Positions 1 through 64,000 of a DNA stretch of 64,000 bases are shown here, piece after piece. A model generated the notes under the pieces. That model was not told where the DNA came from. It saw only the letters and a list, made by a program, of their open reading frames with translations, and did no database searches. The position numbers were made by a program, and so were the translations under genes. How positions within the stretch are numbered: position 1 is the stretch's first letter; each line of letters starts with the position of its first letter. The DNA is from Candidatus Bathyarchaeia archaeon (lineage in GTDB: Archaea; Thermoproteota; Bathyarchaeia; 40CM-2-53-6): the NCBI GenBank assembly GCA_035935655.1, contig DASYWW010000037.1:1-64000 (forward strand). Direction: 5' to 3'.

Positions 1-13
1 GAGCCTGGGTGGG

Positions 14-155
14 GCCACGAAGGAAGAAGGGACCCAGCTCGGACGGCTAAACGTGTTTCGTCAGCGTTTCACGAAGGGCGAGGTGCGCGAAAAACCGGCC
101 CCTAGGGGGGTCGCATTTTACTTAGCAGAAAAAGTAGTTACGGGAAAGAGAAAAA
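14..155 (+). repeat. Dispersed repeat R2, copy a
   Basis: This segment matches, in inverted orientation, the sequence at about 14240-14405. Shared blocks in order are CCACGAAGGAAGAAGGG, TTCACGAAGGGCG, a palindromic CCCCTAGGGG core and TTAGCAGAAAAA. A 63-codon ORF runs through it (53-244). The reading frame is only patchily kept in the other copy while the DNA is similar throughout, so I read it as a non-coding repeat. I see no gene between it and position 504. Confidence 0.6.
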
Positions 156-504
156 TTACGATAGAGTGTGGTTGGTCAGTGGAGGGTTCCCGGTCAGGAT
201 TTGCGTGCTGGTTCCGGGACGCTGACCTCGCTCTTGTGGACTGACAAAACCTGGTTCAAGCTCTCACTCTCCTGATGCAGCGTTTGGCTTGGTCGAGAAT
301 GACAGTCCTTATAAGCAAGTAACAGCTATTACAGTGTAGTAACAAAAATAGGAATGACAACAATGCTAACCAATATGAAATTCCCCACCTACGTCTGGTC
401 GACGGCTACCCCCGGACTACTTCACGATCGAATCCCCACTTTTCAAAGAGAGGCCCATCAGCTCAAGATGACTCTGAAACCGATTCCCCGGACCGCTGAG
501 CACC

Positions 505-519
505 TGCCGGGAGCCGGCA
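505..519 (+). promoter_or_regulatory. Stem-loop in the hsp20 leader
   Basis: TGCCGG (505-510), loop GAG, CCGGCA (514-519) form a perfect 6-bp GC-rich hairpin ending 17 bases before the first ATG of the Hsp20 gene. I see no Shine-Dalgarno sequence between it and the start. It could affect translation of the heat-shock gene or be incidental. Confidence 0.35.
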
Positions 520-536
520 ATTAGGGTGTCTTCCCA

Positions 537-1058
537 ATGACCATGGCTCTCATGTCCAAAAAGAAAGGAGTATCAAAAGCGGTTACGAAGGCGAATAAGC
601 CTGCGCTTGCCGCCAAAGAAGCTCCATCGAGTTTTACTCATTCAGTCGACAAGATGTTAGACACAATGACCCTAATCCCCTGGGACCCCTTCCGGGGATT
701 CGAATGGCCAGTCGAATATGAACTCCCGACGCGAATACCTTACGTTGATGTTATCGACTCCGACAACGAATATGTCGTGAAAGCAGAGCTCCCAGGGTTG
801 AAGAAGGAAACCCTGAACATTCAAGTTGGGACAAACGAGTTGTCGTTGGCTGCTGAATCCAACGTGGAAACTGAGGAAGAAGGAAAAACCTACCTTCATA
901 GGGAAAGAGCCTTCTCAACATTCCGCCGAAACATAGGCTTCGCCGAAAGCGTGGATACAGAAAAAGTATCAGCAAAGATGGCTGAAGGCATTCTCGAAGT
1001 AAGACTTCCCAAGCTTGAACGCAGGTCCGAAAGGAAGACCCGCAGAATAACGCTATAG
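537..1058 (+). CDS. hsp20: Small heat-shock protein (Hsp20/alpha-crystallin family)
   Basis: ATP-independent holdase chaperone that binds unfolding proteins and forms cytoplasmic oligomers. The alpha-crystallin domain covers about residues 65-165. Near its start is the strand with YVVKAELPGLKKE, and the conserved G-I-L-E-V-R-L-P segment lies near residue 150. The C-terminus ends in I-T-L, resembling the I-x-I/V tail that docks neighbouring subunits. The first 60 residues form a Lys/Ala-rich arm, longer than in many archaeal Hsp20 proteins. In-frame ATGs at 537, 543 and 552 are all possible starts, and none has a clear ribosome-binding site. It is a single-gene unit with a leader hairpin. Confidence 0.93.
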   Translation: MTMALMSKKKGVSKAVTKANKPALAAKEAPSSFTHSVDKMLDTMTLIPWDPFRGFEWPVEYELPTRIPYVDVIDSDNEYVVKAELPGLKKETLNIQVGTNELSLAAESNVETEEEGKTYLHRERAFSTFRRNIGFAESVDTEKVSAKMAEGILEVRLPKLERRSERKTRRITL

Positions 1059-1231
1059 AGGCCTCGCTTGGCCCCTTTGGCCGAAACTTTCAGCTCAGAA
1101 CTGGGCTCAGCTAATGGACTAGCAACTATGGGAAGATTAGGCAGATCCATGCCCGAAAAAATCGTGTGACCTCGTTTGACCTTGGCTTGCCGACGGATAT
1201 GGTTTTTCCTCTGATGATGAGGACGGTCATC

Positions 1232-1480
1232 TTACGCATATTTTATGACGAGACTGATTATTCCACCCAGCAGCACAAGTATTCCTCCCGCCCCTCCTCC
1301 GATCAAGCCGATTACGATCAGTACGATAGCCCATTCGATCTGGCCGGCTTTCTTTGCGCCGACGAGTGCGACCGCGCCGAGGATGATCTGGATGACCCCA
1401 TTTTGCAGACCGAAAGCGGTTAACAACGAGAAATTGGCGATCGATGTTCCGATAACGCTTCCCAGGCAGAGCACTATCAT
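1232..1480 (-). CDS. Small hydrophobic membrane protein
   Basis: An 82-residue protein that is almost entirely hydrophobic, with probably two or three membrane segments and a glycine-rich turn (GLIGGGAGG) before the last one. The ATG at 1480 is preceded by a GGGGGAT stretch at Shine-Dalgarno distance. An in-frame stop lies a short way upstream with no other start codon between, so the start is well defined. I do not recognise the family. It is convergent with hsp20 and alone on its strand. Confidence 0.6.
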   Translation of the reverse strand: MIVLCLGSVIGTSIANFSLLTAFGLQNGVIQIILGAVALVGAKKAGQIEWAIVLIVIGLIGGGAGGILVLLGGIISLVIKYA

Positions 1481-1712
1481 GATAAATCCCCCAACAAAAT
1501 AAGAAGATAGGCGACACGCCCTAAGGAACGATCAGCCATTGAGCGGCCACGAGTCGCAACGCGACAGTCCAGATATTCTTAACGCTTCCTCCACGGGGAT
1601 CCATTTCCTCGCAGTAAAAGATGTTCAGAGCCTACCCCCACACCCTTGCCTCTTCAACATCGGTATGTTCGAAGCGAGCAAATCATAATACTTCTGGGGT
1701 AGATGATCGGTC

Positions 1713-2105
1713 ATGCATCCTGGGAAGGCTGGGTTACGCTTGCACCAGGTGCTGTTGCAAGTGAAGGATATAGAACGATCTAGGGAATTCTACACAAAGA
1801 AGCTGGGGTTTAGCGTACTGTATGACTTTTCTCCCCAATACCTTGCCGTTATTACTCCGAACAAGCTTCAGATAGGCCTGTACCCGTCTCGGCGGGGCGC
1901 TCGTCGGGCGCGGACTAGGGACCAAACAGCCGGGCTTGAGTTTGAAGTCGATAACGTTGAATATTGGTACCGGATGCTCAGGAGACGAGGGATAAGGTTC
2001 AGCGAGAAACCCAAGGATTCCTGGGGGGAACGAGAGGCACGCTTCACAGACCCTGATGGCTACCGCCTAGCAATATCGAGCCCTGCTAAGAAATCCTCAA
2101 AATGA
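1713..2105 (+). CDS. Glyoxalase/VOC-family protein
   Basis: A vicinal-oxygen-chelate fold protein with one beta-alpha-beta-beta-beta pair. The N-terminal module has LHQVLLQVKDIERSREFY and the C-terminal module ends in F-T-D-P-D-G-Y-R-L, both diagnostic of the family. Members include glyoxalase I, extradiol dioxygenases and resistance proteins. Length alone (130 residues) cannot pick a substrate, and the typical metal-binding His/Glu set is not fully evident. It is followed after 40 bases by an SRPBCC protein on the same strand, probably co-transcribed. Confidence 0.85.
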   Translation: MHPGKAGLRLHQVLLQVKDIERSREFYTKKLGFSVLYDFSPQYLAVITPNKLQIGLYPSRRGARRARTRDQTAGLEFEVDNVEYWYRMLRRRGIRFSEKPKDSWGEREARFTDPDGYRLAISSPAKKSSK

Positions 2106-2145
2106 AAACCAGTTCTCAAGCATACGGGTAAGGCGATTTCTCAAC

Positions 2146-2604
2146 ATGGCAACGAGCAGGCCCAAGTTGGAACTGGTCGAAACGGCCACAGACAGAATTA
2201 CCATCTTGGCAGATTTTCCCTATCTGAGCCCGGCCCTGCTCTTCGACTATTGGACAAGTACTGATCTGCTCAAGAAATGGTGGCCTCCCGCGGCGGAGTT
2301 GCAGCCCAAGGTAGGCGGGGCCTATCATTTCTCCTGGCCCCAACAAGATTGGCATCTTCGGGGCAAGTTCACCATGTTCGACAGGGGGAAGGCGCTTGGC
2401 TTCACGTGGAAGTGGGACCATGAATCCGTTGACGTAACCAGGGTCACACTACTCTTCCACTCAATGCCGAACGGGGGGACAAGACTCACCCTTCATCACG
2501 AAGGCTATTCGAAGAACTCGGAAGCGAAAAAGACAAGGGATGAACACGTAGAAGGCTGGACTTTCTTCCTGAGAAAGCTCCAAGAACAAGGCCAGGAATC
2601 GTGA
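2146..2604 (+). CDS. SRPBCC/AHSA1-like protein
   Basis: A 152-residue START/Bet v1-like helix-grip protein of the activator-of-Hsp90-ATPase-homologue type. Family signs are the F-x-Y-W-T-S-x-x-L-L-K-K-W-W-P segment near residue 40, the G-G-x-Y-H-F strand and the terminal long helix beginning E-H-V-E-G-W-x-x-x-L. Such proteins bind hydrophobic ligands, and many bacterial and archaeal ones have no assigned ligand. It lies 40 bases downstream of the VOC gene, a common pairing. A 240-base gap with no visible gene follows. Confidence 0.85.
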   Translation: MATSRPKLELVETATDRITILADFPYLSPALLFDYWTSTDLLKKWWPPAAELQPKVGGAYHFSWPQQDWHLRGKFTMFDRGKALGFTWKWDHESVDVTRVTLLFHSMPNGGTRLTLHHEGYSKNSEAKKTRDEHVEGWTFFLRKLQEQGQES

Positions 2605-2846
2605 AACTCCCCCGACTAGCAAGCCCTTGCCGTAACTAGAAATTCCGAGGTATGACGGATAACACTCTCGGATCTGAGGGTCGTTGAAGCCGCCTTTGGC
2701 CTCTTCTAGAGGCTCATGATGCTGGTGCGCCCTTGTTTTGGTTGTATCAGAATCGTTTCGGCACTCTGGATGGCTGTATCAATATCGTTTCATGGAACGT
2801 ATTTCCCCTGTGACCGACAATGTACTGCTGGAGGTAGAAAATAGAA

Positions 2847-3272
2847 ATGACTCAAAAAACCGCTCTCGAATATCCGAACGTTCCCTCAATACTGGCTCTG
2901 ATAGGTGGCGCTTTGATAGTGCTGGTGGACATAATTCTCTTGACCGTCTCCATAGTGATCCTGCCACATCTCAACTATACGAATTTCACACCGCCACGAG
3001 GCTATACTGGCAGCCCAGGCAACATAGCGTCTGGATTTGTCGGCGCACTCTCAGCCTTCGGTCTGGTCTGTGGCATTATCGTCCTCTTATCGGCCATAAT
3101 GCTGCGTTTCATGCCGTCTCAACGACAGACATGGGGCATCTTCATACTGGTCTTTTCCATCCTGAGCTTCTTCGGCTTCGGGGGATTCATCGTTGGGGCC
3201 GTTCTCGGAATTGTCGGCGCAATAATGATCCTGAGATGGAAACCACCACCGCTGCCACAACCAGAGCACTAG
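2847..3272 (+). CDS. Four-segment membrane protein
   Basis: A 141-residue integral membrane protein. Predicted membrane segments lie near residues 15-38, 63-85, 93-112 and 113-132, with a short Gly/Pro-rich loop between the first two. The N-terminal Y-P-N-V-P-S-I-L-A-L-I-G-G motif and glycine-rich last segments resemble archaeal small membrane proteins of unknown function. A GGAGGT sequence precedes the ATG, though at a rather long distance. The next gene on this strand starts 72 bases downstream. Confidence 0.7.
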   Translation: MTQKTALEYPNVPSILALIGGALIVLVDIILLTVSIVILPHLNYTNFTPPRGYTGSPGNIASGFVGALSAFGLVCGIIVLLSAIMLRFMPSQRQTWGIFILVFSILSFFGFGGFIVGAVLGIVGAIMILRWKPPPLPQPEH

Positions 3273-3344
3273 AGTCGGTTGAATCCAGAACGCAGTGTGC
3301 AAACGGGATAAGAGGAACAGCAATAGGAAGGGTGAGGCGTCGAA

Positions 3345-3869
3345 TTGGAGAAGCTAAAGATCCTCCTGATAATGCTCGTATCCGCGACCGGAGGACTTGC
3401 AGTCTCCATTTACGTCCTCGCCCTATTCCTCGCTCCTACCGAGCCGCCCTTGGTGGTGCTCGGCCAGCTTCTCTCGAACGGCTTCCCAGCCACTTTTCCA
3501 TTCTTAGTACTATTCTCCTCCCTTTTGTTTCTCAGCACAGTTCTTGCAAGCATGGTCGGGGTCATCTACTTCCTAGTGCTACCCGAGATGAAGAACTATT
3601 ACGCATCAAGCAACAATGGAAAGGAGAACGCGTCGATAGTGTTGAGAACTCTCAAGCCAGAGGAGATTAGCGTTGTAAAAGTGTTGGACGCCCACGGCGG
3701 CACTTACCTGCAGAAGTACATCACGAAAGAAACAGGCTTATCACGTTTGAAGACGCACAGAGTAGTCGCAGCATTATCCGAGCGAGGCGTTGTTACTGTC
3801 GAAAAATATGAGAACACGAACCAAGTTTCACTCGTCAAATGGTTTCAAGAAGGAATGCGGCCACAATAA
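3345..3869 (+). CDS. Membrane-anchored winged-helix protein
   Basis: TTG start. Two hydrophobic segments (about residues 7-28 and 48-75) are followed by a cytoplasmic domain (about 100-170) with the layout of a MarR/ArsR-type winged helix: a helix after L-K-P-E-E-I-S-V, a recognition helix in S-R-L-K-T-H-R-V-V-A-A-L and a V-V-T-V-E-K-Y wing. Membrane-tethered wHTH proteins of this kind are common in archaea and are thought to sense envelope state. The target is unknown. It may be co-transcribed with the membrane protein just upstream. Confidence 0.75.
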   Translation: MEKLKILLIMLVSATGGLAVSIYVLALFLAPTEPPLVVLGQLLSNGFPATFPFLVLFSSLLFLSTVLASMVGVIYFLVLPEMKNYYASSNNGKENASIVLRTLKPEEISVVKVLDAHGGTYLQKYITKETGLSRLKTHRVVAALSERGVVTVEKYENTNQVSLVKWFQEGMRPQ

Positions 3870-3971
3870 GATTCCAAGCCTTAACCGTGCAAGAATAGTA
3901 CAGCCTGTCGATATTGCGACGCGCCTGTAAAGAGCCACTATTTCTGTCGATCTACCGCGAGTATTTTCCGA

Positions 3972-4733
3972 TTATGGGACCCGGATGCCGATAAGATCCG
4001 AACCCCGTCGATGAAAGACCCTAGCGGAAAATGCCGCTGCTAGTTTCTCGACGGCATTTGGGTTGTATGAGCTGTTGTCTGCGATAACTATGGAGCCGGA
4101 TCGCAAGTGTGGCTGGACAGTTTTCAATTCATATTCCAAGTGTTTCGATGTCCACGGACTGTCGTGACAGAAAATATCAACAGTCTTGATCTTGCCGAGC
4201 AGATCTTCGAGCAACTCTTCGCTTCGTCCCTTGCGCAAATCCCATCGTTTCCTAAGATCTATTGGTACAGCCCATCCGGAGTCTCTTCCATATGGAATGG
4301 TCCATGAAATATCGGCTTTCGATCGTTTCGGTTTCGAACTGTATGTTGGATAATCGATCGAGTGTAAGGTTCCTTTCCTGTTTCTCTTTAGGGCCAGGAG
4401 AAAATGGGCGGATGATATGCCGGAGGAGACGCCGCTTTCTACAATATGGTCAGGGTTCAGGATCCTTGTGATCCCGTATAATTCGAGAGGGGCCGGGAAC
4501 TGTGCATAGTAGGTTCGCCCGGTCTCGATCATGGTATCACGGATCGTCCGTTCTCTTGCGAGATTGTCACGCATTTCATCGAGAACATGTGCTACCTCGT
4601 CCGAACCCACGCCAGTCAAAGCTTCAATCCATCTGGGTTCGGGACGCGCACGATTGCCTAGAAGCGGCAGAAATTCTGAGTAGTCCATACTGTCAGGATG
4701 GTTTCTTGTTGTTAGAAGCGTGGTCTGGGACAT
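3972..4733 (-). CDS. Class I SAM-dependent methyltransferase-like protein
   Basis: A 253-residue protein with a Rossmann-type methyltransferase fold of the Methyltransf_24 kind. Motif I is degenerate (H-I-V-E-S-G-V-S-S-G-I-S-S), motif II-like acid is in L-H-S-I-D, and D-I-F-C-H-D-S is in the central strand. The ATG at 4733 is chosen because it follows the preceding gene's stop by only four bases. A longer frame reading back to 4847 would overlap that gene. It is the last gene of a three-gene operon with a SixA-like phosphatase and a GyrI-like protein. The substrate is unknown. Confidence 0.75.
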   Translation of the reverse strand: MSQTTLLTTRNHPDSMDYSEFLPLLGNRARPEPRWIEALTGVGSDEVAHVLDEMRDNLARERTIRDTMIETGRTYYAQFPAPLELYGITRILNPDHIVESGVSSGISSAHFLLALKRNRKGTLHSIDYPTYSSKPKRSKADISWTIPYGRDSGWAVPIDLRKRWDLRKGRSEELLEDLLGKIKTVDIFCHDSPWTSKHLEYELKTVQPHLRSGSIVIADNSSYNPNAVEKLAAAFSARVFHRRGSDLIGIRVP

Positions 4734-4737
4734 TTTT

Positions 4738-5241
4738 TTACGTGATCCATTTCTTGCCGTTGAAGTTGTTGCTAGGTGGTAGCAGCCATAACAAGATGCC
4801 TTTGCCTTGTTTTGGATACGTGTCGCATTGTACGCATGCAATTGCACCGCTGTAAAGGCCCACTTTGGATTTGGCGCCTAACAGGTCAGCGATCAGGTTT
4901 CGTAACAGCGGCTGATGTGATACGAGCAGTACGCTGTCAGTCTTGTCCAATTTACGCAAGCGCTCATATGTTTCGTTGACTTCGCGTTCTCCCAGCAGAC
5001 AATCGTCGTAGACAAGTTTTGACGGCTTGTTGAATTCCTCTGCGGCAATCTCAGCCGTCTCTTTCGCCCTCAATAATGGACTGGAAATAATCCAGTCCGG
5101 ATTCAGACCCAATTCGTTCTTAGCAATACGGACAACATTGCGAGCCCATTTCCTGCCTTCGGGAGTAATATGCCGATCTGCTACTTTGGGCAAATCCTTG
5201 CCAAATTCGATGGGCGCGTGTCTCATGATGTGGACGATCAT
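4738..5241 (-). CDS. sixA: SixA-like histidine phosphatase
   Basis: A histidine-phosphatase superfamily protein. The catalytic M-R-H-A motif is near residue 7 (the His forms the phosphoenzyme), R-A-x-E-T-A is near residue 58 and the second catalytic His is in L-V-S-H-Q-P-L-L near residue 108. At 167 residues it matches the short SixA class that dephosphorylates phosphohistidine proteins. Archaeal substrates are not known. It sits 3 bases after the GyrI-like gene and 4 bases before the methyltransferase. Confidence 0.88.
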   Translation of the reverse strand: MIVHIMRHAPIEFGKDLPKVADRHITPEGRKWARNVVRIAKNELGLNPDWIISSPLLRAKETAEIAAEEFNKPSKLVYDDCLLGEREVNETYERLRKLDKTDSVLLVSHQPLLRNLIADLLGAKSKVGLYSGAIACVQCDTYPKQGKGILLWLLPPSNNFNGKKWIT

Positions 5242-5244
5242 TTT

Positions 5245-5763
5245 CTACTTCCTCCTTTTTGATGTCGGGGAGAGTTTTCTGATTGGAACTTGGAGTTCGA
5301 TATGTTTCTGAGCTTTCTTGTCTGTCCAAGGATTTCCTGTGTAAATCTCCCTAGTAGGTCCGGCTTCTTCGTATTCGCCGAACTTTGTCCTCCAGTCCAG
5401 CCAACACTCTAGGCCGTGATAGACTAGCCGATCTGAAAATTGCTTGGGATCAAATGTTACGCTTGCGACATGCAACGATGGGAGGGTTTTGACTTCGATG
5501 TCGGATGGAGTTTTGCTGCGAGGCTTCTGTTTGAGTTCAATGCAAGCCCACCATTGACGTTGAACGTTCGACGGTGCGCCTACCTCGTACTTGTCTAGTT
5601 CAATTCTGAACCACTTACCAGTTCTGGCATCCTTGCTGTCCAGCCATTTCGAAAGATAGTCGAACTCTGGACGAAGCATGTTATCTCCAGTGTAGGGCCC
5701 AGTGTACGTTTTTGATACGACGTTGTGGGCAGGTTCGCGTTTCAGTACAATGTCGACAACCAA
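5245..5763 (-). CDS. GyrI-like small-molecule-binding domain protein
   Basis: A stand-alone effector-binding domain of the GyrI/AraC-C-terminal type, 172 residues. The N-terminal strand with H-N-V-V-S-K-T-Y-T-G-P-Y, the central L-P-S-L-H-V-A-S-V-T-F strand and the W-L-x-x-x-x-x-x-G-E-Y-E-E-A-G-P-x-R-E-I-Y segment match the duplicated SHS2 fold seen in this family. Members bind or hydrolyse small amphiphiles or act as multidrug effector domains. The start is TTG at 5763. It is first in the operon with sixA-like and methyltransferase genes. Confidence 0.78.
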   Translation of the reverse strand: MVVDIVLKREPAHNVVSKTYTGPYTGDNMLRPEFDYLSKWLDSKDARTGKWFRIELDKYEVGAPSNVQRQWWACIELKQKPRSKTPSDIEVKTLPSLHVASVTFDPKQFSDRLVYHGLECWLDWRTKFGEYEEAGPTREIYTGNPWTDKKAQKHIELQVPIRKLSPTSKRRK

Positions 5764-5814
5764 GATTTGATCTGTTTTGGATCTGGTCGTGGATTAATAG
5801 ATAAACAATCGCTG

Positions 5815-5835
5815 TCGTTATAACGACTTATAAGT
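5815..5835 (+). promoter_or_regulatory. Tandem palindromes in a divergent promoter
   Basis: A perfect 12-bp palindrome TCGTTATAACGA (5815-5826) abuts a perfect 10-bp palindrome ACTTATAAGT (5826-5835). They lie between the divergent starts at 5763 (-) and 5873 (+). The second one overlaps a good TATA-like box for the rightward gene. It is a likely operator, possibly for autoregulation by the antitoxin-like protein. Confidence 0.5.
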
Positions 5836-5872
5836 GTCTATAGCAACTCGCAACTAGTAAGGAGGACCAGCA

Positions 5873-6106
5873 TTGCAGAAGGGCGATAGTGTTCGAGACA
5901 AGTCGGACGAGACCACCATTATGATCGCGGTTGCGGACAAGATTAGACTGGACAGGTTGAAGGTGCACAGACGCGAACCCTATCGCGACGTGATCAAGAG
6001 ACTTCTTGACCAAACTGATAAAACAGTAGGAACGAAAGGTCCCCAGTACATTCGAGGCCTAATCGATTCTGTGGTGGGACGTCCCAGTCAAGAACCGGAA
6101 CGGTAG
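5873..6106 (+). CDS. VapB/DUF7557-like antitoxin-type protein
   Basis: A 77-residue basic protein. The short N-terminal strand T-I-M-I-A-V followed by D-K-I-R-L-D-R-L-K-V-H and R-D-V-I-K-R-L-L-D matches small archaeal proteins related to VapB-type ribbon-helix-helix antitoxins. TTG start with a strong AAGGAGG ribosome-binding site at 5859-5865. No toxin gene (PIN domain or RelE) is visible next to it, so it looks orphaned. Palindromes in its promoter would suit autoregulation. Confidence 0.65.
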   Translation: MQKGDSVRDKSDETTIMIAVADKIRLDRLKVHRREPYRDVIKRLLDQTDKTVGTKGPQYIRGLIDSVVGRPSQEPER

Positions 6107-6205
6107 CGTAGAGGACTAGGCGTCGACATCTTAGCGTGTCGGCCGGCACTTGTTCAGGTTGACCTCAAAACCACTATCGCGTTCAAGCTGAACACGAGAC
6201 ATTCG

Positions 6206-6465
6206 TTAGCCGAAGGCTGTTCGTTTGCCCTTTCGAGCCAGTGCAACAGTTGCCACGATCGTTACCAACCCCAGGAACACCAATAAAATGCCGTACACGA
6301 TTGGGAGTGAGACGCCGCACCTGGAAGACCCGACGTACTTACCGCCTAGCTGACATCCAGCCGGAGGGGAGAGGTATCGGTATTGATGATGAGGTAGCCA
6401 AACTCACCCAGAAGTATTCCGACCATCAAGAGAGAAACCCCACGCCCGCGAGCCAATCCTACTCA
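6206..6465 (-). pseudogene. Possible frameshifted small membrane protein gene
   Basis: On the minus strand, one frame encodes a hydrophobic stretch beginning M-V-G-I-L-L-G-E-F-G-Y-L-I-I. The next frame, ending at the stop at 6206, encodes a clear membrane helix (L-P-I-V-Y-G-I-L-L-V-F-L-G-L-V) followed by the positive tail A-R-K-G-K-R. A frameshift near 6350 would join them into a two-segment membrane protein. No intact start is visible. This is a weak call based only on hydrophobicity and tail charge. Confidence 0.3.
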
Positions 6466-6572
6466 CACATTTGATACTAGGTAGTATTCAGGAAGGCACC
6501 ATATTTATGGCAAATACCCAGGTTACGCCAAAATCGTTCCCAGGCTCGATCTCGTGGACCTAGATCAATAGC

Positions 6573-7334
6573 TTAGTGCGTAGGCCATCCTTTCGTCAAG
6601 TTGACCTCTAGTAACAATAGCTCCGCTTCTTTCTCTGCTGTGGTCGCGACGATTCCCTCTCCGGTTATTTGTGTGGCGTTGAATTCTGGCAGAAGCCGGT
6701 CGTTGACGCTGACGGGTCCACCTTCCAGAACGTAGAGGTATAACCCATAATCTTCTCTTACCTGGCAGTTGATTTTGTGTCCGGGCTGGAGAAAGGAAGA
6801 AAGAACTGCTCCGTCAGCTCGGAGCGGTAGAGTCTCGGGATTCTTATAGGCTACTAACGGTAACCATTGGTTGGTTCTTTCTGATCGATCTACCTCTTGT
6901 TGTTCCACGGAAGGTGTCATGTTGAGCATTTCGGGATAATACCATATCTGGATGAAACGCATGGGAATGTCTCTTCGATTATTGATCTCTGAGTGATACA
7001 TTCCGCGGCCGACGGTAGTGTGTTGTACTCCTCCGTTGTGGAGAACGCCGCCCTTGCCACGCTCGTCTTCATGACGGAACTCTCCCTCAACGACATATGT
7101 CACGACCTCGTTCTGAGTATGAGGATGAAGAGGCCAAACAGCACCAGGACTCAACGTATCATCGTTTAGAACACGGAGGTTTCCAAAACCGTTGTACTGC
7201 GGACTATTGTAGGTGTCGAAGGAAAAATGCCACCGACCACGAAACGTACCCTCCTGAATCCTACCAGAGGCCTGATACAGAGTGCTAGCAGGCCGGACAG
7301 TTATTTTGATATTCTCTGTTTTCTGTGACGACAA
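6573..7334 (-). CDS. Pirin-family bicupin protein
   Basis: A 253-residue bicupin. The N-terminal cupin carries the pirin metal site, H-P-H-x-x-x-E (from L-H-P-H-T-Q-N-E-V) with the downstream His in M-Y-H-S-E. The G-E-F-R-H-E-D turn is also typical. The C-terminal cupin lacks obvious metal ligands, as in the family. Pirins include quercetinases and redox-dependent cofactors, so the function here is open. It is a single gene, with only non-coding sequence seen to 7485. Confidence 0.92.
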   Translation of the reverse strand: MSSQKTENIKITVRPASTLYQASGRIQEGTFRGRWHFSFDTYNSPQYNGFGNLRVLNDDTLSPGAVWPLHPHTQNEVVTYVVEGEFRHEDERGKGGVLHNGGVQHTTVGRGMYHSEINNRRDIPMRFIQIWYYPEMLNMTPSVEQQEVDRSERTNQWLPLVAYKNPETLPLRADGAVLSSFLQPGHKINCQVREDYGLYLYVLEGGPVSVNDRLLPEFNATQITGEGIVATTAEKEAELLLLEVNLTKGWPTH

Positions 7335-7485
7335 CGAATAATCGAAAGTTGCCGCGGCCCCAGCCCGCTATTTAGCATTTCTAGAATTGGCTCTGTCGCC
7401 TTGTTGGTTGCCCATTTGGTTGTCAACTTTCGGTTGCTCCCGGCCTTACATGTCCATCATGAAATCGTGAGTTCGAAGACCCCTA

Positions 7486-7800
7486 TCATTCGGTCAGCAT
7501 GTCTGCCACAATGAGCCCCTGTTCCGTCGCCTGCCGACGGTTCACGGGTGGCATAGGCCGGCGGAGACAGACCGCGATCAATACTCCCGCATACAACGCC
7601 ACGAGGCTCCCGCCTAACATGAAACCGAGCATTCCCAGGTACCTAGTCGCCCAGTCTTGGAAGTACTGGTTGGTGTTGTACTGTTCAGCCATCCAGAGGG
7701 TCAGGAGGAGGATGATTACGGATTGGACACGGACCATTAGTCCTGCGCGCCGGGCAACCGGCTCCGCCCTTAGCCTAGCGATACTGATCTCCTCATCCAT
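7486..7800 (-). CDS. Two-segment membrane protein, paralogue of the 44.1-kb protein
   Basis: I start it at the ATG at 7800, because an AATATAG box lies about 29 bases upstream, suiting a leaderless transcript. It has two membrane segments (about residues 24-40 and 58-82 of the 104-residue form). Between them is the sequence A-E-Q-Y-N-T-N-Q-Y-F-Q-D-W. The protein at 44084-44371 has the same two-segment layout with A-E-Y-Q-S-N-A-Y-M-Q-E-W, so the two define a small family. Function unknown. Confidence 0.65.
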   Translation of the reverse strand: MDEEISIARLRAEPVARRAGLMVRVQSVIILLLTLWMAEQYNTNQYFQDWATRYLGMLGFMLGGSLVALYAGVLIAVCLRRPMPPVNRRQATEQGLIVADMLTE

Positions 7801-7845
7801 GGACAATAGAATGTGCAAAACCAGGCTATATTGGTAGAGGACCCG

Positions 7846-8030
7846 AAAAATCACCCATTATCAGCCCTGATTAGGATTCTGGGAAGCCTCGGGTCAATGT
7901 CGGCAAATTCGTTCGGGTTCGTCCGGGATACTTCCGATGCCATCTCAGCCTGGATTGTGCCCGGAATCGCCTATTTCGCCCATTATCACTGCCGGACAGG
8001 AAACCGTTTCCAGGAAAAGGGGGGTCTTAG
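7846..8030 (-). repeat. Dispersed repeat R1, copy c
   Basis: Read on the minus strand it starts with CTAAGACCCCCCTTTT, continues with TTTCCTGTCCGGCAGTGATAA and ends in CAGGGCTGATAATGGGTGAT. Its internal part (GATTCCGGGCACAATCC, then ACCCGAACGAATTTGCCGAC, then GAGGCTTCCC) is nearly the same as in the copy at 30811. It fills the space between the tail-anchored ATPase and the two-segment membrane protein. Confidence 0.85.
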
Positions 8031-8068
8031 CGATCAACCCTCGCCCCGCAAGAGCGGTTCGTCCGCTT

Positions 8069-9151
8069 CTACTTCGGGAGAAGAGGCCAGAGATAGTTCC
8101 AGGCCAAGTAAAGTACCGCCAAGACGCCCGTGGCCACAACGAACCGCCGACCCCATTTGCCCCGATGAGGCTTAGACCGGAGGACGTCTTCCACGCTCGC
8201 CTTTTTCGCAGGCTCAGCCGCTGATTTCCTGCTAGGCTCAACTATCTCGGTAACGGTTTCCTCAGACGCTTCACTGGACCCCACGTTCTGCAAGAATCGT
8301 TTACTTGTGATCGCTGGTCGTGGGACACGGAAGACCCCTGAGCCCGTCTTCGCCACGTACGCGGTCCACGCAAGCTCCTTCCGGTCTCTTAGAGCATCCA
8401 CCTCGTGCTGCCGCATAGCATAGTAGACAACCGGGCCAAGCATCTTCTCGACCTTATTCGCGTCAAACGTGCCTGGCGTTCCCGTACTTCTGACAAGAAC
8501 CAGGTCCGCATCAGCCCGCAAATCAATATCCCCACCATAGAACCGGTGGAGAGCCGCGACCATAATCACAAGTCCCTGGCGCATCCCACGCTTGTAGAGT
8601 TCGCCTCTGATATCATACCACTTATCCAACCAATAATCGACCTTCCTCATCTTCTCCGAATGCCCACTCGTATCCTTCACCGCAACAGTCCCCGAAAGCT
8701 TCTTCACCGCCTTCGTCATATCATCAGCAAACAACAGAATCGCCTTCGGCGGCTTTCGGAACCGCTTGAACAACTTGTCAAGATTCTGGAAGAGCGCTGG
8801 AAGATCTCTTGTTGATCGTAAAGCCTTCACGTTCCCTTGACCGTACCTCTTCGCTAGAGCCTGAGCAATCGACTCAGCCAGAGTAGTCTTTCCAGTATTC
8901 GGTTTCCCGAAAATTATGATGTTCAAATGATGAATAGCATTATCCTTGCCGATCGAGTCCGGAAGAGGATCAGGAATCAGACCATCTAGAATAGTGTCCA
9001 GGTCGAGCTTCCAGTAGGTAACCTTCGCCAGCAGATCCGCACTCGGGACAACAGACTTGGCAAGAGACGAATTTACAGTAGTGATCTCCGATGGTGCGCG
9101 AACGATACTGCTCGGTGCAGGAATAATGTCTGTATCTTCCGATTCTGCCAT
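8069..9151 (-). CDS. Tail-anchored P-loop ATPase of unknown role
   Basis: A 360-residue protein (from the ATG at 9151; a GTG at 9163 is the alternative). The P-loop G-K-P-N-T-G-K-T-T is near residue 82, a Walker B-like strand A-I-L-L-F-A-D-D is near residue 140, and L-A-E-S-I-A-Q-A-L-A-K-R follows the P-loop, as in RecA/AAA-like folds. After a charged Glu/Lys linker, a single C-terminal membrane helix (V-V-A-T-G-V-L-A-V-L-Y-L-A-W) anchors it with the ATPase domain in the cytoplasm. I cannot place it in a named family. No partner gene is adjacent. Confidence 0.75.
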   Translation of the reverse strand: MAESEDTDIIPAPSSIVRAPSEITTVNSSLAKSVVPSADLLAKVTYWKLDLDTILDGLIPDPLPDSIGKDNAIHHLNIIIFGKPNTGKTTLAESIAQALAKRYGQGNVKALRSTRDLPALFQNLDKLFKRFRKPPKAILLFADDMTKAVKKLSGTVAVKDTSGHSEKMRKVDYWLDKWYDIRGELYKRGMRQGLVIMVAALHRFYGGDIDLRADADLVLVRSTGTPGTFDANKVEKMLGPVVYYAMRQHEVDALRDRKELAWTAYVAKTGSGVFRVPRPAITSKRFLQNVGSSEASEETVTEIVEPSRKSAAEPAKKASVEDVLRSKPHRGKWGRRFVVATGVLAVLYLAWNYLWPLLPK

Positions 9152-9298
9152 GGATATGACCACCTAAGACTTCAGTACCTTACTCCGAGTGGTCAGGTTG
9201 TCTTTCTAAGGACTGAGTCGGATCGCGATAGTACAAGAATCGGGCGGGAACTCCGAACACTTATTGTCAAGCGAACTCTCTATTTCCTAAATCCAAGT

Positions 9299-10105
9299 AT
9301 GAAAGCATCGAGCGAGATCAAGGTTTCGAAAGTACGGAAGGTGTCTGACATCGGACTCCGTTCCGCAAGTAGCCTCTCATTCTTTGATCCTTATCTTGAA
9401 TACTGGGTAAAGGAGACTATTGAGATTGCGGGAGAGGTCCATGTCTCCAGAACGTCCGCCGGTGACCTTTCAGGCATCTTCCTGTACGATGGTTACGAAA
9501 AGGATGGATCCGTTTTCACACGCTCAAGAGAGGTATTCGATTACTTCTACAAGCTGAGATCGCTCAAATCGATCTACGCTGAACTACCAACTGAGCGTCC
9601 GAAAGAAACCTTCGACATCTACACGATAGATCTGAAAAACAGCTCGCTAGATCACACGTTCAGTCACGTAGTCACGGTCGCTGACAAAGACAAGATCGAT
9701 GAGATAAGACAGTTCATGTTCTCAACTGATCCCAAGATCAACCCGAAATGGGTCGAGGTTGCGCTAAACAACAAGGACCAGTGCGTTACTGTCCGGCTTG
9801 GAGATGAGATTGCCGGAGTAGGATGGCTGTCGTTTGTAAATGGGATTGGAAGATTGCATTCTCTGTTCGTGAAGCCCCGATTCAGAAATATGGGCGTTGG
9901 CTTGGATATTCTGTTCGCGCGGCTCTTGTGGTTGAAGTCCAAAGGGGCTCGGTCGGCGTTCAGCGAGATTTCTGCGAACAATCTTCAATCGTCAAAGACC
10001 TCTGTGAAAGGAGGCATGAAACCGTCCGGGCAAGTCTACCAGTACTTCAGGACCCAGCCACCGAACGCCACGAACACGATGGCAAGGCCCCAGAATAATT
10101 TCTGA
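9299..10105 (+). CDS. GNAT-family N-acetyltransferase
   Basis: A 268-residue protein whose C-terminal third carries the acetyl-CoA-binding motif A, L-F-V-K-P-R-F-R-N-M-G-V-G, followed by a helix and an S-x-x-S-A-N-N-x-x-S segment, as in GNAT enzymes. The N-terminal ~140 residues form a second alpha/beta module without a clear motif, so it may be a double-GNAT protein. Substrate unknown. The ATG probably starts a leaderless message. It is divergent from the ATPase and convergent with the next operon. Confidence 0.8.
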   Translation: MKASSEIKVSKVRKVSDIGLRSASSLSFFDPYLEYWVKETIEIAGEVHVSRTSAGDLSGIFLYDGYEKDGSVFTRSREVFDYFYKLRSLKSIYAELPTERPKETFDIYTIDLKNSSLDHTFSHVVTVADKDKIDEIRQFMFSTDPKINPKWVEVALNNKDQCVTVRLGDEIAGVGWLSFVNGIGRLHSLFVKPRFRNMGVGLDILFARLLWLKSKGARSAFSEISANNLQSSKTSVKGGMKPSGQVYQYFRTQPPNATNTMARPQNNF

Positions 10106-10130
10106 TTCGACGTAGACTCGATTTGCCGCG

Positions 10131-11168
10131 TCAGGTTGTCGGGCCACCACACACGGGACAAACCAGCGCAGTAGAGTCAACCAGTGCCCCACAATATTTG
10201 CACTTGACCTTTGCCACTTCTCGAATCACAACTTGTTGAGCTGGCTGCTGTTTTGGTTCTAGATCGATAGACTGCGGTGCAGGTGGAGTGTACGGTGCAG
10301 GGACACGAGAATAATCATACGAGTGTTCTGGCATCCGACTCCTTCTCCTGATGTATATTGCAGCTACAACTAGAATGATGATTATGAGAGCGACCACTAC
10401 TACTCCAACAATGAGATACAATAACGACGTTAGGTCGGGAGGTGGCGCTGTACCAGTGGCCAATGAATAACTGGTTGTTGTAACGTACAGGTTTTCAGCG
10501 TAGGTGAAACTGTTCCCGGAAGAATCACTGTCCTGTTCTACCCAACTGTATCCGATAACGTATCCAGTGACTGGATCAAAATATGTAGTCCACGTATAGC
10601 TGGCGGTGAATTTTCCATAAGAGTCATTTCGGAAGTAGCTGTTTTTGCCCTGAGCCTGGATTGATTGTACATACCTGTTTTGTGAAGGCAGTTGGTAACT
10701 GTAATTCTTGTTGAGGATACTCATCTGGGTATTCAACAAATAGAAAGTCGCGCCTAGAGACTGACTGCTGTCCATGTAGTACCAGACGTGGAGGGGACTC
10801 ACATATCCGATCTGACTATCATTCCCCTTCACATAGTAGAAACTCGAAGATGACCAGGTGAAATTCCCGGCTGAACTTCCAGTTTTCGTTGGTGTGCCCT
10901 GGTTATCGTGGAAAGTCCATGCGTAGTTGTAATGAGATGCCACTGTTCCGTTTGAATAAACAGTATTCATTTTTTCTGTGCCATCAACATCCTGGTGATC
11001 GGTGTAGCCGGTATAGATCGGTCCTTGACCGTTGTTAACATCAATAGTCTCACGATACGTGAAATAGTCTCCCTGTTTCGGAGCATAGTTCGCGTGGACA
11101 GGAATTGCGGTGAGGACTAGGGATAGTGAAGTTATGATGATCAGCAGTGCGAATAATTTAGATTTCAT
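10131..11168 (-). CDS. Exported membrane protein with cytoplasmic zinc ribbon
   Basis: A 345-residue protein with a signal peptide (about residues 1-26), an extracellular domain rich in Tyr, Ser, Thr and Asn (about 27-235), one membrane helix (about 245-270) and a cytoplasmic tail that ends in a zinc ribbon, C-x-Y-C and C-x-V-C. The topology suggests coupling of an outside domain to an inside metal-stabilised module. It is third in a tight operon, starting 3 bases after the stop of the previous gene. Function unknown. Confidence 0.75.
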   Translation of the reverse strand: MKSKLFALLIIITSLSLVLTAIPVHANYAPKQGDYFTYRETIDVNNGQGPIYTGYTDHQDVDGTEKMNTVYSNGTVASHYNYAWTFHDNQGTPTKTGSSAGNFTWSSSSFYYVKGNDSQIGYVSPLHVWYYMDSSQSLGATFYLLNTQMSILNKNYSYQLPSQNRYVQSIQAQGKNSYFRNDSYGKFTASYTWTTYFDPVTGYVIGYSWVEQDSDSSGNSFTYAENLYVTTTSYSLATGTAPPPDLTSLLYLIVGVVVVALIIIILVVAAIYIRRRSRMPEHSYDYSRVPAPYTPPAPQSIDLEPKQQPAQQVVIREVAKVKCKYCGALVDSTALVCPVCGGPTT

Positions 11169-11171
11169 TTC

Positions 11172-12698
11172 TTAGCCTCCGAAGCCACCGCCACCATATC
11201 CATGCACATGCGCCGGATGCACACCGCCAATCCCGCTGAATGTGCTATAGTATGATCCGTGTACGATGATAAGGGGTGCATACCATAGGAAAAATGGGGC
11301 GATTGGTGCGTTTGTAAACTGTATTGGAGTGTTTGCTAGTCTGGCGGTTGGATTCAATTGCTTCACCAATTCGTTTTTGACACCGTGAATCATACGTATT
11401 GAGAGGGATAGTAGTTCAGACCGGTCTAGACCTGGTGCTTTGAGTGCCAGTAATGAATAGGCTCTTTCCGTCAAGTCAAGAAGTTCATTGGCTTCCAGTG
11501 TTGGTATCGATGTCAGTATTGCAGCCGCGACCAAGGGATATTGTAGATAACTTCTCATTCCTTCAACAATAATCGACAGCTTAGTCCGAACTTCGTCCGG
11601 GCCCAGGCCGGACAACGCCAAGTAAGCGCTTGCAAGTTCTGTGTCTTCAGATTGTCTAAAACCCCACAGGGTGAACATATTCCGATAAGATTGAAACTGA
11701 GCGGCTAACTGGTCGGTTCGGACATTCATCACGGACAATATCGCAGCCGACTCGAATGACTTGGTCATTTTCGAGAACTGCACAAACCTGTCAGTTGGAA
11801 AGGTCCCATCAAACTTTCTCCCGTACATTATCGTGGCCGCAACCCCGGCGGACAATTGTTTCGGAACATGAGCGTGATGTCTCAGCTGATCATCCAATGT
11901 CTTCAACGACTGCGACAGGTTCTGTAGATCAGAATTATTGTCCGTCGAGAAGGATGGGTTGTCCATAGGTCTGAGCGATGTCATGATCTCTGCTACCATA
12001 ATCTTGTTGTCACTGGTACTCTTGAAATGACGAACAACATCGAGTGCTAGCAGGAATCGTTGACTGATCTGATTGGGGTCTCCCTGGAGTTTTGCTAATC
12101 CAATGGCTACATTCCATACCTGTGTGAAGTCAGCCATTGGAACCTTCTGGAAGATATTTTGCTTGAGACCGTACTCGTATGAGTTTGCCTGGTTCGCTAT
12201 CGACTGTAATTGACCCGCAGTAGCTTTCATCTCAGCGATGAAGTCTGGGAACTGATCGTCCATAACGCGATAATTTCGAATATTCAGATCACTTAGCGCG
12301 ATTACGCCGGGGCCTGTTAGTGACACGTATTGACCATCATATGGTACCATTCGGTCCATGGTTGATTTTTTCAGGATCAGTTCCTTTATTCTAGAACCTG
12401 TCGCGGTGATTTCAGTTTCGTCCTTGAGTACTTCTTGCCAGTCTTGCTGAACCTTCTGACGTTCGGCATCCTTTTCCTCGCCACCCTTGAAATGAAACAT
12501 TATCGAATGCGTCTTCTTCGTGTCCTGGCGCAACGCATCACGGGCAGCTCTATCAGCCATCATCTCATTCGCTAAGTTTTGATCCATCTGTGACAGAGTG
12601 GAAACCTCAGCTTGGGCCTGATCATAGTCACTTTTCGGGATCGCTGTAACGTATCCATTGCTAGAGAGCCAGTTCAAATCTCCTGGTGAAATCTGCAT
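11172..12698 (-). CDS. Uncharacterised helical protein with Gly/His-rich C-terminus
   Basis: A 508-residue, mostly helical protein. The N-terminal ~110 residues look like a coiled coil rich in Gln, Lys and Asp. The middle has repeated helical modules (for example A-Y-L-A-L-S-G-L-G-P-D-E-V) that resemble the DUF4003 kind of protein, which I cannot confirm. The end has a hydrophobic patch (A-P-F-F-L-W-Y-A-P-L-I-I-V) and a Gly/His-rich tail. It lies between a possible kinase-fold protein and an exported zinc-ribbon protein, in an operon of unknown purpose. Confidence 0.65.
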   Translation of the reverse strand: MQISPGDLNWLSSNGYVTAIPKSDYDQAQAEVSTLSQMDQNLANEMMADRAARDALRQDTKKTHSIMFHFKGGEEKDAERQKVQQDWQEVLKDETEITATGSRIKELILKKSTMDRMVPYDGQYVSLTGPGVIALSDLNIRNYRVMDDQFPDFIAEMKATAGQLQSIANQANSYEYGLKQNIFQKVPMADFTQVWNVAIGLAKLQGDPNQISQRFLLALDVVRHFKSTSDNKIMVAEIMTSLRPMDNPSFSTDNNSDLQNLSQSLKTLDDQLRHHAHVPKQLSAGVAATIMYGRKFDGTFPTDRFVQFSKMTKSFESAAILSVMNVRTDQLAAQFQSYRNMFTLWGFRQSEDTELASAYLALSGLGPDEVRTKLSIIVEGMRSYLQYPLVAAAILTSIPTLEANELLDLTERAYSLLALKAPGLDRSELLSLSIRMIHGVKNELVKQLNPTARLANTPIQFTNAPIAPFFLWYAPLIIVHGSYYSTFSGIGGVHPAHVHGYGGGGFGG

Positions 12699-12761
12699 CG
12701 GAGCTGACTTGCTTGATATCTGGCTGAAAAATGTCCGAGTATCATTACACTTTATCGGTCA

Positions 12762-13946
12762 TCACCAGTCAATAATGGGAAAGTTTTCAATAATACTCTT
12801 GTCGTCTAGAATATTCCCCACGACCAATTCAAGACTGTCTCGCTTACGTGCGACTGTGACGGCTTCGTCGTCCACGAGTGCCTGTTTAAGAAGATATTCG
12901 AACTGTATTTTCCTGTCTGGAGTATTCCCGAACCGTTTCGACCGTTCACGCTCTATCTGTTCATAGGCGTACATGAACTCGTAAAGAGATCGGTATATCT
13001 GATCATGTATTTTTTCTCGGATACGACCTTTCGGAACGGTTACCCATTCCAAGCCCTCAAGATCGACAAAATAGATTGTACCGTCTGGAGCTAGAACGGC
13101 ATCCTTGTCCAGCCAGACGTCATAGAAATCGAACCCACTGTACCTTTCATCCTTGTTCTCTGTTATCGTTCTAACGAACAAGGTCAGATATGCGATACCG
13201 CTCTTGACAAAGTTCGACAGAAATCTTAGCGCTTTGTCGTCGGTGTCTATCCGGAAGAGGTCGAAGATTGCACCTATGTTGCCGCCAATGGTGCTGCCTG
13301 AGTGGAAGTAGATCCTAACGTTTGAGGGGACCAGTCTTGTTTCCTGTACAATCCTACCCCTGAACCTCCGATACCAGTACAGTTTCTTGACCTCATTTTC
13401 TAGATTTTCAGGCAGGAATGCTATCTTCACAAGCGGCGCGATTCGGAATCCATGAATCGATGTAAGATCGGCCATCTCCGATACCTTCATCGCTGTAGTC
13501 GCGTGCTGGAGGCCCTGACCGCCATAAGGAGATCCTCTAAGCCATAATTCCCCAGTAATGTATCGGGGAACCCTTTCCTCCGCGCTCACAATTCGCTCTC
13601 TTATCGCGGAATCCTTCAACATGTTCGAGATTTCAGTTTTGGCGAATAGTTGCTGAGAAAATGGATTAGTTGTCGATCCTACACCCTTTACGGAGAGGTA
13701 GAAGTCGGTCCCGTCCATTGTCGAGATGGGTGAGGTAGAGACTGCTCCTCTGTTGTCGTCTACGAGAAATTCTTTCGTCCCAATGAGATTGAGATTTGTA
13801 AAAGGTTCCATGCTTTCCGGGAGGTAGATTCTTTCGAATTCAGGCATTTTGTATTCCTGAAAATGTTTGTTCGTCAATACTTCAGGAGCCTCATACGAAT
13901 TCAGATTAAGAGGGAGACCTTTCATCTTCAATTCCAAGTCACCCAC
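12762..13946 (-). CDS. Uncharacterised protein, faintly kinase-like
   Basis: A 394-residue protein I cannot assign. Around residues 285-310 the segment D-V-W-L-D-K-D-A-V followed by G-T-I-Y-F-V-D-L-E-G-L resembles the catalytic-loop-to-metal-loop spacing of aminoglycoside/choline-kinase-like folds (x-N-x-x-x, then x-I-D-x-E). The usual H-x-D is not present, so this is only a structural hint. It is first in the three-gene operon reading down to 10131, with a 63-base gap to the next gene. Confidence 0.6.
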   Translation of the reverse strand: MGDLELKMKGLPLNLNSYEAPEVLTNKHFQEYKMPEFERIYLPESMEPFTNLNLIGTKEFLVDDNRGAVSTSPISTMDGTDFYLSVKGVGSTTNPFSQQLFAKTEISNMLKDSAIRERIVSAEERVPRYITGELWLRGSPYGGQGLQHATTAMKVSEMADLTSIHGFRIAPLVKIAFLPENLENEVKKLYWYRRFRGRIVQETRLVPSNVRIYFHSGSTIGGNIGAIFDLFRIDTDDKALRFLSNFVKSGIAYLTLFVRTITENKDERYSGFDFYDVWLDKDAVLAPDGTIYFVDLEGLEWVTVPKGRIREKIHDQIYRSLYEFMYAYEQIERERSKRFGNTPDRKIQFEYLLKQALVDDEAVTVARKRDSLELVVGNILDDKSIIENFPIIDW

Positions 13947-14090
13947 GCATTACCAGCCCTGATCAAGGCTCTAGCACGCAAAGCACGGAAGATAGAGACT
14001 TAATATGGGCGCTGCCGCCCGCACCCCGAATATCACCCACGTGCAAATAATGAACGCCGATAGACTCTCGAATCTAGGACTGAGATTCTA

Positions 14091-14218
14091 GGAAAGTTCA
14101 ATCCTGTTCACTCCTCCATTGAGGCGGTCAACCTATCAAAACGATACGGCTCCTTTACCGCCCCATCCAGTCTCAACCTGAAGATCGACGGCTTGAAATG
14201 CGTCGGCTTCCTCGGACC
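14091..14218 (+). pseudogene. ABC transporter ATPase fragment, cut at the P-loop
   Basis: One frame reads E-A-V-N-L-S-K-R-Y-G-S-F-T-A, then S-L-N-L-K-I-D, then V-G-F-L-G-P. This is the first ~40 residues of an ABC-type nucleotide-binding domain, ending exactly where the Walker A (G-P-N-G-A-G-K-T) should run. The frame then loses similarity, and the R2 repeat copy begins about 20 bases later. No start codon or remaining domain is visible. It is a gene remnant truncated at or beside the repeat. Confidence 0.7.
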
Positions 14219-14239
14219 AAAATAGCGTTCTTTTCCCTA

Positions 14240-14405
14240 ACTTTTCTTTGGCGCAATTATTCCTTTCATGTAGCTATTTTTTTCTGCTAACTAAGATGTG
14301 ACCCCCCTAGGGGTCCGTCTTTTCCGCGCTGCGCCCTTCGTGAAAACGATGAGAATTCCACGTTCAGCCGGCCCCCCTAGCCCTTCTTCCTTCGTGGTCC
14401 CGGTT
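14240..14405 (-). repeat. Dispersed repeat R2, copy b
   Basis: Inverted copy of the element at 14-155. On the minus strand the order is CCACGAAGGAAGAAGGG, TTTTCACGAAGGGCG, CCCCTAGGGG and TTAGCAGAAAAA. Between the conserved blocks the copies differ by substitutions and short indels, so they are not recent duplicates. This copy abuts the ABC-ATPase fragment. I see no gene between it and the upstream operon. Confidence 0.6.
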
Positions 14406-14502
14406 TGTCGGGGAGACTGAGAACGCGGATTTCCGAAACTCAAAAGTAGTAAGGCTTCACCACTTACAGTCGAGCGTTCCAAGCACATAGAGGAGTGCGA
14501 TT

Positions 14503-14775
14503 ATGGGTCATTGTCCATCGTGCGGCAAGCAGTTTGAGCTGCACGCTACGGTCGGCCTCCAAGAAGGCCTTCGTGTCGGAGACACCGCAATTTGCATTGG
14601 CTGTACCTCCCCGCTTGTTCTAGTAGAGCTCCCGTACGAGTTTAGGCTGATGACCAGCGACGAGCTGGCCGAGCTAGACAATGAAACAAGGGAGCTGCTG
14701 GAAAGGGCAAGGTCCGGCATCAAAGAGCAACGCGCTCAATTGCCCGTGAGCAAGGTTCCTAGAAAGGGGCGCTGA
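14503..14775 (+). CDS. Small zinc-ribbon protein
   Basis: A 90-residue protein with an N-terminal zinc ribbon, C-P-S-C at residues 4-7 and C-I-G-C near residues 31-34, spaced as in rubredoxin-like knuckles. A charged helical tail follows (D-E-L-A-E-L-D-N-E-T-R-E-L-L-E), which could be a short coiled coil. Such proteins often bind RNA or other proteins, but the role here is unknown. It converges with the metallopeptidase gene with 23 bases between stops. Confidence 0.7.
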   Translation: MGHCPSCGKQFELHATVGLQEGLRVGDTAICIGCTSPLVLVELPYEFRLMTSDELAELDNETRELLERARSGIKEQRAQLPVSKVPRKGR

Positions 14776-14798
14776 GGCCACTACCCTTGACGGATCGA

Positions 14799-16466
14799 CT
14801 ATTTTGCAGAGAAAGTCCTGAGTCGGTCTTCGAATATTGTCCGTGCCGGGAAGCCCATACTGCACGCGTACGTGTTGAAATCCAAGAGCTTCTTACCATT
14901 CCGAACAGCCCTATTCTGAATCTCCCGGATACTCTCACCAACGATCGCGTATGTGGACGCGTATCCTGGCCCGTTTCCTTGGTGCGCTGGGAACAGCTGG
15001 TGGTAGACCATACTCTTTGACAGGCCCGTCTTCTTGTTTGCCCAATCAATGAAATCCACAAGACTCTGCTTCCCAGAATTAATCCTAGCATCACCGATAA
15101 TGCGCAAGAACCGCACAATACGCCACATCCATGTATAGAACTGGTACTCTTCCGCAATCTCGTCGAATCCGCCGTGCTTCTCGTAGAAGTTCACCAAACT
15201 CTTCTCATCCGAATTCAAGCCCTTTCTCGTCTTGAGCTTCTCCATCACATCCTGGAACTCAACCTCTCTCTGGAAGGAGATTCCCTCCGAAATCGCGCCT
15301 CCGAGAGGCGACCAGAGCATATCCACCAAGGTCGGCTTCGCCCCATATCCAACAGACGAGTTTGACGCGTGAACACAGTGCCCATACTCCTCATGCACAA
15401 GTAGGTTGAGCAACTCGCCCGGAGCTGTGCTCGGATCGCGACGCGGATCAGTCGTACAGATGAACACCTGCTGTGGCTTTTCCGTGAAAGTGTCGAAGAA
15501 GAATGCTCCACCGCTCGGAAATATCGCCGTCAGATACGACGGCGTCTCCATAACTCGCGCATCATAATGCGGATTTACCTTGACAATACTCTTGTTCGCA
15601 ACCCTCACCACTCTTCTTCGAAGATCAGCAAGATACGGAATAATCTCGTTAACCTTGACAGCTCTCTTTTCCTTAATGACCTTCGAAACCGCCTCCGCCT
15701 TCGCTGAAACACCGTACTTCTTCGCCAGCCTAGCAGTCATCCGCTGGAACTTCGGTAATTCTCGATCTAGATACTTGAGACCCTTCTCCTCAAGCTCGAC
15801 AGGCGATTCCGAATAGTCCCAGAGACGTTGAAGCGCTTGCGCGTAGATCTCTTTGCGGCCAAGATCCGCACCCTGCTTTTTGATGATCTTGTAGACTTCG
15901 TCAAAACCCTGGTTCTTGAAACCCTTGACACGGAAGATGGAAACAAACTTTCTGTTCGCTTCAGAAAGACCATCGAGACTCTCCTTCAGCTGCTTATCCT
16001 GGGTCTCTTTCTTGATCGTTTTGATAATTTCTTGTAGACCTTCGGTTCTTATCAGTGTGAGAAGACGGAGACCCGTGGGCCAGTTTCGACCTGCAACTTC
16101 CACAGTCCCTGCCTGTACGGCTCTGATCGCGTTTCGAGTTAGAGCCTTCATGTGACTATCAACAATACCCTCCTTGATCAAGTAACCGAAGTAGGCGTTT
16201 AACACGGACTCTGGAATCATGTGAGGTTCCGCTAGACCATACCATGCGGCAAGCGCGTCCAGAACTTTCAGCTGGGACTTGTTCTCAGCCTTCAAACGCA
16301 GCTCGTCTACACGTCGAGAAAACCTCTCGAGATTCCTCTTCGAAGGAATGAAGATCTTCCCAACATAGTCTTTCAGACCGTTAATGTACGCTCCGGACGG
16401 ATCGTTTTCCTTGAAGAGATCGAAGATTTCCGATTCCATAGTTGACGCAGGTTTCGGTATCGCCAT
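14799..16466 (-). CDS. DUF885-like zinc metallopeptidase
   Basis: A 555-residue protein with the zinc-binding H-E-E-Y-G-H motif at about residues 358-363 in L-L-V-H-E-E-Y-G-H, and a downstream E-G-I-S-F-Q-R-E segment near residue 394 that would provide the third ligand. The all-helical flanks and the W-x-x-x-R-x-x-R end segment fit the gluzincin DUF885/carboxypeptidase-like group. There is no signal peptide, so it is presumably cytoplasmic. The start at 16466 is the only plausible ATG. A lone gene. Confidence 0.82.
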   Translation of the reverse strand: MAIPKPASTMESEIFDLFKENDPSGAYINGLKDYVGKIFIPSKRNLERFSRRVDELRLKAENKSQLKVLDALAAWYGLAEPHMIPESVLNAYFGYLIKEGIVDSHMKALTRNAIRAVQAGTVEVAGRNWPTGLRLLTLIRTEGLQEIIKTIKKETQDKQLKESLDGLSEANRKFVSIFRVKGFKNQGFDEVYKIIKKQGADLGRKEIYAQALQRLWDYSESPVELEEKGLKYLDRELPKFQRMTARLAKKYGVSAKAEAVSKVIKEKRAVKVNEIIPYLADLRRRVVRVANKSIVKVNPHYDARVMETPSYLTAIFPSGGAFFFDTFTEKPQQVFICTTDPRRDPSTAPGELLNLLVHEEYGHCVHASNSSVGYGAKPTLVDMLWSPLGGAISEGISFQREVEFQDVMEKLKTRKGLNSDEKSLVNFYEKHGGFDEIAEEYQFYTWMWRIVRFLRIIGDARINSGKQSLVDFIDWANKKTGLSKSMVYHQLFPAHQGNGPGYASTYAIVGESIREIQNRAVRNGKKLLDFNTYACSMGFPARTIFEDRLRTFSAK

Positions 16467-16556
16467 TCTTCCACATCAAACTCCGTTTGTTGTACTCTGA
16501 GTTGAGAGTACGGGTACTTAATTTTACTCCATTTTCACGAATAGTATCAAAACCAC

Positions 16557-16898
16557 GTGAGAGTCCACAGGGGATCCCTCGACTACATCTTACCGACAGC
16601 GCCTGTCACTTGGTGGACTAATCCGTTGAACGAGTCCACTCAACTCATTCTAATCGGTTTCGCGTTGACAGGGTGGGGAGGCTTAGTCCTCGCCGTGCTT
16701 CGTTCGGGAGACCTGTTTTTCAGCTGGCCGGGTCCGTTGCGTGACCTGGGAGTAACAATTTGGTTCCTCCTGGTTTTTTCGCTCTGGAGCATCATTCCAG
16801 CTTTCATTATCGGTGCTATCCTCATACTGTGGGGTTTTCTGATTAGTCTAAAACGTCCCCGGGCCAAGTCTACCGATAGAATCGCCCGAACGAGATAA
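16557..16898 (+). CDS. Small membrane protein
   Basis: GTG start, 113 residues. Two to three membrane segments (about 29-48, 64-80 and 80-100) separated by a W-P-G-P-L-R loop, and a basic C-terminal tail (K-R-P-R-A-K). The upstream 90 bases form the divergent promoter region shared with the metallopeptidase. I do not recognise the family. Confidence 0.6.
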   Translation: MRVHRGSLDYILPTAPVTWWTNPLNESTQLILIGFALTGWGGLVLAVLRSGDLFFSWPGPLRDLGVTIWFLLVFSLWSIIPAFIIGAILILWGFLISLKRPRAKSTDRIARTR

Positions 16899-16924
16899 GC
16901 AAGCAGATAGAAGCTCTAACTAGG

Positions 16925-17542
16925 CTAGCTGGAATCCTGAGTTGATCCGCGGGTCTTCCGAGTCTTCGTTCCTGGCTGGGATCCCGTTGCCTTCTCGATA
17001 CTTCGGAAGTTGATCTCCCGGACAAACGCTTCAGTGATGACGTCAAGGGAGTCAATCTTCTCCTGCATCAAGACATCGCTGATCTTCAGCGGATGATCAG
17101 GAAGAAGGAGATTGTCGTTCGAGGCAACGAAATGCTCCCAGTTTATCCCAACATCCAAGGTTGAATCCGCTAGCTCCTCATCTGTCACCATAGCAGCTCT
17201 CGCCGTATTGACAAAGTTCTGGAACTCCTCATCGGGAACCTGAAGATCCATTACAGTCCGAATCGGTCTGGGAGTTGTCCCGCCAAGCTCGTGTCCGAGA
17301 ACGTGCGCGAGGAATGTGAAGTTCTCGATCTCGGTAAAGTGTTTCATCCGTATCTCCAGAGGAGTATCCCCAGTCGGATTGGAATCAGGAAAGTCCGAGA
17401 TTTGCGGGGCTCCCGTCTGCGAATCATTGAACCGGAAGACCCTTGATAATCTTAGCGGGTTCGACAGGGCGATATTCCTGGCAATTTCTCTTACGGATTC
17501 GTCTTGCTCCCACGACTCTCTACTCTTAGTATCCGACGCCAT
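16925..17542 (-). CDS. Conserved-looking protein of unknown function
   Basis: A 205-residue soluble, acidic protein. Residues 65-100 (H-F-T-E-I-E-N-F-T-F-L-A-H-V-L-G-H-E-L-G-G) suggest an amphipathic helix with several histidines but not a standard zinc motif. The C-terminal 25 residues are a disordered Lys/Thr/Arg tail. I do not recognise it. It converges with the small membrane protein, and its upstream gap to 17686 holds nothing I can identify. Confidence 0.55.
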   Translation of the reverse strand: MASDTKSRESWEQDESVREIARNIALSNPLRLSRVFRFNDSQTGAPQISDFPDSNPTGDTPLEIRMKHFTEIENFTFLAHVLGHELGGTTPRPIRTVMDLQVPDEEFQNFVNTARAAMVTDEELADSTLDVGINWEHFVASNDNLLLPDHPLKISDVLMQEKIDSLDVITEAFVREINFRSIEKATGSQPGTKTRKTRGSTQDSS

Positions 17543-17685
17543 GTTTCAACCCCGCAACTTCCGTTTTAGAGCTAATCTTTGATCTGTTACCCACGACGAG
17601 ACTCGAATGTACCGTTTCGTTTCTGCCCATCCGCGGCTATCGAACGGAAGTCTCCCGCTGTCGATCCCGACTGTAGCAAGAGCGG

Positions 17686-18039
17686 CTAGTCGCCTGGCTT
17701 GCAAACAATCTTGACTCGATACTCTGAGACAGTATTTGTGAGAACCGTGAAAGGGCAGCCTTCGACAGTGCAGCCTGGCATTGAGGGAGTGCACCGGAAG
17801 TAATTGTAGACGGCGGTCTTGTTGTCGAAATTCAGCCAGTTCAACTGTTCAGTGGTCACAGCCCCGTTGCTGTATGAGGCTTGCATCTGTGTATGGTTGC
17901 CGTTCTTGGTCAAGAGGTATTCAGTCGAGTATGTGGTTGAGACCCCGTTTGGCCTGGGAATACTCTGGTACCATACAATTCCAACTATGCCGATGAGGCC
18001 AATCGTCAATATCGCAATCGCGAGGTACTCGCGTCTCAT
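17686..18039 (-). CDS. Signal-anchored extracellular small protein
   Basis: A 117-residue protein with one N-terminal membrane anchor (about residues 5-24, A-I-L-T-I-G-L-I-G-I-V-G-I-V-W). An extracellular Asn/Thr-rich domain follows, with four cysteines (C-T-P-S-M-P-G-C, V-E-G-C and a C near the end) that could form disulfides. Function unknown. Confidence 0.6.
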   Translation of the reverse strand: MRREYLAIAILTIGLIGIVGIVWYQSIPRPNGVSTTYSTEYLLTKNGNHTQMQASYSNGAVTTEQLNWLNFDNKTAVYNYFRCTPSMPGCTVEGCPFTVLTNTVSEYRVKIVCKPGD

Positions 18040-18130
18040 CGTTTCGTCCTTCTCGCAGACCCCTACGTGTGACTTAGATTAGCAAATCGGTACCTTGACT
18101 GCTGCATCTTAAATAAGAACGAAAACCAAG

Positions 18131-18514
18131 TTGGGTTGCGACTGTCTTTTGGCACCGAGAAAGCCACGCAAGGTCGCAACGAAGACACGAGCAAGATCAA
18201 ACAGCCTTTCTCAGGGTAACCAGGAGAACTTCCCGACAAAAGACTCGATCAAAGCTGCAGAGGATCTCGCCCTCACAGCATTCGCGTCGGGACTGAAACT
18301 GGCGGCAGCCTTTGGAACCGTTGCCGCCAAGACCACAAGCCTAGCCCTCGCGTCCATCGCAACGGGGGCGGACAAGTTCTCTGAACTAGTCAAACAGGAA
18401 GCACTTCGCTCACAGAAGCTAAATGCGAAGAGAACGTCTCCAAGACAACGTAGGATGAACGACAACAAGAGAACGTCGAGGAGAGAACGGAAGCTGGAAG
18501 TCTTAGCTTCCTGA
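18131..18514 (+). CDS. Basic protein with central Ala-rich helix
   Basis: TTG start, 127 residues. Basic ends flank a central amphipathic Ala/Ser-rich helix (about residues 45-80), which recalls phasin-like or membrane-associating helices. A CTTAAATAAG box lies about 20 bases upstream. It overlaps the end of the convergent transporter-like gene by 12 bases. No family recognised, and the existence of the protein is only moderately supported. Confidence 0.45.
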   Translation: MGCDCLLAPRKPRKVATKTRARSNSLSQGNQENFPTKDSIKAAEDLALTAFASGLKLAAAFGTVAAKTTSLALASIATGADKFSELVKQEALRSQKLNAKRTSPRQRRMNDNKRTSRRERKLEVLAS

Positions 18515-19321
18515 GCGAGTGGTCTTCGCGGAGCGCCGTAATAATTCTTGCAAGCCGAATCTCGATCCGTAGACCCTAGTAGCAAGCAACAATGGAGTAC
18601 AAACAAGAACGGCCCCGAGGACAATTACCGCTCGTTCGAACGGATAAACGAGAAAGATAAACGGCCAGGAGCGCAAAGCGACGCTTCCCAAGAGGCTAGC
18701 AAAGAGAATTCCTCCAGTCACGTGTTCGAGCATCGTCCCGATGAAAGCCGCTACCAACACTGCTTTCGCCAGGTCTCTACGCGAACCGAAGCTGAACCTA
18801 TCGCCCAAGTTTCGAGTAAGCGGAGATACCAGCACGGCTAGAGCGACTAAGTGAAGCCAGAGATATGGAATCGGCGGACTTGGAAGACGAAGCCACTGGA
18901 ATGGAACAGGGAGGTTTGGAAAGTTCGACCCGACAAATATCTCCGTATTTGGATTGATGACAAAGAGACCCAAGGTCGCAACGTACATTAGGGCTGCCTC
19001 GGATCTTCTGCCGCGCACGAGAAGACTGATCGCGGCAACGTTCAACGCACCACCTAGGAAATCGAGTCCTCCGAATTTCAGGGCCCCAGCTGATCCCGGA
19101 ATGAAGGCTGCGATCATCGTCCCGATAAAGACTGCAAATATTCCGTAGGATGGAGCGAGAAAGACGCCGAGAACCGGCGTTATGACTCCGCTGAACGTGA
19201 TAGCGCCGCTTACCCCAATAAGCCGATCAAGAAACAGGGTTCTTGGAATAACGTAGAGCGCAGTAAGGGATGCCGTTAGAGTAATCATTCTGGTGTCGAA
19301 TTTGTTCTTGCGGATTTGCAA
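18503..19321 (-). CDS. Membrane protein resembling an ECF transporter S component
   Basis: A 272-residue integral membrane protein with about seven or eight segments. The first half (a T-x-x-L-T-A-L-Y-V start, then G-V-I-T-P-V-L-G-V-F-L-A-P-S-Y-G and a G-G-L-D-F-L-G-G-A-L-N loop) looks like the substrate-binding S subunit of ECF vitamin or metal transporters. The second half extends beyond the usual ~190 residues. No ECF A or T genes are nearby, and the substrate is unknown. It reads in the same direction as larC, with 20 bases between them. Confidence 0.55.
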   Translation of the reverse strand: MQIRKNKFDTRMITLTASLTALYVIPRTLFLDRLIGVSGAITFSGVITPVLGVFLAPSYGIFAVFIGTMIAAFIPGSAGALKFGGLDFLGGALNVAAISLLVRGRRSEAALMYVATLGLFVINPNTEIFVGSNFPNLPVPFQWLRLPSPPIPYLWLHLVALAVLVSPLTRNLGDRFSFGSRRDLAKAVLVAAFIGTMLEHVTGGILFASLLGSVALRSWPFIFLVYPFERAVIVLGAVLVCTPLLLATRVYGSRFGLQELLRRSAKTTRSGS

Positions 19322-19341
19322 TTCTTCATATCACAAGGGGC

Positions 19342-20586
19342 TTAGCCGTGCCCAGTGACACGGTTCTTAACGATTTGCTGAAGCTCTCTCACGCTCAATC
19401 CTGTTTCAGTCGACATTCGTCGTAGGTCTTCGTATTCGATTTTGCCGCCTTGAGGATGACCGCGCGGCGAAAGCGCCGTCTTTGCTCTGACTTGGAACTT
19501 CTTTCCTCCAACCTCGAGCATGATCGTGCTGCTAGCCCTTCTGCTGATGTGTCTAGAAACTAGGATTTCTCGTACTCCAAGCGTCCCGGTCTCTTCCATT
19601 AGCAATTCGGCCAACTGCTCGCTGTTTGCCTTGTCAGCTATGACGGAGATTAGTTGCCCCGGCCGGTTCTTCTTCATGAAGACCGGAGTAATCGACACGT
19701 CTCGGGCTCCAGCTTCCATTAGCTTCTCAACCGCGCGACCGATAACTTCGCCGGAGACATCGTCCAAGTTCGTCTCCAAGACAACGACCTCATCGTGAGC
19801 GTGACTGCCTTCTAAAAGTTCTCCGACAGTTAGACGAAGAATATTGGCTACCTGATCTAGATCCTTTGCGCCAGCGCCATATCCGATCCTGTCGGGCGTT
19901 ATGATTGGAATTTCACCCTTAGTAGAACTTGCCAGGTTGACTGCTATGGCGGCACCTGTAGGCGTTGTCAGTTCAAATTGGATTTTGTTGGTTTTCATGG
20001 GAAACTTGTGGTCTCGCAATATTTCGGCGACGGCTGGCGCTGGATTTGGATAGGTTCGGCCTGAGAAGTTCGTTACTCCCTCTCCTACTGCGATCGGGCT
20101 ACACCACCACTGGCTTTTGGATAGTTCGAGTTCATCGGCGAGGTATGCCACTCCCAGAATGTCCACCAGGGTATCAGCGGACCCGAGCTCATGAAGTTCG
20201 ACCTCCTCGGTCGAGTGATCATGGACGCGAGATTCAGCAGAAGCTAGCGTGGCCAAGACGGATTTGACGAAGGCAGTTCCCCACTCCGACAGACCAAGAA
20301 CCTTTCCGCACTTCAGGGCAGATGACTGAAGATCGCTAGCCTTCCTCCTAGAGAGTTTTTCTTCAGAACTTACTTCGACGAATTGTGAGCGGATTTCTCC
20401 TCTGTCAACTCTGGTCGTCTTGACCTGAACGCTACTTGCGCCCGGAAGATTTGTTTCGACGACCCTCGCTACTTTTTCCAGCCTCTTCGGATTCCCGCCA
20501 AGATCAATTAGAGCGCCAAGGAATTTGTCTCCTGAGGCTCCTGAAGAACTGGCATCAATTATCACCGCTCTTCCAGAAGCTCTCAT
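19342..20586 (-). CDS. larC: LarC-like nickel-pincer cofactor/nickel insertion protein
   Basis: LarC (DUF111) is a CTP-dependent cyclometallase that inserts nickel into the pyridinium dithiocarboxylic acid cofactor made by LarB and LarE. Here the N-terminal A-S-G-A-S-G-D-K-F-L motif, the H-x-H-x-H-like region (H-D-H-S-T-E-E-V-E-L-H-E) and the C-terminal N-L-D-D-V-S-G-E-V-I segment are present, at the usual ~415 residues. I choose the ATG at 20586 because GGAGAGG lies just upstream; a TTG at 20619 would be longer. LarB, LarE and LarA are not in the window. Confidence 0.9.
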   Translation of the reverse strand: MRASGRAVIIDASSSGASGDKFLGALIDLGGNPKRLEKVARVVETNLPGASSVQVKTTRVDRGEIRSQFVEVSSEEKLSRRKASDLQSSALKCGKVLGLSEWGTAFVKSVLATLASAESRVHDHSTEEVELHELGSADTLVDILGVAYLADELELSKSQWWCSPIAVGEGVTNFSGRTYPNPAPAVAEILRDHKFPMKTNKIQFELTTPTGAAIAVNLASSTKGEIPIITPDRIGYGAGAKDLDQVANILRLTVGELLEGSHAHDEVVVLETNLDDVSGEVIGRAVEKLMEAGARDVSITPVFMKKNRPGQLISVIADKANSEQLAELLMEETGTLGVREILVSRHISRRASSTIMLEVGGKKFQVRAKTALSPRGHPQGGKIEYEDLRRMSTETGLSVRELQQIVKNRVTGHG

Positions 20587-20609
20587 GTTGACCTCTCCGA
20601 CCGCTCCGA

Positions 20610-20930
20610 TTGGGCACAAGTATTAATCAAGCTATTTCGATATTATCACGATCGCCATTGGAGCCCAAGCCTGACAACTCGTGCGTCTACGGCCTCGGCG
20701 AATGCCCCGTACTGACCGTTGTAGGAGAGAAGATGAAAGACATGGAACAACGATCAAAAGTCTTCCCAACAGACCCCGGCGCAGCAGCTGTAAGCCAGAT
20801 GATACAACCCTTCCTCCAGCTAAACGCCAACATTTACGCCATGCTACCTTCGTTCTGTCCCAACTGTCCGAAGAGGATAGTGGCGGTTGAGAAAGAGCTA
20901 GCCCAGATAAGACACCAGTCGACCAAATGA
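20610..20930 (+). CDS. Small cysteine-containing protein, divergent from larC
   Basis: Up to 106 residues from a TTG at 20610; an internal ATG at 20733 is the alternative start. It carries C-V-Y-G-L-G-E-C near residue 25 and C-P-N-C-P-K-R near residue 84, four cysteines that could bind a metal or cluster. From the longer start its 5' end would overlap the larC leader. No family recognised. Confidence 0.55.
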   Translation: MGTSINQAISILSRSPLEPKPDNSCVYGLGECPVLTVVGEKMKDMEQRSKVFPTDPGAAAVSQMIQPFLQLNANIYAMLPSFCPNCPKRIVAVEKELAQIRHQSTK

Positions 20931-21022
20931 AATAACTAGATAACCCAAATTCGACCTCTTTCTGCATGGAAGTTCAGATAAGCTAAACTTCTCCCAAACC
21001 GAATCTGATATGGGTTGGTCTC

Positions 21023-21622
21023 TTGGCCACTTTCGGCCTCGGCGGGCCTGTAGGCTTTTCCCTCGCCACCACAGGTTACTGTAGTGCGGTCCTAGTCGCT
21101 CGCGTCTGGGAATTTGTTTCCCTTCAATCTTACTTGGGATGTAGTACTTCCTGCCCCGTTCGCTCAGCCGACGTCTTTCAGCTTCATCACTTCTACTATG
21201 GTCTAGCAATGTTCTTGGTCGCCACCGGTCTTCTGGCTGTTGCTAAGAGGCAGAGGGTTAGATGGGACGCGGCCCTGATCTTTGGAATAGGAGCAGGACT
21301 TTGCGTTGACGAGGCGGGACTCTTGCTCTTGAGAATTCCTTACAATGGGCTGCTCTCGATCCTCTTACTGACACTCGTAGGCTTGGCCATTTTCGGGGCA
21401 ACCGCGAATGCAGCGTTACGTGACGGAATACGCGAGTTCAGGATATTGGACCGAGCTGATGTTCTAACTGTGTTGTCGATCCTTCTCGCTTTGGCAGGAG
21501 TGCTCTATCTGGATCGGCCTCTGATCACAATCATACAAGTCATTGGCGGTGCATTCTGGGCCCTTGCTGTAGTCCTTATCACACTCTTTGGAAAGAAGCA
21601 CTTTCTCAAAGTCCGGGCCTGA
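21023..21622 (+). CDS. Multi-pass membrane protein
   Basis: TTG start, 199 residues, about six membrane segments. A conserved-looking F-Q-L-H-H-F-Y-Y-G motif sits at the start of the second segment, and F-G-I-G-A-G-L-C-V-D-E-A-G lies between the third and fourth. Histidine and acidic residues within the membrane suggest a metal, haem or lipid site, but I cannot name the family. A single gene between convergent and divergent neighbours. Confidence 0.65.
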   Translation: MATFGLGGPVGFSLATTGYCSAVLVARVWEFVSLQSYLGCSTSCPVRSADVFQLHHFYYGLAMFLVATGLLAVAKRQRVRWDAALIFGIGAGLCVDEAGLLLLRIPYNGLLSILLLTLVGLAIFGATANAALRDGIREFRILDRADVLTVLSILLALAGVLYLDRPLITIIQVIGGAFWALAVVLITLFGKKHFLKVRA

Positions 21623-21774
21623 CGTCTTAAGCGGAATCCTTAAGCAAACTGTTGCATCAGTGGGCTTGAGAACAGATACGGATCGGCTACGAAGGGGGTT
21701 TAGTTCCCTTCGCAACTTTCCTAAACAGTTCGACAAAGCGGACGGCCGCATCGGCGCCTATAGGAGGAGCGGTC

Positions 21775-22122
21775 TTACTGGGGGGCTTTGGATTGGTTTT
21801 CGAATCGTTTGACAAGGCCAAACATTCCAAGGAAAAGGGCCACTCCGGCTGCAATGTTGACGGCTGAACTAAGAATCAATGTGACGACTCCTATGGAGCT
21901 GATCAGTGCGGTCAGTTGATCGGCGGGGAGAGATAAGGAGAGGATGAGAGAAACGACATTTCTGATCGTCAGAAGAGTGAACGCGGCGATGATGAGCGTC
22001 CATGCTCGGAACGATCCGGTCAGCTTTGTCACTCGATAGGCGTAGAAGACCACGCCTGCTTGTAAGATAAGCTGGAAGACCGAGATGAAGTAGAGCGTTG
22101 AGATAACAACCACGTCAGCCAT
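21775..22122 (-). CDS. Four-segment membrane protein of the KaiC operon
   Basis: A 115-residue protein with four predicted membrane helices (about 6-28, 39-60, 70-90 and 88-105) and short loops. It begins 11 bases after the KaiC-like ATPase gene on the same strand, so it is probably the last gene of that operon and may be the membrane partner of the signalling unit. Small four-helix proteins next to KaiC-like genes are common in archaea, but the family is unnamed here. Confidence 0.65.
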   Translation of the reverse strand: MADVVVISTLYFISVFQLILQAGVVFYAYRVTKLTGSFRAWTLIIAAFTLLTIRNVVSLILSLSLPADQLTALISSIGVVTLILSSAVNIAAGVALFLGMFGLVKRFENQSKAPQ

Positions 22123-22133
22123 TCATTTTTCGC

Positions 22134-22970
22134 CTACTTGCGTTTCTCCGAGGCTCCGCGGAATAGTTCCATGAACTTCTCTGAGGCTACCTTTCTCGGC
22201 GAACCGCTGATGATGCCTTCGTAGTTTGTGAACGCTGATTCTATCTTGATCCCATTCGGTGTTATTTCGTACTCTCGAAGCCTCTTGTCATGGTCGCTGC
22301 CTCGCATTTTTAGGATGACCATGGCTTTGCGCATTGACGACTCGATCTCTACGGGTTTGAGCGCGACAATACAATCGACAAGGAAGCTTAGCCCTACATC
22401 GGTTACGCTGTACGAGCCGCCACTTATCTGAGGGGACTCCCAGAGCAGAACAGAGCTGATTCCATGAGTCTTCAGATACCTGACTACTCGATAGGCTTCC
22501 ATTCTCATGTCGTCTTTCTTCACGAACATCTCTAGGTGGCTGAGCGAGTCGATAACAAGGCGCCGGGGTTGAATGTCCCGAATAATGTCGTCGAGCAAGC
22601 TGTCGTCGCCCGATTCCATGATGAGATTGGGAGAGGTGCAGACCACTCGGAACTTGTCCTCTTCCTCAATTTTTCGGAGGTCCCATCCGAAGTTCTTCGC
22701 GTCTCTATAGATCTGGTCGGGTAGCTCTTCGAAGGTCACGTAGATCCCGGGCTCTCCGAGCTTGACCCCGTTGACAAGGTACTGGAGAGCGAGAGTCGTC
22801 TTTCCAGTTCCGGCGCTTCCCGCAAGCATTACAGCGTCTCCGGGCATGAACCCTCCTCGGAGCATCTCGTCAAGAACAACGATTCCAGTCTTGACCCGAA
22901 GGCCTTCCTCCACCCTGCTGGAGAACACGTCGAAACCAGAAGCTCCTGCCCTCGAACGTGGTGCAGTCAT
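22134..22970 (-). CDS. KaiC-like RecA-superfamily ATPase
   Basis: A 278-residue single-domain KaiC/GvpD-like protein. It opens with G-I-V-V-L-D-E-M-L-R-G-G-F-M-P-G-D, has Walker A G-S-A-G-T-G-K-T-T near residue 51, the F-E-E-L-P catalytic glutamates, and Walker B L-V-I-D-S-L-S-H-L near residue 140. Archaeal single-domain KaiC proteins take part in signal transduction and often pair with winged-helix regulators. That pairing is seen here: the start overlaps the wHTH gene by 4 bases (ATGA). Confidence 0.9.
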   Translation of the reverse strand: MTAPRSRAGASGFDVFSSRVEEGLRVKTGIVVLDEMLRGGFMPGDAVMLAGSAGTGKTTLALQYLVNGVKLGEPGIYVTFEELPDQIYRDAKNFGWDLRKIEEEDKFRVVCTSPNLIMESGDDSLLDDIIRDIQPRRLVIDSLSHLEMFVKKDDMRMEAYRVVRYLKTHGISSVLLWESPQISGGSYSVTDVGLSFLVDCIVALKPVEIESSMRKAMVILKMRGSDHDKRLREYEITPNGIKIESAFTNYEGIISGSPRKVASEKFMELFRGASEKRK

Positions 22971-23263
22971 TTCTCTACACCTATCCTGACCGTTCTGAGA
23001 TGATTCGCAACCGACTCCAGAAGCTCACGATCCTTCGCACGATCCAGGTAGACAACCTCAGAGGCTCCGATTCTCTTCTGTTTGAGAACACCTAACACCA
23101 AAAGTTCTCGGACCTCGGAAATTACCTGGACTGTCGTTCTCCCGATCCGACGCGCGACTCCATCGACTGTATCGATGAGTCCTGGGTTTCTGTGAAATAG
23201 GACTAGAAGGTCGCCTCTGACCTCTGATCCGAGAAGTGTCGACAGTATCTCCGAGCCGCTCAA
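22967..23263 (-). CDS. Winged-helix DNA-binding protein
   Basis: A 98-residue stand-alone winged helix. A first helix (S-E-V-R-G-D-L-L-V-L-F-H), a recognition region (V-A-R-R-I-G-R-T-T-V-Q-V-I-S-E-V-R-E-L) and a wing (L-G-V-L-K-Q-K-R-I-G-A-S-E-V-V-Y) are visible. It starts at TTG, overlapping the upstream stop by 4 bases (TTGA), and ends overlapping the KaiC-like start, so the three proteins are translationally coupled and probably work together. Confidence 0.75.
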   Translation of the reverse strand: MSGSEILSTLLGSEVRGDLLVLFHRNPGLIDTVDGVARRIGRTTVQVISEVRELLVLGVLKQKRIGASEVVYLDRAKDRELLESVANHLRTVRIGVEK

Positions 23264-23667
23264 GTTAGCCTGCTCTCCACCAAGACAACTGCCTTCGCGG
23301 TTTCTAGAGATCTCTCGTAGTCAAAACTCGCTTCCGAATAGTATCGAATGCCCAGTTTTCGGTCCAGATCCTTGACGACGAGTCTTTCAAGAACCGCCGC
23401 TCCGTTACCGAACAACGATTGCAATTTTCTGTCGAATTCCTTTGAGTTGCTTGCGGCGTCAAGCAATCCTTTCGAGGTCAGAACCTCCAGCACATTCCGA
23501 CCCAGAGCGTTTCCAACTGCCTCGCGAACGGTGCTTACGAGCACTGATGAGAATGCTTTCTCCGCAGCGAACCTCTGGTCTGGACTCAGAGACTTGGGAG
23601 CTGATTGAGAATTGTCGCGCGGACTAGTCCAGCCAGACTCATGTAGTTGCGCTGCCAATGCTGTCAC
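23260..23667 (-). CDS. Helical protein of the KaiC operon
   Basis: A 135-residue helical protein, first gene of the operon. A disordered N-terminus is followed by A-V-G-N-A-L-G-R-N-V-L-E-V-L and a F-D-R-K-L-Q-S-L-F-G-N-G-A-A-V-L-E-R segment. The protein encoded divergently at 23925 has the same arrangement (L-G-A-A-V-Q-A-S-V-Y-S-V-L, then F-D-D-V-V-Q-A-L-T-S-S-L-G-A-C-S-R). I infer the two are distant paralogues, possibly a sensor or dimerisation domain. No named family recognised. Confidence 0.6.
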   Translation of the reverse strand: MTALAAQLHESGWTSPRDNSQSAPKSLSPDQRFAAEKAFSSVLVSTVREAVGNALGRNVLEVLTSKGLLDAASNSKEFDRKLQSLFGNGAAVLERLVVKDLDRKLGIRYYSEASFDYERSLETAKAVVLVESRLT

Positions 23668-23924
23668 GTACTTGCTGGCGTACTTGGCGAGAGATGAACT
23701 GGTTGTAACCTAGCTTTCCAACTTCATGTACAACATTCTTCCAATCTTGCACTAGAGTTCGAGAATTTCGAAAGGAACAATCGGTTGAGGCGTTTATGTC
23801 TAAGGATTTGGGGAGCCCGGGTTCATGACGCACGCTATTCGGTGATCTCATCCGATTGGTAGTATTAGTTACAACAGCCGTATTCAATTGCCGGAGACTA
23901 GGGTCGCGGGACAAGGAGGATGTT

Positions 23925-24383
23925 TTGCGGTCCTCTCTAGTTGACATTTTCTATGAGACTCTAGGGTACTGCTTTGACAAAGTCTTGCTAGAGACCCTCG
24001 GGGCAGCTGTGCAAGCCTCTGTCTATAGCGTACTGATGCGCAATGGGATCAAGAAGGAGGAGGTTTCTAGCCGGTTTGATGATGTCGTGCAGGCGCTGAC
24101 GAGCAGCCTTGGAGCATGTTCGCGAGTCATTGTACACCGAACTGTTGTCGAGATGTTCAAGGAGTACAGTCAGAGACTTGACTTTTCATATACTGATTCT
24201 CTGAGAGAGCGCCTTGGGCTGTTGAAGGTGGCGGTTGTCGCGAACCACGTTCTCCCTCACAGGCTCAACGACCAATCACGGTTCGACAGCATAGAAATGC
24301 TCGACGTAAGTGAAAGACCCGATGGCCCGAGAGGTCAACCCTACAACAGCCTTTTTCCTTTGAAGAAGGGCGTTAAAACATAG
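23925..24383 (+). CDS. Helical protein, divergent paralogue of the KaiC-operon protein
   Basis: I place the start at TTG 23925 because a perfect AAGGAGG lies at 23913-23919, five bases upstream. An earlier TTG at 23856 has no such site. The ~152-residue protein has the same helical pattern as the first protein of the KaiC operon, with an added C-terminal extension ending in a basic tail. The shared intergenic region of 250 bases probably holds both promoters. Confidence 0.6.
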   Translation: MRSSLVDIFYETLGYCFDKVLLETLGAAVQASVYSVLMRNGIKKEEVSSRFDDVVQALTSSLGACSRVIVHRTVVEMFKEYSQRLDFSYTDSLRERLGLLKVAVVANHVLPHRLNDQSRFDSIEMLDVSERPDGPRGQPYNSLFPLKKGVKT

Positions 24384-24411
24384 AATCCTCCTCACACCCT
24401 GTCTGGTCAGG

Positions 24412-24602
24412 AAATCGCCCATTTTCAGCCCTGATTTGCGATCAAAAGCACCCCCGAGATCTCGCCTGAAAATCCTTCGTGAACCCCCGATAGACCAGGC
24501 AAACTCAATAGTCATTCAAGCCCAGACTACGCCCTGACCTCCCTAACTCGCCCGTTATCCCTGCCAGACAGGAAATCTCCCGACCAAAAAGGGGGGTACT
24601 AG
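24412..24602 (-). repeat. Dispersed repeat R1, copy b
   Basis: On the minus strand: CTAGTACCCCCCTTTTT, then GATTTCCTGTCTGGCAGG, and the end CAGGGCTGAAAATGGGCGAT. Its inner part (GGCGAGATCTCGGGGGTGC, then GATCGCAAAT) matches copy e at 47521 better than copies a and c, so at least two subfamilies exist. It sits 60 bases downstream of the TfoX-like gene on the same strand. Confidence 0.88.
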
Positions 24603-24663
24603 CGAGTACATCTCGCGACACGAGAGCGGTCCTCCTGGACACGGCTGAAAGTAACCCTGACAG

Positions 24664-25011
24664 CTATGACTTTGCTCTGGCCGAAGAGACGTCCCCGTAT
24701 CTTTTCCTACCAAACGGCATTACCGATTTCACATCCTTAGGGCCCTTCAGTGGCGTAACCCAGAGCCTGCCTGTCTGTCCGGCCATCTCGAATGGCTTCC
24801 CGCCGAACTTCTCTTTCACTATTGCCTGATCTTTTTCCTGGAGCTTCATCAGAACAATGCCATCTGTTACGAGGAAGCCGATGAATTTTCTGTTGTAGAA
24901 GTAGCAGAGACAGCCCATCATCGGTCTGGAAGAAACCCCTTTCCATTTCAGAACCTCTGAATCGAAGATTTTCTGGATCTCGCTCATTTTTTCCTCGTTG
25001 TAATACTTCAT
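24664..25011 (-). CDS. TfoX N-terminal-domain protein
   Basis: A 115-residue protein of the TfoX N-terminal domain family, recognised from S-S-R-P-M-M-G-C-L-C-Y-F-Y near residue 28, the F-I-G-F-L-V-T-D-G strand and the K-F-G-G-K-P-F-E segment. In bacteria related domains affect competence regulation; the archaeal role is unknown. A decayed second copy lies at 54635-54982 (about 30 kb away), and both copies are followed by an R1 repeat in the same orientation. Confidence 0.85.
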   Translation of the reverse strand: MKYYNEEKMSEIQKIFDSEVLKWKGVSSRPMMGCLCYFYNRKFIGFLVTDGIVLMKLQEKDQAIVKEKFGGKPFEMAGQTGRLWVTPLKGPKDVKSVMPFGRKRYGDVSSARAKS

Positions 25012-25175
25012 GCAATCACACCCGTGTCCGGATCAATTCCCCGCCCTGTATTTCAGCCAGCATTGATCTGTTATAATTGTTCATGGGCGAAACCGGACCT
25101 GGAAACAGGGTCCAGAATCCAACGACCACACAGAGTGCGAACTAGACCCTTGACTTTTGAGGCTATTATCGGGGA

Positions 25176-25305
25176 TCAGAATCTTATCTATTTTCGAGGC
25201 CCATTTTCCGAAACAGTTTTCGAGACCGATTTTCTCTAACGGTTTTCTGACACGATAATCGTGACTTTCCGGGCCCCCGGCCCTACTCGAGTCGCGCGCC
25301 GCACG
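25176..25305 (-). repeat. Dispersed repeat R3, copy a
   Basis: On the minus strand the order is GTGCGGCGCGCGA, a GC-rich GGGCC tract, then CACGATTATCGTGTCAGAAA, then five 13-bp units beginning GAAAA (25183-25247). The partner copy is at 37965-38112. The part CACGATTATCGTG is a near-perfect palindrome. It lies just past the stop of the phoU-like gene, read in the same direction. Nothing else is seen between 25012 and 25311. Confidence 0.7.
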
Positions 25306-25311
25306 GAAAAC

Positions 25312-26370
25312 CTATGCTTTTTCCCAGGAGCAGAACGCGCTAGGCGCTTCCAGGTGCCTGTTTATCGCGACCTCAGCAATCGCCTCAGAGTACTTTGCCA
25401 TCTGTCCGACATCCCAGACAATAGACCGCAACCCTACAGCAAGATTGACCGCCTTCACACTCTTCATGATATCGGTTGTCAGCGACCTCTCCAGCGCCTC
25501 GCAGCTCGCCACCCTCTCGATACAATCATTCGACTTTTTCAGATCGCCTTTCATCAGGGCGTTGAACGAGTCCTCGATCAACAACCGCACCTTATCACTA
25601 TAGTCAAGAATCCCTTTCGTCAGCTTTGGATCAACGCTCTGCGCATCACCCTTCAAACGCAACGCCTCCTGCGCGATGTGCGATGCGAGATCGCCCATCT
25701 GCTCCAGGCTCTTCGCAATAACCCGGTTACCTACAACATGCATCGGCCCATCGATACCCACCTCCTTCGCCACGCGCCGATCCAAGACCGCAAGCAACAG
25801 TTGTCGTATGATCATCCAGTAGATTCGATCAGCTTCCTCCTCCATATGCAAGACTTCGTCTGCAAGATTCGGCCGACCCTCCACCACCGCCTTTACCGCA
25901 GTCTCCAGCATCGAGCTAAGTATGATTTGGAGACGCCGCATCAATCCATAAATCGGGAACTTTGTGGGATCCACAAAACTCTGCAAAGTAACCGACTTTA
26001 GACTCTGCTCCACAATCCCCAGACCCGTCAACCGTCTACTAACCGCCCTAACCTCCTCGAGATGGCGTGGAGAGAGCTCTTTCTTCGCAATAATCTGGAT
26101 AGTATCGTGTCCTGTGAGATAGTTCGCTGTTATGATCCTGGTGAGAAGGTTCGGAGCGTCACAAATATCCGCGTCGATCACATACCGGAAGTTCTCCCGT
26201 TCACGGGTCAATCCCGGATAGACGGTTATTCCACCGTCAGGTTCTCGCCTAAAACTGACAATATCGCCCTGCTTGAGACCGACCTGTTCCACCCAGTCCT
26301 TGGGCAGAGAGACTATCAGAGTTGAGTAGCCGACTTTCTGGACCTTCCGAGCCTCCATCATCTGAGACAA
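25312..26370 (-). CDS. phoU: PhoU-family regulator with AbrB-like N-terminus
   Basis: A 352-residue archaeal phosphate-uptake regulator. Residues 5-50 form a SpoVT/AbrB-like swapped-hairpin domain (R-K-V-Q-K-V-G-Y-S-T-L-I-V-S-L-P-K-D-W). Two PhoU helical repeats follow (about 115-220 and 230-335), each with an E-x-x-x-D metal-binding-like stretch such as H-M-E-E-E-A-D-R-I. The AbrB part suggests direct DNA binding, while PhoU modules usually control Pst transport. No pst genes are nearby. A TATA-like TCTATATTCT lies about 45 bases upstream. Confidence 0.9.
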   Translation of the reverse strand: MSQMMEARKVQKVGYSTLIVSLPKDWVEQVGLKQGDIVSFRREPDGGITVYPGLTRERENFRYVIDADICDAPNLLTRIITANYLTGHDTIQIIAKKELSPRHLEEVRAVSRRLTGLGIVEQSLKSVTLQSFVDPTKFPIYGLMRRLQIILSSMLETAVKAVVEGRPNLADEVLHMEEEADRIYWMIIRQLLLAVLDRRVAKEVGIDGPMHVVGNRVIAKSLEQMGDLASHIAQEALRLKGDAQSVDPKLTKGILDYSDKVRLLIEDSFNALMKGDLKKSNDCIERVASCEALERSLTTDIMKSVKAVNLAVGLRSIVWDVGQMAKYSEAIAEVAINRHLEAPSAFCSWEKA

Positions 26371-26485
26371 GTCTAGGTTCCTCTATACAGCATAGAATAG
26401 TCCGGTAGAATATAGAGTTGAGCTCGGACGTAAGGTGTATCTATACTGAAACACCAGATCCGAGAAATCGACGGAAAGACTCGTT

Positions 26486-26827
26486 TTACATGTGCTTTTT
26501 CAGAACGGCTTCAATCTTCGCCTTGGGAACAGCGCCGACAATCTGGTCAACAAGCTTTCCCCGCTTGACAATAAGCATCGTCGGAATAGCCATTATCCCG
26601 AACCGTCCAGAAACACTCGGATTCTCATCAGTGTTCAACTTGCCAAACACGACCCTTCCCGAATACTCCTTCGCCAAAGCGTCAACAATAGGACCGACAA
26701 TACGACAAGGCCCACACCACGGCGCCCAGCAATCGATGACCGCAAGCGAGTATTTCTGGACAAACTGATCGAAAGTCGAATCCTCGACCTTAACCGGTTC
26801 AGCAGGAGAGTCAGCCATTTCTGTCAT
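26486..26827 (-). CDS. trxA: Thioredoxin
   Basis: A thioredoxin with the redox-active W-C-G-P-C, the D-x-W-A-x-W strand before it and the cis-proline in A-I-P-T-M. The ~113-residue length is typical. An AACTATATATCC promoter element centred near 26860 would start the transcript a few bases before the ATG at 26827. I prefer this start to the GTG at 26848; another ATG at 26818 is possible. Cytoplasmic disulfide reductase. Confidence 0.95.
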   Translation of the reverse strand: MTEMADSPAEPVKVEDSTFDQFVQKYSLAVIDCWAPWCGPCRIVGPIVDALAKEYSGRVVFGKLNTDENPSVSGRFGIMAIPTMLIVKRGKLVDQIVGAVPKAKIEAVLKKHM

Positions 26828-26867
26828 CTTCAATCCTACCGGATTCACGCTGGATATATAGTTCTCA

Positions 26868-27098
26868 CTAGAATTTTCCCGCCAACTCCACCTGACGCTT
26901 GCCCTTCATCAACCTCGACACCCTCAACACCCCACCTAACTCAAGCTTCATCAGATTGCGATTCAGCTCGCGAAAGCTTACCTCTCCAAAGCTAGCCTTC
27001 AGCTCCTTATGCAACTCAATATCCGTGAGAGGCCCTTTCTTCTCTACAACTTCGACGATTGCAAGGGACATCGGCCTCGGGCTCCAGATATTGTTCAA
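26868..27098 (-). CDS. Small winged-helix protein
   Basis: TTG start, 76 residues. The fold is a minimal winged helix: S-L-A-I-V-E-V-V-E-K-K-G-P-L-T-D-I-E-L, a recognition helix in S-F-R-E-L-N-R-N-L-M-K-L and a wing G-G-V-L-R-V-S-R-L. It sits directly downstream of cdc48 (40 bases) on the same strand and could be co-transcribed. It may bind DNA or RNA; the target is unknown. Confidence 0.7.
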   Translation of the reverse strand: MNNIWSPRPMSLAIVEVVEKKGPLTDIELHKELKASFGEVSFRELNRNLMKLELGGVLRVSRLMKGKRQVELAGKF

Positions 27099-27137
27099 GT
27101 AGACATTTCGCCAGGCCGTCCGGGTTCGCTGATCACT

Positions 27138-29318
27138 CTAGGTAATCGGAACCGGAGCTCTCTCTTTCTTGAACCGCTTGCCAAATCCCTGGTACCAGTT
27201 CTCCATGTCCGGAGTAACCGACGGTTTGATCCTTTCTAGTGCGTCCCTGAAATCCTCTATGGTGACATTTTTGGTCTCGATGTCGCGACGCAATGATACG
27301 AGCCCTGCTTCGCGGACAACCGCCTCGAGATCTGCGCCGGAGTAACCTGCAGTCTGGGAAGCAACATGTTCAAGATCAACATCATGCGATAGCGGCATGT
27401 TTGTACTGTGGATTTTGAGAATCTGCAATCGCGTTGCATGGTCTGGTGCAGGCACGAAGATCAACCGATCGAATCTGCCAGGGCGCAGAATTGCCGGGTC
27501 AATAATATCCGGCCTGTTAGTAGCGCCAATTACAACTACATTCTCTAGCGACTCTATTCCATCAAGTTCAGTGAGCAATTGGCTTATGACCCGCTCTGAA
27601 ACTCCACTGTCGCCGAAACCGGTTCCTCGTCTTGGAACTACGGAGTCCAACTCATCGAAGAAAATGATGCTCGGTGCAGCCGTTCTTCCCTTTCGGAAGA
27701 CCTCCCGTATCGCCTTTTCGGATTCTCCGACCCATTTGCTGAAGAGTTCAGGTCCCTTAATCGAGATGAAGTTGGCTTCACTCTCTGTCGCCACAGACCG
27801 TGCTAGCATGGTCTTCCCGCAGCCCGGAGGTCCGAATAGCAGAATGCCTTTCGGCGCACGAATGCCGAGCCTCTTGAATACTTCAGGCTTCTTCAACGGC
27901 CACTCAACAGCCTCCTGCAACTGTTGCTTCACCTCAGTCAGTCCACCGACATCGCTCCAGTGAACTGTTGGGACTTCGATGTAGACCTCCCGCATGGCGG
28001 TTGGAGTGATCTCTCGATAAGCATTCATGAAATCTTCCAAGTTTACCTCCATCTTTTCCAGGATGCCGCTGGGCACTCGCTCCTCTTCGAGGTTTATCTC
28101 CGGAAGGTACCTTCTGAGAGCCTTCATTGCCGCCTCTCGGCAGAGAGCAGAGATGTCAGCTCCCGTGTAGCCGTGGCAAATGTCCGACAATCTTGGAAGG
28201 CCGACGTCAGCGGCCAAGGGCATGGTTCGAGTGTGGATCTGGAGAACCTCATAGCGTCCCATCTTGTCCGGAACCCCGATCTCGATCTCCCGGTCAAATC
28301 TGCCCGGCCGTCGCAAGGCTGGATCAATGGCATTAGGCCTGTTAGTAGCTCCAATTACGATAATATTCCCCCGAGCCCCCATTCCGTCCATCAACGAGAG
28401 GAGCTGGGCGACGACTCGTCGTTCGACCTCTCCCGTCACTTCTTCTCTCTTGGGCGCGATGGCATCCATCTCGTCAATGAATATAATGCTCGGAGCGGTC
28501 TCCTGGGCTTTCTGGAATATTTCTCGCAGTCGGGCTTCCGACTCTCCGTAGAACTTTGACATTATTTCAGGGCCTGATATCACGTAGAAGTTTGCGTCCG
28601 ACTCATTGGCCACTGCTTTTGCTAGGAGAGTCTTGCCGCATCCGGGCGGACCGTATAGGAAGACGCCTTTTGGCGGTTCGATTCCAAGTCGCTGGAAGAG
28701 CTCTGGATGTCGTAGTGGAAGCTCGACCATTTCCCGGATTCTCTGGATCTCACTGTGGAGCCCACCGATATCCTCGTAGGTGACAATCGGTATGCCCTTC
28801 TTTTCTGGGGTCGGCTCGCTCATCACTTGAACGACGGTTGACTCCGTGATCTTTACTGGACCATGAGGCCGCGTTCTAGTTGCGATTAGAGGAACGGCGC
28901 TTCCGAAAATGCTGAGAAGCGTCATGTCACCCTCGACAAAAGGCATGTCCATGAATCGTCGTTTCACAAAGCCCACAAACTCCTCGTCAACGCTCAGTCG
29001 AACGTCAGTGGGAGCGAAGACAATAGTCTGTGAGTCCTTGACTTCGGCTTTTTTGATAGTGACATACTCGTTGAGTGCGACTCCGGCGTTTCTTCTGAGT
29101 AACCCGTCCATGCGGACGATCTCTTGGCCCTGGTCTTCAGCATAAGCTGGCCAGGCGATCGCCACGGTCGTTCGTTTACCGTGGACATCGATGAAGTCGC
29201 CAGCGGTAATGGCGAGCTTCTGCATTGTCTCATTATCGATTCTTACCTTCCCGTGGCCGACGTCTCTCTGCTTAGCGTCAGCTACACGCAGTTGGGCTTC
29301 CTTAGGTACCATTGTCAT
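27138..29318 (-). CDS. cdc48: CDC48/VAT-type AAA+ ATPase
   Basis: A 726-residue archaeal p97/VAT homologue that unfolds proteins for the proteasome. Domains: N-domain (about 1-180), D1 (Walker A G-P-P-G-C-G-K-T near residue 225, Walker B I-I-F-I-D-E-M-D) and D2 (second G-P-P-G-C-G-K-T near 500, I-I-F-F-D-E-L-D). Both second-region-of-homology arginine fingers are visible (R-R-P-G-R-F-D and R-P-G-R-F-D). The C-terminus is a short basic tail without the H-b-Y-X-type proteasome-docking motif. Confidence 0.97.
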
Positions 29319-29411
29319 TTGGACTCCGTAGCCTCGATAGGGGCGGTGGGTTGAGGAGAAGACGAGCGTTCAGTGCCGCCTTGGCCGCTCCTAACCTTAA
29401 GCTTCAAAATC

Positions 29412-29849
29412 TTACTCCTCCTCAAAAGACTTATCATCACTATTAATAGAATCCCCGTTCCTGAGCAATTTCTTGATTGCGATCGATAGCAATAGGAAGC
29501 TGCCCACGCCGATTGGCGAAACACTGTAGCCGTTCTTGTCCTTGACCACTAGCTCCCGCTTTGGAGCTCTGTTTACAAGGTCGGACACATACTTGGGGTT
29601 CACGGCCACCTTCAGGAGATCTGTAAAAGTTGCCGAATTCTCACAGTCTCGTATCATGTGATTAACCATTTGGAGCCGTTTCTTGTTGGAGAAGAAGTCG
29701 CAGATCTCGCTCAAAGACTCCAAGTCTGCCTCGGAGTGCTTCAGTTCTTTCATGACAATATCGCGAACCTCTGGCTGCCATTCCTTCCCTGAAAGAGGGA
29801 TGTCCAACAGGACTTTGCTTCCCTCGTGAAGCGTGAATCGGATGCTCAT
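29412..29849 (-). CDS. ArsR-like winged-helix protein with C-terminal hydrophobic segment
   Basis: A 145-residue protein. A helix-turn-helix module (about 48-100; F-F-S-N-K-K-R-L-Q-M-V-N-H-M, typical of ArsR-like archaeal regulators) is followed by a short hydrophobic segment (V-G-S-F-L-L-L-S-I-A-I) and a charged tail. It lies between cdc48 and the aEF-1beta gene on the same strand, with an AT-rich gap upstream. The target is unknown. Confidence 0.65.
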   Translation of the reverse strand: MSIRFTLHEGSKVLLDIPLSGKEWQPEVRDIVMKELKHSEADLESLSEICDFFSNKKRLQMVNHMIRDCENSATFTDLLKVAVNPKYVSDLVNRAPKRELVVKDKNGYSVSPIGVGSFLLLSIAIKKLLRNGDSINSDDKSFEEE

Positions 29850-29913
29850 TGCAAAGGGAAAATCTGACCGTCGCTATTTAAAATTAATGTTACTTAATTA
29901 CCACTTGTTAAGT

Positions 29914-30186
29914 TTAGGCAATTCTGCGAGAGACAAGAACTTCGACTTCGCTAATCCCGCTGATCGACTTCAGGCGTCGCTCAACTTCGTCCATAACCCC
30001 TGAAGCCTCTTCTGGCACCAGAACGTGAGCTACTAGGGCGACAAGTCCGAACGCGACTGGCTCTTCATCGAACTTGTAGATTGTAGCTTTTCCTTCAAGT
30101 GTTTTCTTGATTGTCTCTTTGAGACCATTCATGTCTGCCACTAAGTCTGAGGGGAATATCTTGAGAGATACCATGACCCTTGCCAA
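29914..30186 (-). CDS. aef1b: Translation elongation factor aEF-1beta
   Basis: The 90-residue GDP/GTP exchange factor for aEF-1alpha. The fold is a small alpha-beta sandwich. Recognised by V-M-V-S-L-K-I-F-P at the start, the K-F-D-E-E-P-V-A-F-G-L-V-A-L segment and the terminal I-S-E-V-E-V-L-V. Length and motifs match archaeal orthologues, which lack the extra N-terminal domains of eukaryotic eEF1B. Its neighbour upstream is the zinc-ribbon RNA-binding protein with which it pairs in many archaea. Confidence 0.95.
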   Translation of the reverse strand: MARVMVSLKIFPSDLVADMNGLKETIKKTLEGKATIYKFDEEPVAFGLVALVAHVLVPEEASGVMDEVERRLKSISGISEVEVLVSRRIA

Positions 30187-30199
30187 TTCTTGCTACCTT

Positions 30200-30361
30200 C
30201 TAGGGTCCTGAGAAGCCGCATTTCTGGCACTTGTAGGGGCGGCCGAATCCGCGGCATTTCTCGCAGCGCCAGATCGTTGTCTCGCCACATTGAGGGCAGG
30301 GAAACTTTACCGCTCCTTCGCGAGGCAGTATCATGCGTCCGCACCAGTTGCACGAGGGCAT
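30200..30361 (-). CDS. Zinc-ribbon RNA-binding protein (HVO_2753-like)
   Basis: A 53-residue protein from the ATG at 30361 (a longer frame to 30388 has no better start). It has four zinc-knuckle pairs: C-N-W-C, C-P-Q-C, C-E-K-C and C-Q-K-C. This matches the small archaeal two-zinc-finger family usually encoded immediately before aEF-1beta, as here (13-base gap). It is thought to act on RNA or the ribosome. Confidence 0.92.
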   Translation of the reverse strand: MPSCNWCGRMILPREGAVKFPCPQCGETTIWRCEKCRGFGRPYKCQKCGFSGP

Positions 30362-30548
30362 GCGAACAGTGCGCACCTCTGTCAACATTTTACGACCAAA
30401 TGTTCGTGTGCCGCGGGCGGATTATATGCCTTCGTGCACGGCGATTTCTTGACGTGTAATTGGCGGCTCTCTAGGCCTGGATTCTTGGATCAGAGAATCC
30501 ATAGAGCTATCAATCCGTATCTCGATATGATAGGCCTGGGACGAGTGG

Positions 30549-30770
30549 ATGCAACCTCTAAGCCTGAAAGCTGCACTCTCGGGTCTAGTTTGGATTATTT
30601 GTGGACTGGTCGTCATGGTCACCAAGGTCGGGTTCTTCGCCAACTCGTCCTCGGCTTACTGGGAATACCTTGGCGGTTTCATGATTCTCTTCGGCCTGAT
30701 CCGCCTCTTCTTGGGCTTGATCCGAGGAACGAGGAAGACGAAGCCGGGGTTCTGGTCAAGAGTCATCTAG
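30549..30770 (+). CDS. Small two-segment membrane protein
   Basis: A 73-residue protein with membrane segments at about residues 7-28 and 39-58, a short loop N-S-S-S-A-Y-W-E-Y and a basic tail G-T-R-K-T-K-P-G. It follows the promoter region divergent from the zinc-ribbon gene and ends just before repeat R1 copy a. No family recognised. Confidence 0.6.
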   Translation: MQPLSLKAALSGLVWIICGLVVMVTKVGFFANSSSAYWEYLGGFMILFGLIRLFLGLIRGTRKTKPGFWSRVI

Positions 30771-30810
30771 ACTTCGCACCTGACCACTCACGCGGCGCGG
30801 GAGGTGCTCG

Positions 30811-30990
30811 CTAGTACCCCTTTTTGATGGGAAGATTTCCTGTCTGGCAGGGATAATGGGTGAGACAAGCGATTCCGGGCACAATCCCGGCTGGGATGGC
30901 GTTGGAAATATCGCGACAAACCCGAACGAATCTCCGGACAATACACCGAGGCTTCCCGGAAACGAGAACAGGGCTGAAAATGGGCGATTT
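30811..30990 (+). repeat. Dispersed repeat R1, copy a (best-preserved)
   Basis: 180 bp starting CTAGTACCCCTTTTT, then GATTTCCTGTCTGGCAGGG, ATAATGGGTGAGACAAGCG and the end CAGGGCTGAAAATGGGCGAT. The two blocks GGCAGGGATAATGGGTGA and CAGGGCTGAAAATGGGCGA near its ends are similar to one another, so the element has imperfect terminal direct repeats. It fills the gap between a membrane protein gene and the ligase gene. Confidence 0.88.
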
Positions 30991-31066
30991 GGTGTTCCAG
31001 GGCTGCTGGGTTGGTGTTGAACCAGGTTTTGGAGGGGCGCTTGCCCTGCGCCAACTCGAGCCTCGG

Positions 31067-32032
31067 CTAGGCGGGTAGTTTGCAGTCGATCGGGTCCTTG
31101 TCGGTTCTTATCCGTTTGAATCGGGGGAACCTGAGTCGGCCATCATTTGTCAACGCCATATAGGCTACCTCGACAACAAGCCTTGGCTTGACCCAACTCA
31201 CCGGAGTTGGCGAGTCAACTGGTCCATCGATTATTGCAGTCCGCTGTTCGATTCTCGACAGTTTTCTTCTTAGATCCTGCAGCATATCATCGGTAAAGCC
31301 TCCACCCACGTTTCCTATGTGCTGCAGCTTTCCATCTTCGTCGTAGGCAGCAAGAATCAGGGACCCAAAGGTAGGAGCGCGTGCACCTTCACCTTTGCTG
31401 AAACCAACGACTATGCAGTCAGTAGTGTTTACCTGTTTTATCTTAATCCAGTAGTCGGCTCGAAGACCCGGAACGTACTGCGACTCGTTTTTCTTAGCAA
31501 TTACTCCCTCGAAACCCTTGTTCGTAGCTTCTTGGAAGAAACGGGTTCCTTCCGCTTCGACATGATCTCCGTAAAGGAGGTAGGGCCCTTCTCTAAGAAT
31601 GGATCTGAGCCGCTTCTTTCTCTCCACGAGCGTACTGGTGATCACGTCCCTGCCGTCGAGGTGGAGGAGGTCGAAGGCAACGTATGTAACAGGTGTCGTC
31701 TTGCCGAGTACATCGACTCGTTTAGGGTCGTCAACACCGAAGCGAGCTTGGAGACGCCCAAAGTCAGGAACTCCGTCTTCTCTCAGGACAACGACCTCTC
31801 CGTCTATTATTGCAGCCTTTGCTCTAAGGCGATCTGAGAGCGTTTGGAGTTCTGGATAGGACCGGGTTTCGTCTCTCAGATTTCTGTTCTGAATCTCAAT
31901 CCTTCCTTCTTGAAAGAATAGAATGGCTCGGAGTCCATCCCATTTCGGCTCGAAAAAGTAATCTTTACCATTGAAGGGCTTGCCGGTTTTAGCAAACATT
32001 GGACGCACAGGACGCTCGTCAAAGAGCGTCAA
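31067..32032 (-). CDS. ligD-like (lig): ATP-dependent DNA ligase of the NHEJ type (LigD ligase domain)
   Basis: A 321-residue minimal ATP-dependent ligase with the nucleotidyltransferase and OB domains only. The catalytic lysine is K30 in E-P-K-W-D-G, motif III is in V-A-F-D-L-L, motif IV in E-G-V-I-A-K-K and motif V in W-I-K-I-K. It starts at TTG, overlapping the Ku stop by 4 bases (TTGA), so the two are translationally coupled. It corresponds to the ligase domain of bacterial LigD, here a separate protein. Seals double-strand breaks held by Ku. Confidence 0.95.
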   Translation of the reverse strand: MTLFDERPVRPMFAKTGKPFNGKDYFFEPKWDGLRAILFFQEGRIEIQNRNLRDETRSYPELQTLSDRLRAKAAIIDGEVVVLREDGVPDFGRLQARFGVDDPKRVDVLGKTTPVTYVAFDLLHLDGRDVITSTLVERKKRLRSILREGPYLLYGDHVEAEGTRFFQEATNKGFEGVIAKKNESQYVPGLRADYWIKIKQVNTTDCIVVGFSKGEGARAPTFGSLILAAYDEDGKLQHIGNVGGGFTDDMLQDLRRKLSRIEQRTAIIDGPVDSPTPVSWVKPRLVVEVAYMALTNDGRLRFPRFKRIRTDKDPIDCKLPA

Positions 32033-32808
32033 CGCCTCTCGTGAGTTTTGATGCTGGCCCTTAGAGCCTCCATAAGGTTCTTCGTTGGCTTGATCTCTGG
32101 AACACGTACTTCGACGACTTCCTGACCCTTCATCTTGGCCTCAACTAGTTTCATCAAAGACTCCTGATACGTGTCCCTGTACTCTTTGAACGCAAAGGGC
32201 TTCTTCATGATCTTGATTAGCTGACCCGCGAGCTCCAGCTCCTCCTTCTCCACCTCCGGCGCTTTCTTCAACTCCGGAAGATCCTTGGGAGATCGTATTT
32301 CATCCGCATAATGGAGGGTCTCCATCAGAATTGCTCCCTCATAGGGCCTCAATGCCACCAAGTGCTCCTTCTCATGCATGACCACCCTACCAACGGCGAC
32401 TTTCCCCTCCTGTTCCAAGGCCTCAAACATCAGGAAGTATGGTTTCTCGCCATTCTCGTCTGGTACGAGATAGTAGCTCGAATCAAAATAGATAGGATCT
32501 AACTTGTCTGCGTCAACGAATTGGAAGATCTCGACCAGCCGTCCCGATCGTATCTCCAGCTTCTCAAGTTCTTTTTGAGTAATAGGAACGTATTTTCCCC
32601 TTTGAATCTCAAATCCGCGAACGACATCTTGCCATGGGACTTCATTGCCGTCCTTCGGACATACACGTTTGAACGTAAGAGGACTCTTGTCCCGAGGGCA
32701 CAAGAGGCGAAGCCCAGTCTTGTGCTCGGAAATTGCTCCGTATGTCTTTACCGGTATGCTTACCAGTCCGAAACTGATCGCTCCCTTCCATATGGCTCTA
32801 GGTGGCAA
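32029..32808 (-). CDS. ku: Ku, bacterial/archaeal type
   Basis: A 259-residue homodimeric Ku that binds broken DNA ends. It starts with M-P-P-R-A-I-W-K-G-A-I-S-F-G-L-V, as nearly all prokaryotic Ku proteins do, and carries the Y-F-D-S-S-Y-Y-L-V-P core and the K-x-Y-R-D-T-Y motif before the short C-terminal tail. It is followed by the coupled ligase gene, and a LigD-type polymerase gene is divergent 100 bases away. Together they make a complete end-joining set. Confidence 0.96.
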   Translation of the reverse strand: MPPRAIWKGAISFGLVSIPVKTYGAISEHKTGLRLLCPRDKSPLTFKRVCPKDGNEVPWQDVVRGFEIQRGKYVPITQKELEKLEIRSGRLVEIFQFVDADKLDPIYFDSSYYLVPDENGEKPYFLMFEALEQEGKVAVGRVVMHEKEHLVALRPYEGAILMETLHYADEIRSPKDLPELKKAPEVEKEELELAGQLIKIMKKPFAFKEYRDTYQESLMKLVEAKMKGQEVVEVRVPEIKPTKNLMEALRASIKTHERR

Positions 32809-32908
32809 AGTCTAATCCCTTCTTTAGAACAGGATCCTTTCTGACTCGTCGAATAAGAGGATTACCTGGAGACGATTAAGCCATAGCAACGCGCGCGTCA
32901 CGACCAAG

Positions 32909-33826
32909 ATGGGGCAATTGAGGAATATCGAAGAGAAAGTCGAGATCGATGGGCGGAAGCTCTCTCTCTCCAACTTGGATAAGCCAATGTGGAAGAAAGA
33001 AGGTATCACCAAGTCGGACGTTATCGAGTACTATCTGTCTGTAGCCCCCAAGATGATTCCGCTTGTCCGAAACAGGCCGCTGATGCTTAACCGGTATCCT
33101 CACGGCGTTCCGGGAAAGTCCTTCGTACAGAAGGACTGGCCTTACCATCCCGACTGGGTCCGAACTGCACCGGTAAGATCCGAGAGCCTGAACAAGACAG
33201 CGAGGCACGTTGTCTGTGACGACAAAGCGACACTGGTCTGGTTGGCAAACATGGCCTGTCTCGAGATCAACCAGTTTCTAGCATCCACTCCAAATGTCGA
33301 GTCACATGATATGGTGCTGGTTGACCTGGACCCTCACGCGCCGGCGGGATTCGAGGATTCACTGGAAATCGGGGAAGCTGTTCATGCGGCGTTAGATCAG
33401 ATGAAGCTGCGCCATTTGATTAAGACTTCTGGCGCTGATGGAATCCATTTCCTGATCCCGATTGTTCCTCGATATTCGATCGAGGCCATTCGACGGTTCG
33501 TCTTGCTGTTAGGAATTCTACTGGAGCGGCTGGCGCCAAAAATGGTTTCAACTTCTCGGAACAAAGCTCAGCGAGCCGGGAAGATCTACGTCGACTATTT
33601 CCAGAATGGGTTACAGAAGACCATTGCAGCCCCGTTTTCGCTGAGACCTGAACCTAGTGCTCCAGTCTCCTTTCCCCTCTCAGCTAAGGACTTGAAGAGG
33701 AGTATACACGCCGAGGATTTCAATCTTAGAACAGTTCCCGGGTTGTTGAAGAGGGTTCCGGAGTTTGATACCAGTCCTGACCAGGGGTTGGAGTATGCAT
33801 TCGGAGAACTTGGCGCCAAGTCCTAG
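32909..33826 (+). CDS. LigD-type NHEJ polymerase/primase
   Basis: A 305-residue archaeo-eukaryotic-primase-like polymerase matching the LigD polymerase domain. Signature segments are R-Y-P-H-G-V-P-G near residue 63, D-L-D-P near 138 (metal ligands), K-T-S-G-A-D-G-I-H-F near 170 and K-T-I-A-A-P-F-S-L-R near 235. It fills gaps at DNA ends, preferably with ribonucleotides in known relatives. No 3'-phosphoesterase domain is fused or adjacent. Divergent from Ku. Confidence 0.94.
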   Translation: MGQLRNIEEKVEIDGRKLSLSNLDKPMWKKEGITKSDVIEYYLSVAPKMIPLVRNRPLMLNRYPHGVPGKSFVQKDWPYHPDWVRTAPVRSESLNKTARHVVCDDKATLVWLANMACLEINQFLASTPNVESHDMVLVDLDPHAPAGFEDSLEIGEAVHAALDQMKLRHLIKTSGADGIHFLIPIVPRYSIEAIRRFVLLLGILLERLAPKMVSTSRNKAQRAGKIYVDYFQNGLQKTIAAPFSLRPEPSAPVSFPLSAKDLKRSIHAEDFNLRTVPGLLKRVPEFDTSPDQGLEYAFGELGAKS

Positions 33827-33842
33827 TTTGCCAAATGTTTGG

Positions 33843-33903
33843 TGGGCCGGGAGAGATTTGAACCCTGTCGACCAGTTCCCGTGAAGGTTCTCGACCCCAC
33901 GGT
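33843..33903 (-). tRNA. Orphan tRNA 3' half with apparent T-arm intron
   Basis: On the minus strand: position-38 A, anticodon-stem half CCGTG, variable region GGGTC, T-stem GAGA, a 25-base insertion (33864-33888), then G, loop TTCAAAT, CTCTC, acceptor half CCGGCCC, A and encoded CCA (33840-33842). Removing the insertion gives a perfect 5-bp T-stem. No 5' half with GGGCCGG is found in the 614 bases up to tRNA-Ile on this strand. It may be the 3' part of a gene split by a homing-endonuclease intron, a trans-spliced tRNA half, or an integration relic. Confidence 0.6.
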
Positions 33904-33919
33904 TATCATGCAGCAAACC

Positions 33920-34447
33920 TCAGAGGTGAGAGTCTGCATCTAACGATATTTGCAAAAGCCGCGGCAGAATTCGTGTCCAGTGCAGGAAGAGTTCTCTTAT
34001 GACCGCTCTGTAAATTCTTATATGGATAATCCCCCTCTTGATTTCTCTGCCTCTACTCTCGGTCGTGATAGGTTTTTCAAACCTATCTATTCCCAACGTT
34101 TTCTTCCAATGTCGCCGGTATCTCTCGTAACCTTCAATTGGGGCATGTACCCTGAGAGTCACGTAGCGAGAGATTCCAATCTGCCGAAGCAACTCTAGGA
34201 AGATTTTGGCTAACGACTCGGATGAGTTGACAATCTCGAGTTCATATGGACGCGTTCGTGTACCTTCGCATGCCCAGATCGTAACCCCAACAAGAAATAG
34301 ATCCCTACTAATCGATCTTCTGATTTTGACGGGCTTAGGCCTTCCTCGCCGACGCTCATAGTAAATCGTGGCAAATTGCTTCTCTGACTCCACGAATATC
34401 GGATCCCCACGAGAGGTCTCTCGTGGGATGAAATTCTGAAGGTCCAT
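33920..34447 (-). CDS. LAGLIDADG-like homing endonuclease
   Basis: A 175-residue basic protein with L-V-G-V-T-I-W-A-C-E-G-T near residue 53, a single LAGLIDADG-type helix of the W-A-E-G kind. The Lys/Arg-rich stretch before it and the H-I-R-I-Y motif later fit such nucleases. Its stop is 17 bases from the orphan tRNA 3' half, on the same strand, the position expected of an intron-encoded endonuclease. A 9-bp perfect hairpin (34407-34428) lies in the first codons, so the true start may be further downstream. Confidence 0.65.
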   Translation of the reverse strand: MDLQNFIPRETSRGDPIFVESEKQFATIYYERRRGRPKPVKIRRSISRDLFLVGVTIWACEGTRTRPYELEIVNSSESLAKIFLELLRQIGISRYVTLRVHAPIEGYERYRRHWKKTLGIDRFEKPITTESRGREIKRGIIHIRIYRAVIRELFLHWTRILPRLLQISLDADSHL

Positions 34448-34516
34448 TTGTAGGCATTACCGTAACCTTGCTATAAGCTGGGGTCCCGAGGCAAAGTAAT
34501 TTGCCCATGAAGATGA

Positions 34517-34639
34517 TGGGCCCGGCCGGATTTGAACCGGCGACCCCACGGTTTCCGGAGGTTATCTGTATCAGCCGTGTGCTCCTCGGCCTCAAAGAGC
34601 ATTGCTTGCTCTCGGTTAACCGTGCTGAGCTACGGGCCC
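34517..34639 (-). tRNA. tRNA-Ile (GAT), two introns
   Basis: Acceptor GGGCCCG pairs perfectly with CGGGCCC, and the T-arm GCCGG/CCGGC is perfect. The anticodon stem CACGG/CCGTG encloses C-T-GAT-A, with the anticodon at 34570-34572. A canonical intron of about 16 bases (34553-34568) follows position 37. A second of about 32 bases (34585-34616), with a GAGAGC/GCTCTT hairpin, sits in the D-loop; once it is removed the D-stem GCTC/GAGC forms. No CCA is encoded. Exact splice points are inferred. Confidence 0.85.
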
Positions 34640-34750
34640 AACGAATTGAGCGAGCGGGACAAAGACGCGTATTAAGATTTTTCCAGGCCTTCATCTTTAC
34701 TTCCTTCTCCAAAGTCTTAAGGCTTCGATAGGACGCGGCGCGATTCTGCT

Positions 34751-34876
34751 GGGCCGGTAGTTCAGCCTGGTATGCCAAGACTGGAAAAGTCTTGGGCTGA
34801 AGAACGTTCGGTTCGCATAGATCGCGTTTGATCTAGAGTGACCGAAAGGCCGCGGGTTCAAATCCCGCCCGGTCCA
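34751..34876 (+). tRNA. tRNA-Ala (CGC), two introns
   Basis: Acceptor GGGCCGG with CCGGTCC has the G3-T70 pair that marks alanine tRNAs. The T-arm GCGGG/CCCGC is perfect. Anticodon stem TTCGG/CCGAA, anticodon CGC at 34814-34816. Intron one (about 34773-34801, 29 bases) is in the D-loop and forms an 8-bp hairpin CCAAGACT/AGTCTTGG; removal restores the D-stem GTTC/GAAC. Intron two (34818-34840, 23 bases) is at the canonical 37/38 site. CCA is encoded (34877-34879). Confidence 0.88.
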
Positions 34877-34956
34877 CCAAATCTTGATCTTGGACGGTAG
34901 TTCACAAACGCTAAAGCGGTGGGCATGATAGCAACCCGGGAGGTCAGGTCTGCCCG

Positions 34957-35292
34957 ATGGAGGAGTTTGAAGAGAAATTTATCAAGCCAATAGTAAACGC
35001 CAGCTACCCGGCGACACTCGCTGGCCTCGACCTGGCAGTTCTTCAATTCTCAAGCGTTCCAGGAAAAATCCTGGCTCTAACATTCTTGCTGGGAGGTACT
35101 TCCTTCATACTCGCGGCGTTCTCTATCTTCTCCTATACGATCTATCCAACCAGAAAGAAGCTGTGGACATCGAGCGCCCTATCCTTCATCCTTGGATTAT
35201 TGTTTTCAGTCATCGCCATACTTCTTTTGGTAATCCGCGTATTCTTTCCAGGCTTCGTCTATCTGCCTGGAGAGACTGTTCCTAGTGGCTGA
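34957..35292 (+). CDS. Small membrane protein
   Basis: A 111-residue protein with an amphipathic N-terminus, two strong membrane segments (about 38-60 and 70-95) and a short aromatic tail outside. The loop between them contains Y-T-I-Y-P-T-R-K-K, so the loop is probably cytoplasmic. It follows tRNA-Ala by 80 bases. Unknown family. Confidence 0.6.
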   Translation: MEEFEEKFIKPIVNASYPATLAGLDLAVLQFSSVPGKILALTFLLGGTSFILAAFSIFSYTIYPTRKKLWTSSALSFILGLLFSVIAILLLVIRVFFPGFVYLPGETVPSG

Positions 35293-35356
35293 CAAGGTCT
35301 GGAATCGTATAACAATAAATACGAACCGAGTCGTGGGCTAGGTCGAGGACTCGAGT

Positions 35357-35788
35357 TTGCCAGACAAGCCTGCTGTGTTCATGCTCGACAAGCCACACTT
35401 CCAAGTCAAGCTTCACTCCGATATGCTAAAGGTTGACCTGAAGGAGGGTGCTCGTGCCGAAATTGAAAAGTTGGCCGAGGCCCGACCTGCTCTCAGAGAC
35501 ACTATAGGCTGGGTTTTTCAGACTATCATCCCCCTTGACGTTCACCTGTGGGAGATCGAGAAAGTGACGGTGGAGCCTTCGGGAAAAGTCAACATCAGGA
35601 TTCCACATCGTAGGGACATTCACATTCCGCTAGAGCCGCTGGAAGCGGAGCGGTTGGTGGAAAAAATGAACGAACTCATCCCAGTGGAGAAGGAGCGTAG
35701 AATCGAGAGACAGTTAGCAGAAAAGGCAGCCGAGAGAGATCGTGAAAAGCAGAAGGCGGACACTCTAAAGTATCGTACTATTCACTGA
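35357..35788 (+). CDS. Uncharacterised soluble protein with charged C-terminal helix
   Basis: TTG start, 143 residues. An alpha/beta N-terminal part (H-F-Q-V-K-L-H-S-D-M-L-K-V-D-L-K-E-G) contains the segment I-I-P-L-D-V-H-L-W-E-I-E-K-V and ends in the strand R-R-D-I-H-I-P-L. A long Glu/Lys/Arg helix of about 40 residues follows, probably a coiled coil. The composition looks like a real cytoplasmic protein, but I do not recognise it. Confidence 0.6.
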   Translation: MPDKPAVFMLDKPHFQVKLHSDMLKVDLKEGARAEIEKLAEARPALRDTIGWVFQTIIPLDVHLWEIEKVTVEPSGKVNIRIPHRRDIHIPLEPLEAERLVEKMNELIPVEKERRIERQLAEKAAERDREKQKADTLKYRTIH

Positions 35789-35854
35789 CCTCACGTCTCT
35801 TCCTCCTCCCTCACGGGCAGTAGCCCACTTGACGCCAGATTATCGTATCATTTG

Positions 35855-37120
35855 TTATGTTGGAGACCTACGAAAGATTTTGTCCCTAAGTGTGTCTCGG
35901 AGGGCAGAGAAGACCACAATTTTCTTACGCTGCACTATCACTTCTGCCGCAGCAAGGATCAGGAAGATAATCCCGACCGCTAACCTGATCTCGACGATGG
36001 CCGTTGAGACCACCCATAGGGCAAAGAGAATGGTGGCATTTGAGACGTCGTACTCAAGGTCGAGAAGTGCAGCGCAGGCGTAGAGCGATTGAGCCATTGT
36101 TAGAAAGATCTCGACATCATGTTGGCCGATTGGAATTGTTCCGTTCAAGTTGCCGGAGCTGAACACGAATACTATTGGTATCAATGCCACCAGCGCGGTC
36201 AGTTCGTTAACGGATGAAGACATGAAGTTGAGCAACGCTGTTGGGGCTAATCGTATTGTTCTGGCCCAGTTGAAAGCTGAGACTTTCTCGGGGAATTCTG
36301 AAAGCACGGGTGCTATCCACTGGATGGAGAAGAACACGGCTCCAGAGCCGAGAAAGGGTAGGAGGAAGGAGACTGCGATGGTTCTGATGGATTCGACGAA
36401 GGCGTCGGTGATCAAGACGAAGGTCAGTGCCGCAAAAACGAATAGCCCGATGATGACGGCAAGTTTTCGTTTGGCGGATTTCAATTCCAAGATCACCCGA
36501 GGCGGCCCTTCGAGAACCTCATCCTGCCCGTCTTTCTCAGTTGGCAGTCGGAAGAGGAACCACATGTATCCGGCGAATGTGGCGCCAAGAATCAACGAAT
36601 CGAGAATAGACAATTCCCCGCGCAGGATGACGAACAGGTAGTATAGCGACGAGCCCAGCATGAATACAAGCTCAACACTTTGCTCTTTCCGGAGAGCTAT
36701 GCTGGTAGGACCTGTCCGTCCGCTCCGTCTCTTCTGAACTACGACTGTGAACAGTATCAGGGGCCATCCGAGTCCAGTTAGCAGTCTGTTTGCTCCGGTG
36801 AAGTTGGCGATCACGTTTGGTATCCAGCAGTCCACGGTGCAATTCAACGGGTCTTTGCCTGCTTTCCATGCGATCGTTCCCTCGACGAAGTATTCTGGGA
36901 TGGTCTGGACTATCGCGACGATGGCGAGGGCTAGTCCTTTACTGATCGAGAACTCTGAGGCTTCTGCTGCCCAAGCGATGAGGAGGGCTGCTGCGACGAC
37001 TGCGCCAAAGGTTAGGAAGGCTACGGCGTAGTTGGACTGGTGTAGAGTCAGGACTACAATGATTGAGATTATGGCCCAAGAGATGAGGAGCGAGTATTCG
37101 GCGAGAATCTTGTGGCGCAC
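35855..37120 (-). CDS. Sodium/calcium exchanger-family (CaCA) membrane protein
   Basis: A 421-residue membrane protein with about 10-11 helices. The two alpha-repeats are visible: Q-T-I-P-E-Y-F-V-E-G-T-I-A with N-V-I-A-N-F-T-G-A-N near residues 73-115, and S-E-F-P-E-K-V-S-A-F with F-M-S-S-S-V-N-E-L-T-A near residues 275-315. The conserved acidic/asparagine residues of both repeats are in place. Likely exchanges a cation such as Ca2+ for Na+ or H+. Single gene. Confidence 0.88.
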   Translation of the reverse strand: MRHKILAEYSLLISWAIISIIVVLTLHQSNYAVAFLTFGAVVAAALLIAWAAEASEFSISKGLALAIVAIVQTIPEYFVEGTIAWKAGKDPLNCTVDCWIPNVIANFTGANRLLTGLGWPLILFTVVVQKRRSGRTGPTSIALRKEQSVELVFMLGSSLYYLFVILRGELSILDSLILGATFAGYMWFLFRLPTEKDGQDEVLEGPPRVILELKSAKRKLAVIIGLFVFAALTFVLITDAFVESIRTIAVSFLLPFLGSGAVFFSIQWIAPVLSEFPEKVSAFNWARTIRLAPTALLNFMSSSVNELTALVALIPIVFVFSSGNLNGTIPIGQHDVEIFLTMAQSLYACAALLDLEYDVSNATILFALWVVSTAIVEIRLAVGIIFLILAAAEVIVQRKKIVVFSALRDTLRDKIFRRSPT

Positions 37121-37235
37121 TATCTGGTCGCCCCCGGTGCGGACCTGCTAGCCTGGTCCATTGAGCAGTCTCTGGCTCCATGGTCGGGCCTTGGTAGAAT
37201 ACTCTTCCTCTATGCTCCGAGCTGATTCTAGTGGG

Positions 37236-37904
37236 CTAGAATGGGCTGAGGCCGGAGTGATGGTCCTCTTTCTTTTCGGTATGGTCCATGGATATGGCGT
37301 AGGAGAGGACCAAGTAGGGATCGAATGATGGGTTCTGGATTTCTACGCAGTAGGAGTCTCGTACGCTGACCCATTTCTTGTGAATCTGCGCTATCTGAGA
37401 TCCATCAGGTGCCTGGACTTTGTAGTCGTGTTCTAGGATATTTCCGTGGACTTTAGCGATCTCTTGTCCTGACGGGTTTTCCATCCACCACTGGGTGCCT
37501 ATCAGGTTGAGGATTTTCTTTTTGATGACTGCTTGGAGCTGGCCTTGGGCGTTGTAGATCTCGAATGTGGGTCTGATGGTGAGGACTTTGCCGTGGATTT
37601 CGCCTAGGCGTGTGCCGTTTGTTCCCTCGTACCAGAACTTTGGCCCGAAGCTTAGGAGTTGTTGTTTGACGTAGGCGAGCAGGTTTCCGCTGGTGTCTTT
37701 GATCCCGAACGTGTCGCGGATGGCGAGGAGTTTCTGGTCGATGATGTATTGTGTTCCTCTGAAGGGTGTGTTGGACCCGACGATTTGGGCTATGGATTGT
37801 GGGTTGGGTGTCTGGAAGCTTACGGGTGCGCCGCAGCGTCCGCAGAAACGGCTGCCGGTGATGAGTGCTTGGCCGCATGAAGGGCAGACTGGGCGGGTCA
37901 TCAT
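37236..37904 (-). CDS. LURP-one/Tubby-like protein with N-terminal zinc ribbon
   Basis: A 222-residue protein. Residues 7-25 form a zinc ribbon (C-P-S-C and C-G-R-C). Residues 50-205 form a LURP-one-related (DUF567) beta-barrel, seen from the repeating strands Y-I-I-D-Q-K-L-L-A-I-R-D-T-F, I-R-P-T-F-E-I-Y and E-H-D-Y-K-V. Similar proteins bind phospholipid or act as scramblase-like membrane modules, but the archaeal function is unknown. The zinc ribbon fusion is typical of archaea. Confidence 0.82.
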   Translation of the reverse strand: MMTRPVCPSCGQALITGSRFCGRCGAPVSFQTPNPQSIAQIVGSNTPFRGTQYIIDQKLLAIRDTFGIKDTSGNLLAYVKQQLLSFGPKFWYEGTNGTRLGEIHGKVLTIRPTFEIYNAQGQLQAVIKKKILNLIGTQWWMENPSGQEIAKVHGNILEHDYKVQAPDGSQIAQIHKKWVSVRDSYCVEIQNPSFDPYLVLSYAISMDHTEKKEDHHSGLSPF

Positions 37905-37964
37905 TTAGGGTCGTGTTGGGGTTTGGTGGTTCTGGTCTAAAAGAGCGTTGTTCCCGCTTTGGAA

Positions 37965-38112
37965 AGGGTGCGGCGCGCGATTTGAGTAGGCCCCGGGGCC
38001 CCCCTAGAATCACGATTATCATGTCAGAAAGCCGTTCTGGAAAACGGATTCAAAAGGCGTCTCCGATTCTCGTTCTAGAAAATCGTTCTCAAAAACCGGT
38101 CGTCATTTTCTA
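37965..38112 (+). repeat. Dispersed repeat R3, copy b
   Basis: GTGCGGCGCGCGA, a GGCCCCGGGGCCCC tract, then CACGATTATCATGTCAGAAA, then about six 12-13-bp units (38027 to about 38104) of consensus GAAAANCGNTCTN. It matches R3 copy a at 25176-25305 in inverted orientation. It stands upstream of the LURP-one-like gene on the opposite strand and may overlap its promoter. Confidence 0.7.
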
Positions 38113-38299
38113 TCGGTTTATTGGTGGAAGAAAAGGTGCGAGAAAAAATGGATGATTTCAGGACTTGTTTTCGGATGCGGATTTCAACAGCTGATTTCAA
38201 TACTGTTCCAGGTTGTGGTTTCATCCTCGCTATCGATTCCATAAGGGCTCCGCGGAGGCCTCTCTTGAGTCTCGGGATGTTCTGCTCTTATCCCCGCGG

Positions 38300-38470
38300 T
38301 AGCTGAGGAGGTCAATTCGCTGTCTGGCAGGGGTTCTGGGCGAGTCCCGGGATTCAGGGTTTGGTCCGGGCTTATCCTACCATAGGGTTTTGCGCCCGGC
38401 ACGAAGGATTTGCGGGAATTCTAGCGACCGGTTCCCGGATCCGAGATAAGGGCTGAAAATGCGCGATTAC
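38300..38470 (+). repeat. Dispersed repeat R1, copy d
   Basis: A diverged copy: CTGTCTGGCAGGGGTTCTGG, then GGCGAGTCCCGGGATTC and the end AAGGGCTGAAAATGCGCGAT. The leading TAGTACCCC block is replaced by TTATCCCCGCGGTAGC. It is followed directly by a hairpin GGGGGAA/TTCCCCC (38483-38489 with 38500-38506). Together with R3b it accounts for most of the 795-base gap from 37905 to 38699. I see no gene in the rest. Confidence 0.75.
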
Positions 38471-38699
38471 TACCCCGGAACTGGGGGAAAAATCCACTCT
38501 TCCCCCGGGGGGATGAAACAATTAGAGTATGGGAAATCATTCTACGGCGATCGGAGAATGCCCGCGTCATGGGTCTTTCTCTAAGGAGGAGAAAGGCCGT
38601 GCTGACAGGTGAATCGCGTGGATGCGCGAACGACTACACACCCCCTCATCATCCATCTCGGACCCGGTCCAGACAGAGTTAAGGAAGCTTAGCCTCGAA

Positions 38700-39428
38700 T
38701 CACGCCTTCTCTAGTGCAGTGACTTCAACACTGTAGGTATGTTCAACACAATCGCTGAGGAACACAGATCCACTTTCAGGCAGATGTTGACCCTGTCGCA
38801 CAAGGTATGTATGCTGCCAGAATGAGATTCCATCACCTAGAAGGCGGACAGTCGCATTTCCGTTAGCAGTTCCATCGTTGACGAGAGTGAAATTGAAACC
38901 TATGGAATGAGTACAAGTCTGGGCGGTCATGCTGAAACCAATGTCATTGGGGGAGCCTCCTGATAGGGTGAACTGTCCGTTTATTCTCTGCTTGGTTGAA
39001 AGATCATGGGTGATGGAAATCGAAGCTCCGGAGGGAAGGATCTCGATATAGGACTGGCTCTTTCCCGCTGCGTAGTATGAGAGAGAAATATTCTCGGTGG
39101 TAGAGGAAAACTTGTTGTCGAATACGAGTGAGTAGCGGCCTGGCCCAGCGAATGACGCATTATAATCGAAGATGTAAGAGTTCGATACCCTTGGTGCACC
39201 TAACACGGTCATTGGTGGACGTTCTACGATGTTCTGAAGCATGTTGAGATCTCTAGCTTGGACCTTCGGCTGTTGAGAACCTGGAGGCATCGGGCCTCCA
39301 CGCATTCCTGCAAACAATACGACTAGCAGGATTATTACAATTAAGCCTCCGGCACTGAGTCCCGCAATTAGCTTCTTGGAAGCAGGAAGAGATTTGATGG
39401 ATTGAATGTATTTCAAAGCCGTACTCAA
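38700..39428 (-). CDS. Membrane-anchored extracellular protein
   Basis: A 242-residue protein with a cytoplasmic basic start, one membrane anchor (about residues 20-42) and an extracellular Ser/Thr/Asn-rich domain of predicted beta structure. That domain has many N-x-S/T sequons (for example Y-N-A-S, E-N-I-S) and two cysteines. It fits an archaeal surface protein of unknown role. It stands alone. The 320 bases upstream (39429-39749) hold no gene I can support. Confidence 0.65.
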   Translation of the reverse strand: MSTALKYIQSIKSLPASKKLIAGLSAGGLIVIILLVVLFAGMRGGPMPPGSQQPKVQARDLNMLQNIVERPPMTVLGAPRVSNSYIFDYNASFAGPGRYSLVFDNKFSSTTENISLSYYAAGKSQSYIEILPSGASISITHDLSTKQRINGQFTLSGGSPNDIGFSMTAQTCTHSIGFNFTLVNDGTANGNATVRLLGDGISFWQHTYLVRQGQHLPESGSVFLSDCVEHTYSVEVTALEKA

Positions 39429-39749
39429 TACTCGTGAAGTTCCAGTAAAGCCGCATGTTTACAAGCGAACACAGGCGGACACAGACGCTTCACGTAGTTT
39501 GAACTACCTGCGAGGATAAGAGGGATTGATGCTCCTCCCTCATCAAACCACAGATTAGTTTCCCAGAACCGGGAGCCACACAGAACCCAGTTCTTCCTAC
39601 GAGATAGGGGACCCTACTGAGGGGGACCATCTCAACCAGCTTCCTAGAAACCCGGGCCGAGATGAAAAGACCGCCCACGTTGCGGTGCAGCAAGAAATGT
39701 TGGTAATCATGAAAGAAAGGATGCCAACCAAGACATTGGTACTCCATTC

Positions 39750-40175
39750 CTACGAGGATCTCTGTAGCTCAGCGTACCATATGGGTCGCAAGACACCATG
39801 GTAGTGGAGCTCTCTCTGGTTTCTCCTCTCCCATCGCCGGGACAATACGACCATACTACCAGTCCCTGAGAACAATGAAAGGGACACGAAAAAGACCAAC
39901 GCAGGAATAGAGAGTGAAAGTACCCCAAGTATTGAAATTCCGACAAGTGCAACACCCACCGATATCAAAATCAACCAGGTCTTCCAACCGGATCGATACT
40001 CTCCAGCTTCATTTATCCCCCTTACAATTCTCCCAAACAAAACAATGCCGTACATTACCCCGATGGTCGCTGCCACCAAAACAAGTAACAATTCAAGGGC
40101 CGAATACGTAAACCAAAGAACCGAGTTCAAGGCCCAGACAACGACGGTAGGCAGATACCAACCATATACTCTCAA
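39750..40175 (-). CDS. Membrane protein with four segments
   Basis: A 141-residue protein with predicted membrane segments at about 7-24, 26-47, 66-86 and 87-108, and a cytoplasmic tail rich in Arg (S-R-R-W-E-R-R-N-Q-R). It lies 73 bases downstream of herA on the same strand, so it could be co-transcribed with the nurA-herA pair. Unknown family. Confidence 0.55.
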   Translation of the reverse strand: MRVYGWYLPTVVVWALNSVLWFTYSALELLLVLVAATIGVMYGIVLFGRIVRGINEAGEYRSGWKTWLILISVGVALVGISILGVLSLSIPALVFFVSLSLFSGTGSMVVLSRRWERRNQRELHYHGVLRPIWYAELQRSS

Positions 40176-40248
40176 AGCCTACCAACTCAATTTTCAGTTT
40201 CTTCTTCCAGAATCCATCTGCAACCTCGCCACGATCACGAACTTCCAG

Positions 40249-42114
40249 CTAAGCCAGCTTGTCAAGCGTCTTCTCAACCTCTGTCTCAGCATTATCCGCC
40301 CGGATGAAGATAGGCACATTCTCCATACCCGTAGCGATAAAGCTGGAAAGAAGCCATTCCCCGGGCGCAAACTCCAGAGTCTTCTCAAGAATCTGTTTGT
40401 CGATCGTGAACGTGTCGCTCACGACCGTCCGGTCATATGGACGCGGCAGTGTCCCCACAAAGTAGGTGTGTAGCTGCTGTAGCGCGTTCGTGTTAAGATA
40501 GGCTATTCGCTGTGTTGCCAAGCAACCGCCCAAGCCATATTTCCTGCCCTGGCGGAGCAATGTCTCGACGGTCCTCGAGCAGTCCTTGTCGATTCCTCCA
40601 GAGCCGGATAGGTCTGGGACGAATTCTTGGGCCTCGTCAAAGACGAATAGAACGTACGGTTTGACCTTGAAAGAACGCTTCCGACGCTGCAGAAACTCAC
40701 GAGCCAAATGAATGACGAGTTCCTTGATTGCAACGGGGTCGGAGATGGATATGCAGGTCAACCGGGACTCTTTTTCGACAAGCTCCCGGATGCCCTCAAT
40801 ATCGAGCCCTCCAGCGCCTTTCCTCTCTTTCTCGGCTCGCTTGATGTTCTCGGTCAGGGCTAGACGTGAGGTTGCCCAAGAATACACTCCGCTGCGATCG
40901 GAAATACTGAACTCCTTGACGGCGCTCTGTCCTGCCTGGTCGAGACCGATTAGGAATTCTTCGTTGACGAAGGTTGAATCGGTCTTCTCGTTCTCGTGCT
41001 TGTAATCGCTAACAAACTGTCGTATCCGATCTAGTGCGTTGATGTAGTGCGGTTTCTCCAGATTGTCGCCCCGCATCTTCGTAAGCTCGTCGAGAATGTC
41101 CCCGTACGTTGGGATCTTGGATTCGGGTTTGAGATAGTAGCTGATCTTCTTCTGGCCGAAAATCCTCGCGAAAACCTTCCGAACCCTATCATCGTCTTCA
41201 TAATCACGAGGCTTGACAACGCTGACATAGAACTGGTCGGCGGAAGCAACAGGATTTTCCAGGATAATCTTCGAGGGGATTTTCTCGTCAGCAAACAGGT
41301 CCATCAGTAGGAATGGATACTCGCTGGAAATATCGAACACTACGACCTTTATTTCTGGTGCATGGAGGAGAATCCGCCTCAGAGTGTTGGCCAGAAGGTT
41401 GGACTTTCCGGCGCCGGTGAAGGCGAAGATTCCGAAGTGGTATCGGACCATGGACTCGAAATCAATGTAGATCGGGATTTTCTCCTCCATGGATTCGAAC
41501 ATCTGGATGGTTCCGATTCGCGGGTCCTTGTAGGCGTCACTTGTTGTCGTCTTCGCTTTGTAGCCGATCTTGTCGAGGATTCGCTTGTTGTACATGTGAC
41601 TAATCATATCACGGTTGAGAATGTTGGCTTCAGCCGCGATAACCGGATAGGAGAATCCCCTCTCGTACTTCGGTTCTCCATCACCATCAATCAGAAGATC
41701 GTAGTTGATTGGTAGAGCGCTTATCTGCACCATCATCGTTGACTTGTCGCTTGTGTCCCAGTCGCGGACGGACTGTTGGATTATCTCAAACTGCATGGGA
41801 TAGTAACTTGATTCGGAGAGGCCTTTGAGACCGTAGTGTTCTGGCCAGACCCTGCTTATGACCATCAGGGAATATCTTTGCTGTTTCGTTGTCGACTTGA
41901 AGTTGCGGACTGCGACGAGCATTCCTTCCTCGATGAGGCTCATGATGTCTTTGTTGTATTCGACTTTGATCCGGCACTCGTAGCGTGAGGAGGTGCCAGT
42001 GAGTTCGTGAGTGGCCACCGGCATGAAGGCAGGGGTAACCTGGCTCAGCCGGGCTTTGAAGCGCCCGTCGAAGTCAGTGAAGTATCTAGAAGCTGTCTCT
42101 TCGACTACCTTCAA
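40249..42114 (-). CDS. herA: HerA-type FtsK-HerA superfamily ATPase
   Basis: A 621-residue DNA-translocating ATPase. An N-terminal HAS-barrel-like beta region (about 30-130) precedes the ATPase domain with Walker A T-G-A-G-K-S near residue 235, Walker B L-F-V-F-D-E-A-Q near 515 and a sensor region A-T-Q-R-I. It ends with the C-terminal C-brace typical of HerA. HerA forms hexamers that work with NurA in DNA-end resection. Its start lies inside the end of nurA (29-base overlap), so the two are coupled. No mre11 or rad50 is adjacent. Confidence 0.92.
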   Translation of the reverse strand: MKVVEETASRYFTDFDGRFKARLSQVTPAFMPVATHELTGTSSRYECRIKVEYNKDIMSLIEEGMLVAVRNFKSTTKQQRYSLMVISRVWPEHYGLKGLSESSYYPMQFEIIQQSVRDWDTSDKSTMMVQISALPINYDLLIDGDGEPKYERGFSYPVIAAEANILNRDMISHMYNKRILDKIGYKAKTTTSDAYKDPRIGTIQMFESMEEKIPIYIDFESMVRYHFGIFAFTGAGKSNLLANTLRRILLHAPEIKVVVFDISSEYPFLLMDLFADEKIPSKIILENPVASADQFYVSVVKPRDYEDDDRVRKVFARIFGQKKISYYLKPESKIPTYGDILDELTKMRGDNLEKPHYINALDRIRQFVSDYKHENEKTDSTFVNEEFLIGLDQAGQSAVKEFSISDRSGVYSWATSRLALTENIKRAEKERKGAGGLDIEGIRELVEKESRLTCISISDPVAIKELVIHLAREFLQRRKRSFKVKPYVLFVFDEAQEFVPDLSGSGGIDKDCSRTVETLLRQGRKYGLGGCLATQRIAYLNTNALQQLHTYFVGTLPRPYDRTVVSDTFTIDKQILEKTLEFAPGEWLLSSFIATGMENVPIFIRADNAETEVEKTLDKLA

Positions 42115-44005
42115 TCTCGCTTCTCCTCTCCCTGAACGTACTCATGTAGAATACGAAGTGTCGGAGGCTGGGATTGTTCATAAGCCATTTGCCAGTCGTG
42201 TCGATAATCCGTCTCATTTCCTCGTTATGCCACTTCGCTACTTTGTCAGCGATAAACAAGGGTTTGTTGTGGCCGAAAAGCTCAGGAATACTATTGCTAG
42301 TCATTGCGCACAGCGTTTGCATGACAAGTTCCTGGATAGGATTCGGAACTTTCTTGTCCCGGAAAACTATGGGTCTGATTGTCTCTTCAGCGTTGCCGTA
42401 TGAGTGTTTGAACGTGAGAGTAGAATCAGGACGATAGTCGAATTCGGGATAGGATAGTCTATCGAGGAGAAGGACGTTGCTGCGTAGTTGAGGGTCTATC
42501 TCAGTCTGCGAGAGCTGGATGTACGATTTCAGGAATAATCTTTCAGGTGTTATCTTGTTCCGGATTGCACCGCTGACAAATCCCAGCTGTTTCTTGAAAT
42601 CAGGAACGATCATCAGGAAGGCAGAGTCATACTCTATGAGCGACCACGGGACCCTCATAGTCTCATAGCTGAATACGCTGAGGGTCTGAAGCATCATCCT
42701 GTCAGTGTTAGGTATTCGGCTGAGGTCTTCCTGGGTGATGTTAGAAGACCAAATCCTGTTTGAGGAGAGAACTGGCAGAACGTGATTCTTCAGGTCTCTA
42801 GCGGCTGTATCTTTGGTAAGTCCTACTAGAAGGATTTGTTTGCGCCAGCATTCCTCGACCAAGAAGTTGAGAGTGAAGAGGGTGAGGAATGCCAGATCTT
42901 GCGTCGTGAGCCAATGCCAGTCATTGTTCTTCCATACCCTCATTGGATTCTGCTTGGGTTTCTCTTCGAACATCCGACGCCCAATTGTATCGATAAGAGC
43001 CTTGATTCGAGTCCAGGTGCCAGTGTATCGTTCTTTCAGCCCGTAGGTTCCAAGTAGTTCTTCCAAGAAGCCTTCCGCCTTTGACTTTCGCAGTATTCGT
43101 TCTACACGTCTTCGCCTATCTGATTCAGTGATTTTCAGAATGGTGCATAATGAATCGAGAGATTGTGGACCATGGCGTTCGAGGGCTAGCCAGCATCTGT
43201 AACGCAGATAGTCGCCTCGGGGGGCAGGGAGGTCAAGTGACGGGTTGTCGATGTGATGACGCGCGTAGGCTAAGTCGTTGATGTCGATTGGAATCCCTTC
43301 GACATCGAGCCCGTAAAGGGATCCGTTAGTCTTCCAGAGCTTTCGATTTGACGTGTCATAAATGAGGCTGGCGAGACTGGTTGCAAGGCTTCTGTCCAAG
43401 AAGATAATTCGAGGCCCATTCGATTCTGTCGCCAGTTTGTAGGCGAGGTAGTATTCGGAGAAGGTCATGATCCACATAGGGATCGTGGAATTGTTCGCAA
43501 TCGCCTCGTCGGTCAACGGCTTTGCTAAGGACATCTCAGTACTTTCGCCAGGATGGAGGAAGCTCTGGTCTATCTCCGGGACCTCGTTCACATAGACCGG
43601 GACGCAGCTTGAGACTGCTCGACCGGTTTTGAGGAATTGCTCCTCATATTCCACTTGCGGAACGCGGGTCGGCGAGAACGTGATCTTTCCACGTGATGCG
43701 TAAGACCCTCCGAGGAATACTACAAGGTCGAATAACGGACGCGAGTATTCGGTGCCGTCTACTGCCGCAAAGGATACTGTGTCTGTTCCGAAGAATTTCT
43801 TGGCGGTCTCATAGGCTGAAGCGTGACTAAAGTCTGACCGAATGATGCTCTCGAAGAGGCGTTCATACAGGCCCTCAACAGCTTCGAACCTGGTCCGGTA
43901 GCCTTCTATCTGATCGAGCGCTCCGTTCTGAAGGAGGGTTCCGGCTCGCTCTATCTGAGAGCTTAACGATGAGTTTGAGACGAGCTCTTTCTCAAGATTC
44001 GACAA
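42086..44005 (-). CDS. nurA: NurA-domain nuclease, long form
   Basis: A 639-residue protein. The NurA fold is marked by A-A-V-D-G-T-E-Y-S near residue 80 (first metal aspartate), I-I-F-L-D-R-S-L near 200 and D-K-V-A-K-W-H near 595 at the end of the nuclease fold. It is far longer than typical NurA (300-400 residues). A winged-helix-like insertion (about 290-330, S-L-D-S-L-C-T-I-L-K-I-T-E-S-D) accounts for part of the extra length. Encoded with and overlapping herA; together they should resect or degrade DNA ends. Confidence 0.85.
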   Translation of the reverse strand: MSNLEKELVSNSSLSSQIERAGTLLQNGALDQIEGYRTRFEAVEGLYERLFESIIRSDFSHASAYETAKKFFGTDTVSFAAVDGTEYSRPLFDLVVFLGGSYASRGKITFSPTRVPQVEYEEQFLKTGRAVSSCVPVYVNEVPEIDQSFLHPGESTEMSLAKPLTDEAIANNSTIPMWIMTFSEYYLAYKLATESNGPRIIFLDRSLATSLASLIYDTSNRKLWKTNGSLYGLDVEGIPIDINDLAYARHHIDNPSLDLPAPRGDYLRYRCWLALERHGPQSLDSLCTILKITESDRRRRVERILRKSKAEGFLEELLGTYGLKERYTGTWTRIKALIDTIGRRMFEEKPKQNPMRVWKNNDWHWLTTQDLAFLTLFTLNFLVEECWRKQILLVGLTKDTAARDLKNHVLPVLSSNRIWSSNITQEDLSRIPNTDRMMLQTLSVFSYETMRVPWSLIEYDSAFLMIVPDFKKQLGFVSGAIRNKITPERLFLKSYIQLSQTEIDPQLRSNVLLLDRLSYPEFDYRPDSTLTFKHSYGNAEETIRPIVFRDKKVPNPIQELVMQTLCAMTSNSIPELFGHNKPLFIADKVAKWHNEEMRRIIDTTGKWLMNNPSLRHFVFYMSTFRERRSEIEGSRRDSF

Positions 44006-44083
44006 GTTGCACTGAACCGGGGACTGGCATGGTATAAAGATGGGATACCCGAGCGTAAGTTATTTTTCCCTTGTTCAAAGCCA

Positions 44084-44371
44084 GTGGAAGGTCTGGAAGG
44101 AGATTTGACGGGACGAACTAGAACACGACGTATGGAGTCGGACCTTCTTTTGGCCTTTGTACAGTTTGTTGCCATCGCCTTATTGTTGTCCGTCGCTTCG
44201 GCGGAATACCAATCTAACGCGTACATGCAGGAGTGGATTGCAAAGAATGCTTGGCCGATCGGCTACGCATTGAACGGATATCTCGCTGCAACGCTGATCG
44301 GATTTTCGATTGGAGGAGCATTCCTTCTTTATCAGAGATGGAGAGGTTCCGGCTCCTGGAAGAAAGAATGA
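44084..44371 (+). CDS. Two-segment membrane protein, paralogue of the 7.5-kb protein
   Basis: 95 residues from GTG 44084; a TTG at 44105 and an ATG at 44132 are alternatives. Two membrane segments flank A-E-Y-Q-S-N-A-Y-M-Q-E-W. The same layout and the E/Q-Y-x-x-N-x-Y-x-Q-x-W pattern are found in the protein at 7486-7800, so they are paralogues. A TTATTTTT box lies about 23 bases before the GTG. Unknown function. Confidence 0.62.
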   Translation: MEGLEGDLTGRTRTRRMESDLLLAFVQFVAIALLLSVASAEYQSNAYMQEWIAKNAWPIGYALNGYLAATLIGFSIGGAFLLYQRWRGSGSWKKE

Positions 44372-44378
44372 GAACGGC

Positions 44379-44966
44379 TTAGCGTGACGACAGCGCGATT
44401 CTCTCTATCTCGTCTCGCTTCCGTACGGAAGCGCTCTTAGGGTCTCTTGCTGCGGCAAGTATCAGCTCGTCAGCGAGGCATTCGTCAACACTCCTAGGAT
44501 TGTTATGTGACGCTGCCCTTGCTCCCTGAGTGATATGTCTCAGAGCTATGTCGACTCTTCGCTGAGGCGCAATGTCAATGGATATCGGGTAGACGATGCC
44601 ACCGTAGGCGATTCTTGTCACGTCTTCCGCAGGGGCCGCATTCTGAATTGCGCGGACGAGGATATCGATCGGGTTCTTGTGGGTCTTGATGCTGATCAGC
44701 TCGAAGGCGTTCTGCACAATGCTGATCGCGCGAGCTTTGGCGCCTCCGGCTATTCCGGGCCGCATCATATCGTCGATCAATCTCTCTACAACGTTAATTG
44801 TGGATTTTCGGAATCGTTGGTGTTCGTGTCGACCGCTGGTGTGAGGAAGGAGAATGGGGCGGACCGAGATGTACCGCTTTAGTCCAGGGTCCTCCGCTTC
44901 GATGCCTGCAGTGGGCCACATGCCGAAGACCTTGACTTCTGGGATTTTCTTGAGTTCCTTGCTCAT
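44379..44966 (-). CDS. rps7: 30S ribosomal protein uS7
   Basis: A 195-residue archaeal uS7, which nucleates assembly of the head of the small subunit by binding the 3' domain of 16S rRNA. The core is visible from K-S-T-I-N-V-V-E-R-L-I-D-D-M-M to N-P-I-D-I-L-V-R-A-I-Q-N-A-A-P and R-R-V-D-I-A-L-R-H-I-T-Q-G. It stands alone, not next to S12 or an elongation factor gene as in the classical str cluster. Confidence 0.96.
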   Translation of the reverse strand: MSKELKKIPEVKVFGMWPTAGIEAEDPGLKRYISVRPILLPHTSGRHEHQRFRKSTINVVERLIDDMMRPGIAGGAKARAISIVQNAFELISIKTHKNPIDILVRAIQNAAPAEDVTRIAYGGIVYPISIDIAPQRRVDIALRHITQGARAASHNNPRSVDECLADELILAAARDPKSASVRKRDEIERIALSSR

Positions 44967-45103
44967 ACCTATCCTTCAGTTTGCCAGTGAGGCTTGGGCT
45001 CCACTGCGGCGTTTTAAACGTTCTCGGAAGAACAGTTCCCGTCCTAGGGTGCTAGCGGCACATTGTCGGCTGTACCCAGTAGATCGCGGATCCAGCTGTT
45101 CAA

Positions 45104-45112
45104 CCCTTATAT
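45104..45112 (+). promoter_or_regulatory. TATA-box promoter for the DUF4242-like gene
   Basis: The element CTTATATTT lies about 25 bases before the ATG at 45135, the usual TATA-to-start distance in archaea. That places transcription start at or next to the ATG, so the message is probably leaderless. It also argues that the upstream in-frame start at 45063 is not used. Confidence 0.55.
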
Positions 45113-45134
45113 TTCGAGGAAAATCGGTTTGACC

Positions 45135-45374
45135 ATGCCAAAATTCATTGATAGTCATCCAATGGGATCTCTGACCGCTGAACAGCTAAAACAACTCCAG
45201 ACCGCCCCGAAAGACAAACATGGCGTGACCCACCACGACATACTCTACAACAAGAAAGAAAACAGAGTCTACTGCGTCCTCGACGCACCGAGCAAGGAAG
45301 CAGTTGAGAACCATCACAAGGGCGCCGGTCTCAAAGTCGAGTGGATTCACGAAGTCGAGTCCACAAGACGCTGA
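45135..45374 (+). CDS. DUF4242-like small protein
   Basis: A 79-residue ferredoxin-like-fold protein. M-P-K-F-I-D-S-H-P-M, then H-D-I-L-Y-N-K-K-E-N-R-V-Y-C-V-L-D-A-P-S and a final H-H-K-G-A-G strand match the DUF4242 family of nickel-binding-like dodecin-size proteins. Its histidines at the start, middle (H-H-D) and H-H-K could bind metal. The start at 45135 is supported by the TATA box. Role unknown. Confidence 0.82.
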   Translation: MPKFIDSHPMGSLTAEQLKQLQTAPKDKHGVTHHDILYNKKENRVYCVLDAPSKEAVENHHKGAGLKVEWIHEVESTRR

Positions 45375-45501
45375 TCTATGCAGTCGCAAGCCATCACCGA
45401 GACGTTCCCTCTCCAATCGTTTTTCTTTTCTGATTCACAGATGCCTCTCTCTTCGAAAAGCTTGATAGACTAGGTTAGACCTTCAAATCAACGATCTCAT
45501 T

Positions 45502-47469
45502 TTGACCGTTACTGAGGTCCTAGTTAGACCGTCGACGAAATCGCATTTTCCAATCGAATCACTTCTCTCCGCTCGCTTGCTTCTAGCTCCGAAGATTGTC
45601 GGGAACAAGGTGTTTTTTCTCTCGGACTTCAGCGGGGTTCTAAGTCTCTATTCTATGGATAAGAGCGGAAGTATTCCTCAGCCACTTCTTCCCGGAGGCC
45701 AGGCTTTAGTGAATCCACATTTGATGGATGGGCACAATTTCTACGTTCTGCCTGAACTCGGAAAGGTCTTGGTGATGATGGACAAACTTGGAAACGAGAA
45801 TTACCAGCCGATGATCATACCGATCGAAGGGGGCATTCCGGAAAAGGCCTTAGACAGATATCCAGACGAGAAACTAGCATGTGTTGAATGCGATATTGAG
45901 AAGAATATCGCATATTTCGACCGAGACGACAGAAAGAATCCCGAGGTAGAATGTTTACGCGTCGACCTTGAAACCGGCAAAGTGACTTCTCTCGGAAGAA
46001 GCCTCTACGGCAACAGGTGCAACGGCGTCAAATCTGACCACTCCAAGGTAATTCTCGCCGACGGATACACGGCGGGCGACGTCGTTCTATATTACTGGCA
46101 AGATGGAATGAAAGAGCGGAAACTACTCTACGGTACTCCCTTAGCAGAGAGAGGCGGAAAAACCGTCCCACCGTCCGGGATAGACTGGTGCAACTTCGTT
46201 GATGATGACAAGGGACTGCTGTTCGTGTCAAGCATCTTTCACGACGATGGAGGCCTAACCTACCTCGGATTCGACAACCCCTCCAAACCGGTCGAAGTCA
46301 AGATACATGGGCTCAAACACTCTGGAGTTGGAGAATTTGTCGGGTCGAAGAAGGTCGAGGGCGACCTCTTTGTTCTCGTCTACAACATTGATGGCGCATC
46401 ATGGGTCTACGAGGGCATGTTTACGCCTGGCAATTCTCCATCATTCAAAATAACGAGAACACTTTGCGGCGACCACCAGCTCTCTGATGGAGTTATTCAG
46501 GGAGTAGACTGGCAAGTGAACAGAGGTTCACCTGTGACGGTTGAGTATGTTTTGTCGTTCACCAAGGCCAACATGCCTTCACAACTCTATCTCTATCCTC
46601 CAGACGGAAAGGGCGCCGTGACTCGTCTTTCAGACGAGAGGGTCTTGGGCATTCCCGAAGATTATCTCTCTGCCGGGGAAGACGCTAGTTACACCACCTG
46701 GGATGGGCTCAGGGTTTCGGCTCGACTCTATCTTCCATCGTCAAAGCTCGGATTCAAGGGTCCACGCCCACTGGTGGAATACGTTCATGGTGGGCCTCAA
46801 GGCCAGGAGAGGCCAGACTTCACCTGGTTCTCGATGCCGCTAATACAATACCTGACCTTGAACGGGTTCGCAGTCTTCGTTCCGAATGTCCGGGGAAGCA
46901 GCGGGTATGGCAAGAAGTACATGAAACTGGTTGATAGAGACTGGGGAGGAAACGACGTTAAAGACCACCTTGAAGGATTGAAACAACTCGAGAAGGATCC
47001 GAGGATCGATTCCAAACGCAGAGCTGTCGTCGGACGATCCTACGGCGGCTTCATGACTCTAACACTCGCCTCCCGGTTTCCAAGCATGTGGAAAGCTGCC
47101 GTTGACATGTTCGGACCTTACGATCTTCCGAAGTGGGCCTCTCGAACACCACCGTCTTGGATGCCCTACATCCGACTGGCGGTCGGGGACCCAGAGAAAG
47201 ACCGTGACATGCTACTGGAACATTCGCCAAAGACCTACTTGGCGAATCTTACTTCTCCGCTGATGATAATTCAGGGAAAGAACGACCCTAGAGTCCCCGA
47301 GCCTGAGTCAGCTGAGGTCGTCGCAGACCTCCGCAAGAAAGGTATCCAAGTCGACTATCTCGTATTCGAGGATGAAGGGCACGATGTACTTCGATTCAAG
47401 AACCGGGTGACATGTTATTCGAAGATAACGGAGTTCTTTCTCAAACACCTCGCTCCTAGTCTCAACTGA
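45502..47469 (+). CDS. S9-family serine peptidase (acylaminoacyl-peptidase-like)
   Basis: A 655-residue prolyl-oligopeptidase-family enzyme, start TTG. An N-terminal seven-bladed propeller (about 20-400) covers a C-terminal alpha/beta hydrolase. The catalytic Ser is in G-R-S-Y-G-G-F near residue 512, the Asp in K-N-D-P-R-V-P near 593 and the His in D-E-G-H-D-V near 625. H-G-G-P-Q-G marks the oxyanion region. It cleaves short peptides in the cytoplasm. Single gene. Confidence 0.93.
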   Translation: MTVTEVLVRPSTKSHFPIESLLSARLLLAPKIVGNKVFFLSDFSGVLSLYSMDKSGSIPQPLLPGGQALVNPHLMDGHNFYVLPELGKVLVMMDKLGNENYQPMIIPIEGGIPEKALDRYPDEKLACVECDIEKNIAYFDRDDRKNPEVECLRVDLETGKVTSLGRSLYGNRCNGVKSDHSKVILADGYTAGDVVLYYWQDGMKERKLLYGTPLAERGGKTVPPSGIDWCNFVDDDKGLLFVSSIFHDDGGLTYLGFDNPSKPVEVKIHGLKHSGVGEFVGSKKVEGDLFVLVYNIDGASWVYEGMFTPGNSPSFKITRTLCGDHQLSDGVIQGVDWQVNRGSPVTVEYVLSFTKANMPSQLYLYPPDGKGAVTRLSDERVLGIPEDYLSAGEDASYTTWDGLRVSARLYLPSSKLGFKGPRPLVEYVHGGPQGQERPDFTWFSMPLIQYLTLNGFAVFVPNVRGSSGYGKKYMKLVDRDWGGNDVKDHLEGLKQLEKDPRIDSKRRAVVGRSYGGFMTLTLASRFPSMWKAAVDMFGPYDLPKWASRTPPSWMPYIRLAVGDPEKDRDMLLEHSPKTYLANLTSPLMIIQGKNDPRVPEPESAEVVADLRKKGIQVDYLVFEDEGHDVLRFKNRVTCYSKITEFFLKHLAPSLN

Positions 47470-47520
47470 CTACCTTCGCCAGGGTTTGAGACCACCGCTC
47501 GTGCGTCATAAGATACCTTC

Positions 47521-47711
47521 GCTATTACCCCTTTTCTTCTCAAGAATTTTCTGTCCGGCAGTGATTCTGGGCGAGAATGACGATTCGGGGCGCGATTTCT
47601 GCTTGTATCGAAAAGCGTTTGATAGAGTTATCACATCGATCTCCAGACGATTTCTAGGCGAGACCTCGGGGATGCTTCAGATCGCAAATTAGGAACGATT
47701 ATAGGCGACTT
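47521..47711 (+). repeat. Dispersed repeat R1, copy e
   Basis: TTACCCCTTTTC, TTTTCTGTCCGGCAGTGATT, GGCGAGACCTCGGGGATGC, GATCGCAAATTAGG and a diverged end ATTATAGGCGACTT. It is closest to copy b, sharing the same middle. It occupies the first part of the 640-base gap between the peptidase gene and the membrane protein at 48111. Confidence 0.75.
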
Positions 47712-47818
47712 CACGGGGAAGAGATTTCGTTTCATCCTATCCCTCCTGGAGAGGGGTAAGTCGCCAAGACCTCTCCTTCTTTTTCCGGAGAAAGTCCGCA
47801 GCTTGACATGGATATGCG

Positions 47819-47900
47819 ACTCTGGGCGGTATAGGAAGCGATATGGCGACATACAAGCATGATTCCCGGTCAAGAACCCGGGCTGAAGATTGACGATTCA
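47819..47900 (+). repeat. Dispersed repeat R1, partial copy f
   Basis: Only the 3' part remains: GATTCCCGGTCAAGAACC, then CGGGCTGAAGATTGACGATT. It lies about 110 bases after copy e in the same orientation, so two elements stand in tandem here. No gene is seen in the rest of the gap to 48110. Confidence 0.55.
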
Positions 47901-48110
47901 CCGTTCTCTATCGATCAATGGATGCGGGAATCAAAAGCCCAAACATGTTGCCTGGTTGAATATGCCCTCTCCAAGGTGCATCTCCCCTTCGCTGACCGAA
48001 ATGGGTTACGACATCGGTCCGTACGGTTTGGAAAAACGGAAGAGATGATCTTGTGGCAACTATCCTGAAATAGAGGATTCGAAGAAAATAAGGTCCGACC
48101 AGAGCTAACA

Positions 48111-48446
48111 ATGCCGGGCGAGAAACCATCACTCAAGACCGCGATCATAGCCATGGAGTTGGTCGCGATCGTACTCATGTCAGGCTGGCTCTTCACCATG
48201 TACAACACAAGCATAACTGCCCGACAAGCAGTAGACCAACTGCTCCACCGCGCATACCTGGACCAAGCGGCTCTCCAACTATCGATATTCGGCAGATCCC
48301 TCAATTTCCTTGTTCTACCGCTCCGATTTCTCACTCTCTCTCTCCTGTCTCTTGTGAGCACGATTCTTGTGCTGCTTCTCCTGTTCATGTTCTCAACATT
48401 TCTCATCAGCACCCTTACCGGTCGCGGCCGTCCGGGTAAGAAATAG
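48111..48446 (+). CDS. Two-segment membrane protein
   Basis: A 111-residue protein with membrane segments at about 10-32 and 66-100; the second is long and Leu/Ser/Thr-rich. The loop between them (about 33-62) holds Asn, Thr and His residues and may be extracellular. The C-terminus is basic (T-G-R-G-R-P-G-K-K). Unknown family. The sugar-nucleotide dehydrogenase-like gene follows after 120 bases. Confidence 0.6.
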   Translation: MPGEKPSLKTAIIAMELVAIVLMSGWLFTMYNTSITARQAVDQLLHRAYLDQAALQLSIFGRSLNFLVLPLRFLTLSLLSLVSTILVLLLLFMFSTFLISTLTGRGRPGKK

Positions 48447-48565
48447 GGGATCGAGAAAGCTATCCTGAGATAATACTAGAACGATTGTTACATCTCCTGT
48501 TATCTCGAAGAAATATCCTTTTATTGCTGTAGATAGGCGTCAGCAAGTTCGAGGAGTGTACTAGG

Positions 48566-49453
48566 CTGCGCGTAGCCGTCATCGCAGCGGGGGTAGTAGG
48601 AAAAGCCACAGGCACTGGTCTCGCCTCCAAAGGACATAACATCGTCTTCTACGACCTCGACAAGACAAAGACCGCCCAACTCAGCATGGAAGGCTACGAG
48701 ACCGCCGCGTCTGTCCGTGAGGCAGTGGACCAAAGCCGCATAACGATGATCTGCGCACCCACCCCCACAGTCAACGGCTCAGTCGACACACGGACTCTCC
48801 TATCCATAAGCGCAGAAGTAGGGACCGCTCTTCGCGAAAAATGCGAATACCATTTAGTTGTCGTAAGAAGCACCATACCGCCTGGAATCACGAGGGGATA
48901 TGTAATACCCCAGATCGAACTGTCCGCCCAGTCGAAGATAGGCTCTAAGATCGGGGTTTGTCACAATCCAGAGTTCCTGAGAGAAAAGTTTGCCCTCGAC
49001 GACTTCCTCCATCCGGGAGCTGTCGTGATCGGGGAATCGGACAAAACCGCTGGAGATAGACTGGAATCCCTCTATTCCGACTTTGGGTCTCCTATCACCC
49101 GTTGCAGCCTCGAAACCTCAGAGATGATTAAGTGCGCATCAAATCTCTTCAACGCGGCCAAGATCAGCTTCTTCAACGAAATAGACCAAGCGTGCAAGGC
49201 TGTCGGAGTCAAATCGGAAGAAGTTAGCAAACTCATGCCACGACTGGCTCTTGGATTGCGCGATGATCTGAAAGAATGGGGAATCTACGGCGGTCGCCCG
49301 TTCGCCGGCATGTGCCTCCCGAAAGATCTTGAAGCCTTCATTTCGTACATGAAGACCAAAGGAACCGACCTCCCGCTACTTTCCGCGGTCAAAGACATCA
49401 ACGAAAGAGTGAGGAACGAGCAAAGGGCTCCAATGGTCGTCGTCAATGTCTAA
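48566..49453 (+). CDS. Short UDP-glucose/GDP-mannose dehydrogenase-family protein
   Basis: Oxidises a nucleotide sugar to its uronic acid, by family. The frame runs upstream of the first ATG (48686): R-V-A-V-I-A-A-G-V-V-G is the N-terminal dinucleotide-binding strand, so the start must be at or near CTG 48566, preceded by GAGGAG at 48551-48556. No ATG, GTG or TTG is available after the in-frame stop. The catalytic cysteine motif F-A-G-M-C-L-P-K-D is present. At 295 residues it lacks the C-terminal UDP-binding domain. The next gene overlaps it by 8 bases. Confidence 0.8.
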   Translation: MRVAVIAAGVVGKATGTGLASKGHNIVFYDLDKTKTAQLSMEGYETAASVREAVDQSRITMICAPTPTVNGSVDTRTLLSISAEVGTALREKCEYHLVVVRSTIPPGITRGYVIPQIELSAQSKIGSKIGVCHNPEFLREKFALDDFLHPGAVVIGESDKTAGDRLESLYSDFGSPITRCSLETSEMIKCASNLFNAAKISFFNEIDQACKAVGVKSEEVSKLMPRLALGLRDDLKEWGIYGGRPFAGMCLPKDLEAFISYMKTKGTDLPLLSAVKDINERVRNEQRAPMVVVNV

Positions 49454-50657
49454 CGTTCTTCCCCTCATACCACTTGGCGTCATCGGAATAATCACCTGGA
49501 GCCTCTGGGGAATCCGAAGACTCTACGGCGCAAACTATAGACCGTTCCAGGGTCCCTACACAGCCACCACATCCGTAATCGTTCCAGTTTACATGGAAGA
49601 CCCCGATGTATTGCGTCGAGCGATCAAATCCTACCTTGCAAACAACATCGGCGAAGTCATTCTGGTCGTAGACAGCACTGACGCTAGGAACATTGAAAAC
49701 ATCAAGAAGAGTTTTCCCTTTTCGAAATATCCGAGGATGAAGCTGATAATTACTGACGAGCCTGGGAAACGACCTGCACTAGCATGGGGGATAAGAGAGG
49801 CTAATGGAGAGATCGTTGTCCTTTCAGACAGCGACACCACATGGAGCGAGAACCTGCTTGAAGAGATTCTGAAACCGTTTAACGATCCTAGGGTCGGTGG
49901 GGTTGGGGCCAAGCAGAATGTTGAGGATTATCAAAACTCGATAATATGGAGGATCGAAAACTGGCTGCTGGATCTGAGGTACATAGACTTCGTCCCCGGG
50001 ATGTCAGTCGATGGAGTTGTAAACTGCCTCTCGGGTAGGACCGCCGCGTACCGTCGGTCGCTTCTCCTCCCTCTACTCCCTGAACTAACAGGAGAGACTT
50101 TCCTAGGCAAGGTCTGTGTAGGGGGAGACGATCTACGGCTTACCCACCTCCTACTCTCAAGAGGCCACAAGACTGTCTATCAGAGCACGGCCCAAGCCCG
50201 AACCGTTTACTCTGGAAGACTGAGCAACTTTGTCCGAAGAAAGATCCGTTGGAGCCGAAACAGCTACAGGGGGAACTTACGAGCCTTCTGGCAAGGATGG
50301 ATCTGGCGGAAGAGCTGGATACTTCCCGTCAGCATGTTCCACGCTACCATAACGCCGTACACTCTGGCGATGGGTGCATTGGCAACGGTGTACTTTGCTC
50401 TGACCAGACCAGGAGCAGAAACTACGATTTTCGGGATTGCATTCAACCTTCCACTTCTGTGGCTTGTCGCCTCCATAGGAGGTCGCTCCTTCAAGGGTCT
50501 CAGCCACTTGCGACAGGTGCCACGCGACATATCTCTCGCAGTAGTCATGACATTCATCATGCTCTTCCTGATGATACCTGTGAAGATCTTCTCCCTGTTC
50601 ACCATGAACAGGCAGGGCTGGGTAGGAACCAGAAACTCGCCTAAACCAACTCTCTGA
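49446..50657 (+). CDS. Processive family-2 glycosyltransferase, hyaluronan-synthase-like
   Basis: A 403-residue membrane glycosyltransferase. One N-terminal membrane helix is followed by a GT-A domain with V-I-V-P-V-Y-x-E-D near residue 45, L-S-D-S-D near 120, G-G-D-D-L-R near 223 and the processivity motif R-R-K-I-R-W near 262, then about four C-terminal helices. These are the marks of hyaluronan/cellulose/chitin synthases that extrude the polymer as it grows. Coupled to the dehydrogenase-like gene, so the polymer may contain uronic acid. Product unproven. Confidence 0.88.
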   Translation: MSNVLPLIPLGVIGIITWSLWGIRRLYGANYRPFQGPYTATTSVIVPVYMEDPDVLRRAIKSYLANNIGEVILVVDSTDARNIENIKKSFPFSKYPRMKLIITDEPGKRPALAWGIREANGEIVVLSDSDTTWSENLLEEILKPFNDPRVGGVGAKQNVEDYQNSIIWRIENWLLDLRYIDFVPGMSVDGVVNCLSGRTAAYRRSLLLPLLPELTGETFLGKVCVGGDDLRLTHLLLSRGHKTVYQSTAQARTVYSGRLSNFVRRKIRWSRNSYRGNLRAFWQGWIWRKSWILPVSMFHATITPYTLAMGALATVYFALTRPGAETTIFGIAFNLPLLWLVASIGGRSFKGLSHLRQVPRDISLAVVMTFIMLFLMIPVKIFSLFTMNRQGWVGTRNSPKPTL

Positions 50658-50740
50658 CCTTTAGAGGATATCAGGGCCGTCCGTCGGACCTATCACGATT
50701 ACACTTGAACTTCAATGGTCTACGGGACAGTCGGAAGTCC

Positions 50741-52153
50741 TCAGAAGCTGAAAGAAGTGTACTTGATCGAGTAGGGCTTTGGTGAGTTTCCTTCAATCCA
50801 GACCATCTGGACGGTTGAAGCTTTCATCGGTCCCACTGGAAAACTGACGAAGCGATTGGTCGCGAAATTCGTGACTTGTTTGGCGGACCAGGCGGTTCCG
50901 TTGAGCTTCGCCAGCCAGATCTGCGACCCGTCAAACAGACTTGGGGGATCGCCTGACCAGTCGAATGGTCCACCCGTGTTCCATCCTACGTACACAGCTC
51001 CCTGGTCGTCGACCTGAACTGCGGCGTTCAACTGGTTCTCTTGATCAGGATGAATCACGATTGGCGTGGACCACGTGCCGGCATACAAGAATGAGAATAA
51101 TGTCTGGTTTTGTGACAACAACGCATTCTTCTCCTTCCAGACAAGATACACTCTTCCATGAGAATCAGCTGCCATGCTGGGGAACCGTTGGTCCGATCCA
51201 TAGTTTGCCGGGATAGGAGCCGTCTCCGAGGACCATGTTGCACCCGCATCCGCGGATGTTACATAATGGATGAGACTTCTAGCACCTTGCCCCGGATCGC
51301 TGCCATACCATGTTACATGCAGAACAGCATTTGAATCCTGCACGATGCAGGGCCTGGAGTGCGATTGCGCATTCGGCTGAGCCAGTTTGTAATAGGTGCC
51401 ATTGAAGCCTCCTGGGATTGAAGACCATGTGTTTCCAGTGTCTGTGGACATTGTGAACATCGGAGTGTCGCAGTTTGTCGACCTGCAGTTTCCGATGGCA
51501 AGGTCGGCCATGTCAGTGCCCTCCCAGACCACGTAAACCCTCGTTGGGTCGAATCGATCGACAATGATGTCTGGATGTTCTTGCCAATGAGCTGGGTCTG
51601 AAGCCTGCTGGAATCCGTCTAGGTGGACGGGAATTATCTTGGCTGTTGACCATGCGTTTCCAAGCCAACGTGAGTACCATATCTGACGGTCAACTCCCCC
51701 AGTCGCGGCGCCTGGTTCACCGTACCAGACAACCTGGAGAACGTCATTACTTCCAATGGCGAGAGCCGGGACCCGCGATATCTGTGTCCCAGAGAGAATC
51801 GCTCCACTTCCCAAATGCGCCCAAGTGACGCCATGATCCTTTGAGAAGTCCACGTAGGCCTTGTATCCCTGTCCTCCACGCTCCTGCGACCTGTATGCAG
51901 TGTAGAGCGTCCCGTTGCTGCTCTGTGCAAGTTTCCAGGTTTCTCCCCAAGCTAAGCCTTGCCAGTCGGTTGTTGATGAGACTCTGTTTCCGATATCCGT
52001 TCCTTGAGCGGTTGGCGCAAGCGGCGCTTGGGTTGCCACCTGAACGACGACGATGAGTAGGAGAATTACAACAATTGTGGTCGTTCCCAGGGTTACGTTT
52101 TTCCAATTCCGCCCTTTTCGTTTCGGGGCTTCGGAGGTCAACTTTGCCTCCAA
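50741..52153 (-). CDS. Signal-anchored Asp-box beta-propeller protein
   Basis: A 470-residue protein with one N-terminal membrane anchor (about 20-42) and an extracellular propeller. Asp-box motifs S-K-D-H-G-V-T-W, S-T-D-T-G-N-T-W and S-A-D-A-G-A-T-W mark sialidase-type blades. The conserved arginine triad of true sialidases is not clearly present, so it may be a lectin-like or structural propeller. It follows a second, longer propeller gene by 13 bases on the same strand and is likely co-transcribed. Confidence 0.82.
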   Translation of the reverse strand: MEAKLTSEAPKRKGRNWKNVTLGTTTIVVILLLIVVVQVATQAPLAPTAQGTDIGNRVSSTTDWQGLAWGETWKLAQSSNGTLYTAYRSQERGGQGYKAYVDFSKDHGVTWAHLGSGAILSGTQISRVPALAIGSNDVLQVVWYGEPGAATGGVDRQIWYSRWLGNAWSTAKIIPVHLDGFQQASDPAHWQEHPDIIVDRFDPTRVYVVWEGTDMADLAIGNCRSTNCDTPMFTMSTDTGNTWSSIPGGFNGTYYKLAQPNAQSHSRPCIVQDSNAVLHVTWYGSDPGQGARSLIHYVTSADAGATWSSETAPIPANYGSDQRFPSMAADSHGRVYLVWKEKNALLSQNQTLFSFLYAGTWSTPIVIHPDQENQLNAAVQVDDQGAVYVGWNTGGPFDWSGDPPSLFDGSQIWLAKLNGTAWSAKQVTNFATNRFVSFPVGPMKASTVQMVWIEGNSPKPYSIKYTSFSF

Positions 52154-52166
52154 AGGAATACAGGGT

Positions 52167-53927
52167 CTAGGATGATTTCAGAGAAGTTTGGCTGTAGCAA
52201 ATCGTGTAGGGTACCCCTTGCCCGCTCAGCCATCCTATACGGACGACTCCGCCTGATGAATCTTCCGTCATTACGGGCCACTTGTTGTTTCCCGAGAGAC
52301 TGCTGCCTAGTTGAGTCTTGGATTGGCTGGCTCCGATTATCATGATGAAAACGGATGCGTTTGTTGCGGTAAGCGCATCTGTGCCTTTCCATTCCTGCCA
52401 GGCAACGAGAACTATTCCAGAGGGGCCGATCGAGATCATGGGGTCAGACTGGTTCAGCCAAGTCCCCGGATTGACATTTGTCCAGGCTGACCAGACTGGT
52501 GACGAGAGGCTCAGGTTTAGACTTGAATACTTAACGAGAGAGTTTGAATTACTGTCATCAGGACCATCCCAGACGAGCCGTAACGTGTTCGACTTGTCGA
52601 TAGCGAGGCTCACATGTTTCTGGCTGTATCCGTCAATGGCTGCAACAATCTGAACTGGAGCCCATGTCATAGATCCCGCGTCCCATCGGGCGTATTTGAT
52701 TCGCGTTCCAGTCGTGCCTGAGACTCCTCCGTACCACGTGGCGTATAGATTTCCGTTCGGATCGACAACGGCATCGGGTCGGCTCTGCCCGGATGGGTTG
52801 ATCGGGGCTATGTTTTCCCAGGTGGTCCAGGTCGCTCCGCCGTTCGTTGACATTGAGTGTTTTATCTGCTGTACGCCGACGCTACTTGAGTCGGACCCTT
52901 CCCAGATCACGTGGAGTACGTCATTCTTGCCGACGACTATGACTGGGTGCTCTTGCCAGTATGTGCTTCCTGAATATCCTAGGACGGGGGAGAGGTTGAT
53001 CCATGGAAGCCATGCTGCGCCGTTCCACTTGGAATATTTCACCTGTCTTTCATTGGCGCCAGTGTAGATCGAGTCGCGCCCATACCATACGACGTGAATC
53101 TGGTTTTTCGAGTCGATCGCGATTGACGGAACTCTCTGATCGGTTCCAGTTCCTCCACCCTGCGTAGTGCCTGACACTAATGGTGGAGCGTTGACGATAG
53201 CAACAGGGCCTCCGCCAAGGTCAGTCCAAGTCTTACCACCGTCCTTGGACATTGCAACGTAGATCTCGCTCTGAGTGAGGCCTGGTGGCGCTTTGCGATA
53301 GGCGATGTAGGTGTTGCCGTTGTTGTCGGTCGCCATCTTTCTCTGTCCACTATAGCCGAGACCTTTCGGGTCTGAGATCTGATCCACCTGGGACTGGCGG
53401 TCTGAAAGACTGGCAAGGTTCATGCTTCCTCCTCCCGATCCTCCGCCGCCATTTCCTTGGCCTGAACCTCCAGGACCATGTCCTTGACCAGGGTTGGATG
53501 TTGTCGGTGGGACAAGAAATATTGTCATTCCGCCTACAGCGAGAACTACCATGAATATTGCTGCAATTGCTGTAATGACTCGCAGGTGGGATTTCTGGTG
53601 GTTCCCATGATCTTTCCGTTTTGAATGTCGTTCATGGGCTAGGTTGGGTTCCGGTTGTCTTGGCTTACGCCTTCTTGAGAAGGTGCCGATTGCGACAAAA
53701 ATTCCGAGAATCCATCCAATTAGAAAAAGCCAGAAAAGTGGAATCGCGGAGACTGATCCGAGCCAGGCCCACGGCAAAGCGAGGGCAGATGCACTTTTCA
53801 GAGCGCCGCTTTCAACAGTGTGAAATCGGAAGACCGCGAACAGACTAACAAGTGGCAACACGCCGAGAATAATCGTGACAATAGAGGCTGCCCAAGCGAG
53901 ATTGGGGAGCCGAGATCTGGCGCTCAT
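52167..53927 (-). CDS. Multi-anchored Asp-box beta-propeller protein
   Basis: A 586-residue protein with three N-terminal membrane helices (about 8-32, 52-78 and 115-135), a Gly/Ser/Pro linker (about 145-170) and an extracellular propeller with S-K-D-G-G-K-T-W and S-T-N-G-G-A-T-W Asp boxes. Its propeller is a paralogue of that in the next gene. The flexible linker would let the domain stand clear of the S-layer or glycan coat. It probably binds or modifies surface glycans. Confidence 0.82.
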   Translation of the reverse strand: MSARSRLPNLAWAASIVTIILGVLPLVSLFAVFRFHTVESGALKSASALALPWAWLGSVSAIPLFWLFLIGWILGIFVAIGTFSRRRKPRQPEPNLAHERHSKRKDHGNHQKSHLRVITAIAAIFMVVLAVGGMTIFLVPPTTSNPGQGHGPGGSGQGNGGGGSGGGSMNLASLSDRQSQVDQISDPKGLGYSGQRKMATDNNGNTYIAYRKAPPGLTQSEIYVAMSKDGGKTWTDLGGGPVAIVNAPPLVSGTTQGGGTGTDQRVPSIAIDSKNQIHVVWYGRDSIYTGANERQVKYSKWNGAAWLPWINLSPVLGYSGSTYWQEHPVIVVGKNDVLHVIWEGSDSSSVGVQQIKHSMSTNGGATWTTWENIAPINPSGQSRPDAVVDPNGNLYATWYGGVSGTTGTRIKYARWDAGSMTWAPVQIVAAIDGYSQKHVSLAIDKSNTLRLVWDGPDDSNSNSLVKYSSLNLSLSSPVWSAWTNVNPGTWLNQSDPMISIGPSGIVLVAWQEWKGTDALTATNASVFIMIIGASQSKTQLGSSLSGNNKWPVMTEDSSGGVVRIGWLSGQGVPYTICYSQTSLKSS

Positions 53928-54600
53928 GATTGATCTGCTCCACGAAATCGAACGGGAGCGCGCGGGAGCCGGTCTCCAGTGCAGGAAGCGGTAATCTTGA
54001 TTGATGGTTTCATTTCCTCTGAACCTATTTTTCGTGCCGAGCTTCTTTCGGGAACTACGGTAACGGCGGTCTCACAGCGGCGAAGAACCAGACTCTGTTG
54101 TGTGAGCGAGTTCCTCGGCGTCTTCTTGATTAGATCAAACGCTCGTATAGGCTGCGTCATACTTTGCGTACTCGGGGGCCGTTCTGGTATCGAGAACCCA
54201 CTTGATCGTGATGTGGACTGTGTAGATTCCACTCCAACCGCGCACCTTTCTGACAAAATCAACAGAGCCACCGCTCCGCAGATCTACGGGACCCGTCATT
54301 CCCGACACTGGAGGACGGGTGGCGAAATTATTGGGCGAAGGCTATGTCTGAGAAGGACTGGAAGAGGGGTGGCTGATTGAGTAGACTGGTCTCTTCCAGG
54401 AAAGGTTCTGTTTCATAGTTTCCCACTTTGGTCGTCGAGTTTGTATCTCTCGCGGCCTGTAGGAGGAGCATCAGGAAAAAAGCGCCCTCTTCGCAGGGAG
54501 AGGTTTCTCGAGGACCTGTGGAATCGGTTATGTTCGCCGAAACCATCGTTCCAACGAGCTTCGGTGCGTGAAGGGTTATAACAATTCCCTCGTATTTCAT
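53924..54600 (-). pseudogene. Possible broken gene upstream of the propellers
   Basis: Three partial reading frames follow one another on the minus strand: 54600-54328 (M-K-Y-E-G-I-V-I-T-L-H), then about 54307-54150 (V-R-G-W-S-G-I-Y-T-V-H-I-T-I-K-W-V-L-D), then the frame ending at 53924, which overlaps the propeller start by ATGA. Each has protein-like composition and each stops where the next takes over. Two frameshifts would restore one protein of about 200 residues. They could instead be one or two unrelated short genes. Low certainty. Confidence 0.35.
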
Positions 54601-54634
54601 GATTCTATAGGAATGTCAGTATCGAAATGGCTGC

Positions 54635-54982
54635 GTGAAGTATTACGACGGAGAGAACATGGCAGAGATTCAGGAAGGTGTTTGACAAGGAGGTTCTGAA
54701 ATGGAATGGCCTGAGCTCGAGACCCATGATGGGCTGTCTCTGCTAATTCTACAATAGGAAATTCATCGGCTTCCTCCTGACAGACGGAATTGTCATGATG
54801 AAGCTGCCCGAAAAGATCAAGCGGATATGAAGGAGAAGTTTGGTAGGAAACCCTTCGAGATGGCCGGACAAACTGGTAGGCTCTGGGTAACGTCTTTGAA
54901 AAGTCAGAAGGACGTGAGGTGCCTCGTGCCGTTTGCCAAGAAGAGATACGAAGAGGTCTCTCTGATACGCGCGAAGACTTAA
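54635..54982 (+). pseudogene. Decayed copy of the TfoX-like gene
   Basis: Read with repairs, it matches the intact TfoX-like protein at 24664-25011 over its full length: S-S-R-P-M-M-G-C-L-C near the start and K-P-F-E-M-A-G-Q-T-G-R-L-W-V-T later. Damage: one extra base after the I-Q codons near 54670, a TAA stop replacing the Tyr codon after M-M-G-C-L-C, and one lost frame after L-P-E-K near 54815. The R1 repeat fragment follows it, as at the intact locus. Confidence 0.88.
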
Positions 54983-55045
54983 AGTTGACAGAGGACGGGG
55001 GAGTTCGAAGTTGGACGACCGATATTGCGTCTTGATACCTTGTCC

Positions 55046-55100
55046 CTAGTACCCCTTTTTGTGAGAGGGTTTTCTGCCTCATGATGATAATTGGCAATTC
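55046..55100 (+). repeat. Dispersed repeat R1, partial copy g
   Basis: Only the 5' end: CTAGTACCCCTTTTTGTG, then GGTTTTCTGCCTCATGATGA. It lies 63 bases downstream of the tfoX-like pseudogene, in the same relative position and orientation as R1 copy b after the intact gene. The rest of the gap to 55246 shows no gene and presumably holds the promoter of the TPR protein. Confidence 0.7.
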
Positions 55101-55246
55101 TATCCTTTTCCTCAGGTTATCTCGGCGTTGATCTTATCAAAACGGGTTTGTCGTAAGGCCATTCTTCCCCCTTGAAGACGAGAGTCAGCAAGCTTAAGCC
55201 TCGAAAGAATCTTCACCAATCAGAACCTAACTAGAAGGTGAAACCA

Positions 55247-56701
55247 ATGGGGCTGCAAGAGCAAATGGACAATCGCAGAATAGCTGTTCTTCCCTTCGCC
55301 AACATGAGCCCAGACGCCAGGGACGAGATCTTCGCAGACGGCATGACCGAGGAACTAATCTCTACGCTCTCAAAAATTGCTGGTCTGAGAGTGATAGCAC
55401 GAACCTCAGTAATGAGGTACAAAGACTCCAAAAAACCCATCGGAGAGATCAGTAAAGAACTCAACGTCTCAGCCATCCTGGAAGGAAGCGTAAGAAAAGC
55501 AGGAAACAAGATCAGAATCACTATACAACTAGCAGACCCCGAAACAGAAGAACAATTGTGGTCAGAGAAATATGACAGAGATCTAGAAGATATCTTCGCG
55601 GTCCAGAGTGAGATCGCTCAGAAGGTAGCGCACGAGCTCGAAGTCCAGATCAAGAAAGACGAGAAACTCAATCTCGGCAAGAAAACAACGGACAGCAAAG
55701 AAGCATACTCCCTCTACCTAGAAGGCCGCCACTTTCTGAGCACAAGGACGGAGGAAAGCCTGAGAAAAGCGATTGAACGATTCGAAAAAGCTCTGGAGAA
55801 GGATCCTCAATATGCGCTAGCTTACACGGGAGTAGCCGATTCGTACGCTGTTCTAGCACTCCTAGAATTTGTGCCCCCGAAGGAGGCGTTCCCGAAGGCC
55901 AGAACCGCTGCTGAGAAGGCGCTTGAGATCGACAGCAGGCTCGCCGAAGCACACACGTCACTGGGAGTTGTGAGGTTCCAGTACGACTGGGACTGGGAGG
56001 GAAGCGAGAAAGAACTCAAACGGGCCATCGAGCTCAATCCCAGCTACGCACCCGCCCACCAATTCTATGCGGACTTTCTGAAATCTCAAGGACGGTTTGA
56101 CGAAGCGCTTTCGGAAATGGGCTACGCTGGCGCGCTAGATCCGCTATCGCTCTCGATAAACACCGGCATCGGACACGTTCTATATCTCAGCCGACAATAC
56201 GACCGCGCAATTGAGCAGTATCGGAACACGATCAAGCTTGACCCTAATTTCATCCAAGCCCGCCTGTGGTTTGGAAGACCCTACCTGCAAAAGAGAATGT
56301 ACAAGGAAGCAATTGCTGAGCTGAGCCACGCGGTAGATCTATCAGGGGAAAGTACAATTTCCCTCGCCATGCTCGGCCACGCAAACGGAACGGCTGGGCG
56401 CAATAATGAGGCGAAGAGAATTCTTGAAAAACTGATGGATCGGTCAAAGAAACAATACGTGCCGTCATACTGGATCGCAATGATACACGTGGGCCTCGGA
56501 GACAAAAACAACGCATTCATGTGGCTTGAGAGGGCCTTCCAGGAGCGATCGAGTTGGCTTGTCTGGGCAAGAGTCGAACCCAGATTCGACACTTTACGAG
56601 CAGACCGTCGGTTGAGGACGATGCTCTTGAGAATGAGGCTGATACATGCTAAGGAAGACGTATTGGGAATTCGAGGATGGCTCAAAGGCCCCGGAAACTA
56701 G
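55247..56701 (+). CDS. TPR protein with FlgO-like/adenylate-cyclase-associated N-terminal domain
   Basis: A 484-residue protein from ATG 55247 (GGTG seven bases upstream; a GTG at 55238 is the alternative). Residues 1-130 form the alpha/beta domain with I-A-V-L-P-F-A-N-M-S and I-L-E-G-S-V-R-K-A-G that in bacteria sits between a kinase, cyclase or wHTH domain and TPRs. Here no such N-terminal domain is present. About eight TPRs follow (about 150-460). The type is far commoner in bacteria than archaea, so transfer is possible. Confidence 0.85.
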   Translation: MGLQEQMDNRRIAVLPFANMSPDARDEIFADGMTEELISTLSKIAGLRVIARTSVMRYKDSKKPIGEISKELNVSAILEGSVRKAGNKIRITIQLADPETEEQLWSEKYDRDLEDIFAVQSEIAQKVAHELEVQIKKDEKLNLGKKTTDSKEAYSLYLEGRHFLSTRTEESLRKAIERFEKALEKDPQYALAYTGVADSYAVLALLEFVPPKEAFPKARTAAEKALEIDSRLAEAHTSLGVVRFQYDWDWEGSEKELKRAIELNPSYAPAHQFYADFLKSQGRFDEALSEMGYAGALDPLSLSINTGIGHVLYLSRQYDRAIEQYRNTIKLDPNFIQARLWFGRPYLQKRMYKEAIAELSHAVDLSGESTISLAMLGHANGTAGRNNEAKRILEKLMDRSKKQYVPSYWIAMIHVGLGDKNNAFMWLERAFQERSSWLVWARVEPRFDTLRADRRLRTMLLRMRLIHAKEDVLGIRGWLKGPGN

Positions 56702-56795
56702 CCACAATCCAAGCGCTCGAGAACTTCACCCGACCTCCTCGATGAATTTCCAGGAGAGACCAGAGCTGATCTTCCGAGGGAGACGGCCGCTGCGA

Positions 56796-58286
56796 TTATT
56801 CCTTCGAGGTCGAGCTCTTAGTATGGACATTTCTTGGTCGTTTTCTTGCAGGATCCCACCTGCGCATCACGGAAGCCAATGAGATCAGTCCAACTGCCCC
56901 AAGGCCAGCGAGGACAATATACAGAATCTTGTCCGAATTCGCTGAGGTGCTAGGAACGTGACTGGTCCCAGCGCCTTGATTGTGCGGAACGTAATTGAAC
57001 ACATCGTCGCCAGATGACGAACTCTTTCCGACTGAGTTGGTTACAAGAATATCGCAAAACTTCGATGAAGTCAATCCTGGATCCGACACGATCAGCGTGA
57101 TCTGAGTGTCATTGACAACTGTAAATCTCGGCTGAATAATGTTGCACAGGCCTACGGCAGTGGCACCTACGAAACCGCTTCCTGAGATCTTTACGAGGGT
57201 TCCGTTGCCACCCACTGCGGGGCTTACGCTTGAAACACTTGGTAGAAACGAAAACTGATCGGCGACCGCCAAGCTATTCCCTGCACTGTTTGACAATATG
57301 ATATGGCAAGTCTGGTTATTCGGAGGATCGAGCAGTTGCGGGGCAATAGTCGATATCGCAGTGTCGTTGATGATCTTGAATGGAGGCTGGGACATGCCAC
57401 AGAAGCTCACAGTGGTTACGCCCAGGAAAGAAGCACCCCTAATAGTTACGGCCGACCCCACTGGTCCTTCGGCGGGAGAGATGGAGATCGAGGTGGGAAG
57501 TGCTGATTGCACAGCGTCAGCAATGAATCCCCAGCTGACTCCATTTGTCTGAGCAATAGAAACGATTGAGCTCATCTGAGTTTTTGTGACGAGTTCATAC
57601 TCAGAAGCATCGGCAAAGATTCCAAGGAAAGAGCAGGGATTCACATTTAGACAGATTCCGCTAAACCCCGGCCCAGGGCTGAACATTCCACTACCCCCAT
57701 ATGCGAATCCGAAAATGAGGTCCTGAGGATCATTCGTGCTTATGATTGCTGACATGGAATTCGACCTTCCAGTCGCAATTGTCGGTGTTACGGCATTCGA
57801 ATCGAAAGGAGAGTATGGGTCATAACCTGCTATAGCGAACTCTTGAGTTGCCACCGTAATCCCCGAGACAGTTTCTGTGATGTAGATTGATGGATTCGAG
57901 ATAGTTCGAGTTGTAGTGGAATACCACTCTTCCATCCTCCCGCCTAAATCGTTCAATACTGATGCTCGCCTGAACCAATGGTCTAGGCCTTGAGTGCTAA
58001 GGACGCTCGTTATCATTCCGGTGTTGTTCAATAGTATTTGTAGAATGACTAGGTCCCCTGCCGGACAAACTCCTCCAGCGTGGTTTCCGCAGAGACCATT
58101 CGGGGGGGAGCAAGTGCTCGATTGTATGTTAACCGCATTACTACTCGAGGTCGAGCAAGCTGAACCTGTCCCGTCTAGTATAAGACCTCCACCTGCCCTA
58201 GCCAGCGGGATCCGTGGAGCGAGTTGCACTAGCATCATTATCAAGAAGAATAGAACAAAAAGATAGTGTCGCTGATAGTTTCGCAT
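56796..58286 (-). CDS. Exported IPT/TIG-domain surface protein
   Basis: About 496 residues from the ATG at 58286. Signal peptide, an N-terminal extracellular domain with five cysteines in its first part, two IPT/TIG immunoglobulin-like domains (S-I-S-I-S-P-A-E-G-P-V-G-S-A-V-T-I-R-G-A and S-V-S-P-A-V-G-G-N-G-T-L-V-K-I-S-G-S), a Ser-rich stalk, a C-terminal membrane helix and a basic cytoplasmic tail (R-R-W-D-P-A-R-K-R-P-R). It is thus anchored at the C-terminus and probably involved in surface adhesion. It reads in tandem with the phosphoesterase gene. Confidence 0.82.
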   Translation of the reverse strand: MRNYQRHYLFVLFFLIMMLVQLAPRIPLARAGGGLILDGTGSACSTSSSNAVNIQSSTCSPPNGLCGNHAGGVCPAGDLVILQILLNNTGMITSVLSTQGLDHWFRRASVLNDLGGRMEEWYSTTTRTISNPSIYITETVSGITVATQEFAIAGYDPYSPFDSNAVTPTIATGRSNSMSAIISTNDPQDLIFGFAYGGSGMFSPGPGFSGICLNVNPCSFLGIFADASEYELVTKTQMSSIVSIAQTNGVSWGFIADAVQSALPTSISISPAEGPVGSAVTIRGASFLGVTTVSFCGMSQPPFKIINDTAISTIAPQLLDPPNNQTCHIILSNSAGNSLAVADQFSFLPSVSSVSPAVGGNGTLVKISGSGFVGATAVGLCNIIQPRFTVVNDTQITLIVSDPGLTSSKFCDILVTNSVGKSSSSGDDVFNYVPHNQGAGTSHVPSTSANSDKILYIVLAGLGAVGLISLASVMRRWDPARKRPRNVHTKSSTSKE

Positions 58287-58372
58287 GTTCCTAACCTCTT
58301 GAACCCGAATGAGAATGAGGGGTCTGAAGAGGGTCACATGATAGTCGTTGATTGAAAACCATCAACCGGTCC

Positions 58373-59428
58373 TCACCTGAAGAATACGCCCATAGCCGAC
58401 GCACTGGTGTCGGTTGAATTGATGCCGAGAAAGCCCCAATTATCATCAAAAGTTTTCAGAGCTGAAAAATGGTTGAAGTTCAGTGTCGACTTAAAGGCGG
58501 GCTGGGTTATTGAAGAGTTACGAGAGGCCCAAACTGTGTAGATGTTTGGCCGACCGCTATTGAAAGGATCTATTTCATCGAATGTAACGAACAGGGCGGC
58601 TCTCTTGCTCTTGAAGAGAGTACTATCTAATATTTGAGGAACTAGATGTTGAAGATAGTGGTTGCCGAGTGAGACATCCCCGCTAGAGCAGTCATGCAAA
58701 TCATCGACGGTATTCGGGGTTAGAAAGGTATAGTTCGCAACATTTGTCATTGAGTTCAGATCATTTAGGAGAAGATCGTCGGTCTCAACGATCCCCGGGT
58801 CTGTTTTGCTTCCGCACGGTTGGGACTGGGAGAGAATAGTCTTGTTGGCTGGAACTATTCTCGAGCATCTGCTAGCATTATTGAGTATGTCCTGATAGTA
58901 GACGAAAGGATTGTGAATTGACGCATAGTGTCCAGAGCTTGAGGAGGACGCAATGAAGCACTTCCCTATCGGAGAGCAATTGCTACCGCAACTCGTTGGG
59001 TAGTCTTCCATGTACGCTTTCCACGTCAGATGCTTTCTTTCAATCCGGTCAACGATGTTAGCATCACCATACGGGCCGCAACCGTTTTGTCCGGGCGCAA
59101 AATTACATGTCACACTTCCATCCCCGGATGTTATGGCGATGTAATCGCCTAGACTTCCGGACACGCCTCCGGCATCGTAGTTGTCAGCGAGCCCATATGT
59201 GTCCGCGAGATAATTGAAGAAGGTACAGTTGCCAAGGCATGAACTACCGTAGGTAGTGTCTATGGCATGATTCTCAAGCATTATCACTACTACGTAGTCG
59301 AACCACATGCCGGCAAAGCCAGGTCTTGTGATCGCCACTGAATTTCTTACACTCAAGCTAGAGGCGGCTAGGGTACTCGATACCAAGATTACCGCGACAA
59401 GTATGGTTGATAGAAGTAGCGCGCGCAT
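58373..59428 (-). CDS. Secreted phosphoesterase (PF04185-type)
   Basis: A 351-residue secreted protein with signal peptide (about 1-22). V-V-V-I-M-L-E-N-H-A-I-D near residue 47 is the E-N-x-x-x-D metal site of the phosphoesterase family that includes acid phosphatase AcpA and bacterial phospholipase C. F-V-T-F-D-E near residue 290 and downstream H-F-S-A-L fit the second metal site. Ten or more cysteines suggest disulfides. Acts outside the cell on phosphate esters; the substrate is open. Confidence 0.85.
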   Translation of the reverse strand: MRALLLSTILVAVILVSSTLAASSLSVRNSVAITRPGFAGMWFDYVVVIMLENHAIDTTYGSSCLGNCTFFNYLADTYGLADNYDAGGVSGSLGDYIAITSGDGSVTCNFAPGQNGCGPYGDANIVDRIERKHLTWKAYMEDYPTSCGSNCSPIGKCFIASSSSSGHYASIHNPFVYYQDILNNASRCSRIVPANKTILSQSQPCGSKTDPGIVETDDLLLNDLNSMTNVANYTFLTPNTVDDLHDCSSGDVSLGNHYLQHLVPQILDSTLFKSKRAALFVTFDEIDPFNSGRPNIYTVWASRNSSITQPAFKSTLNFNHFSALKTFDDNWGFLGINSTDTSASAMGVFFR

Positions 59429-59600
59429 GCAAATTCGCCATTGTCTAAGTAGGTGAAATTACATTCGTGACACGGGGGTATCCGATTCCCATTCTGAGCC
59501 GTGCCCTTGCCCGTACGGAATGCATAGCCAATTTACCCCCGACCTAGAGAAAAAGATAGGTTTCGCCCGGATTGCACGGGCTCATCAGGAGGTTAGTCAG

Positions 59601-60089
59601 TTAGCTGATTGTTATGGTAAAGCTGTAGGCGTTGGCAGGAACGTTTGCACTCACTGTAAGCGTTTGGGATGAACTTGCAACACCGGAGTTCGGTATGGTC
59701 AAGGGTCCCCCTGTTATCGTTATGCTTCCTGGAGCGGGAGACGGGGTCACCGTGCCCTGAACGATCGTTACTGCTACTGGAGAATTGTTGGTGTTTTCAA
59801 TGCAGAAAAGCGCTCCTTGGGTTCCTGGAGAAGAAATGCTGCCGGAGAAAGCTGTTGCCGTTGAGTTCGTTGTCCCATCAGTATAGTGGCTAGACCCGAA
59901 AGCTGGGCATGTTCCGGCGGAAGGAATTATGTCTTGGAATATGTTCTTCGCTCCGGTCGTCACCGTAATATTGTTGCTGATTGTAAGTTGGGTTGCTGCG
60001 TACGCAACGTAAGCCACTAAGACGACTGCCATGAGCAATATCGTTCCCCTCAGGATCCTGAATTTACTTGGTGAGAATGCGATCTTCAT
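59601..60089 (-). CDS. Exported camelysin/SipW-like surface protein
   Basis: About 162 residues from the ATG at 60089. A basic N-terminus and one signal/anchor helix (R-G-T-I-L-L-M-A-V-V-L-V-A-Y-V-A-Y-A) are followed by a Thr/Ser-rich beta domain ending in Y-S-F-T-I-T-I-S. Two cysteines may pair. The layout (signal helix, A-Y-A-A-T-Q-L-T-I-S-N-N-I) resembles TasA/camelysin-like archaeal surface subunits that may form fibres. Confidence 0.65.
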   Translation of the reverse strand: MKIAFSPSKFRILRGTILLMAVVLVAYVAYAATQLTISNNITVTTGAKNIFQDIIPSAGTCPAFGSSHYTDGTTNSTATAFSGSISSPGTQGALFCIENTNNSPVAVTIVQGTVTPSPAPGSITITGGPLTIPNSGVASSSQTLTVSANVPANAYSFTITIS

Positions 60090-60389
60090 TTTTGTACTAA
60101 ACACCTCCGTTTTCGTTGCAAGGCGTTTCCGCGCCATGACGTATAAGGAGTATTGGGTGCTGCTTATCCAAAATCATTCCTTTTATCGCCAACGATTTCC
60201 GGAGCTTACCGCCAAGATTGGCGCTGATCCTCAGGAAGTCCGACAATCTTGGTGAGCAGATCTAATATCGACCGTAGTAACTTGGCACGCCTCATTGGCG
60301 TCCGGGCGACCTGCGGAAAATGTGATGGAATCTGGCTGGTATTCGCGAATGTTTAGATATGTTGCTTGGAGCTGTCACTAGGTCTCTGA

Positions 60390-61028
60390 ATGCCCGAACT
60401 CGACGAAGTAGACGCCAGGATACTGGGGATCCTTGTTGAGGATGGGCGCCGGTCTTTTCGTGAAATCGCGCGTCGGGCCGGAATTACGACCCCAACAGTT
60501 CAGACCAGAATCAAGCGTATGACGGATGAGGGTCTAATTCTAGGAGTGTCACCCATTTTCAACCCCTCGAAACTTCAGCATGGCCTAGTCTTCCAACTGT
60601 ATCTACAGGTCAATCCGGCAGAGATCGAGGAGATTGCGCGCAAGCTTGGAAAACGTTCAGAAGTGCGTGGAATATACCTCACAACGGGAGAGAACAACCT
60701 CGCTCTCCGAATCGTCGCTAGCAGTCTGGATGATTTGCAACAGTTCACGGAGACCCTTGACCGGGATTTCGGGGTTAAGCAGAACTCGAGCCAGATGATC
60801 TTGAGGATTTTCAAAGACGATCAAGCGGTCGTTGTAAGACCTGGCATGGGGATCCATCTCAAATGCGAAACCTGCAACGGACCAATTCCAGCAAAACCCT
60901 TCGTTCTAAGAGTCGCGGGTCATGAGAGATTCTTCTGCTGTCCGATGTGCCTAGAGAAGTTTCGAGAGAAGTATGAACCCAAACTGAAGGGACTGCAGCT
61001 TACTGTCGAAGCTCCGGCTCGTATCTAA
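60390..61028 (+). CDS. copT: Lrp/AsnC-type copper regulator with TRASH domain (CopT/CopR-like)
   Basis: A 212-residue regulator. An N-terminal AsnC helix-turn-helix (E-L-D-E-V-D-A-R-I-L-G-I-L, R-R-A-G-I-T-T-P-T-V) is followed by an RAM-like effector domain (about 70-150). At the C-terminus is a TRASH metal-binding domain, C-E-T-C and C-C-P-M-C near residues 163 and 188. Archaeal members control the copper-export operon. A TTTAGATATG box lies about 38 bases upstream. The gene precedes a CopA-type ATPase, as in Sulfolobus. Confidence 0.93.
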   Translation: MPELDEVDARILGILVEDGRRSFREIARRAGITTPTVQTRIKRMTDEGLILGVSPIFNPSKLQHGLVFQLYLQVNPAEIEEIARKLGKRSEVRGIYLTTGENNLALRIVASSLDDLQQFTETLDRDFGVKQNSSQMILRIFKDDQAVVVRPGMGIHLKCETCNGPIPAKPFVLRVAGHERFFCCPMCLEKFREKYEPKLKGLQLTVEAPARI

Positions 61029-61052
61029 CGCTCTTATGAACTGAAGCTCCTA

Positions 61053-61070
61053 GCTTTACATTTGTAAAGC
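61053..61070 (+). promoter_or_regulatory. Palindromic operator candidate before copA
   Basis: GCTTTACATTTGTAAAGC has perfect 8-bp arms around TT. It lies between the regulator's stop and the ATG at 61107. A second, shorter inverted repeat (AGCAG ... CTGCT, from about 61073) follows. Position and symmetry fit a binding site for the CopT-like regulator at the copper-ATPase promoter. Confidence 0.6.
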
Positions 61071-61106
61071 CCAGCAGTTTAGAGCTGCTTCACGCCCAGG
61101 AGAAAT

Positions 61107-61169
61107 ATGGCGAAAGATCCCGTTTGCTATCAGCAATGCACTCCACACGCTCTATGGAACATAAGTTGA
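61107..61169 (+). pseudogene. Relic N-terminus of a YHS-domain/CopA reading frame
   Basis: ATG with GGAG five bases upstream opens a frame reading M-A-K-D-P-V-C, after which it runs into unrelated codons and stops at 61169. The present CopA begins P-K-D-P-T-C-G-M, so this is the same YHS start. The frame breaks right after the first YHS cysteine, and the LAGLIDADG gene begins 21 bases beyond. It looks like the original start of copA or of a preceding YHS domain, cut by insertion. Confidence 0.55.
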
Positions 61170-61190
61170 ACCCCTCCGGGTCTTTCGGCC

Positions 61191-62114
61191 TTGGGGGAAC
61201 GAAACGTGAGACAAGTCTACCCTGTGGATAGGTGGATTTCGCTGTACGAGGGGGGTTGCTCCCTTCCGAGGATAGCGCAGCAATACCACATCGGTGCTTC
61301 GACAGTCAGACGTTCTTTGGTCCGACGCATTTCTCTCAGAGATAGAGTCTCAGCAGCGATCGCCGCTTCGACTAAGTATACAAAGAGGCCATTCTCGGGT
61401 GATCAACGCGAGGGCGCCTTCCTAGCGGGCCTGATAGAAGATTTTCATGTCCGGAAAGTTGGAAGGCTAGTTGAACTCGGCTCGTCAACAACACATCCAG
61501 CAATGATGCAACTATTCAATAGTGTTTTCAGCGCTTATGGACACCCAACCTCTTCGCCAAGCTATGAAAAACGTAACGGGTACTACAGATATTACCTCAG
61601 CGTCTATTTGCACGACAGCTTCGAACGCGTCCTGACAAAATCAATCAAAATGCCGAGTTGGATTCCTCATTCGGATGATGATCCGATTTTCGAATCTTAC
61701 CTATCTGGACTCATCGCTGCTGAGGGATGTGTAAGACTGTATGATAATCACGGCCACGCGGACGCGGTCTTGCATATTACTCTCAACAAGCGCCAGCTTC
61801 TAGAGGAATTATCGCATGTTATTGGTGGAAGCCTTTACGAAGTTACACGAGCATATCGGCTGGTTGTCTACGGAAAAGCCGCTCTCGACTTGTTGCGCCA
61901 ACTAGACTTGAGGCATGATGAGAAAGTTAGGAAATTGAGGCTTATGATAGCTCATGCGGGCGAAAGATGGACAATTGTTGAGCCACTTTGGAATGAACTG
62001 GTCAATTCAATCAAGATAGGAGTGAAGGGACCCACAGCATCTGCCAGGTTGGATTATGTTGCAAAACACGGGGCGCGCCATCCAAACGAATACGTGGGAA
62101 ACGAGAGGTCGTAG
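61191..62114 (+). CDS. LAGLIDADG endonuclease-like protein inserted before copA
   Basis: TTG start, 307 residues. An N-terminal helix-turn-helix ([16 protein letters not shown]) precedes two LAGLIDADG helices, [10 protein letters not shown] near residue 80 and [10 protein letters not shown] near 167. The first has Phe at the place of the catalytic acid, while the second keeps Glu. Cleavage may therefore be impaired or limited to nicking. It lies exactly between the relic YHS start and copA, and its stop is 2 bases before the copA start codon. Confidence 0.8.
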
Positions 62115-62116
62115 CT

Positions 62117-64000
62117 TTGCCGAAGGATCCAACCTGTGGCATGTATGTGGAAGAGGGAGGAAATGCCCTCAAAACCGCCCGTTACGGGACAACGTACTAC
62201 TTTTGCAGCGAAACCTGCCTAGTGGAGTTTCAAGCTCCAGAGAAGGCCATTGCCCGCCTAAAGCGGCTCGTGGCCCTAGGGGCATTCCTCACGGTTCCTA
62301 TCGCCGCCCTAACCTACCTCCCGATAATTTCCGACAGAGCTACCAACAACCTCGTCATGTTCTTCCTTTCTCTTCCAGTTCAGTTCGTTGTCGGATTCCG
62401 TTTCTATCGCGGAAGCTACGACGCGCTAAGATCGAGAATCGGCAACATGGACCTGTTGATCGGCCTGGGAACTTCAGCAGCCTGGATATACAGCATAATC
62501 GTAACTTTCATCCCTGGATTCTTTCCGGGTAGCGCGACTTACTTCGAGACCTCAGCTATCATTATCACACTGATCCAGACAGGGAACTTACTTGAGTACA
62601 TTACAAAGGGTAAGGCTTCGGAGGCGGTTCACAAACTGTTGAATCTGCAACCTACACTGGCCCACGTAATAAGAGATGGAGTCGAGACCCGCATACCCAT
62701 CGAAAAGGTCGAGGTCAGTGATGTTCTCGTTGTACGTCCAGGCGAAAGAGTCCCAGTTGACGGTAGGGTGGTTGACGGAAGCTCGGTCGTTGACGAGTCG
62801 ATGATTACGGGGGAGAGTCTGCCAAATGAGAAGCGAATCGGTGACGAAGTAATAGGAGCAACGATCAACAAATCCGGTCTACTGAAAATTCAGGTGACAA
62901 AGGTCGGACAAGATACTGTTCTGTCCCAGATAGCCAAGCTGGTCGAAGAGGCACAGGTTGGAAAGGCCCCGCTCCAGGGATTGGCAGACAGGGTTTCAGC
63001 ATTCTTCGTTCCCGTGGTCATACTAATCGCGGTGTCATCTTTCATGTTCTGGTATTTTCTAGCGAGAATAGGACTCGCGTTCTCACTTCTCGCGTTCGTC
63101 TCTGTAGTTATCATCGCCTGCCCCTGCGCGCTAGGAATTGCAACCCCCGCGGCTTTGCTCGTGGGGACAGGAAAGGGGGCGGAGAACGGAATCCTGATCA
63201 AGGGAGGAGACCAGCTGGAGATGGCTCACAAAGCGAACACGGTCATCTTCGACAAGACTGGAACCCTGACCAAGGGTAAGCCTGCCGTGACAGATGTTGT
63301 TCCGATCGGAAAACTTTCGGAGGCGCAGATCCTCCGCTACGCCGGGTCCGTGGAAAAGGGTAGCGAACATCCCCTAGCCCAAGCAGTTGTCGATGCCGCC
63401 CAGAAGATGAGTGTCGCCCTGTCCGATCCTTCAGATTTTGAGGCCTTGGCTGGACTCGGGGTCAGGGCTAGTGTGCAAGGACGAGAAGTATTGCTGGGCA
63501 ACACTGATCTGATGAACAAGTTTTCCGTTCCGGTAGATGGCTATGCCGGGAAGCTGACAACTCTCCAGCTTCAAGGAAAAACAGCCACTATCCTTGCCGT
63601 GGACCGGGATCCTGTTGCGATCATCGGCCTTGCTGACACGGTTAAGGAAACGGCTGCCATAGCCGTCAAGGCGTTGAAATCGATGGGGCTGGAAGTAGTG
63701 ATGCTCACGGGCGACAATGAACGAACCGCGAAAGCCATCGCCCATGACCTTGGAATTGACAATGTCATCTCCAGTGTCCGCCCAGACCAAAAGGAGGCGC
63801 GCGTCCGGAACTTCCAGGCAGAGGGCAAGAAGGTCGTAATGGTTGGAGACGGGATAAACGATGCCCCAGCGCTGGCCGCAGCGGACGTTGGGATAGCAAT
63901 CGGTAGCGGGACCGACGTGGCAAAAGAGACTGGTGGAATAATCCTCATCAAAGACGACCTGACAGATGTTCCTAAAGCCCTACTCTTGAGCAAGGCAACT
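62117..64000 (+). CDS. copA: Copper-exporting P1B-type ATPase, partial (runs off window)
   Basis: 628 codons are visible and no stop is reached. TTG start at 62117 with GAGAGG upstream, directly after the endonuclease stop. An N-terminal YHS/TRASH-like copper domain (D-P-T-C-G-M ... F-C-S-E-T-C) precedes six membrane helices. The actuator has I-T-G-E-S-L, and the ion site has C-P-C-A-L-G in helix 6. Phosphorylation site D-K-T-G-T-L-T, S-E-H-P-L-A and [10 protein letters not shown] are all present. The CPC motif and YHS domain indicate copper (or silver) export. The last two helices lie beyond 64000. Confidence 0.96.

What the first reader, a model, noticed from the sequence alone, without database searches (positions are those of the whole stretch)
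33840..34447. Orphan tRNA 3' half with T-arm intron next to a homing endonuclease
The 33840-33903 minus-strand sequence is a tRNA from position 38 to an encoded CCA, with a 25-base insertion that splits the T-stem. An endonuclease gene ends 17 bases before it, but no matching 5' half (GGGCCGG acceptor) exists in the space up to tRNA-Ile. Possibilities: a giant intron with a rearranged 5' exon, a trans-spliced split tRNA whose 5' half is elsewhere, or an attachment-site relic.
Basis: partly seen in the sequence, partly recalled or inferred. Interest (0 to 1): 0.75.

Follow-up and report, generated by a model that had tools for sequence, protein, structure and literature searches.

The report
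Endonuclease element swapping tRNA gene halves
The stray half-tRNA is the old 3' end of an isoleucine tRNA gene, apparently pushed aside when a small selfish DNA element carrying a DNA-cutting enzyme and a replacement tRNA end inserted into the gene; sequence relatives of such cutting enzymes sit beside tRNA genes repeatedly in this group of soil archaea.

Summary
The orphan at 33840-33908 (-) is the displaced 3' part of tRNA-Ile(GAT), cut in the anticodon loop and still carrying its 25-nt T-arm intron. Joining the two flanks of a 665-bp insert gives that empty site with no gap at the junction. The insert carries a replacement tRNA-Ile 3' end (16-nt anticodon-loop intron, no T-arm intron), completing the tRNA at 34517-34639, plus a 175-aa ORF whose distant homologues lie inside archaeal 23S rRNA genes. 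The ORF's synonymous divergence between genomes (Ks 0.23-0.36) is far below neighbouring ligD's (1.7-2.5), indicating horizontal spread. Similar units occur at tRNA-Arg, tRNA-Pro and, mirrored, a fourth tRNA. Of 30 loci of one LAGLIDADG family, 18 abut a tRNA T-arm; 8 of 17 testable carry a displaced half. No 5' half for trans-splicing was found. Best reading: homing-endonuclease elements that bring a replacement tRNA half, an archaeal counterpart of mitochondrial mobile-ORF hybrids and the Caldiarchaeum recombinase case. Cleavage and homing are inferred.

The parts
33840..33908 (-). displaced (orphan) 3' part of the resident tRNA-Ile(GAT), from the anticodon loop to the encoded CCA
   Evidence: intact counterpart in G003, G005, G006, G012
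33867..33891 (-). 25-nt T-arm intron kept in the displaced part
   Evidence: 25-nt intron at the same place in the G005 intact gene
33904..34568 (-). 665-bp insert (replacement 3' part + spacer + endonuclease ORF); TGATA is shared by both ends
33920..34447 (-). 175-aa single-motif LAGLIDADG-like ORF (HEG1)
   Evidence: PF14528 subthreshold E=0.071; homologues inside 23S rRNA genes
34448..34516 (-). spacer between the replacement tRNA end and the ORF, also present in G013 and G015
34517..34639 (-). complete tRNA-Ile(GAT): resident 5' part joined to the element's 3' part
   Evidence: (49.2 bits)
34585..34616 (-). D-loop intron of tRNA-Ile, 32 nt (inferred by restoring the D-stem)
34553..34568 (-). 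16-nt anticodon-loop intron brought by the replacement half; proposed to interrupt the cleavage target
   Evidence: present in 3 of 3 tRNA-Ile genes directly next to HEG1 (G000, G013, G015), absent in 7 of 7 others of the genus seen (G003, G004, G005, G006, G012, G014, G017)
32909..33826 (+). LigD primase-polymerase gene, the conserved right-hand neighbour of the site

Best explanation
A homing-endonuclease-type element inserted into the anticodon loop of tRNA-Ile(GAT). It carries, in order, a replacement tRNA-Ile 3' part (with its own anticodon-loop intron), a short spacer and the endonuclease gene. The resident 5' part plus the element's 3' part is the working gene; the resident's own 3' part was pushed to the far side and is the orphan. 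Proposed cycle (inferred): the enzyme cuts the uninterrupted anticodon arm of an empty allele, which is naturally near-palindromic (CACGG-loop-CCGTG) and would suit a single-motif, dimeric LAGLIDADG enzyme; repair from the filled allele copies replacement half plus gene; the new allele, whose palindrome is split by a 16-nt intron, is no longer cut. Host tRNA function survives because the element supplies the missing half, replacing the role that splicing plays for introns. Shown: empty sites, gap-free junction, the element's lower divergence, recurrence at other tRNAs. Inferred: cleavage, target, immunity by intron, dimerisation.
For: Empty site: joined flanks against G005, G006 and G012 align without a gap at the junction; 5' part 89-90%, orphan 92-95% identical. 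The working gene's 3' part differs from the orphan in intron content and T-stem, so it is not a simple copy. HEG1 Ks 0.232 / 0.363 / 0.326 (G015, G014, G013) against ligD Ks 1.742 / 1.683 / 2.546 for the same genomes; Ka 0.024-0.062. HEG1 matches ORFs inside 23S rRNA genes in 3 genomes (E 4e-10, 4.6e-10, 1.1e-5). Same layout at tRNA-Arg, tRNA-Pro and mirrored at a fourth tRNA. Another LAGLIDADG family: 18 of 30 loci within 370 bp of a tRNA T-arm; displaced halves at 8 of 17 valid tests, p<=0.015, none of the 8 with a partner half within 400 bp. Its profile matches I-DmoI, E 4.8e-10. G014 shows the same HEG1 and a decaying orphan beside a further nuclease-like ORF.
Against: HEG1 itself is only weakly LAGLIDADG by profile (E 0.071; the A3 profile's best PDB match is I-DmoI at E 0.098; no NCBIfam or PHROG match), and its model is poor (mean pLDDT 51.8 and 49.3), so the fold search meant nothing. 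The working 5' part has C6 where empty alleles have G6, so a point change or a longer conversion tract is also needed. An orphan right after HEG1 was seen in only 2 of 4 genomes (G000, G014): the G015 contig ends inside the gene and G013 is rearranged. 9 of 17 other tested tRNA-linked loci gave no accepted displaced half. No cleavage data.
Confidence: 0.8

Rival explanations
1. Relic of an integrase-type element: the orphan is an attachment site left by a tyrosine-recombinase element that has since lost its integrase, the ORF being cargo.
For: tRNA 3' ends are classic attachment sites; the same genome has such a case (tRNA + 416-aa integrase + further tRNA 3' end on C59). Sugahara 2012 (PMC3293823) explains a similar Caldiarchaeum layout that way.
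Against: The 665-bp insert holds only the endonuclease-like ORF. Other units of the same layout hold other endonuclease-like ORFs and no integrase. The break lies at different tRNA positions in different units, and the two ends differ in intron content.
Confidence: 0.1
2. A split tRNA: the orphan is the 3' half of a second, trans-spliced tRNA-Ile.
For: It is a clean 3' half with intact stems; split tRNAs exist in archaea (PMC3218864).
Against: No unpaired 5' half turned up in the genome within 3 mismatches of the 21-nt query; a complete tRNA-Ile is present; in G014 the orphan's acceptor is decaying.
Confidence: 0.03
3. A giant cis-spliced intron: the 5' part at 34569-34639 is spliced across the insert to the orphan.
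For: Archaeal introns can hold LAGLIDADG genes, and HEG1's relatives lie in 23S rRNA genes.
Against: A complete tRNA end intervenes; the product would have a C6-C67 acceptor mismatch.
Confidence: 0.02
4. Partial duplication or gene conversion of tRNA-Ile, with the endonuclease gene arriving independently in the gap.
For: Downstream of tRNAs is a permissive insertion site; one place in this genome has an endonuclease-like ORF between two apparently complete tRNAs with no orphan seen (L056).
Against: Recurrence at several tRNAs with unrelated nuclease families, a mirror-image case on the 5' side, and a gap-free empty site bounding half and gene together.
Confidence: 0.05

Closest known systems
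Mitochondrial mobile ORFs (mORFs) that make gene hybrids: Allomyces macrogynus atp6; Glomus atp6, atp9, cox2, nad3 (PMC3630166, passages read)
   Same: endonuclease ORF inserted in a gene together with a foreign 3' part that completes it; native 3' part displaced downstream
   Different: there protein genes of fungal mitochondria; here tRNA genes of archaea, with small introns differing between old and new halves, and also a mirror-image 5' version
Caldiarchaeum subterraneum tRNA-Thr locus (Sugahara 2012, PMC3293823; abstract and part 1 of the Discussion read)
   Same: displaced tRNA fragment beside a complete tRNA that gained an intron; proposal that the intron protects against further invasion
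   Different: there one locus with a putative DNA recombinase; here endonuclease-like ORFs, several tRNAs, several genomes, with empty sites and divergence data
Archaeal 23S rRNA intron LAGLIDADG endonucleases (I-DmoI type; its intron origin is recalled)
   Same: HEG1 relatives lie inside 23S rRNA genes; the HEG3 family profile matches I-DmoI
   Different: here the gene lies outside any intron and host-gene function is kept by a replacement half
SSV/pNOB8-type integrative elements at tRNA genes (as described in PMC3293823)
   Same: a tRNA end is re-supplied and the old end left at the far border
   Different: no integrase in the insert; ends not identical; 665 bp only

Membership tests
LAGLIDADG homing endonuclease (HEG1) | family profile match | tested here: inconclusive
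   PF14528 E 0.071 below cut-off; homologue L199 E 0.0016, L201 E 0.057, L200 no match to it
LAGLIDADG homing endonuclease (HEG1) | motif with acidic residue | tested here: met
   ACEGT in HEG1 aligned with AGEGT/GGEGT in the 23S-borne relatives; that E is K in G013. That this is the LAGLIDADG motif rests on recalled knowledge
LAGLIDADG homing endonuclease (HEG1) | relatives inside rRNA genes or introns | tested here: met
   L199, L200, L201 inside LSU_rRNA_archaea matches; intron borders not mapped
LAGLIDADG homing endonuclease (HEG1) | site-specific DNA cleavage | not testable with these tools
   needs biochemistry
mobile-ORF gene hybrid (Allomyces/Glomus kind) | endonuclease ORF plus replacement 3' part inserted in a gene, native 3' part displaced, empty site in relatives | tested here: met
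mobile-ORF gene hybrid (Allomyces/Glomus kind) | hybrid gene expressed, displaced part silent | not testable with these tools
   no RNA data
SSV/pNOB8-type integrative element | integrase gene in the insert | tested here: not met
   only HEG1 was recognised as a gene within 33904-34568
split (trans-spliced) tRNA | matching 5' half elsewhere in the genome | tested here: not met
   genome 95.8% complete
archaeal BHB tRNA intron (25-nt T-arm, 16-nt anticodon-loop) | bulge-helix-bulge at the splice sites | tested here: inconclusive
   removal restores the acceptor and T stems in the predicted fold, but minimum-energy folds show neither a clear BHB nor the canonical anticodon arm

The most novel reading that the evidence does not exclude
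A widespread, so far unrecognised class of archaeal mobile element: endonuclease genes packaged with a 3' or a 5' tRNA half, which invade tRNA genes, replace half of them, and carry intron-bearing or recoded halves as immunity. Repeated rounds would drive the turnover of tRNA introns in these archaea and leave the displaced halves from which split tRNAs could arise.
Probability: 0.5. Interest if true: 0.88.

Novelty: new variant of a known kind. Interest (0 to 1): 0.78.

Why it matters
Why archaeal tRNA genes collect introns at odd places, and how split tRNAs arise, is long debated; mobile elements were proposed (PMC3293823; PMC3218864). Here empty site, filled site, displaced half and a spreading endonuclease-like gene can be read at one locus across related genomes, and the layout recurs. 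It makes 'introns as immunity against an invader of tRNA genes' testable in vitro with one enzyme and two short DNA targets.

Tried and rejected
Giant intron, split tRNA and plain integrase relic were tested and rejected (see rivals). AlphaFold models of HEG1 were poor, so the PDB fold search (no match at E<=0.001) was not used. Profile comparison of HEG1 with the HEG3 family gave nothing. The viral-contig scan for HEG1 found no relative. HEG2 had no relative in the other 60 genomes searched. NucA, a second, unrelated nuclease-like ORF at the tRNA-Ile site, matched no Pfam or NCBIfam family, was found in 3 of 61 genomes, and its PHROG match is weak. The Smith-Waterman test gave L178 p=0.015 away from the acceptor, which I did not count, and L186 matched itself, which I excluded; so 8 of 17. 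In L163 (G012, tRNA-Pro) the test was negative although I see a possible degraded end by eye. One LAGLIDADG ORF (L175) of the HEG3 family in this genome has no tRNA nearby. In one search the acceptor offset was one base off for four loci; one search repeated them, with complete tRNAs beside three of them as positive controls.

Literature searches (open-access library only) listed no paper that I recognised, from titles and abstract starts, as dealing with endonuclease genes packaged with tRNA halves in archaea; this does not prove there is none. PMC10714607 was read only as passages, PMC3218864 as abstract and passages.

Full report
Observation. The minus-strand stretch 33908-33840 is a tRNA 3' part with an encoded CCA and a 25-nt insert in the T-stem. 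Rfam sees two complete tRNAs nearby, 34517-34639 (-) and 34751-34876 (+), and not the orphan. The 22-nt end of the orphan occurs exactly once in the 2.50-Mb genome; the best other match has 1 mismatch. The genome lies near soil archaea whose records are titled Crenarchaeota or Candidatus Bathyarchaeota.

What it was. A search of 18 genomes of the genus for the 5' end of tRNA-Ile, with regions read, showed me the gene in 10 of 18; in the other 8 this pattern led me to no tRNA-Ile(GAT), though not every hit was read. In G003, G005, G006 and G012 the gene begins GGGCCGG and carries a T-arm intron (25 nt in G005; shorter in G003) and no anticodon-loop intron; in G003, G005 and G012 ligD follows directly. 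This is the gene the orphan came from. Joining the two flanks of the window's insert gives the empty site of G005, G006 and G012 with no gap at the junction: 5' part 65/73, 64/71, 64/71; orphan 60/64, 61/64, 59/64; G003 is more distant (58/71 and 52/64). The insert is 665 bp (33904-34568), and TGATA, in the anticodon loop, is shared by both ends.

What the insert carries. From the tRNA side: a 16-nt anticodon-loop intron, a new 3' end with another T-stem and no T-arm intron, a 69-bp spacer, and a 175-aa ORF (HEG1). Resident 5' part and new 3' part give a full-length tRNA-Ile(GAT) with paired acceptor and T stems after removal of the two introns; the resident 5' part with the orphan would have a C6-C67 mismatch. 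All 3 tRNA-Ile genes directly next to HEG1 (G000, G013, G015) have the anticodon-loop intron; the 7 others of the genus that I saw do not.

The ORF. Pfam gives only a subthreshold LAGLIDADG_3 match (E 0.071). A search of 398 genomes of the phylum found matches in 8; besides this genome and G014, the three strongest distant relatives (L199, L200, L201) lie inside archaeal 23S rRNA genes, where archaeal homing endonucleases are classically found (recalled). Their motif aligns with HEG1's. The A3 profile's best PDB match is I-DmoI, not significant at E 0.098. I therefore call HEG1 a probable homing endonuclease, not a proven one. Its gene is intact in this genome; G015 has an internal stop and the contig ends in the gene, G014 is frameshifted, G013 is broken and truncated.

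Mobility. Between this genome and G015, G014 and G013, HEG1 has Ks 0.232, 0.363 and 0.326 with Ka 0.024-0.062, while the adjacent ligD has Ks 1.742, 1.683 and 2.546; another neighbouring ORF is saturated. The gene is younger than the divergence of its hosts and mostly conserves its protein. G014 and G013 were compared over parts of the gene only.

Repeated hits at the same site. G004 has two other nuclease-like ORFs (NucA, NucB) after tRNA-Ile and a decayed 3' end beyond them. G014 has NucA-like sequence, then broken HEG1, then a decaying orphan. G018, another genus, has tRNA-Ile, a broken NucA/NucB-like ORF, then a displaced tRNA-Ile from the D-loop onwards with an anticodon-loop and a T-arm intron, then ligD (read by eye).

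Recurrence in this genome. tRNA-Arg(TCG), a 296-aa ORF (PF14528 E 0.00052, below cut-off) and an orphan 3' half matching 35 of 37 bases. tRNA-Pro(TGG), a 300-aa LAGLIDADG ORF (PF14528 E 2.5e-12) and an orphan 3' end with a T-arm intron like that of the intact G001 gene. Mirror image: an orphan 5' half, a 218-aa LAGLIDADG ORF (E 1.7e-8), then a complete tRNA. Isotypes were read by eye.

Generality. The tRNA-Pro ORF (HEG3) has 32 matches in 14 of 61 genomes. Of the 30 loci returned, 18 have a fully paired T-arm within 370 bp; the same pattern occurs 0.25 times per shuffled 64 kb and twice, both real tRNAs, in the window. A local alignment test against 200 shuffles found displaced halves at p<=0.015 in 8 of 17 valid loci (L161, L162, L176, L177, L179, L180, L182, L184); about 0.3 would be expected by chance. 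None of these 8 has a partner half within 400 bp, whereas the complete tRNAs checked beside three of them do. L161 is the window genome's own tRNA-Pro unit. The HEG3 family profile matches I-DmoI at E 4.8e-10. In 6 of the 13 antisense loci the endonuclease stop codon lies 22-49 bases inside the tRNA; in L186 the ORF runs further in, in L184 it only touches, and in 5 it does not reach.

Mechanism. The data support insertion of an endonuclease-bearing element that supplies a replacement tRNA half and pushes the old half aside. Cleavage of the empty anticodon arm, and protection by the new intron, are inferred. The intact tRNA-Pro(GCCCCGG) alleles read all carry some anticodon-loop intron, so there protection would have to come from T-arm differences.

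Compared with what is known. It works like the mitochondrial mobile ORFs of Allomyces and Glomus (PMC3630166, passages) and resembles the Caldiarchaeum tRNA-Thr locus explained by a recombinase element (PMC3293823). I rate it a new variant of a known kind: the principle exists, but I found no report in eight searches of endonuclease genes packaged with tRNA halves in archaea.

Noticed in passing
window 61191-62114 (+): A second LAGLIDADG-like ORF (307 aa, PF14528 E 0.003, below cut-off); the T-arm scan shows no tRNA near it.
   Followed up: partly
window 31067-33826: Ku, ATP-dependent ligase and LigD polymerase genes, a bacterial-type end-joining set in an archaeon, directly beside the invaded tRNA.
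   Followed up: no
L054 1945-3477 (-) (G000 C59): tRNA, 416-aa tyrosine recombinase, then a different tRNA 3' end: it looks like an ordinary integrase-type site in the same genome.
   Followed up: partly
L056 1430-2735: A 319-aa ORF related to the mirrored unit's endonuclease (28% identity) lies between two apparently complete tRNAs, with no orphan half seen.
   Followed up: partly
L132 (G009 C65): A relic tRNA-Pro 5' part, ending at the T-stem, with no 3' end following.
   Followed up: no
window 34751-34876 (+): A second tRNA gene that looks interrupted in its D-arm and anticodon loop; ARAGORN finds no tRNA in the window although Rfam finds two.
   Followed up: no
G000 C13, C12, C18, C39: Several LAGLIDADG matches lie in open frames of over 1000 aa, probably inteins.
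   Followed up: no
L074 2255-4800 (G006): About 2.5 kb of extra sequence lies between an intact tRNA-Ile and ligD, and the same right flank follows the decayed orphan in G004.
   Followed up: no

Follow-up and report, generated by a model that had tools for sequence, protein, structure and literature searches.

Homing endonuclease genes within host genes

In fungal mitochondria, homing endonuclease genes (HEGs) have given rise to "gene hybrids", in which a replacement C-terminus lies beside a mobile endonuclease ORF; cases are known for atp6 of Allomyces macrogynus, atp9 of Rhizopus oryzae, cox2 of Mortierella verticillata, and atp6, atp9, cox2 and nad3 of Glomus sp. (PMC3630166). Going by the openly available part of that literature, these hybrids are the closest precedent for the archaeal copA and yhs genes described here, which are their N-terminal mirror image. 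In both settings, an endonuclease ORF inside the host gene comes with a diverged substitute for the coding end that it displaces, the native end persists as a remnant (here the remnant occupies positions 61107–61127 and the replacement 62117–62137), and close relatives differ in carrying occupied or empty alleles. The fungal hybrids, as described there, involve mitochondria and a C-terminus that is duplicated and replaced, whereas the archaeal case involves chromosomes and the N-terminus together with the start codon, adds a new ribosome-binding site and start capture behind a putative metal-responsive promoter, and has one HEG family occupying two YHS gene families. No N-terminal duplication with a recreated start was found in the openly accessible papers on fungal HEGs that the search covered.

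HEGs also split phage genes with retention of function, as seen for mobE in nrdA of Aeh1 and mobA in gene 60 of T4, where either the protein is split or ribosomal bypassing is relied on. The archaeal locus resembles these cases in that a free-standing HEG, not borne by a self-splicing intron, lies in a coding region and host function is kept in another way; it differs from them in that rebuilding of the short 5′ end leaves the host protein at full length. Archaeal intron-encoded LAGLIDADG endonucleases such as I-Tsp061I share the archaeal setting and the LAGLIDADG fold. They belong to spliced introns of RNA genes, whereas the present element appears from its sequence to be unspliced, lies in protein genes, and has an N-terminal HTH and a variant motif 1.

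Organization of the copA locus

The window, which is the entire stretch of 64,000 nucleotides analysed from a Candidatus Bathyarchaeia contig, ends in a putative copper operon with the following features.

60390–61028, plus strand: gene for a CopT-like regulator (AsnC/Lrp HTH and C-terminal TRASH; Pfam HTH_AsnC-type 2.5e-16, TRASH_HVO_1752_C 5.7e-7), the upstream neighbour
61055–61069, plus strand: palindromic operator-like element TTTACATTTGTAAAG, conserved 5′ of copA
61078–61083, plus strand: TATA-like TTTAGA box, 23 nt 5′ of the original copA start codon
61107–61127, plus strand: orphaned original copA start ATGGCGAAAGATCCCGTTTGC (MAKDPVC), 20/21 identical to the empty copA start of genome G009
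61107–61169, plus strand: ORF of 20 codons that begins at the original start and extends into the element, in the HEG frame, closed by TGA 61167–61169
61128–62137, plus strand: whole insert (HEG and rebuilt copA codons 1–7) between ...GTTTGC and GGCATG..., delimited against the empty sites of G009, G014 and G005
61191–62114, plus strand: LAGLIDADG-type HEG with N-terminal HTH, 307 aa, TTG start at 61191, alternative GTG at 61206
62105–62108, plus strand: Shine-Dalgarno-like GAGG in the 3′ end of the HEG, 8 nt 5′ of the rebuilt copA start
62117–62137, plus strand: rebuilt, recoded copA codons 1–7 TTGCCGAAGGATCCAACCTGT, 13/21 identical to the orphaned copy
62117–64000, plus strand: copA, a YHS-domain P1B-type ATPase (Pfam YHS, E1-E2_ATPase, Hydrolase), running past the window end, 715 codons in the full contig

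CopA carries an N-terminal YHS domain, an E1-E2 ATPase domain and a HAD domain, all above the Pfam cut-off, and is presumably specific for copper, judging from its family and the CopT-like neighbour. Its ORF opens at TTG 62117 (PKDPTCGM...), 2 nt past the TAG stop codon of the HEG, which is where the initial annotation had placed the restart of copA. At the alternative HEG start GTG 61206, a GGGGGA motif stands 7 nt 5′ of the codon. An identical TTTACATTTGTAAAG with a TTTAGA box close on its 3′ side is present upstream of copA in 10 genomes, both HEG-bearing and HEG-free. The spacing from the TTTAGA box to the start codon (ATG or GTG) is 23 nt at nine of these ten loci and 22 nt at the remaining one (G013), and this TATA-like spacing, combined with general knowledge of archaeal promoters, suggests that the copA message is leaderless. 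Adjoining the copper operon, the minus strand of the window (56796–60137) holds a cluster of apparently secreted proteins, as judged by eye: a long protein with a C-terminal membrane anchor, a phosphoesterase-like protein (58373–59428) and a small secreted protein.

Empty sites and the displaced copA start

The initial annotation, which placed the insertion at the codon that follows the first YHS cysteine, had proposed that an uninterrupted copA be sought in relatives. The search covered 18 genomes of the genus, which are soil Bathyarchaeia going by named records, and gave 17 readable copA starts; 13 are uninterrupted and four bear the HEG, and the empty genes agree with the proposed insertion point. 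Most empty sites encode MAKDP[IV]C, and that of G009 reads ATGGCGAAGGATCCCGTTTGC followed by GGCATG. The 21 bases upstream of the insert in the window match this uninterrupted G009 start at 20 positions and, as in G009, follow the TTTAGA box by 23 nt; therefore, the upstream piece is the original copA start. Its frame continues from MAKDPVC (61107–61127) into the element as TAT CAG... and reaches TGA 61167–61169. By comparison of the sequences, the 21 bp at the other end of the insert are a rebuilt, recoded and diverged second copy of the copA start, and the rebuilt codons of the HEG-bearing copA of G017 (TTGCCGACGGACCCAACTTGC) are related to those of the window. The event was rightly described as old at the outset. 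The involvement of two YHS domains, which had been considered as well, is not needed, because the second YHS start is the rebuilt copy that the element carries at its 3′ end; the relatives carry one N-terminal YHS start.

Start capture and a putative new ribosome-binding site

The HEG frame of G017 and G012 can be read without a stop from an ATG exactly 23 nt after TTTAGA, where copA begins in empty loci. The captured starts consist of decayed codons (MLEGSAT and MPVGPAI) followed by a shared SLPYH, and these 5′ remnants were recognized from their position and frame rather than from their sequence. With this layout, translation of the endonuclease in both genomes would begin at the copA start codon. 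In the window, the capture frame is broken by TGA 61167, so the endonuclease probably re-initiates at GTG 61206 or TTG 61191. Displaced from the putative leaderless start, the rebuilt copA start would depend on a ribosome-binding site; a Shine-Dalgarno-like motif (GAGG, GGAGG or AGGG) is present 7–10 nt 5′ of the rebuilt start in all six copies of the element described below, in differing HEG frames (spacings counted by eye). Translational coupling from the HEG to copA is plausible from this arrangement.

LAGLIDADG genes are commonly borne by introns, and excision of 61128–62137 would join GTTTGC to GGCATG in frame, as expected if the ORF belonged to an intron (group I or archaeal bulge-helix-bulge) that is removed from the copA message. 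This is very improbable, as an Rfam scan gave no intron family match, bulge-helix-bulge-like pairings at the junctions number 0 against about 0.5 expected by chance, and the invariant Cys is kept in 6/6 downstream copies of codons 1–7 while the upstream copies decay, as in MLEGSAT and MPVGPAI, which is the opposite of what splicing needs. An intein or an in-frame insertion domain of CopA would fit the insertion directly after the Cys codon of a conserved motif, and yet its probability is close to nil: the stop codons TGA 61167 and TAG 62112 split the parts, no splicing-domain (Hint) match was obtained, the junction is followed by a Gly residue, and the downstream part comes with its own start codon and Shine-Dalgarno motif. 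No sign of an intron or intein, which the initial annotation had named as evidence that would speak against a simple insertion, was found at the copA insertion.

Site-specific HEG family and its distant relatives

Searches of the window's own genome (G000) and related genomes revealed six same-genus copies of the HEG, two in G000 and the others spread over four further genomes. All six lie directly 5′ of a KDPxCGM (YHS) start, preceding copA in G000, G017, G012 and G010 and a small YHS gene (yhs) in G000 and G009; the insertion is site-specific, with empty and occupied alleles. The second G000 copy (contig positions 64329–65249) is found just past the window, 2.2 kb downstream, between copA and yhs. 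In relatives, yhs starts 11–12 nt after the copA stop codon, mostly behind a GAGGTG-type ribosome-binding site. At the occupied yhs loci of G000 and G009, a decayed old start (GCGCAAAAAGACC and ATGCAAAAG..., respectively, compared with GTGCAAAAAGACCCGGTCTGT in empty yhs) is followed by the HEG and then by a rebuilt start (ATGACAAAAGATCC and ATGACAAGAGATCC, respectively). At the decayed yhs start remnant of G000 (C37:64179–64264), a frameshift carries the copA frame 20 codons further, to 715 codons versus 695 in relatives. The remnant now encodes the C-terminus of CopA in G000. The HEG of G010 has lost its N-terminal part and lies beside an IS605-like end. The copA behind this truncated HEG has no in-frame ATG, GTG or TTG, and its sole candidate start is an ACG directly after the HEG stop codon, at positions 2094–2112 of the analysed piece of C21.

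An alignment-based search of genome contigs identified four named relatives, namely 'Candidatus Bathyarchaeota' MAGs BA_22, BA_24 and BA_25 and archaeon 13_1_40CM_2_52_13. A single-protein search of genome contigs with the HEG gave no matches, and a search for viral relatives found none. In G162, a profile search (E 4e-5) detected a distant relative, decayed and reduced to its C-terminal part, which runs on in frame into RNase HII at positions 2967–3640 of the analysed piece of C146, with the HEG C-terminus joined to ...LILGIDDAGRG. A remnant of the old rnhB start (ATGTTGATTGCTGGC) is present upstream in its original context aagaaggagtttccATGTTGATTGCTGGC, and empty rnhB sites in G194, G042 and others encode MLVAG/MLIAG-VDDAGRG. 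The remnant, the fusion and the empty relatives indicate that the same layout thus occurred at another conserved N-terminus.

The upstream piece is not needed for a complete downstream copA, as would be expected if the HEG simply lay in intergenic space before an ordinary copA start, the upstream MAKDPVC being due to chance or a separate small peptide. This explanation, already contradicted by the empty sites, is highly unlikely: the upstream piece matches the G009 copA start at 20 of 21 bases at the same promoter distance, equivalent remnants are found at both yhs copies and at rnhB, and a free MAKDPVC peptide without an insertion, likewise named beforehand as adverse evidence, occurs in none of the relatives examined.

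No terminal duplications were found at the distant HEGs of G535 (ferredoxin) and G416 (geranylgeranylglyceryl-phosphate-synthase-like gene). The related HEG of G535, at 1102–2166 of the analysed piece, is on the opposite strand, and its 3′ end overlaps the last codons of the ferredoxin gene. G350 contains at least five related HEG-like ORFs with a common N-terminus around VTGERVARPLQAG and recurring small neighbours, which looks like a lineage-specific expansion. In G163, a decayed HEG relative at 2400–3519 of the analysed piece of C66 is situated just 5′ of a tRNA-like sequence with one or more introns, which was not called by ARAGORN. G203, a candidate for a second rnhB case owing to its long open frame, was rejected, as it has a VapBC-like pair and no HEG. 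This VapBC-like toxin-antitoxin pair, at about 2818–2160 on the minus strand of the analysed piece of C15, lies directly 5′ of rnhB, at the border that carries the HEG remnant in G162.

The endonuclease and evidence for mobility

A Pfam search of the HEG product gave only sub-threshold matches to LAGLIDADG_3, and the sole match from a profile search of PDB sequences was a marginal one to I-AniI (E 0.84). Its AlphaFold model (mean pLDDT 70, with one of five models good) contains two LAGLIDADG core repeats with an alpha-beta-beta fold. Comparison of the predicted fold with the PDB returned 41 chains at E<=1e-3, nearly all of them LAGLIDADG endonucleases and the remainder LAGLIDADG-fold proteins; the best matches include I-AniI and, in third place, I-Tsp061I. 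Motif 2 (LSGLIAAEG) is canonical, with an invariant E178. Motif 1 is unusual, being one residue short with its acids one residue early, which makes the activity of the enzyme uncertain. The dN/dS values of about 0.14–0.20, obtained for pairs with estimable, non-saturated dS, show that the HEG is under purifying selection.

In the HEG tree, G012 groups with G010 (support 1.0), whereas the copA tree places G010 with G016/G008 (0.998) and G012 with G009/G005 (0.970); the two phylogenies conflict over G010 and G012. Within the first 150 bp of copA beside the HEG, eight sites support G000 with G017 versus three for G000 with G014, compared with 4 versus 21 beyond. With the 150-bp cut-off chosen post hoc, this clustering of sites shared by G000 and G017 has a Fisher p of 0.002, or 0.009 with the third grouping counted as conflict. 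The dS between G000 and G017 is similar for the HEG (1.03) and copA (0.99), a similarity that is as compatible with vertical descent as with transfer and that speaks against a recent transfer.

The N-terminal HTH, the lack of an acid at the usual position in motif 1, the purifying selection, the location within the copper operon and the presence of WhiA among the fold matches would all suit a domesticated HEG, which has lost homing activity and serves as an HTH-LAGLIDADG DNA-binding regulator of this operon, as bacterial WhiA does. Such domestication is nevertheless unlikely, considering that the HEG is present at only 4/17 readable copA loci and two yhs loci, that the G010 copy is truncated and that the HEG and copA trees disagree. 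The invariance of E178 in motif 2 and the related copies at rnhB and other unrelated genes also argue against it.

Proposed mechanism and biological meaning

The reading preferred here, to which we assign a high probability, is that of a free-standing, site-specific LAGLIDADG HEG that targets the starts of YHS genes, takes over the start codon and supplies a rebuilt host start. Its target would be the conserved DNA for K-D-P-x-C-G-M with which YHS-domain genes open, where the enzyme may cleave empty alleles and spread by repair-dependent homing. As the insertion lies just past the first codons, the host promoter and start codon would stay upstream and first serve the endonuclease, as the layout of G017 and G012 suggests; in the window, the captured start would have been cut off later. 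The 3′ end of the element would bring a ribosome-binding site and rebuilt, sequence-altered first codons, so that synthesis of the host protein would continue from a new start, probably one under translational coupling. The altered first codons may also shield the occupied allele from re-cleavage. Chances appear about even for a broader proposal, in which an archaeal HEG lineage would pursue a general "start-capture and rebuild" strategy at conserved 5′ codons (copA, yhs and rnhB), taking the promoter and start codon and carrying its own ribosome-binding site and a recoded 5′ end that resists cleavage. This would be a natural equivalent of a cleave-and-rescue drive, possibly under copper control.

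On the preferred reading, an unspliced selfish gene can live within a conserved host coding site by means of a start-codon swap rather than an intron, providing an N-terminal, prokaryotic counterpart of the C-terminal gene hybrids of fungal mitochondria. The shared protein motif would explain how an endonuclease can move between two otherwise unrelated genes, and the natural pairs of occupied and empty alleles are on hand for studies of cleavage and of self-protection by recoding.
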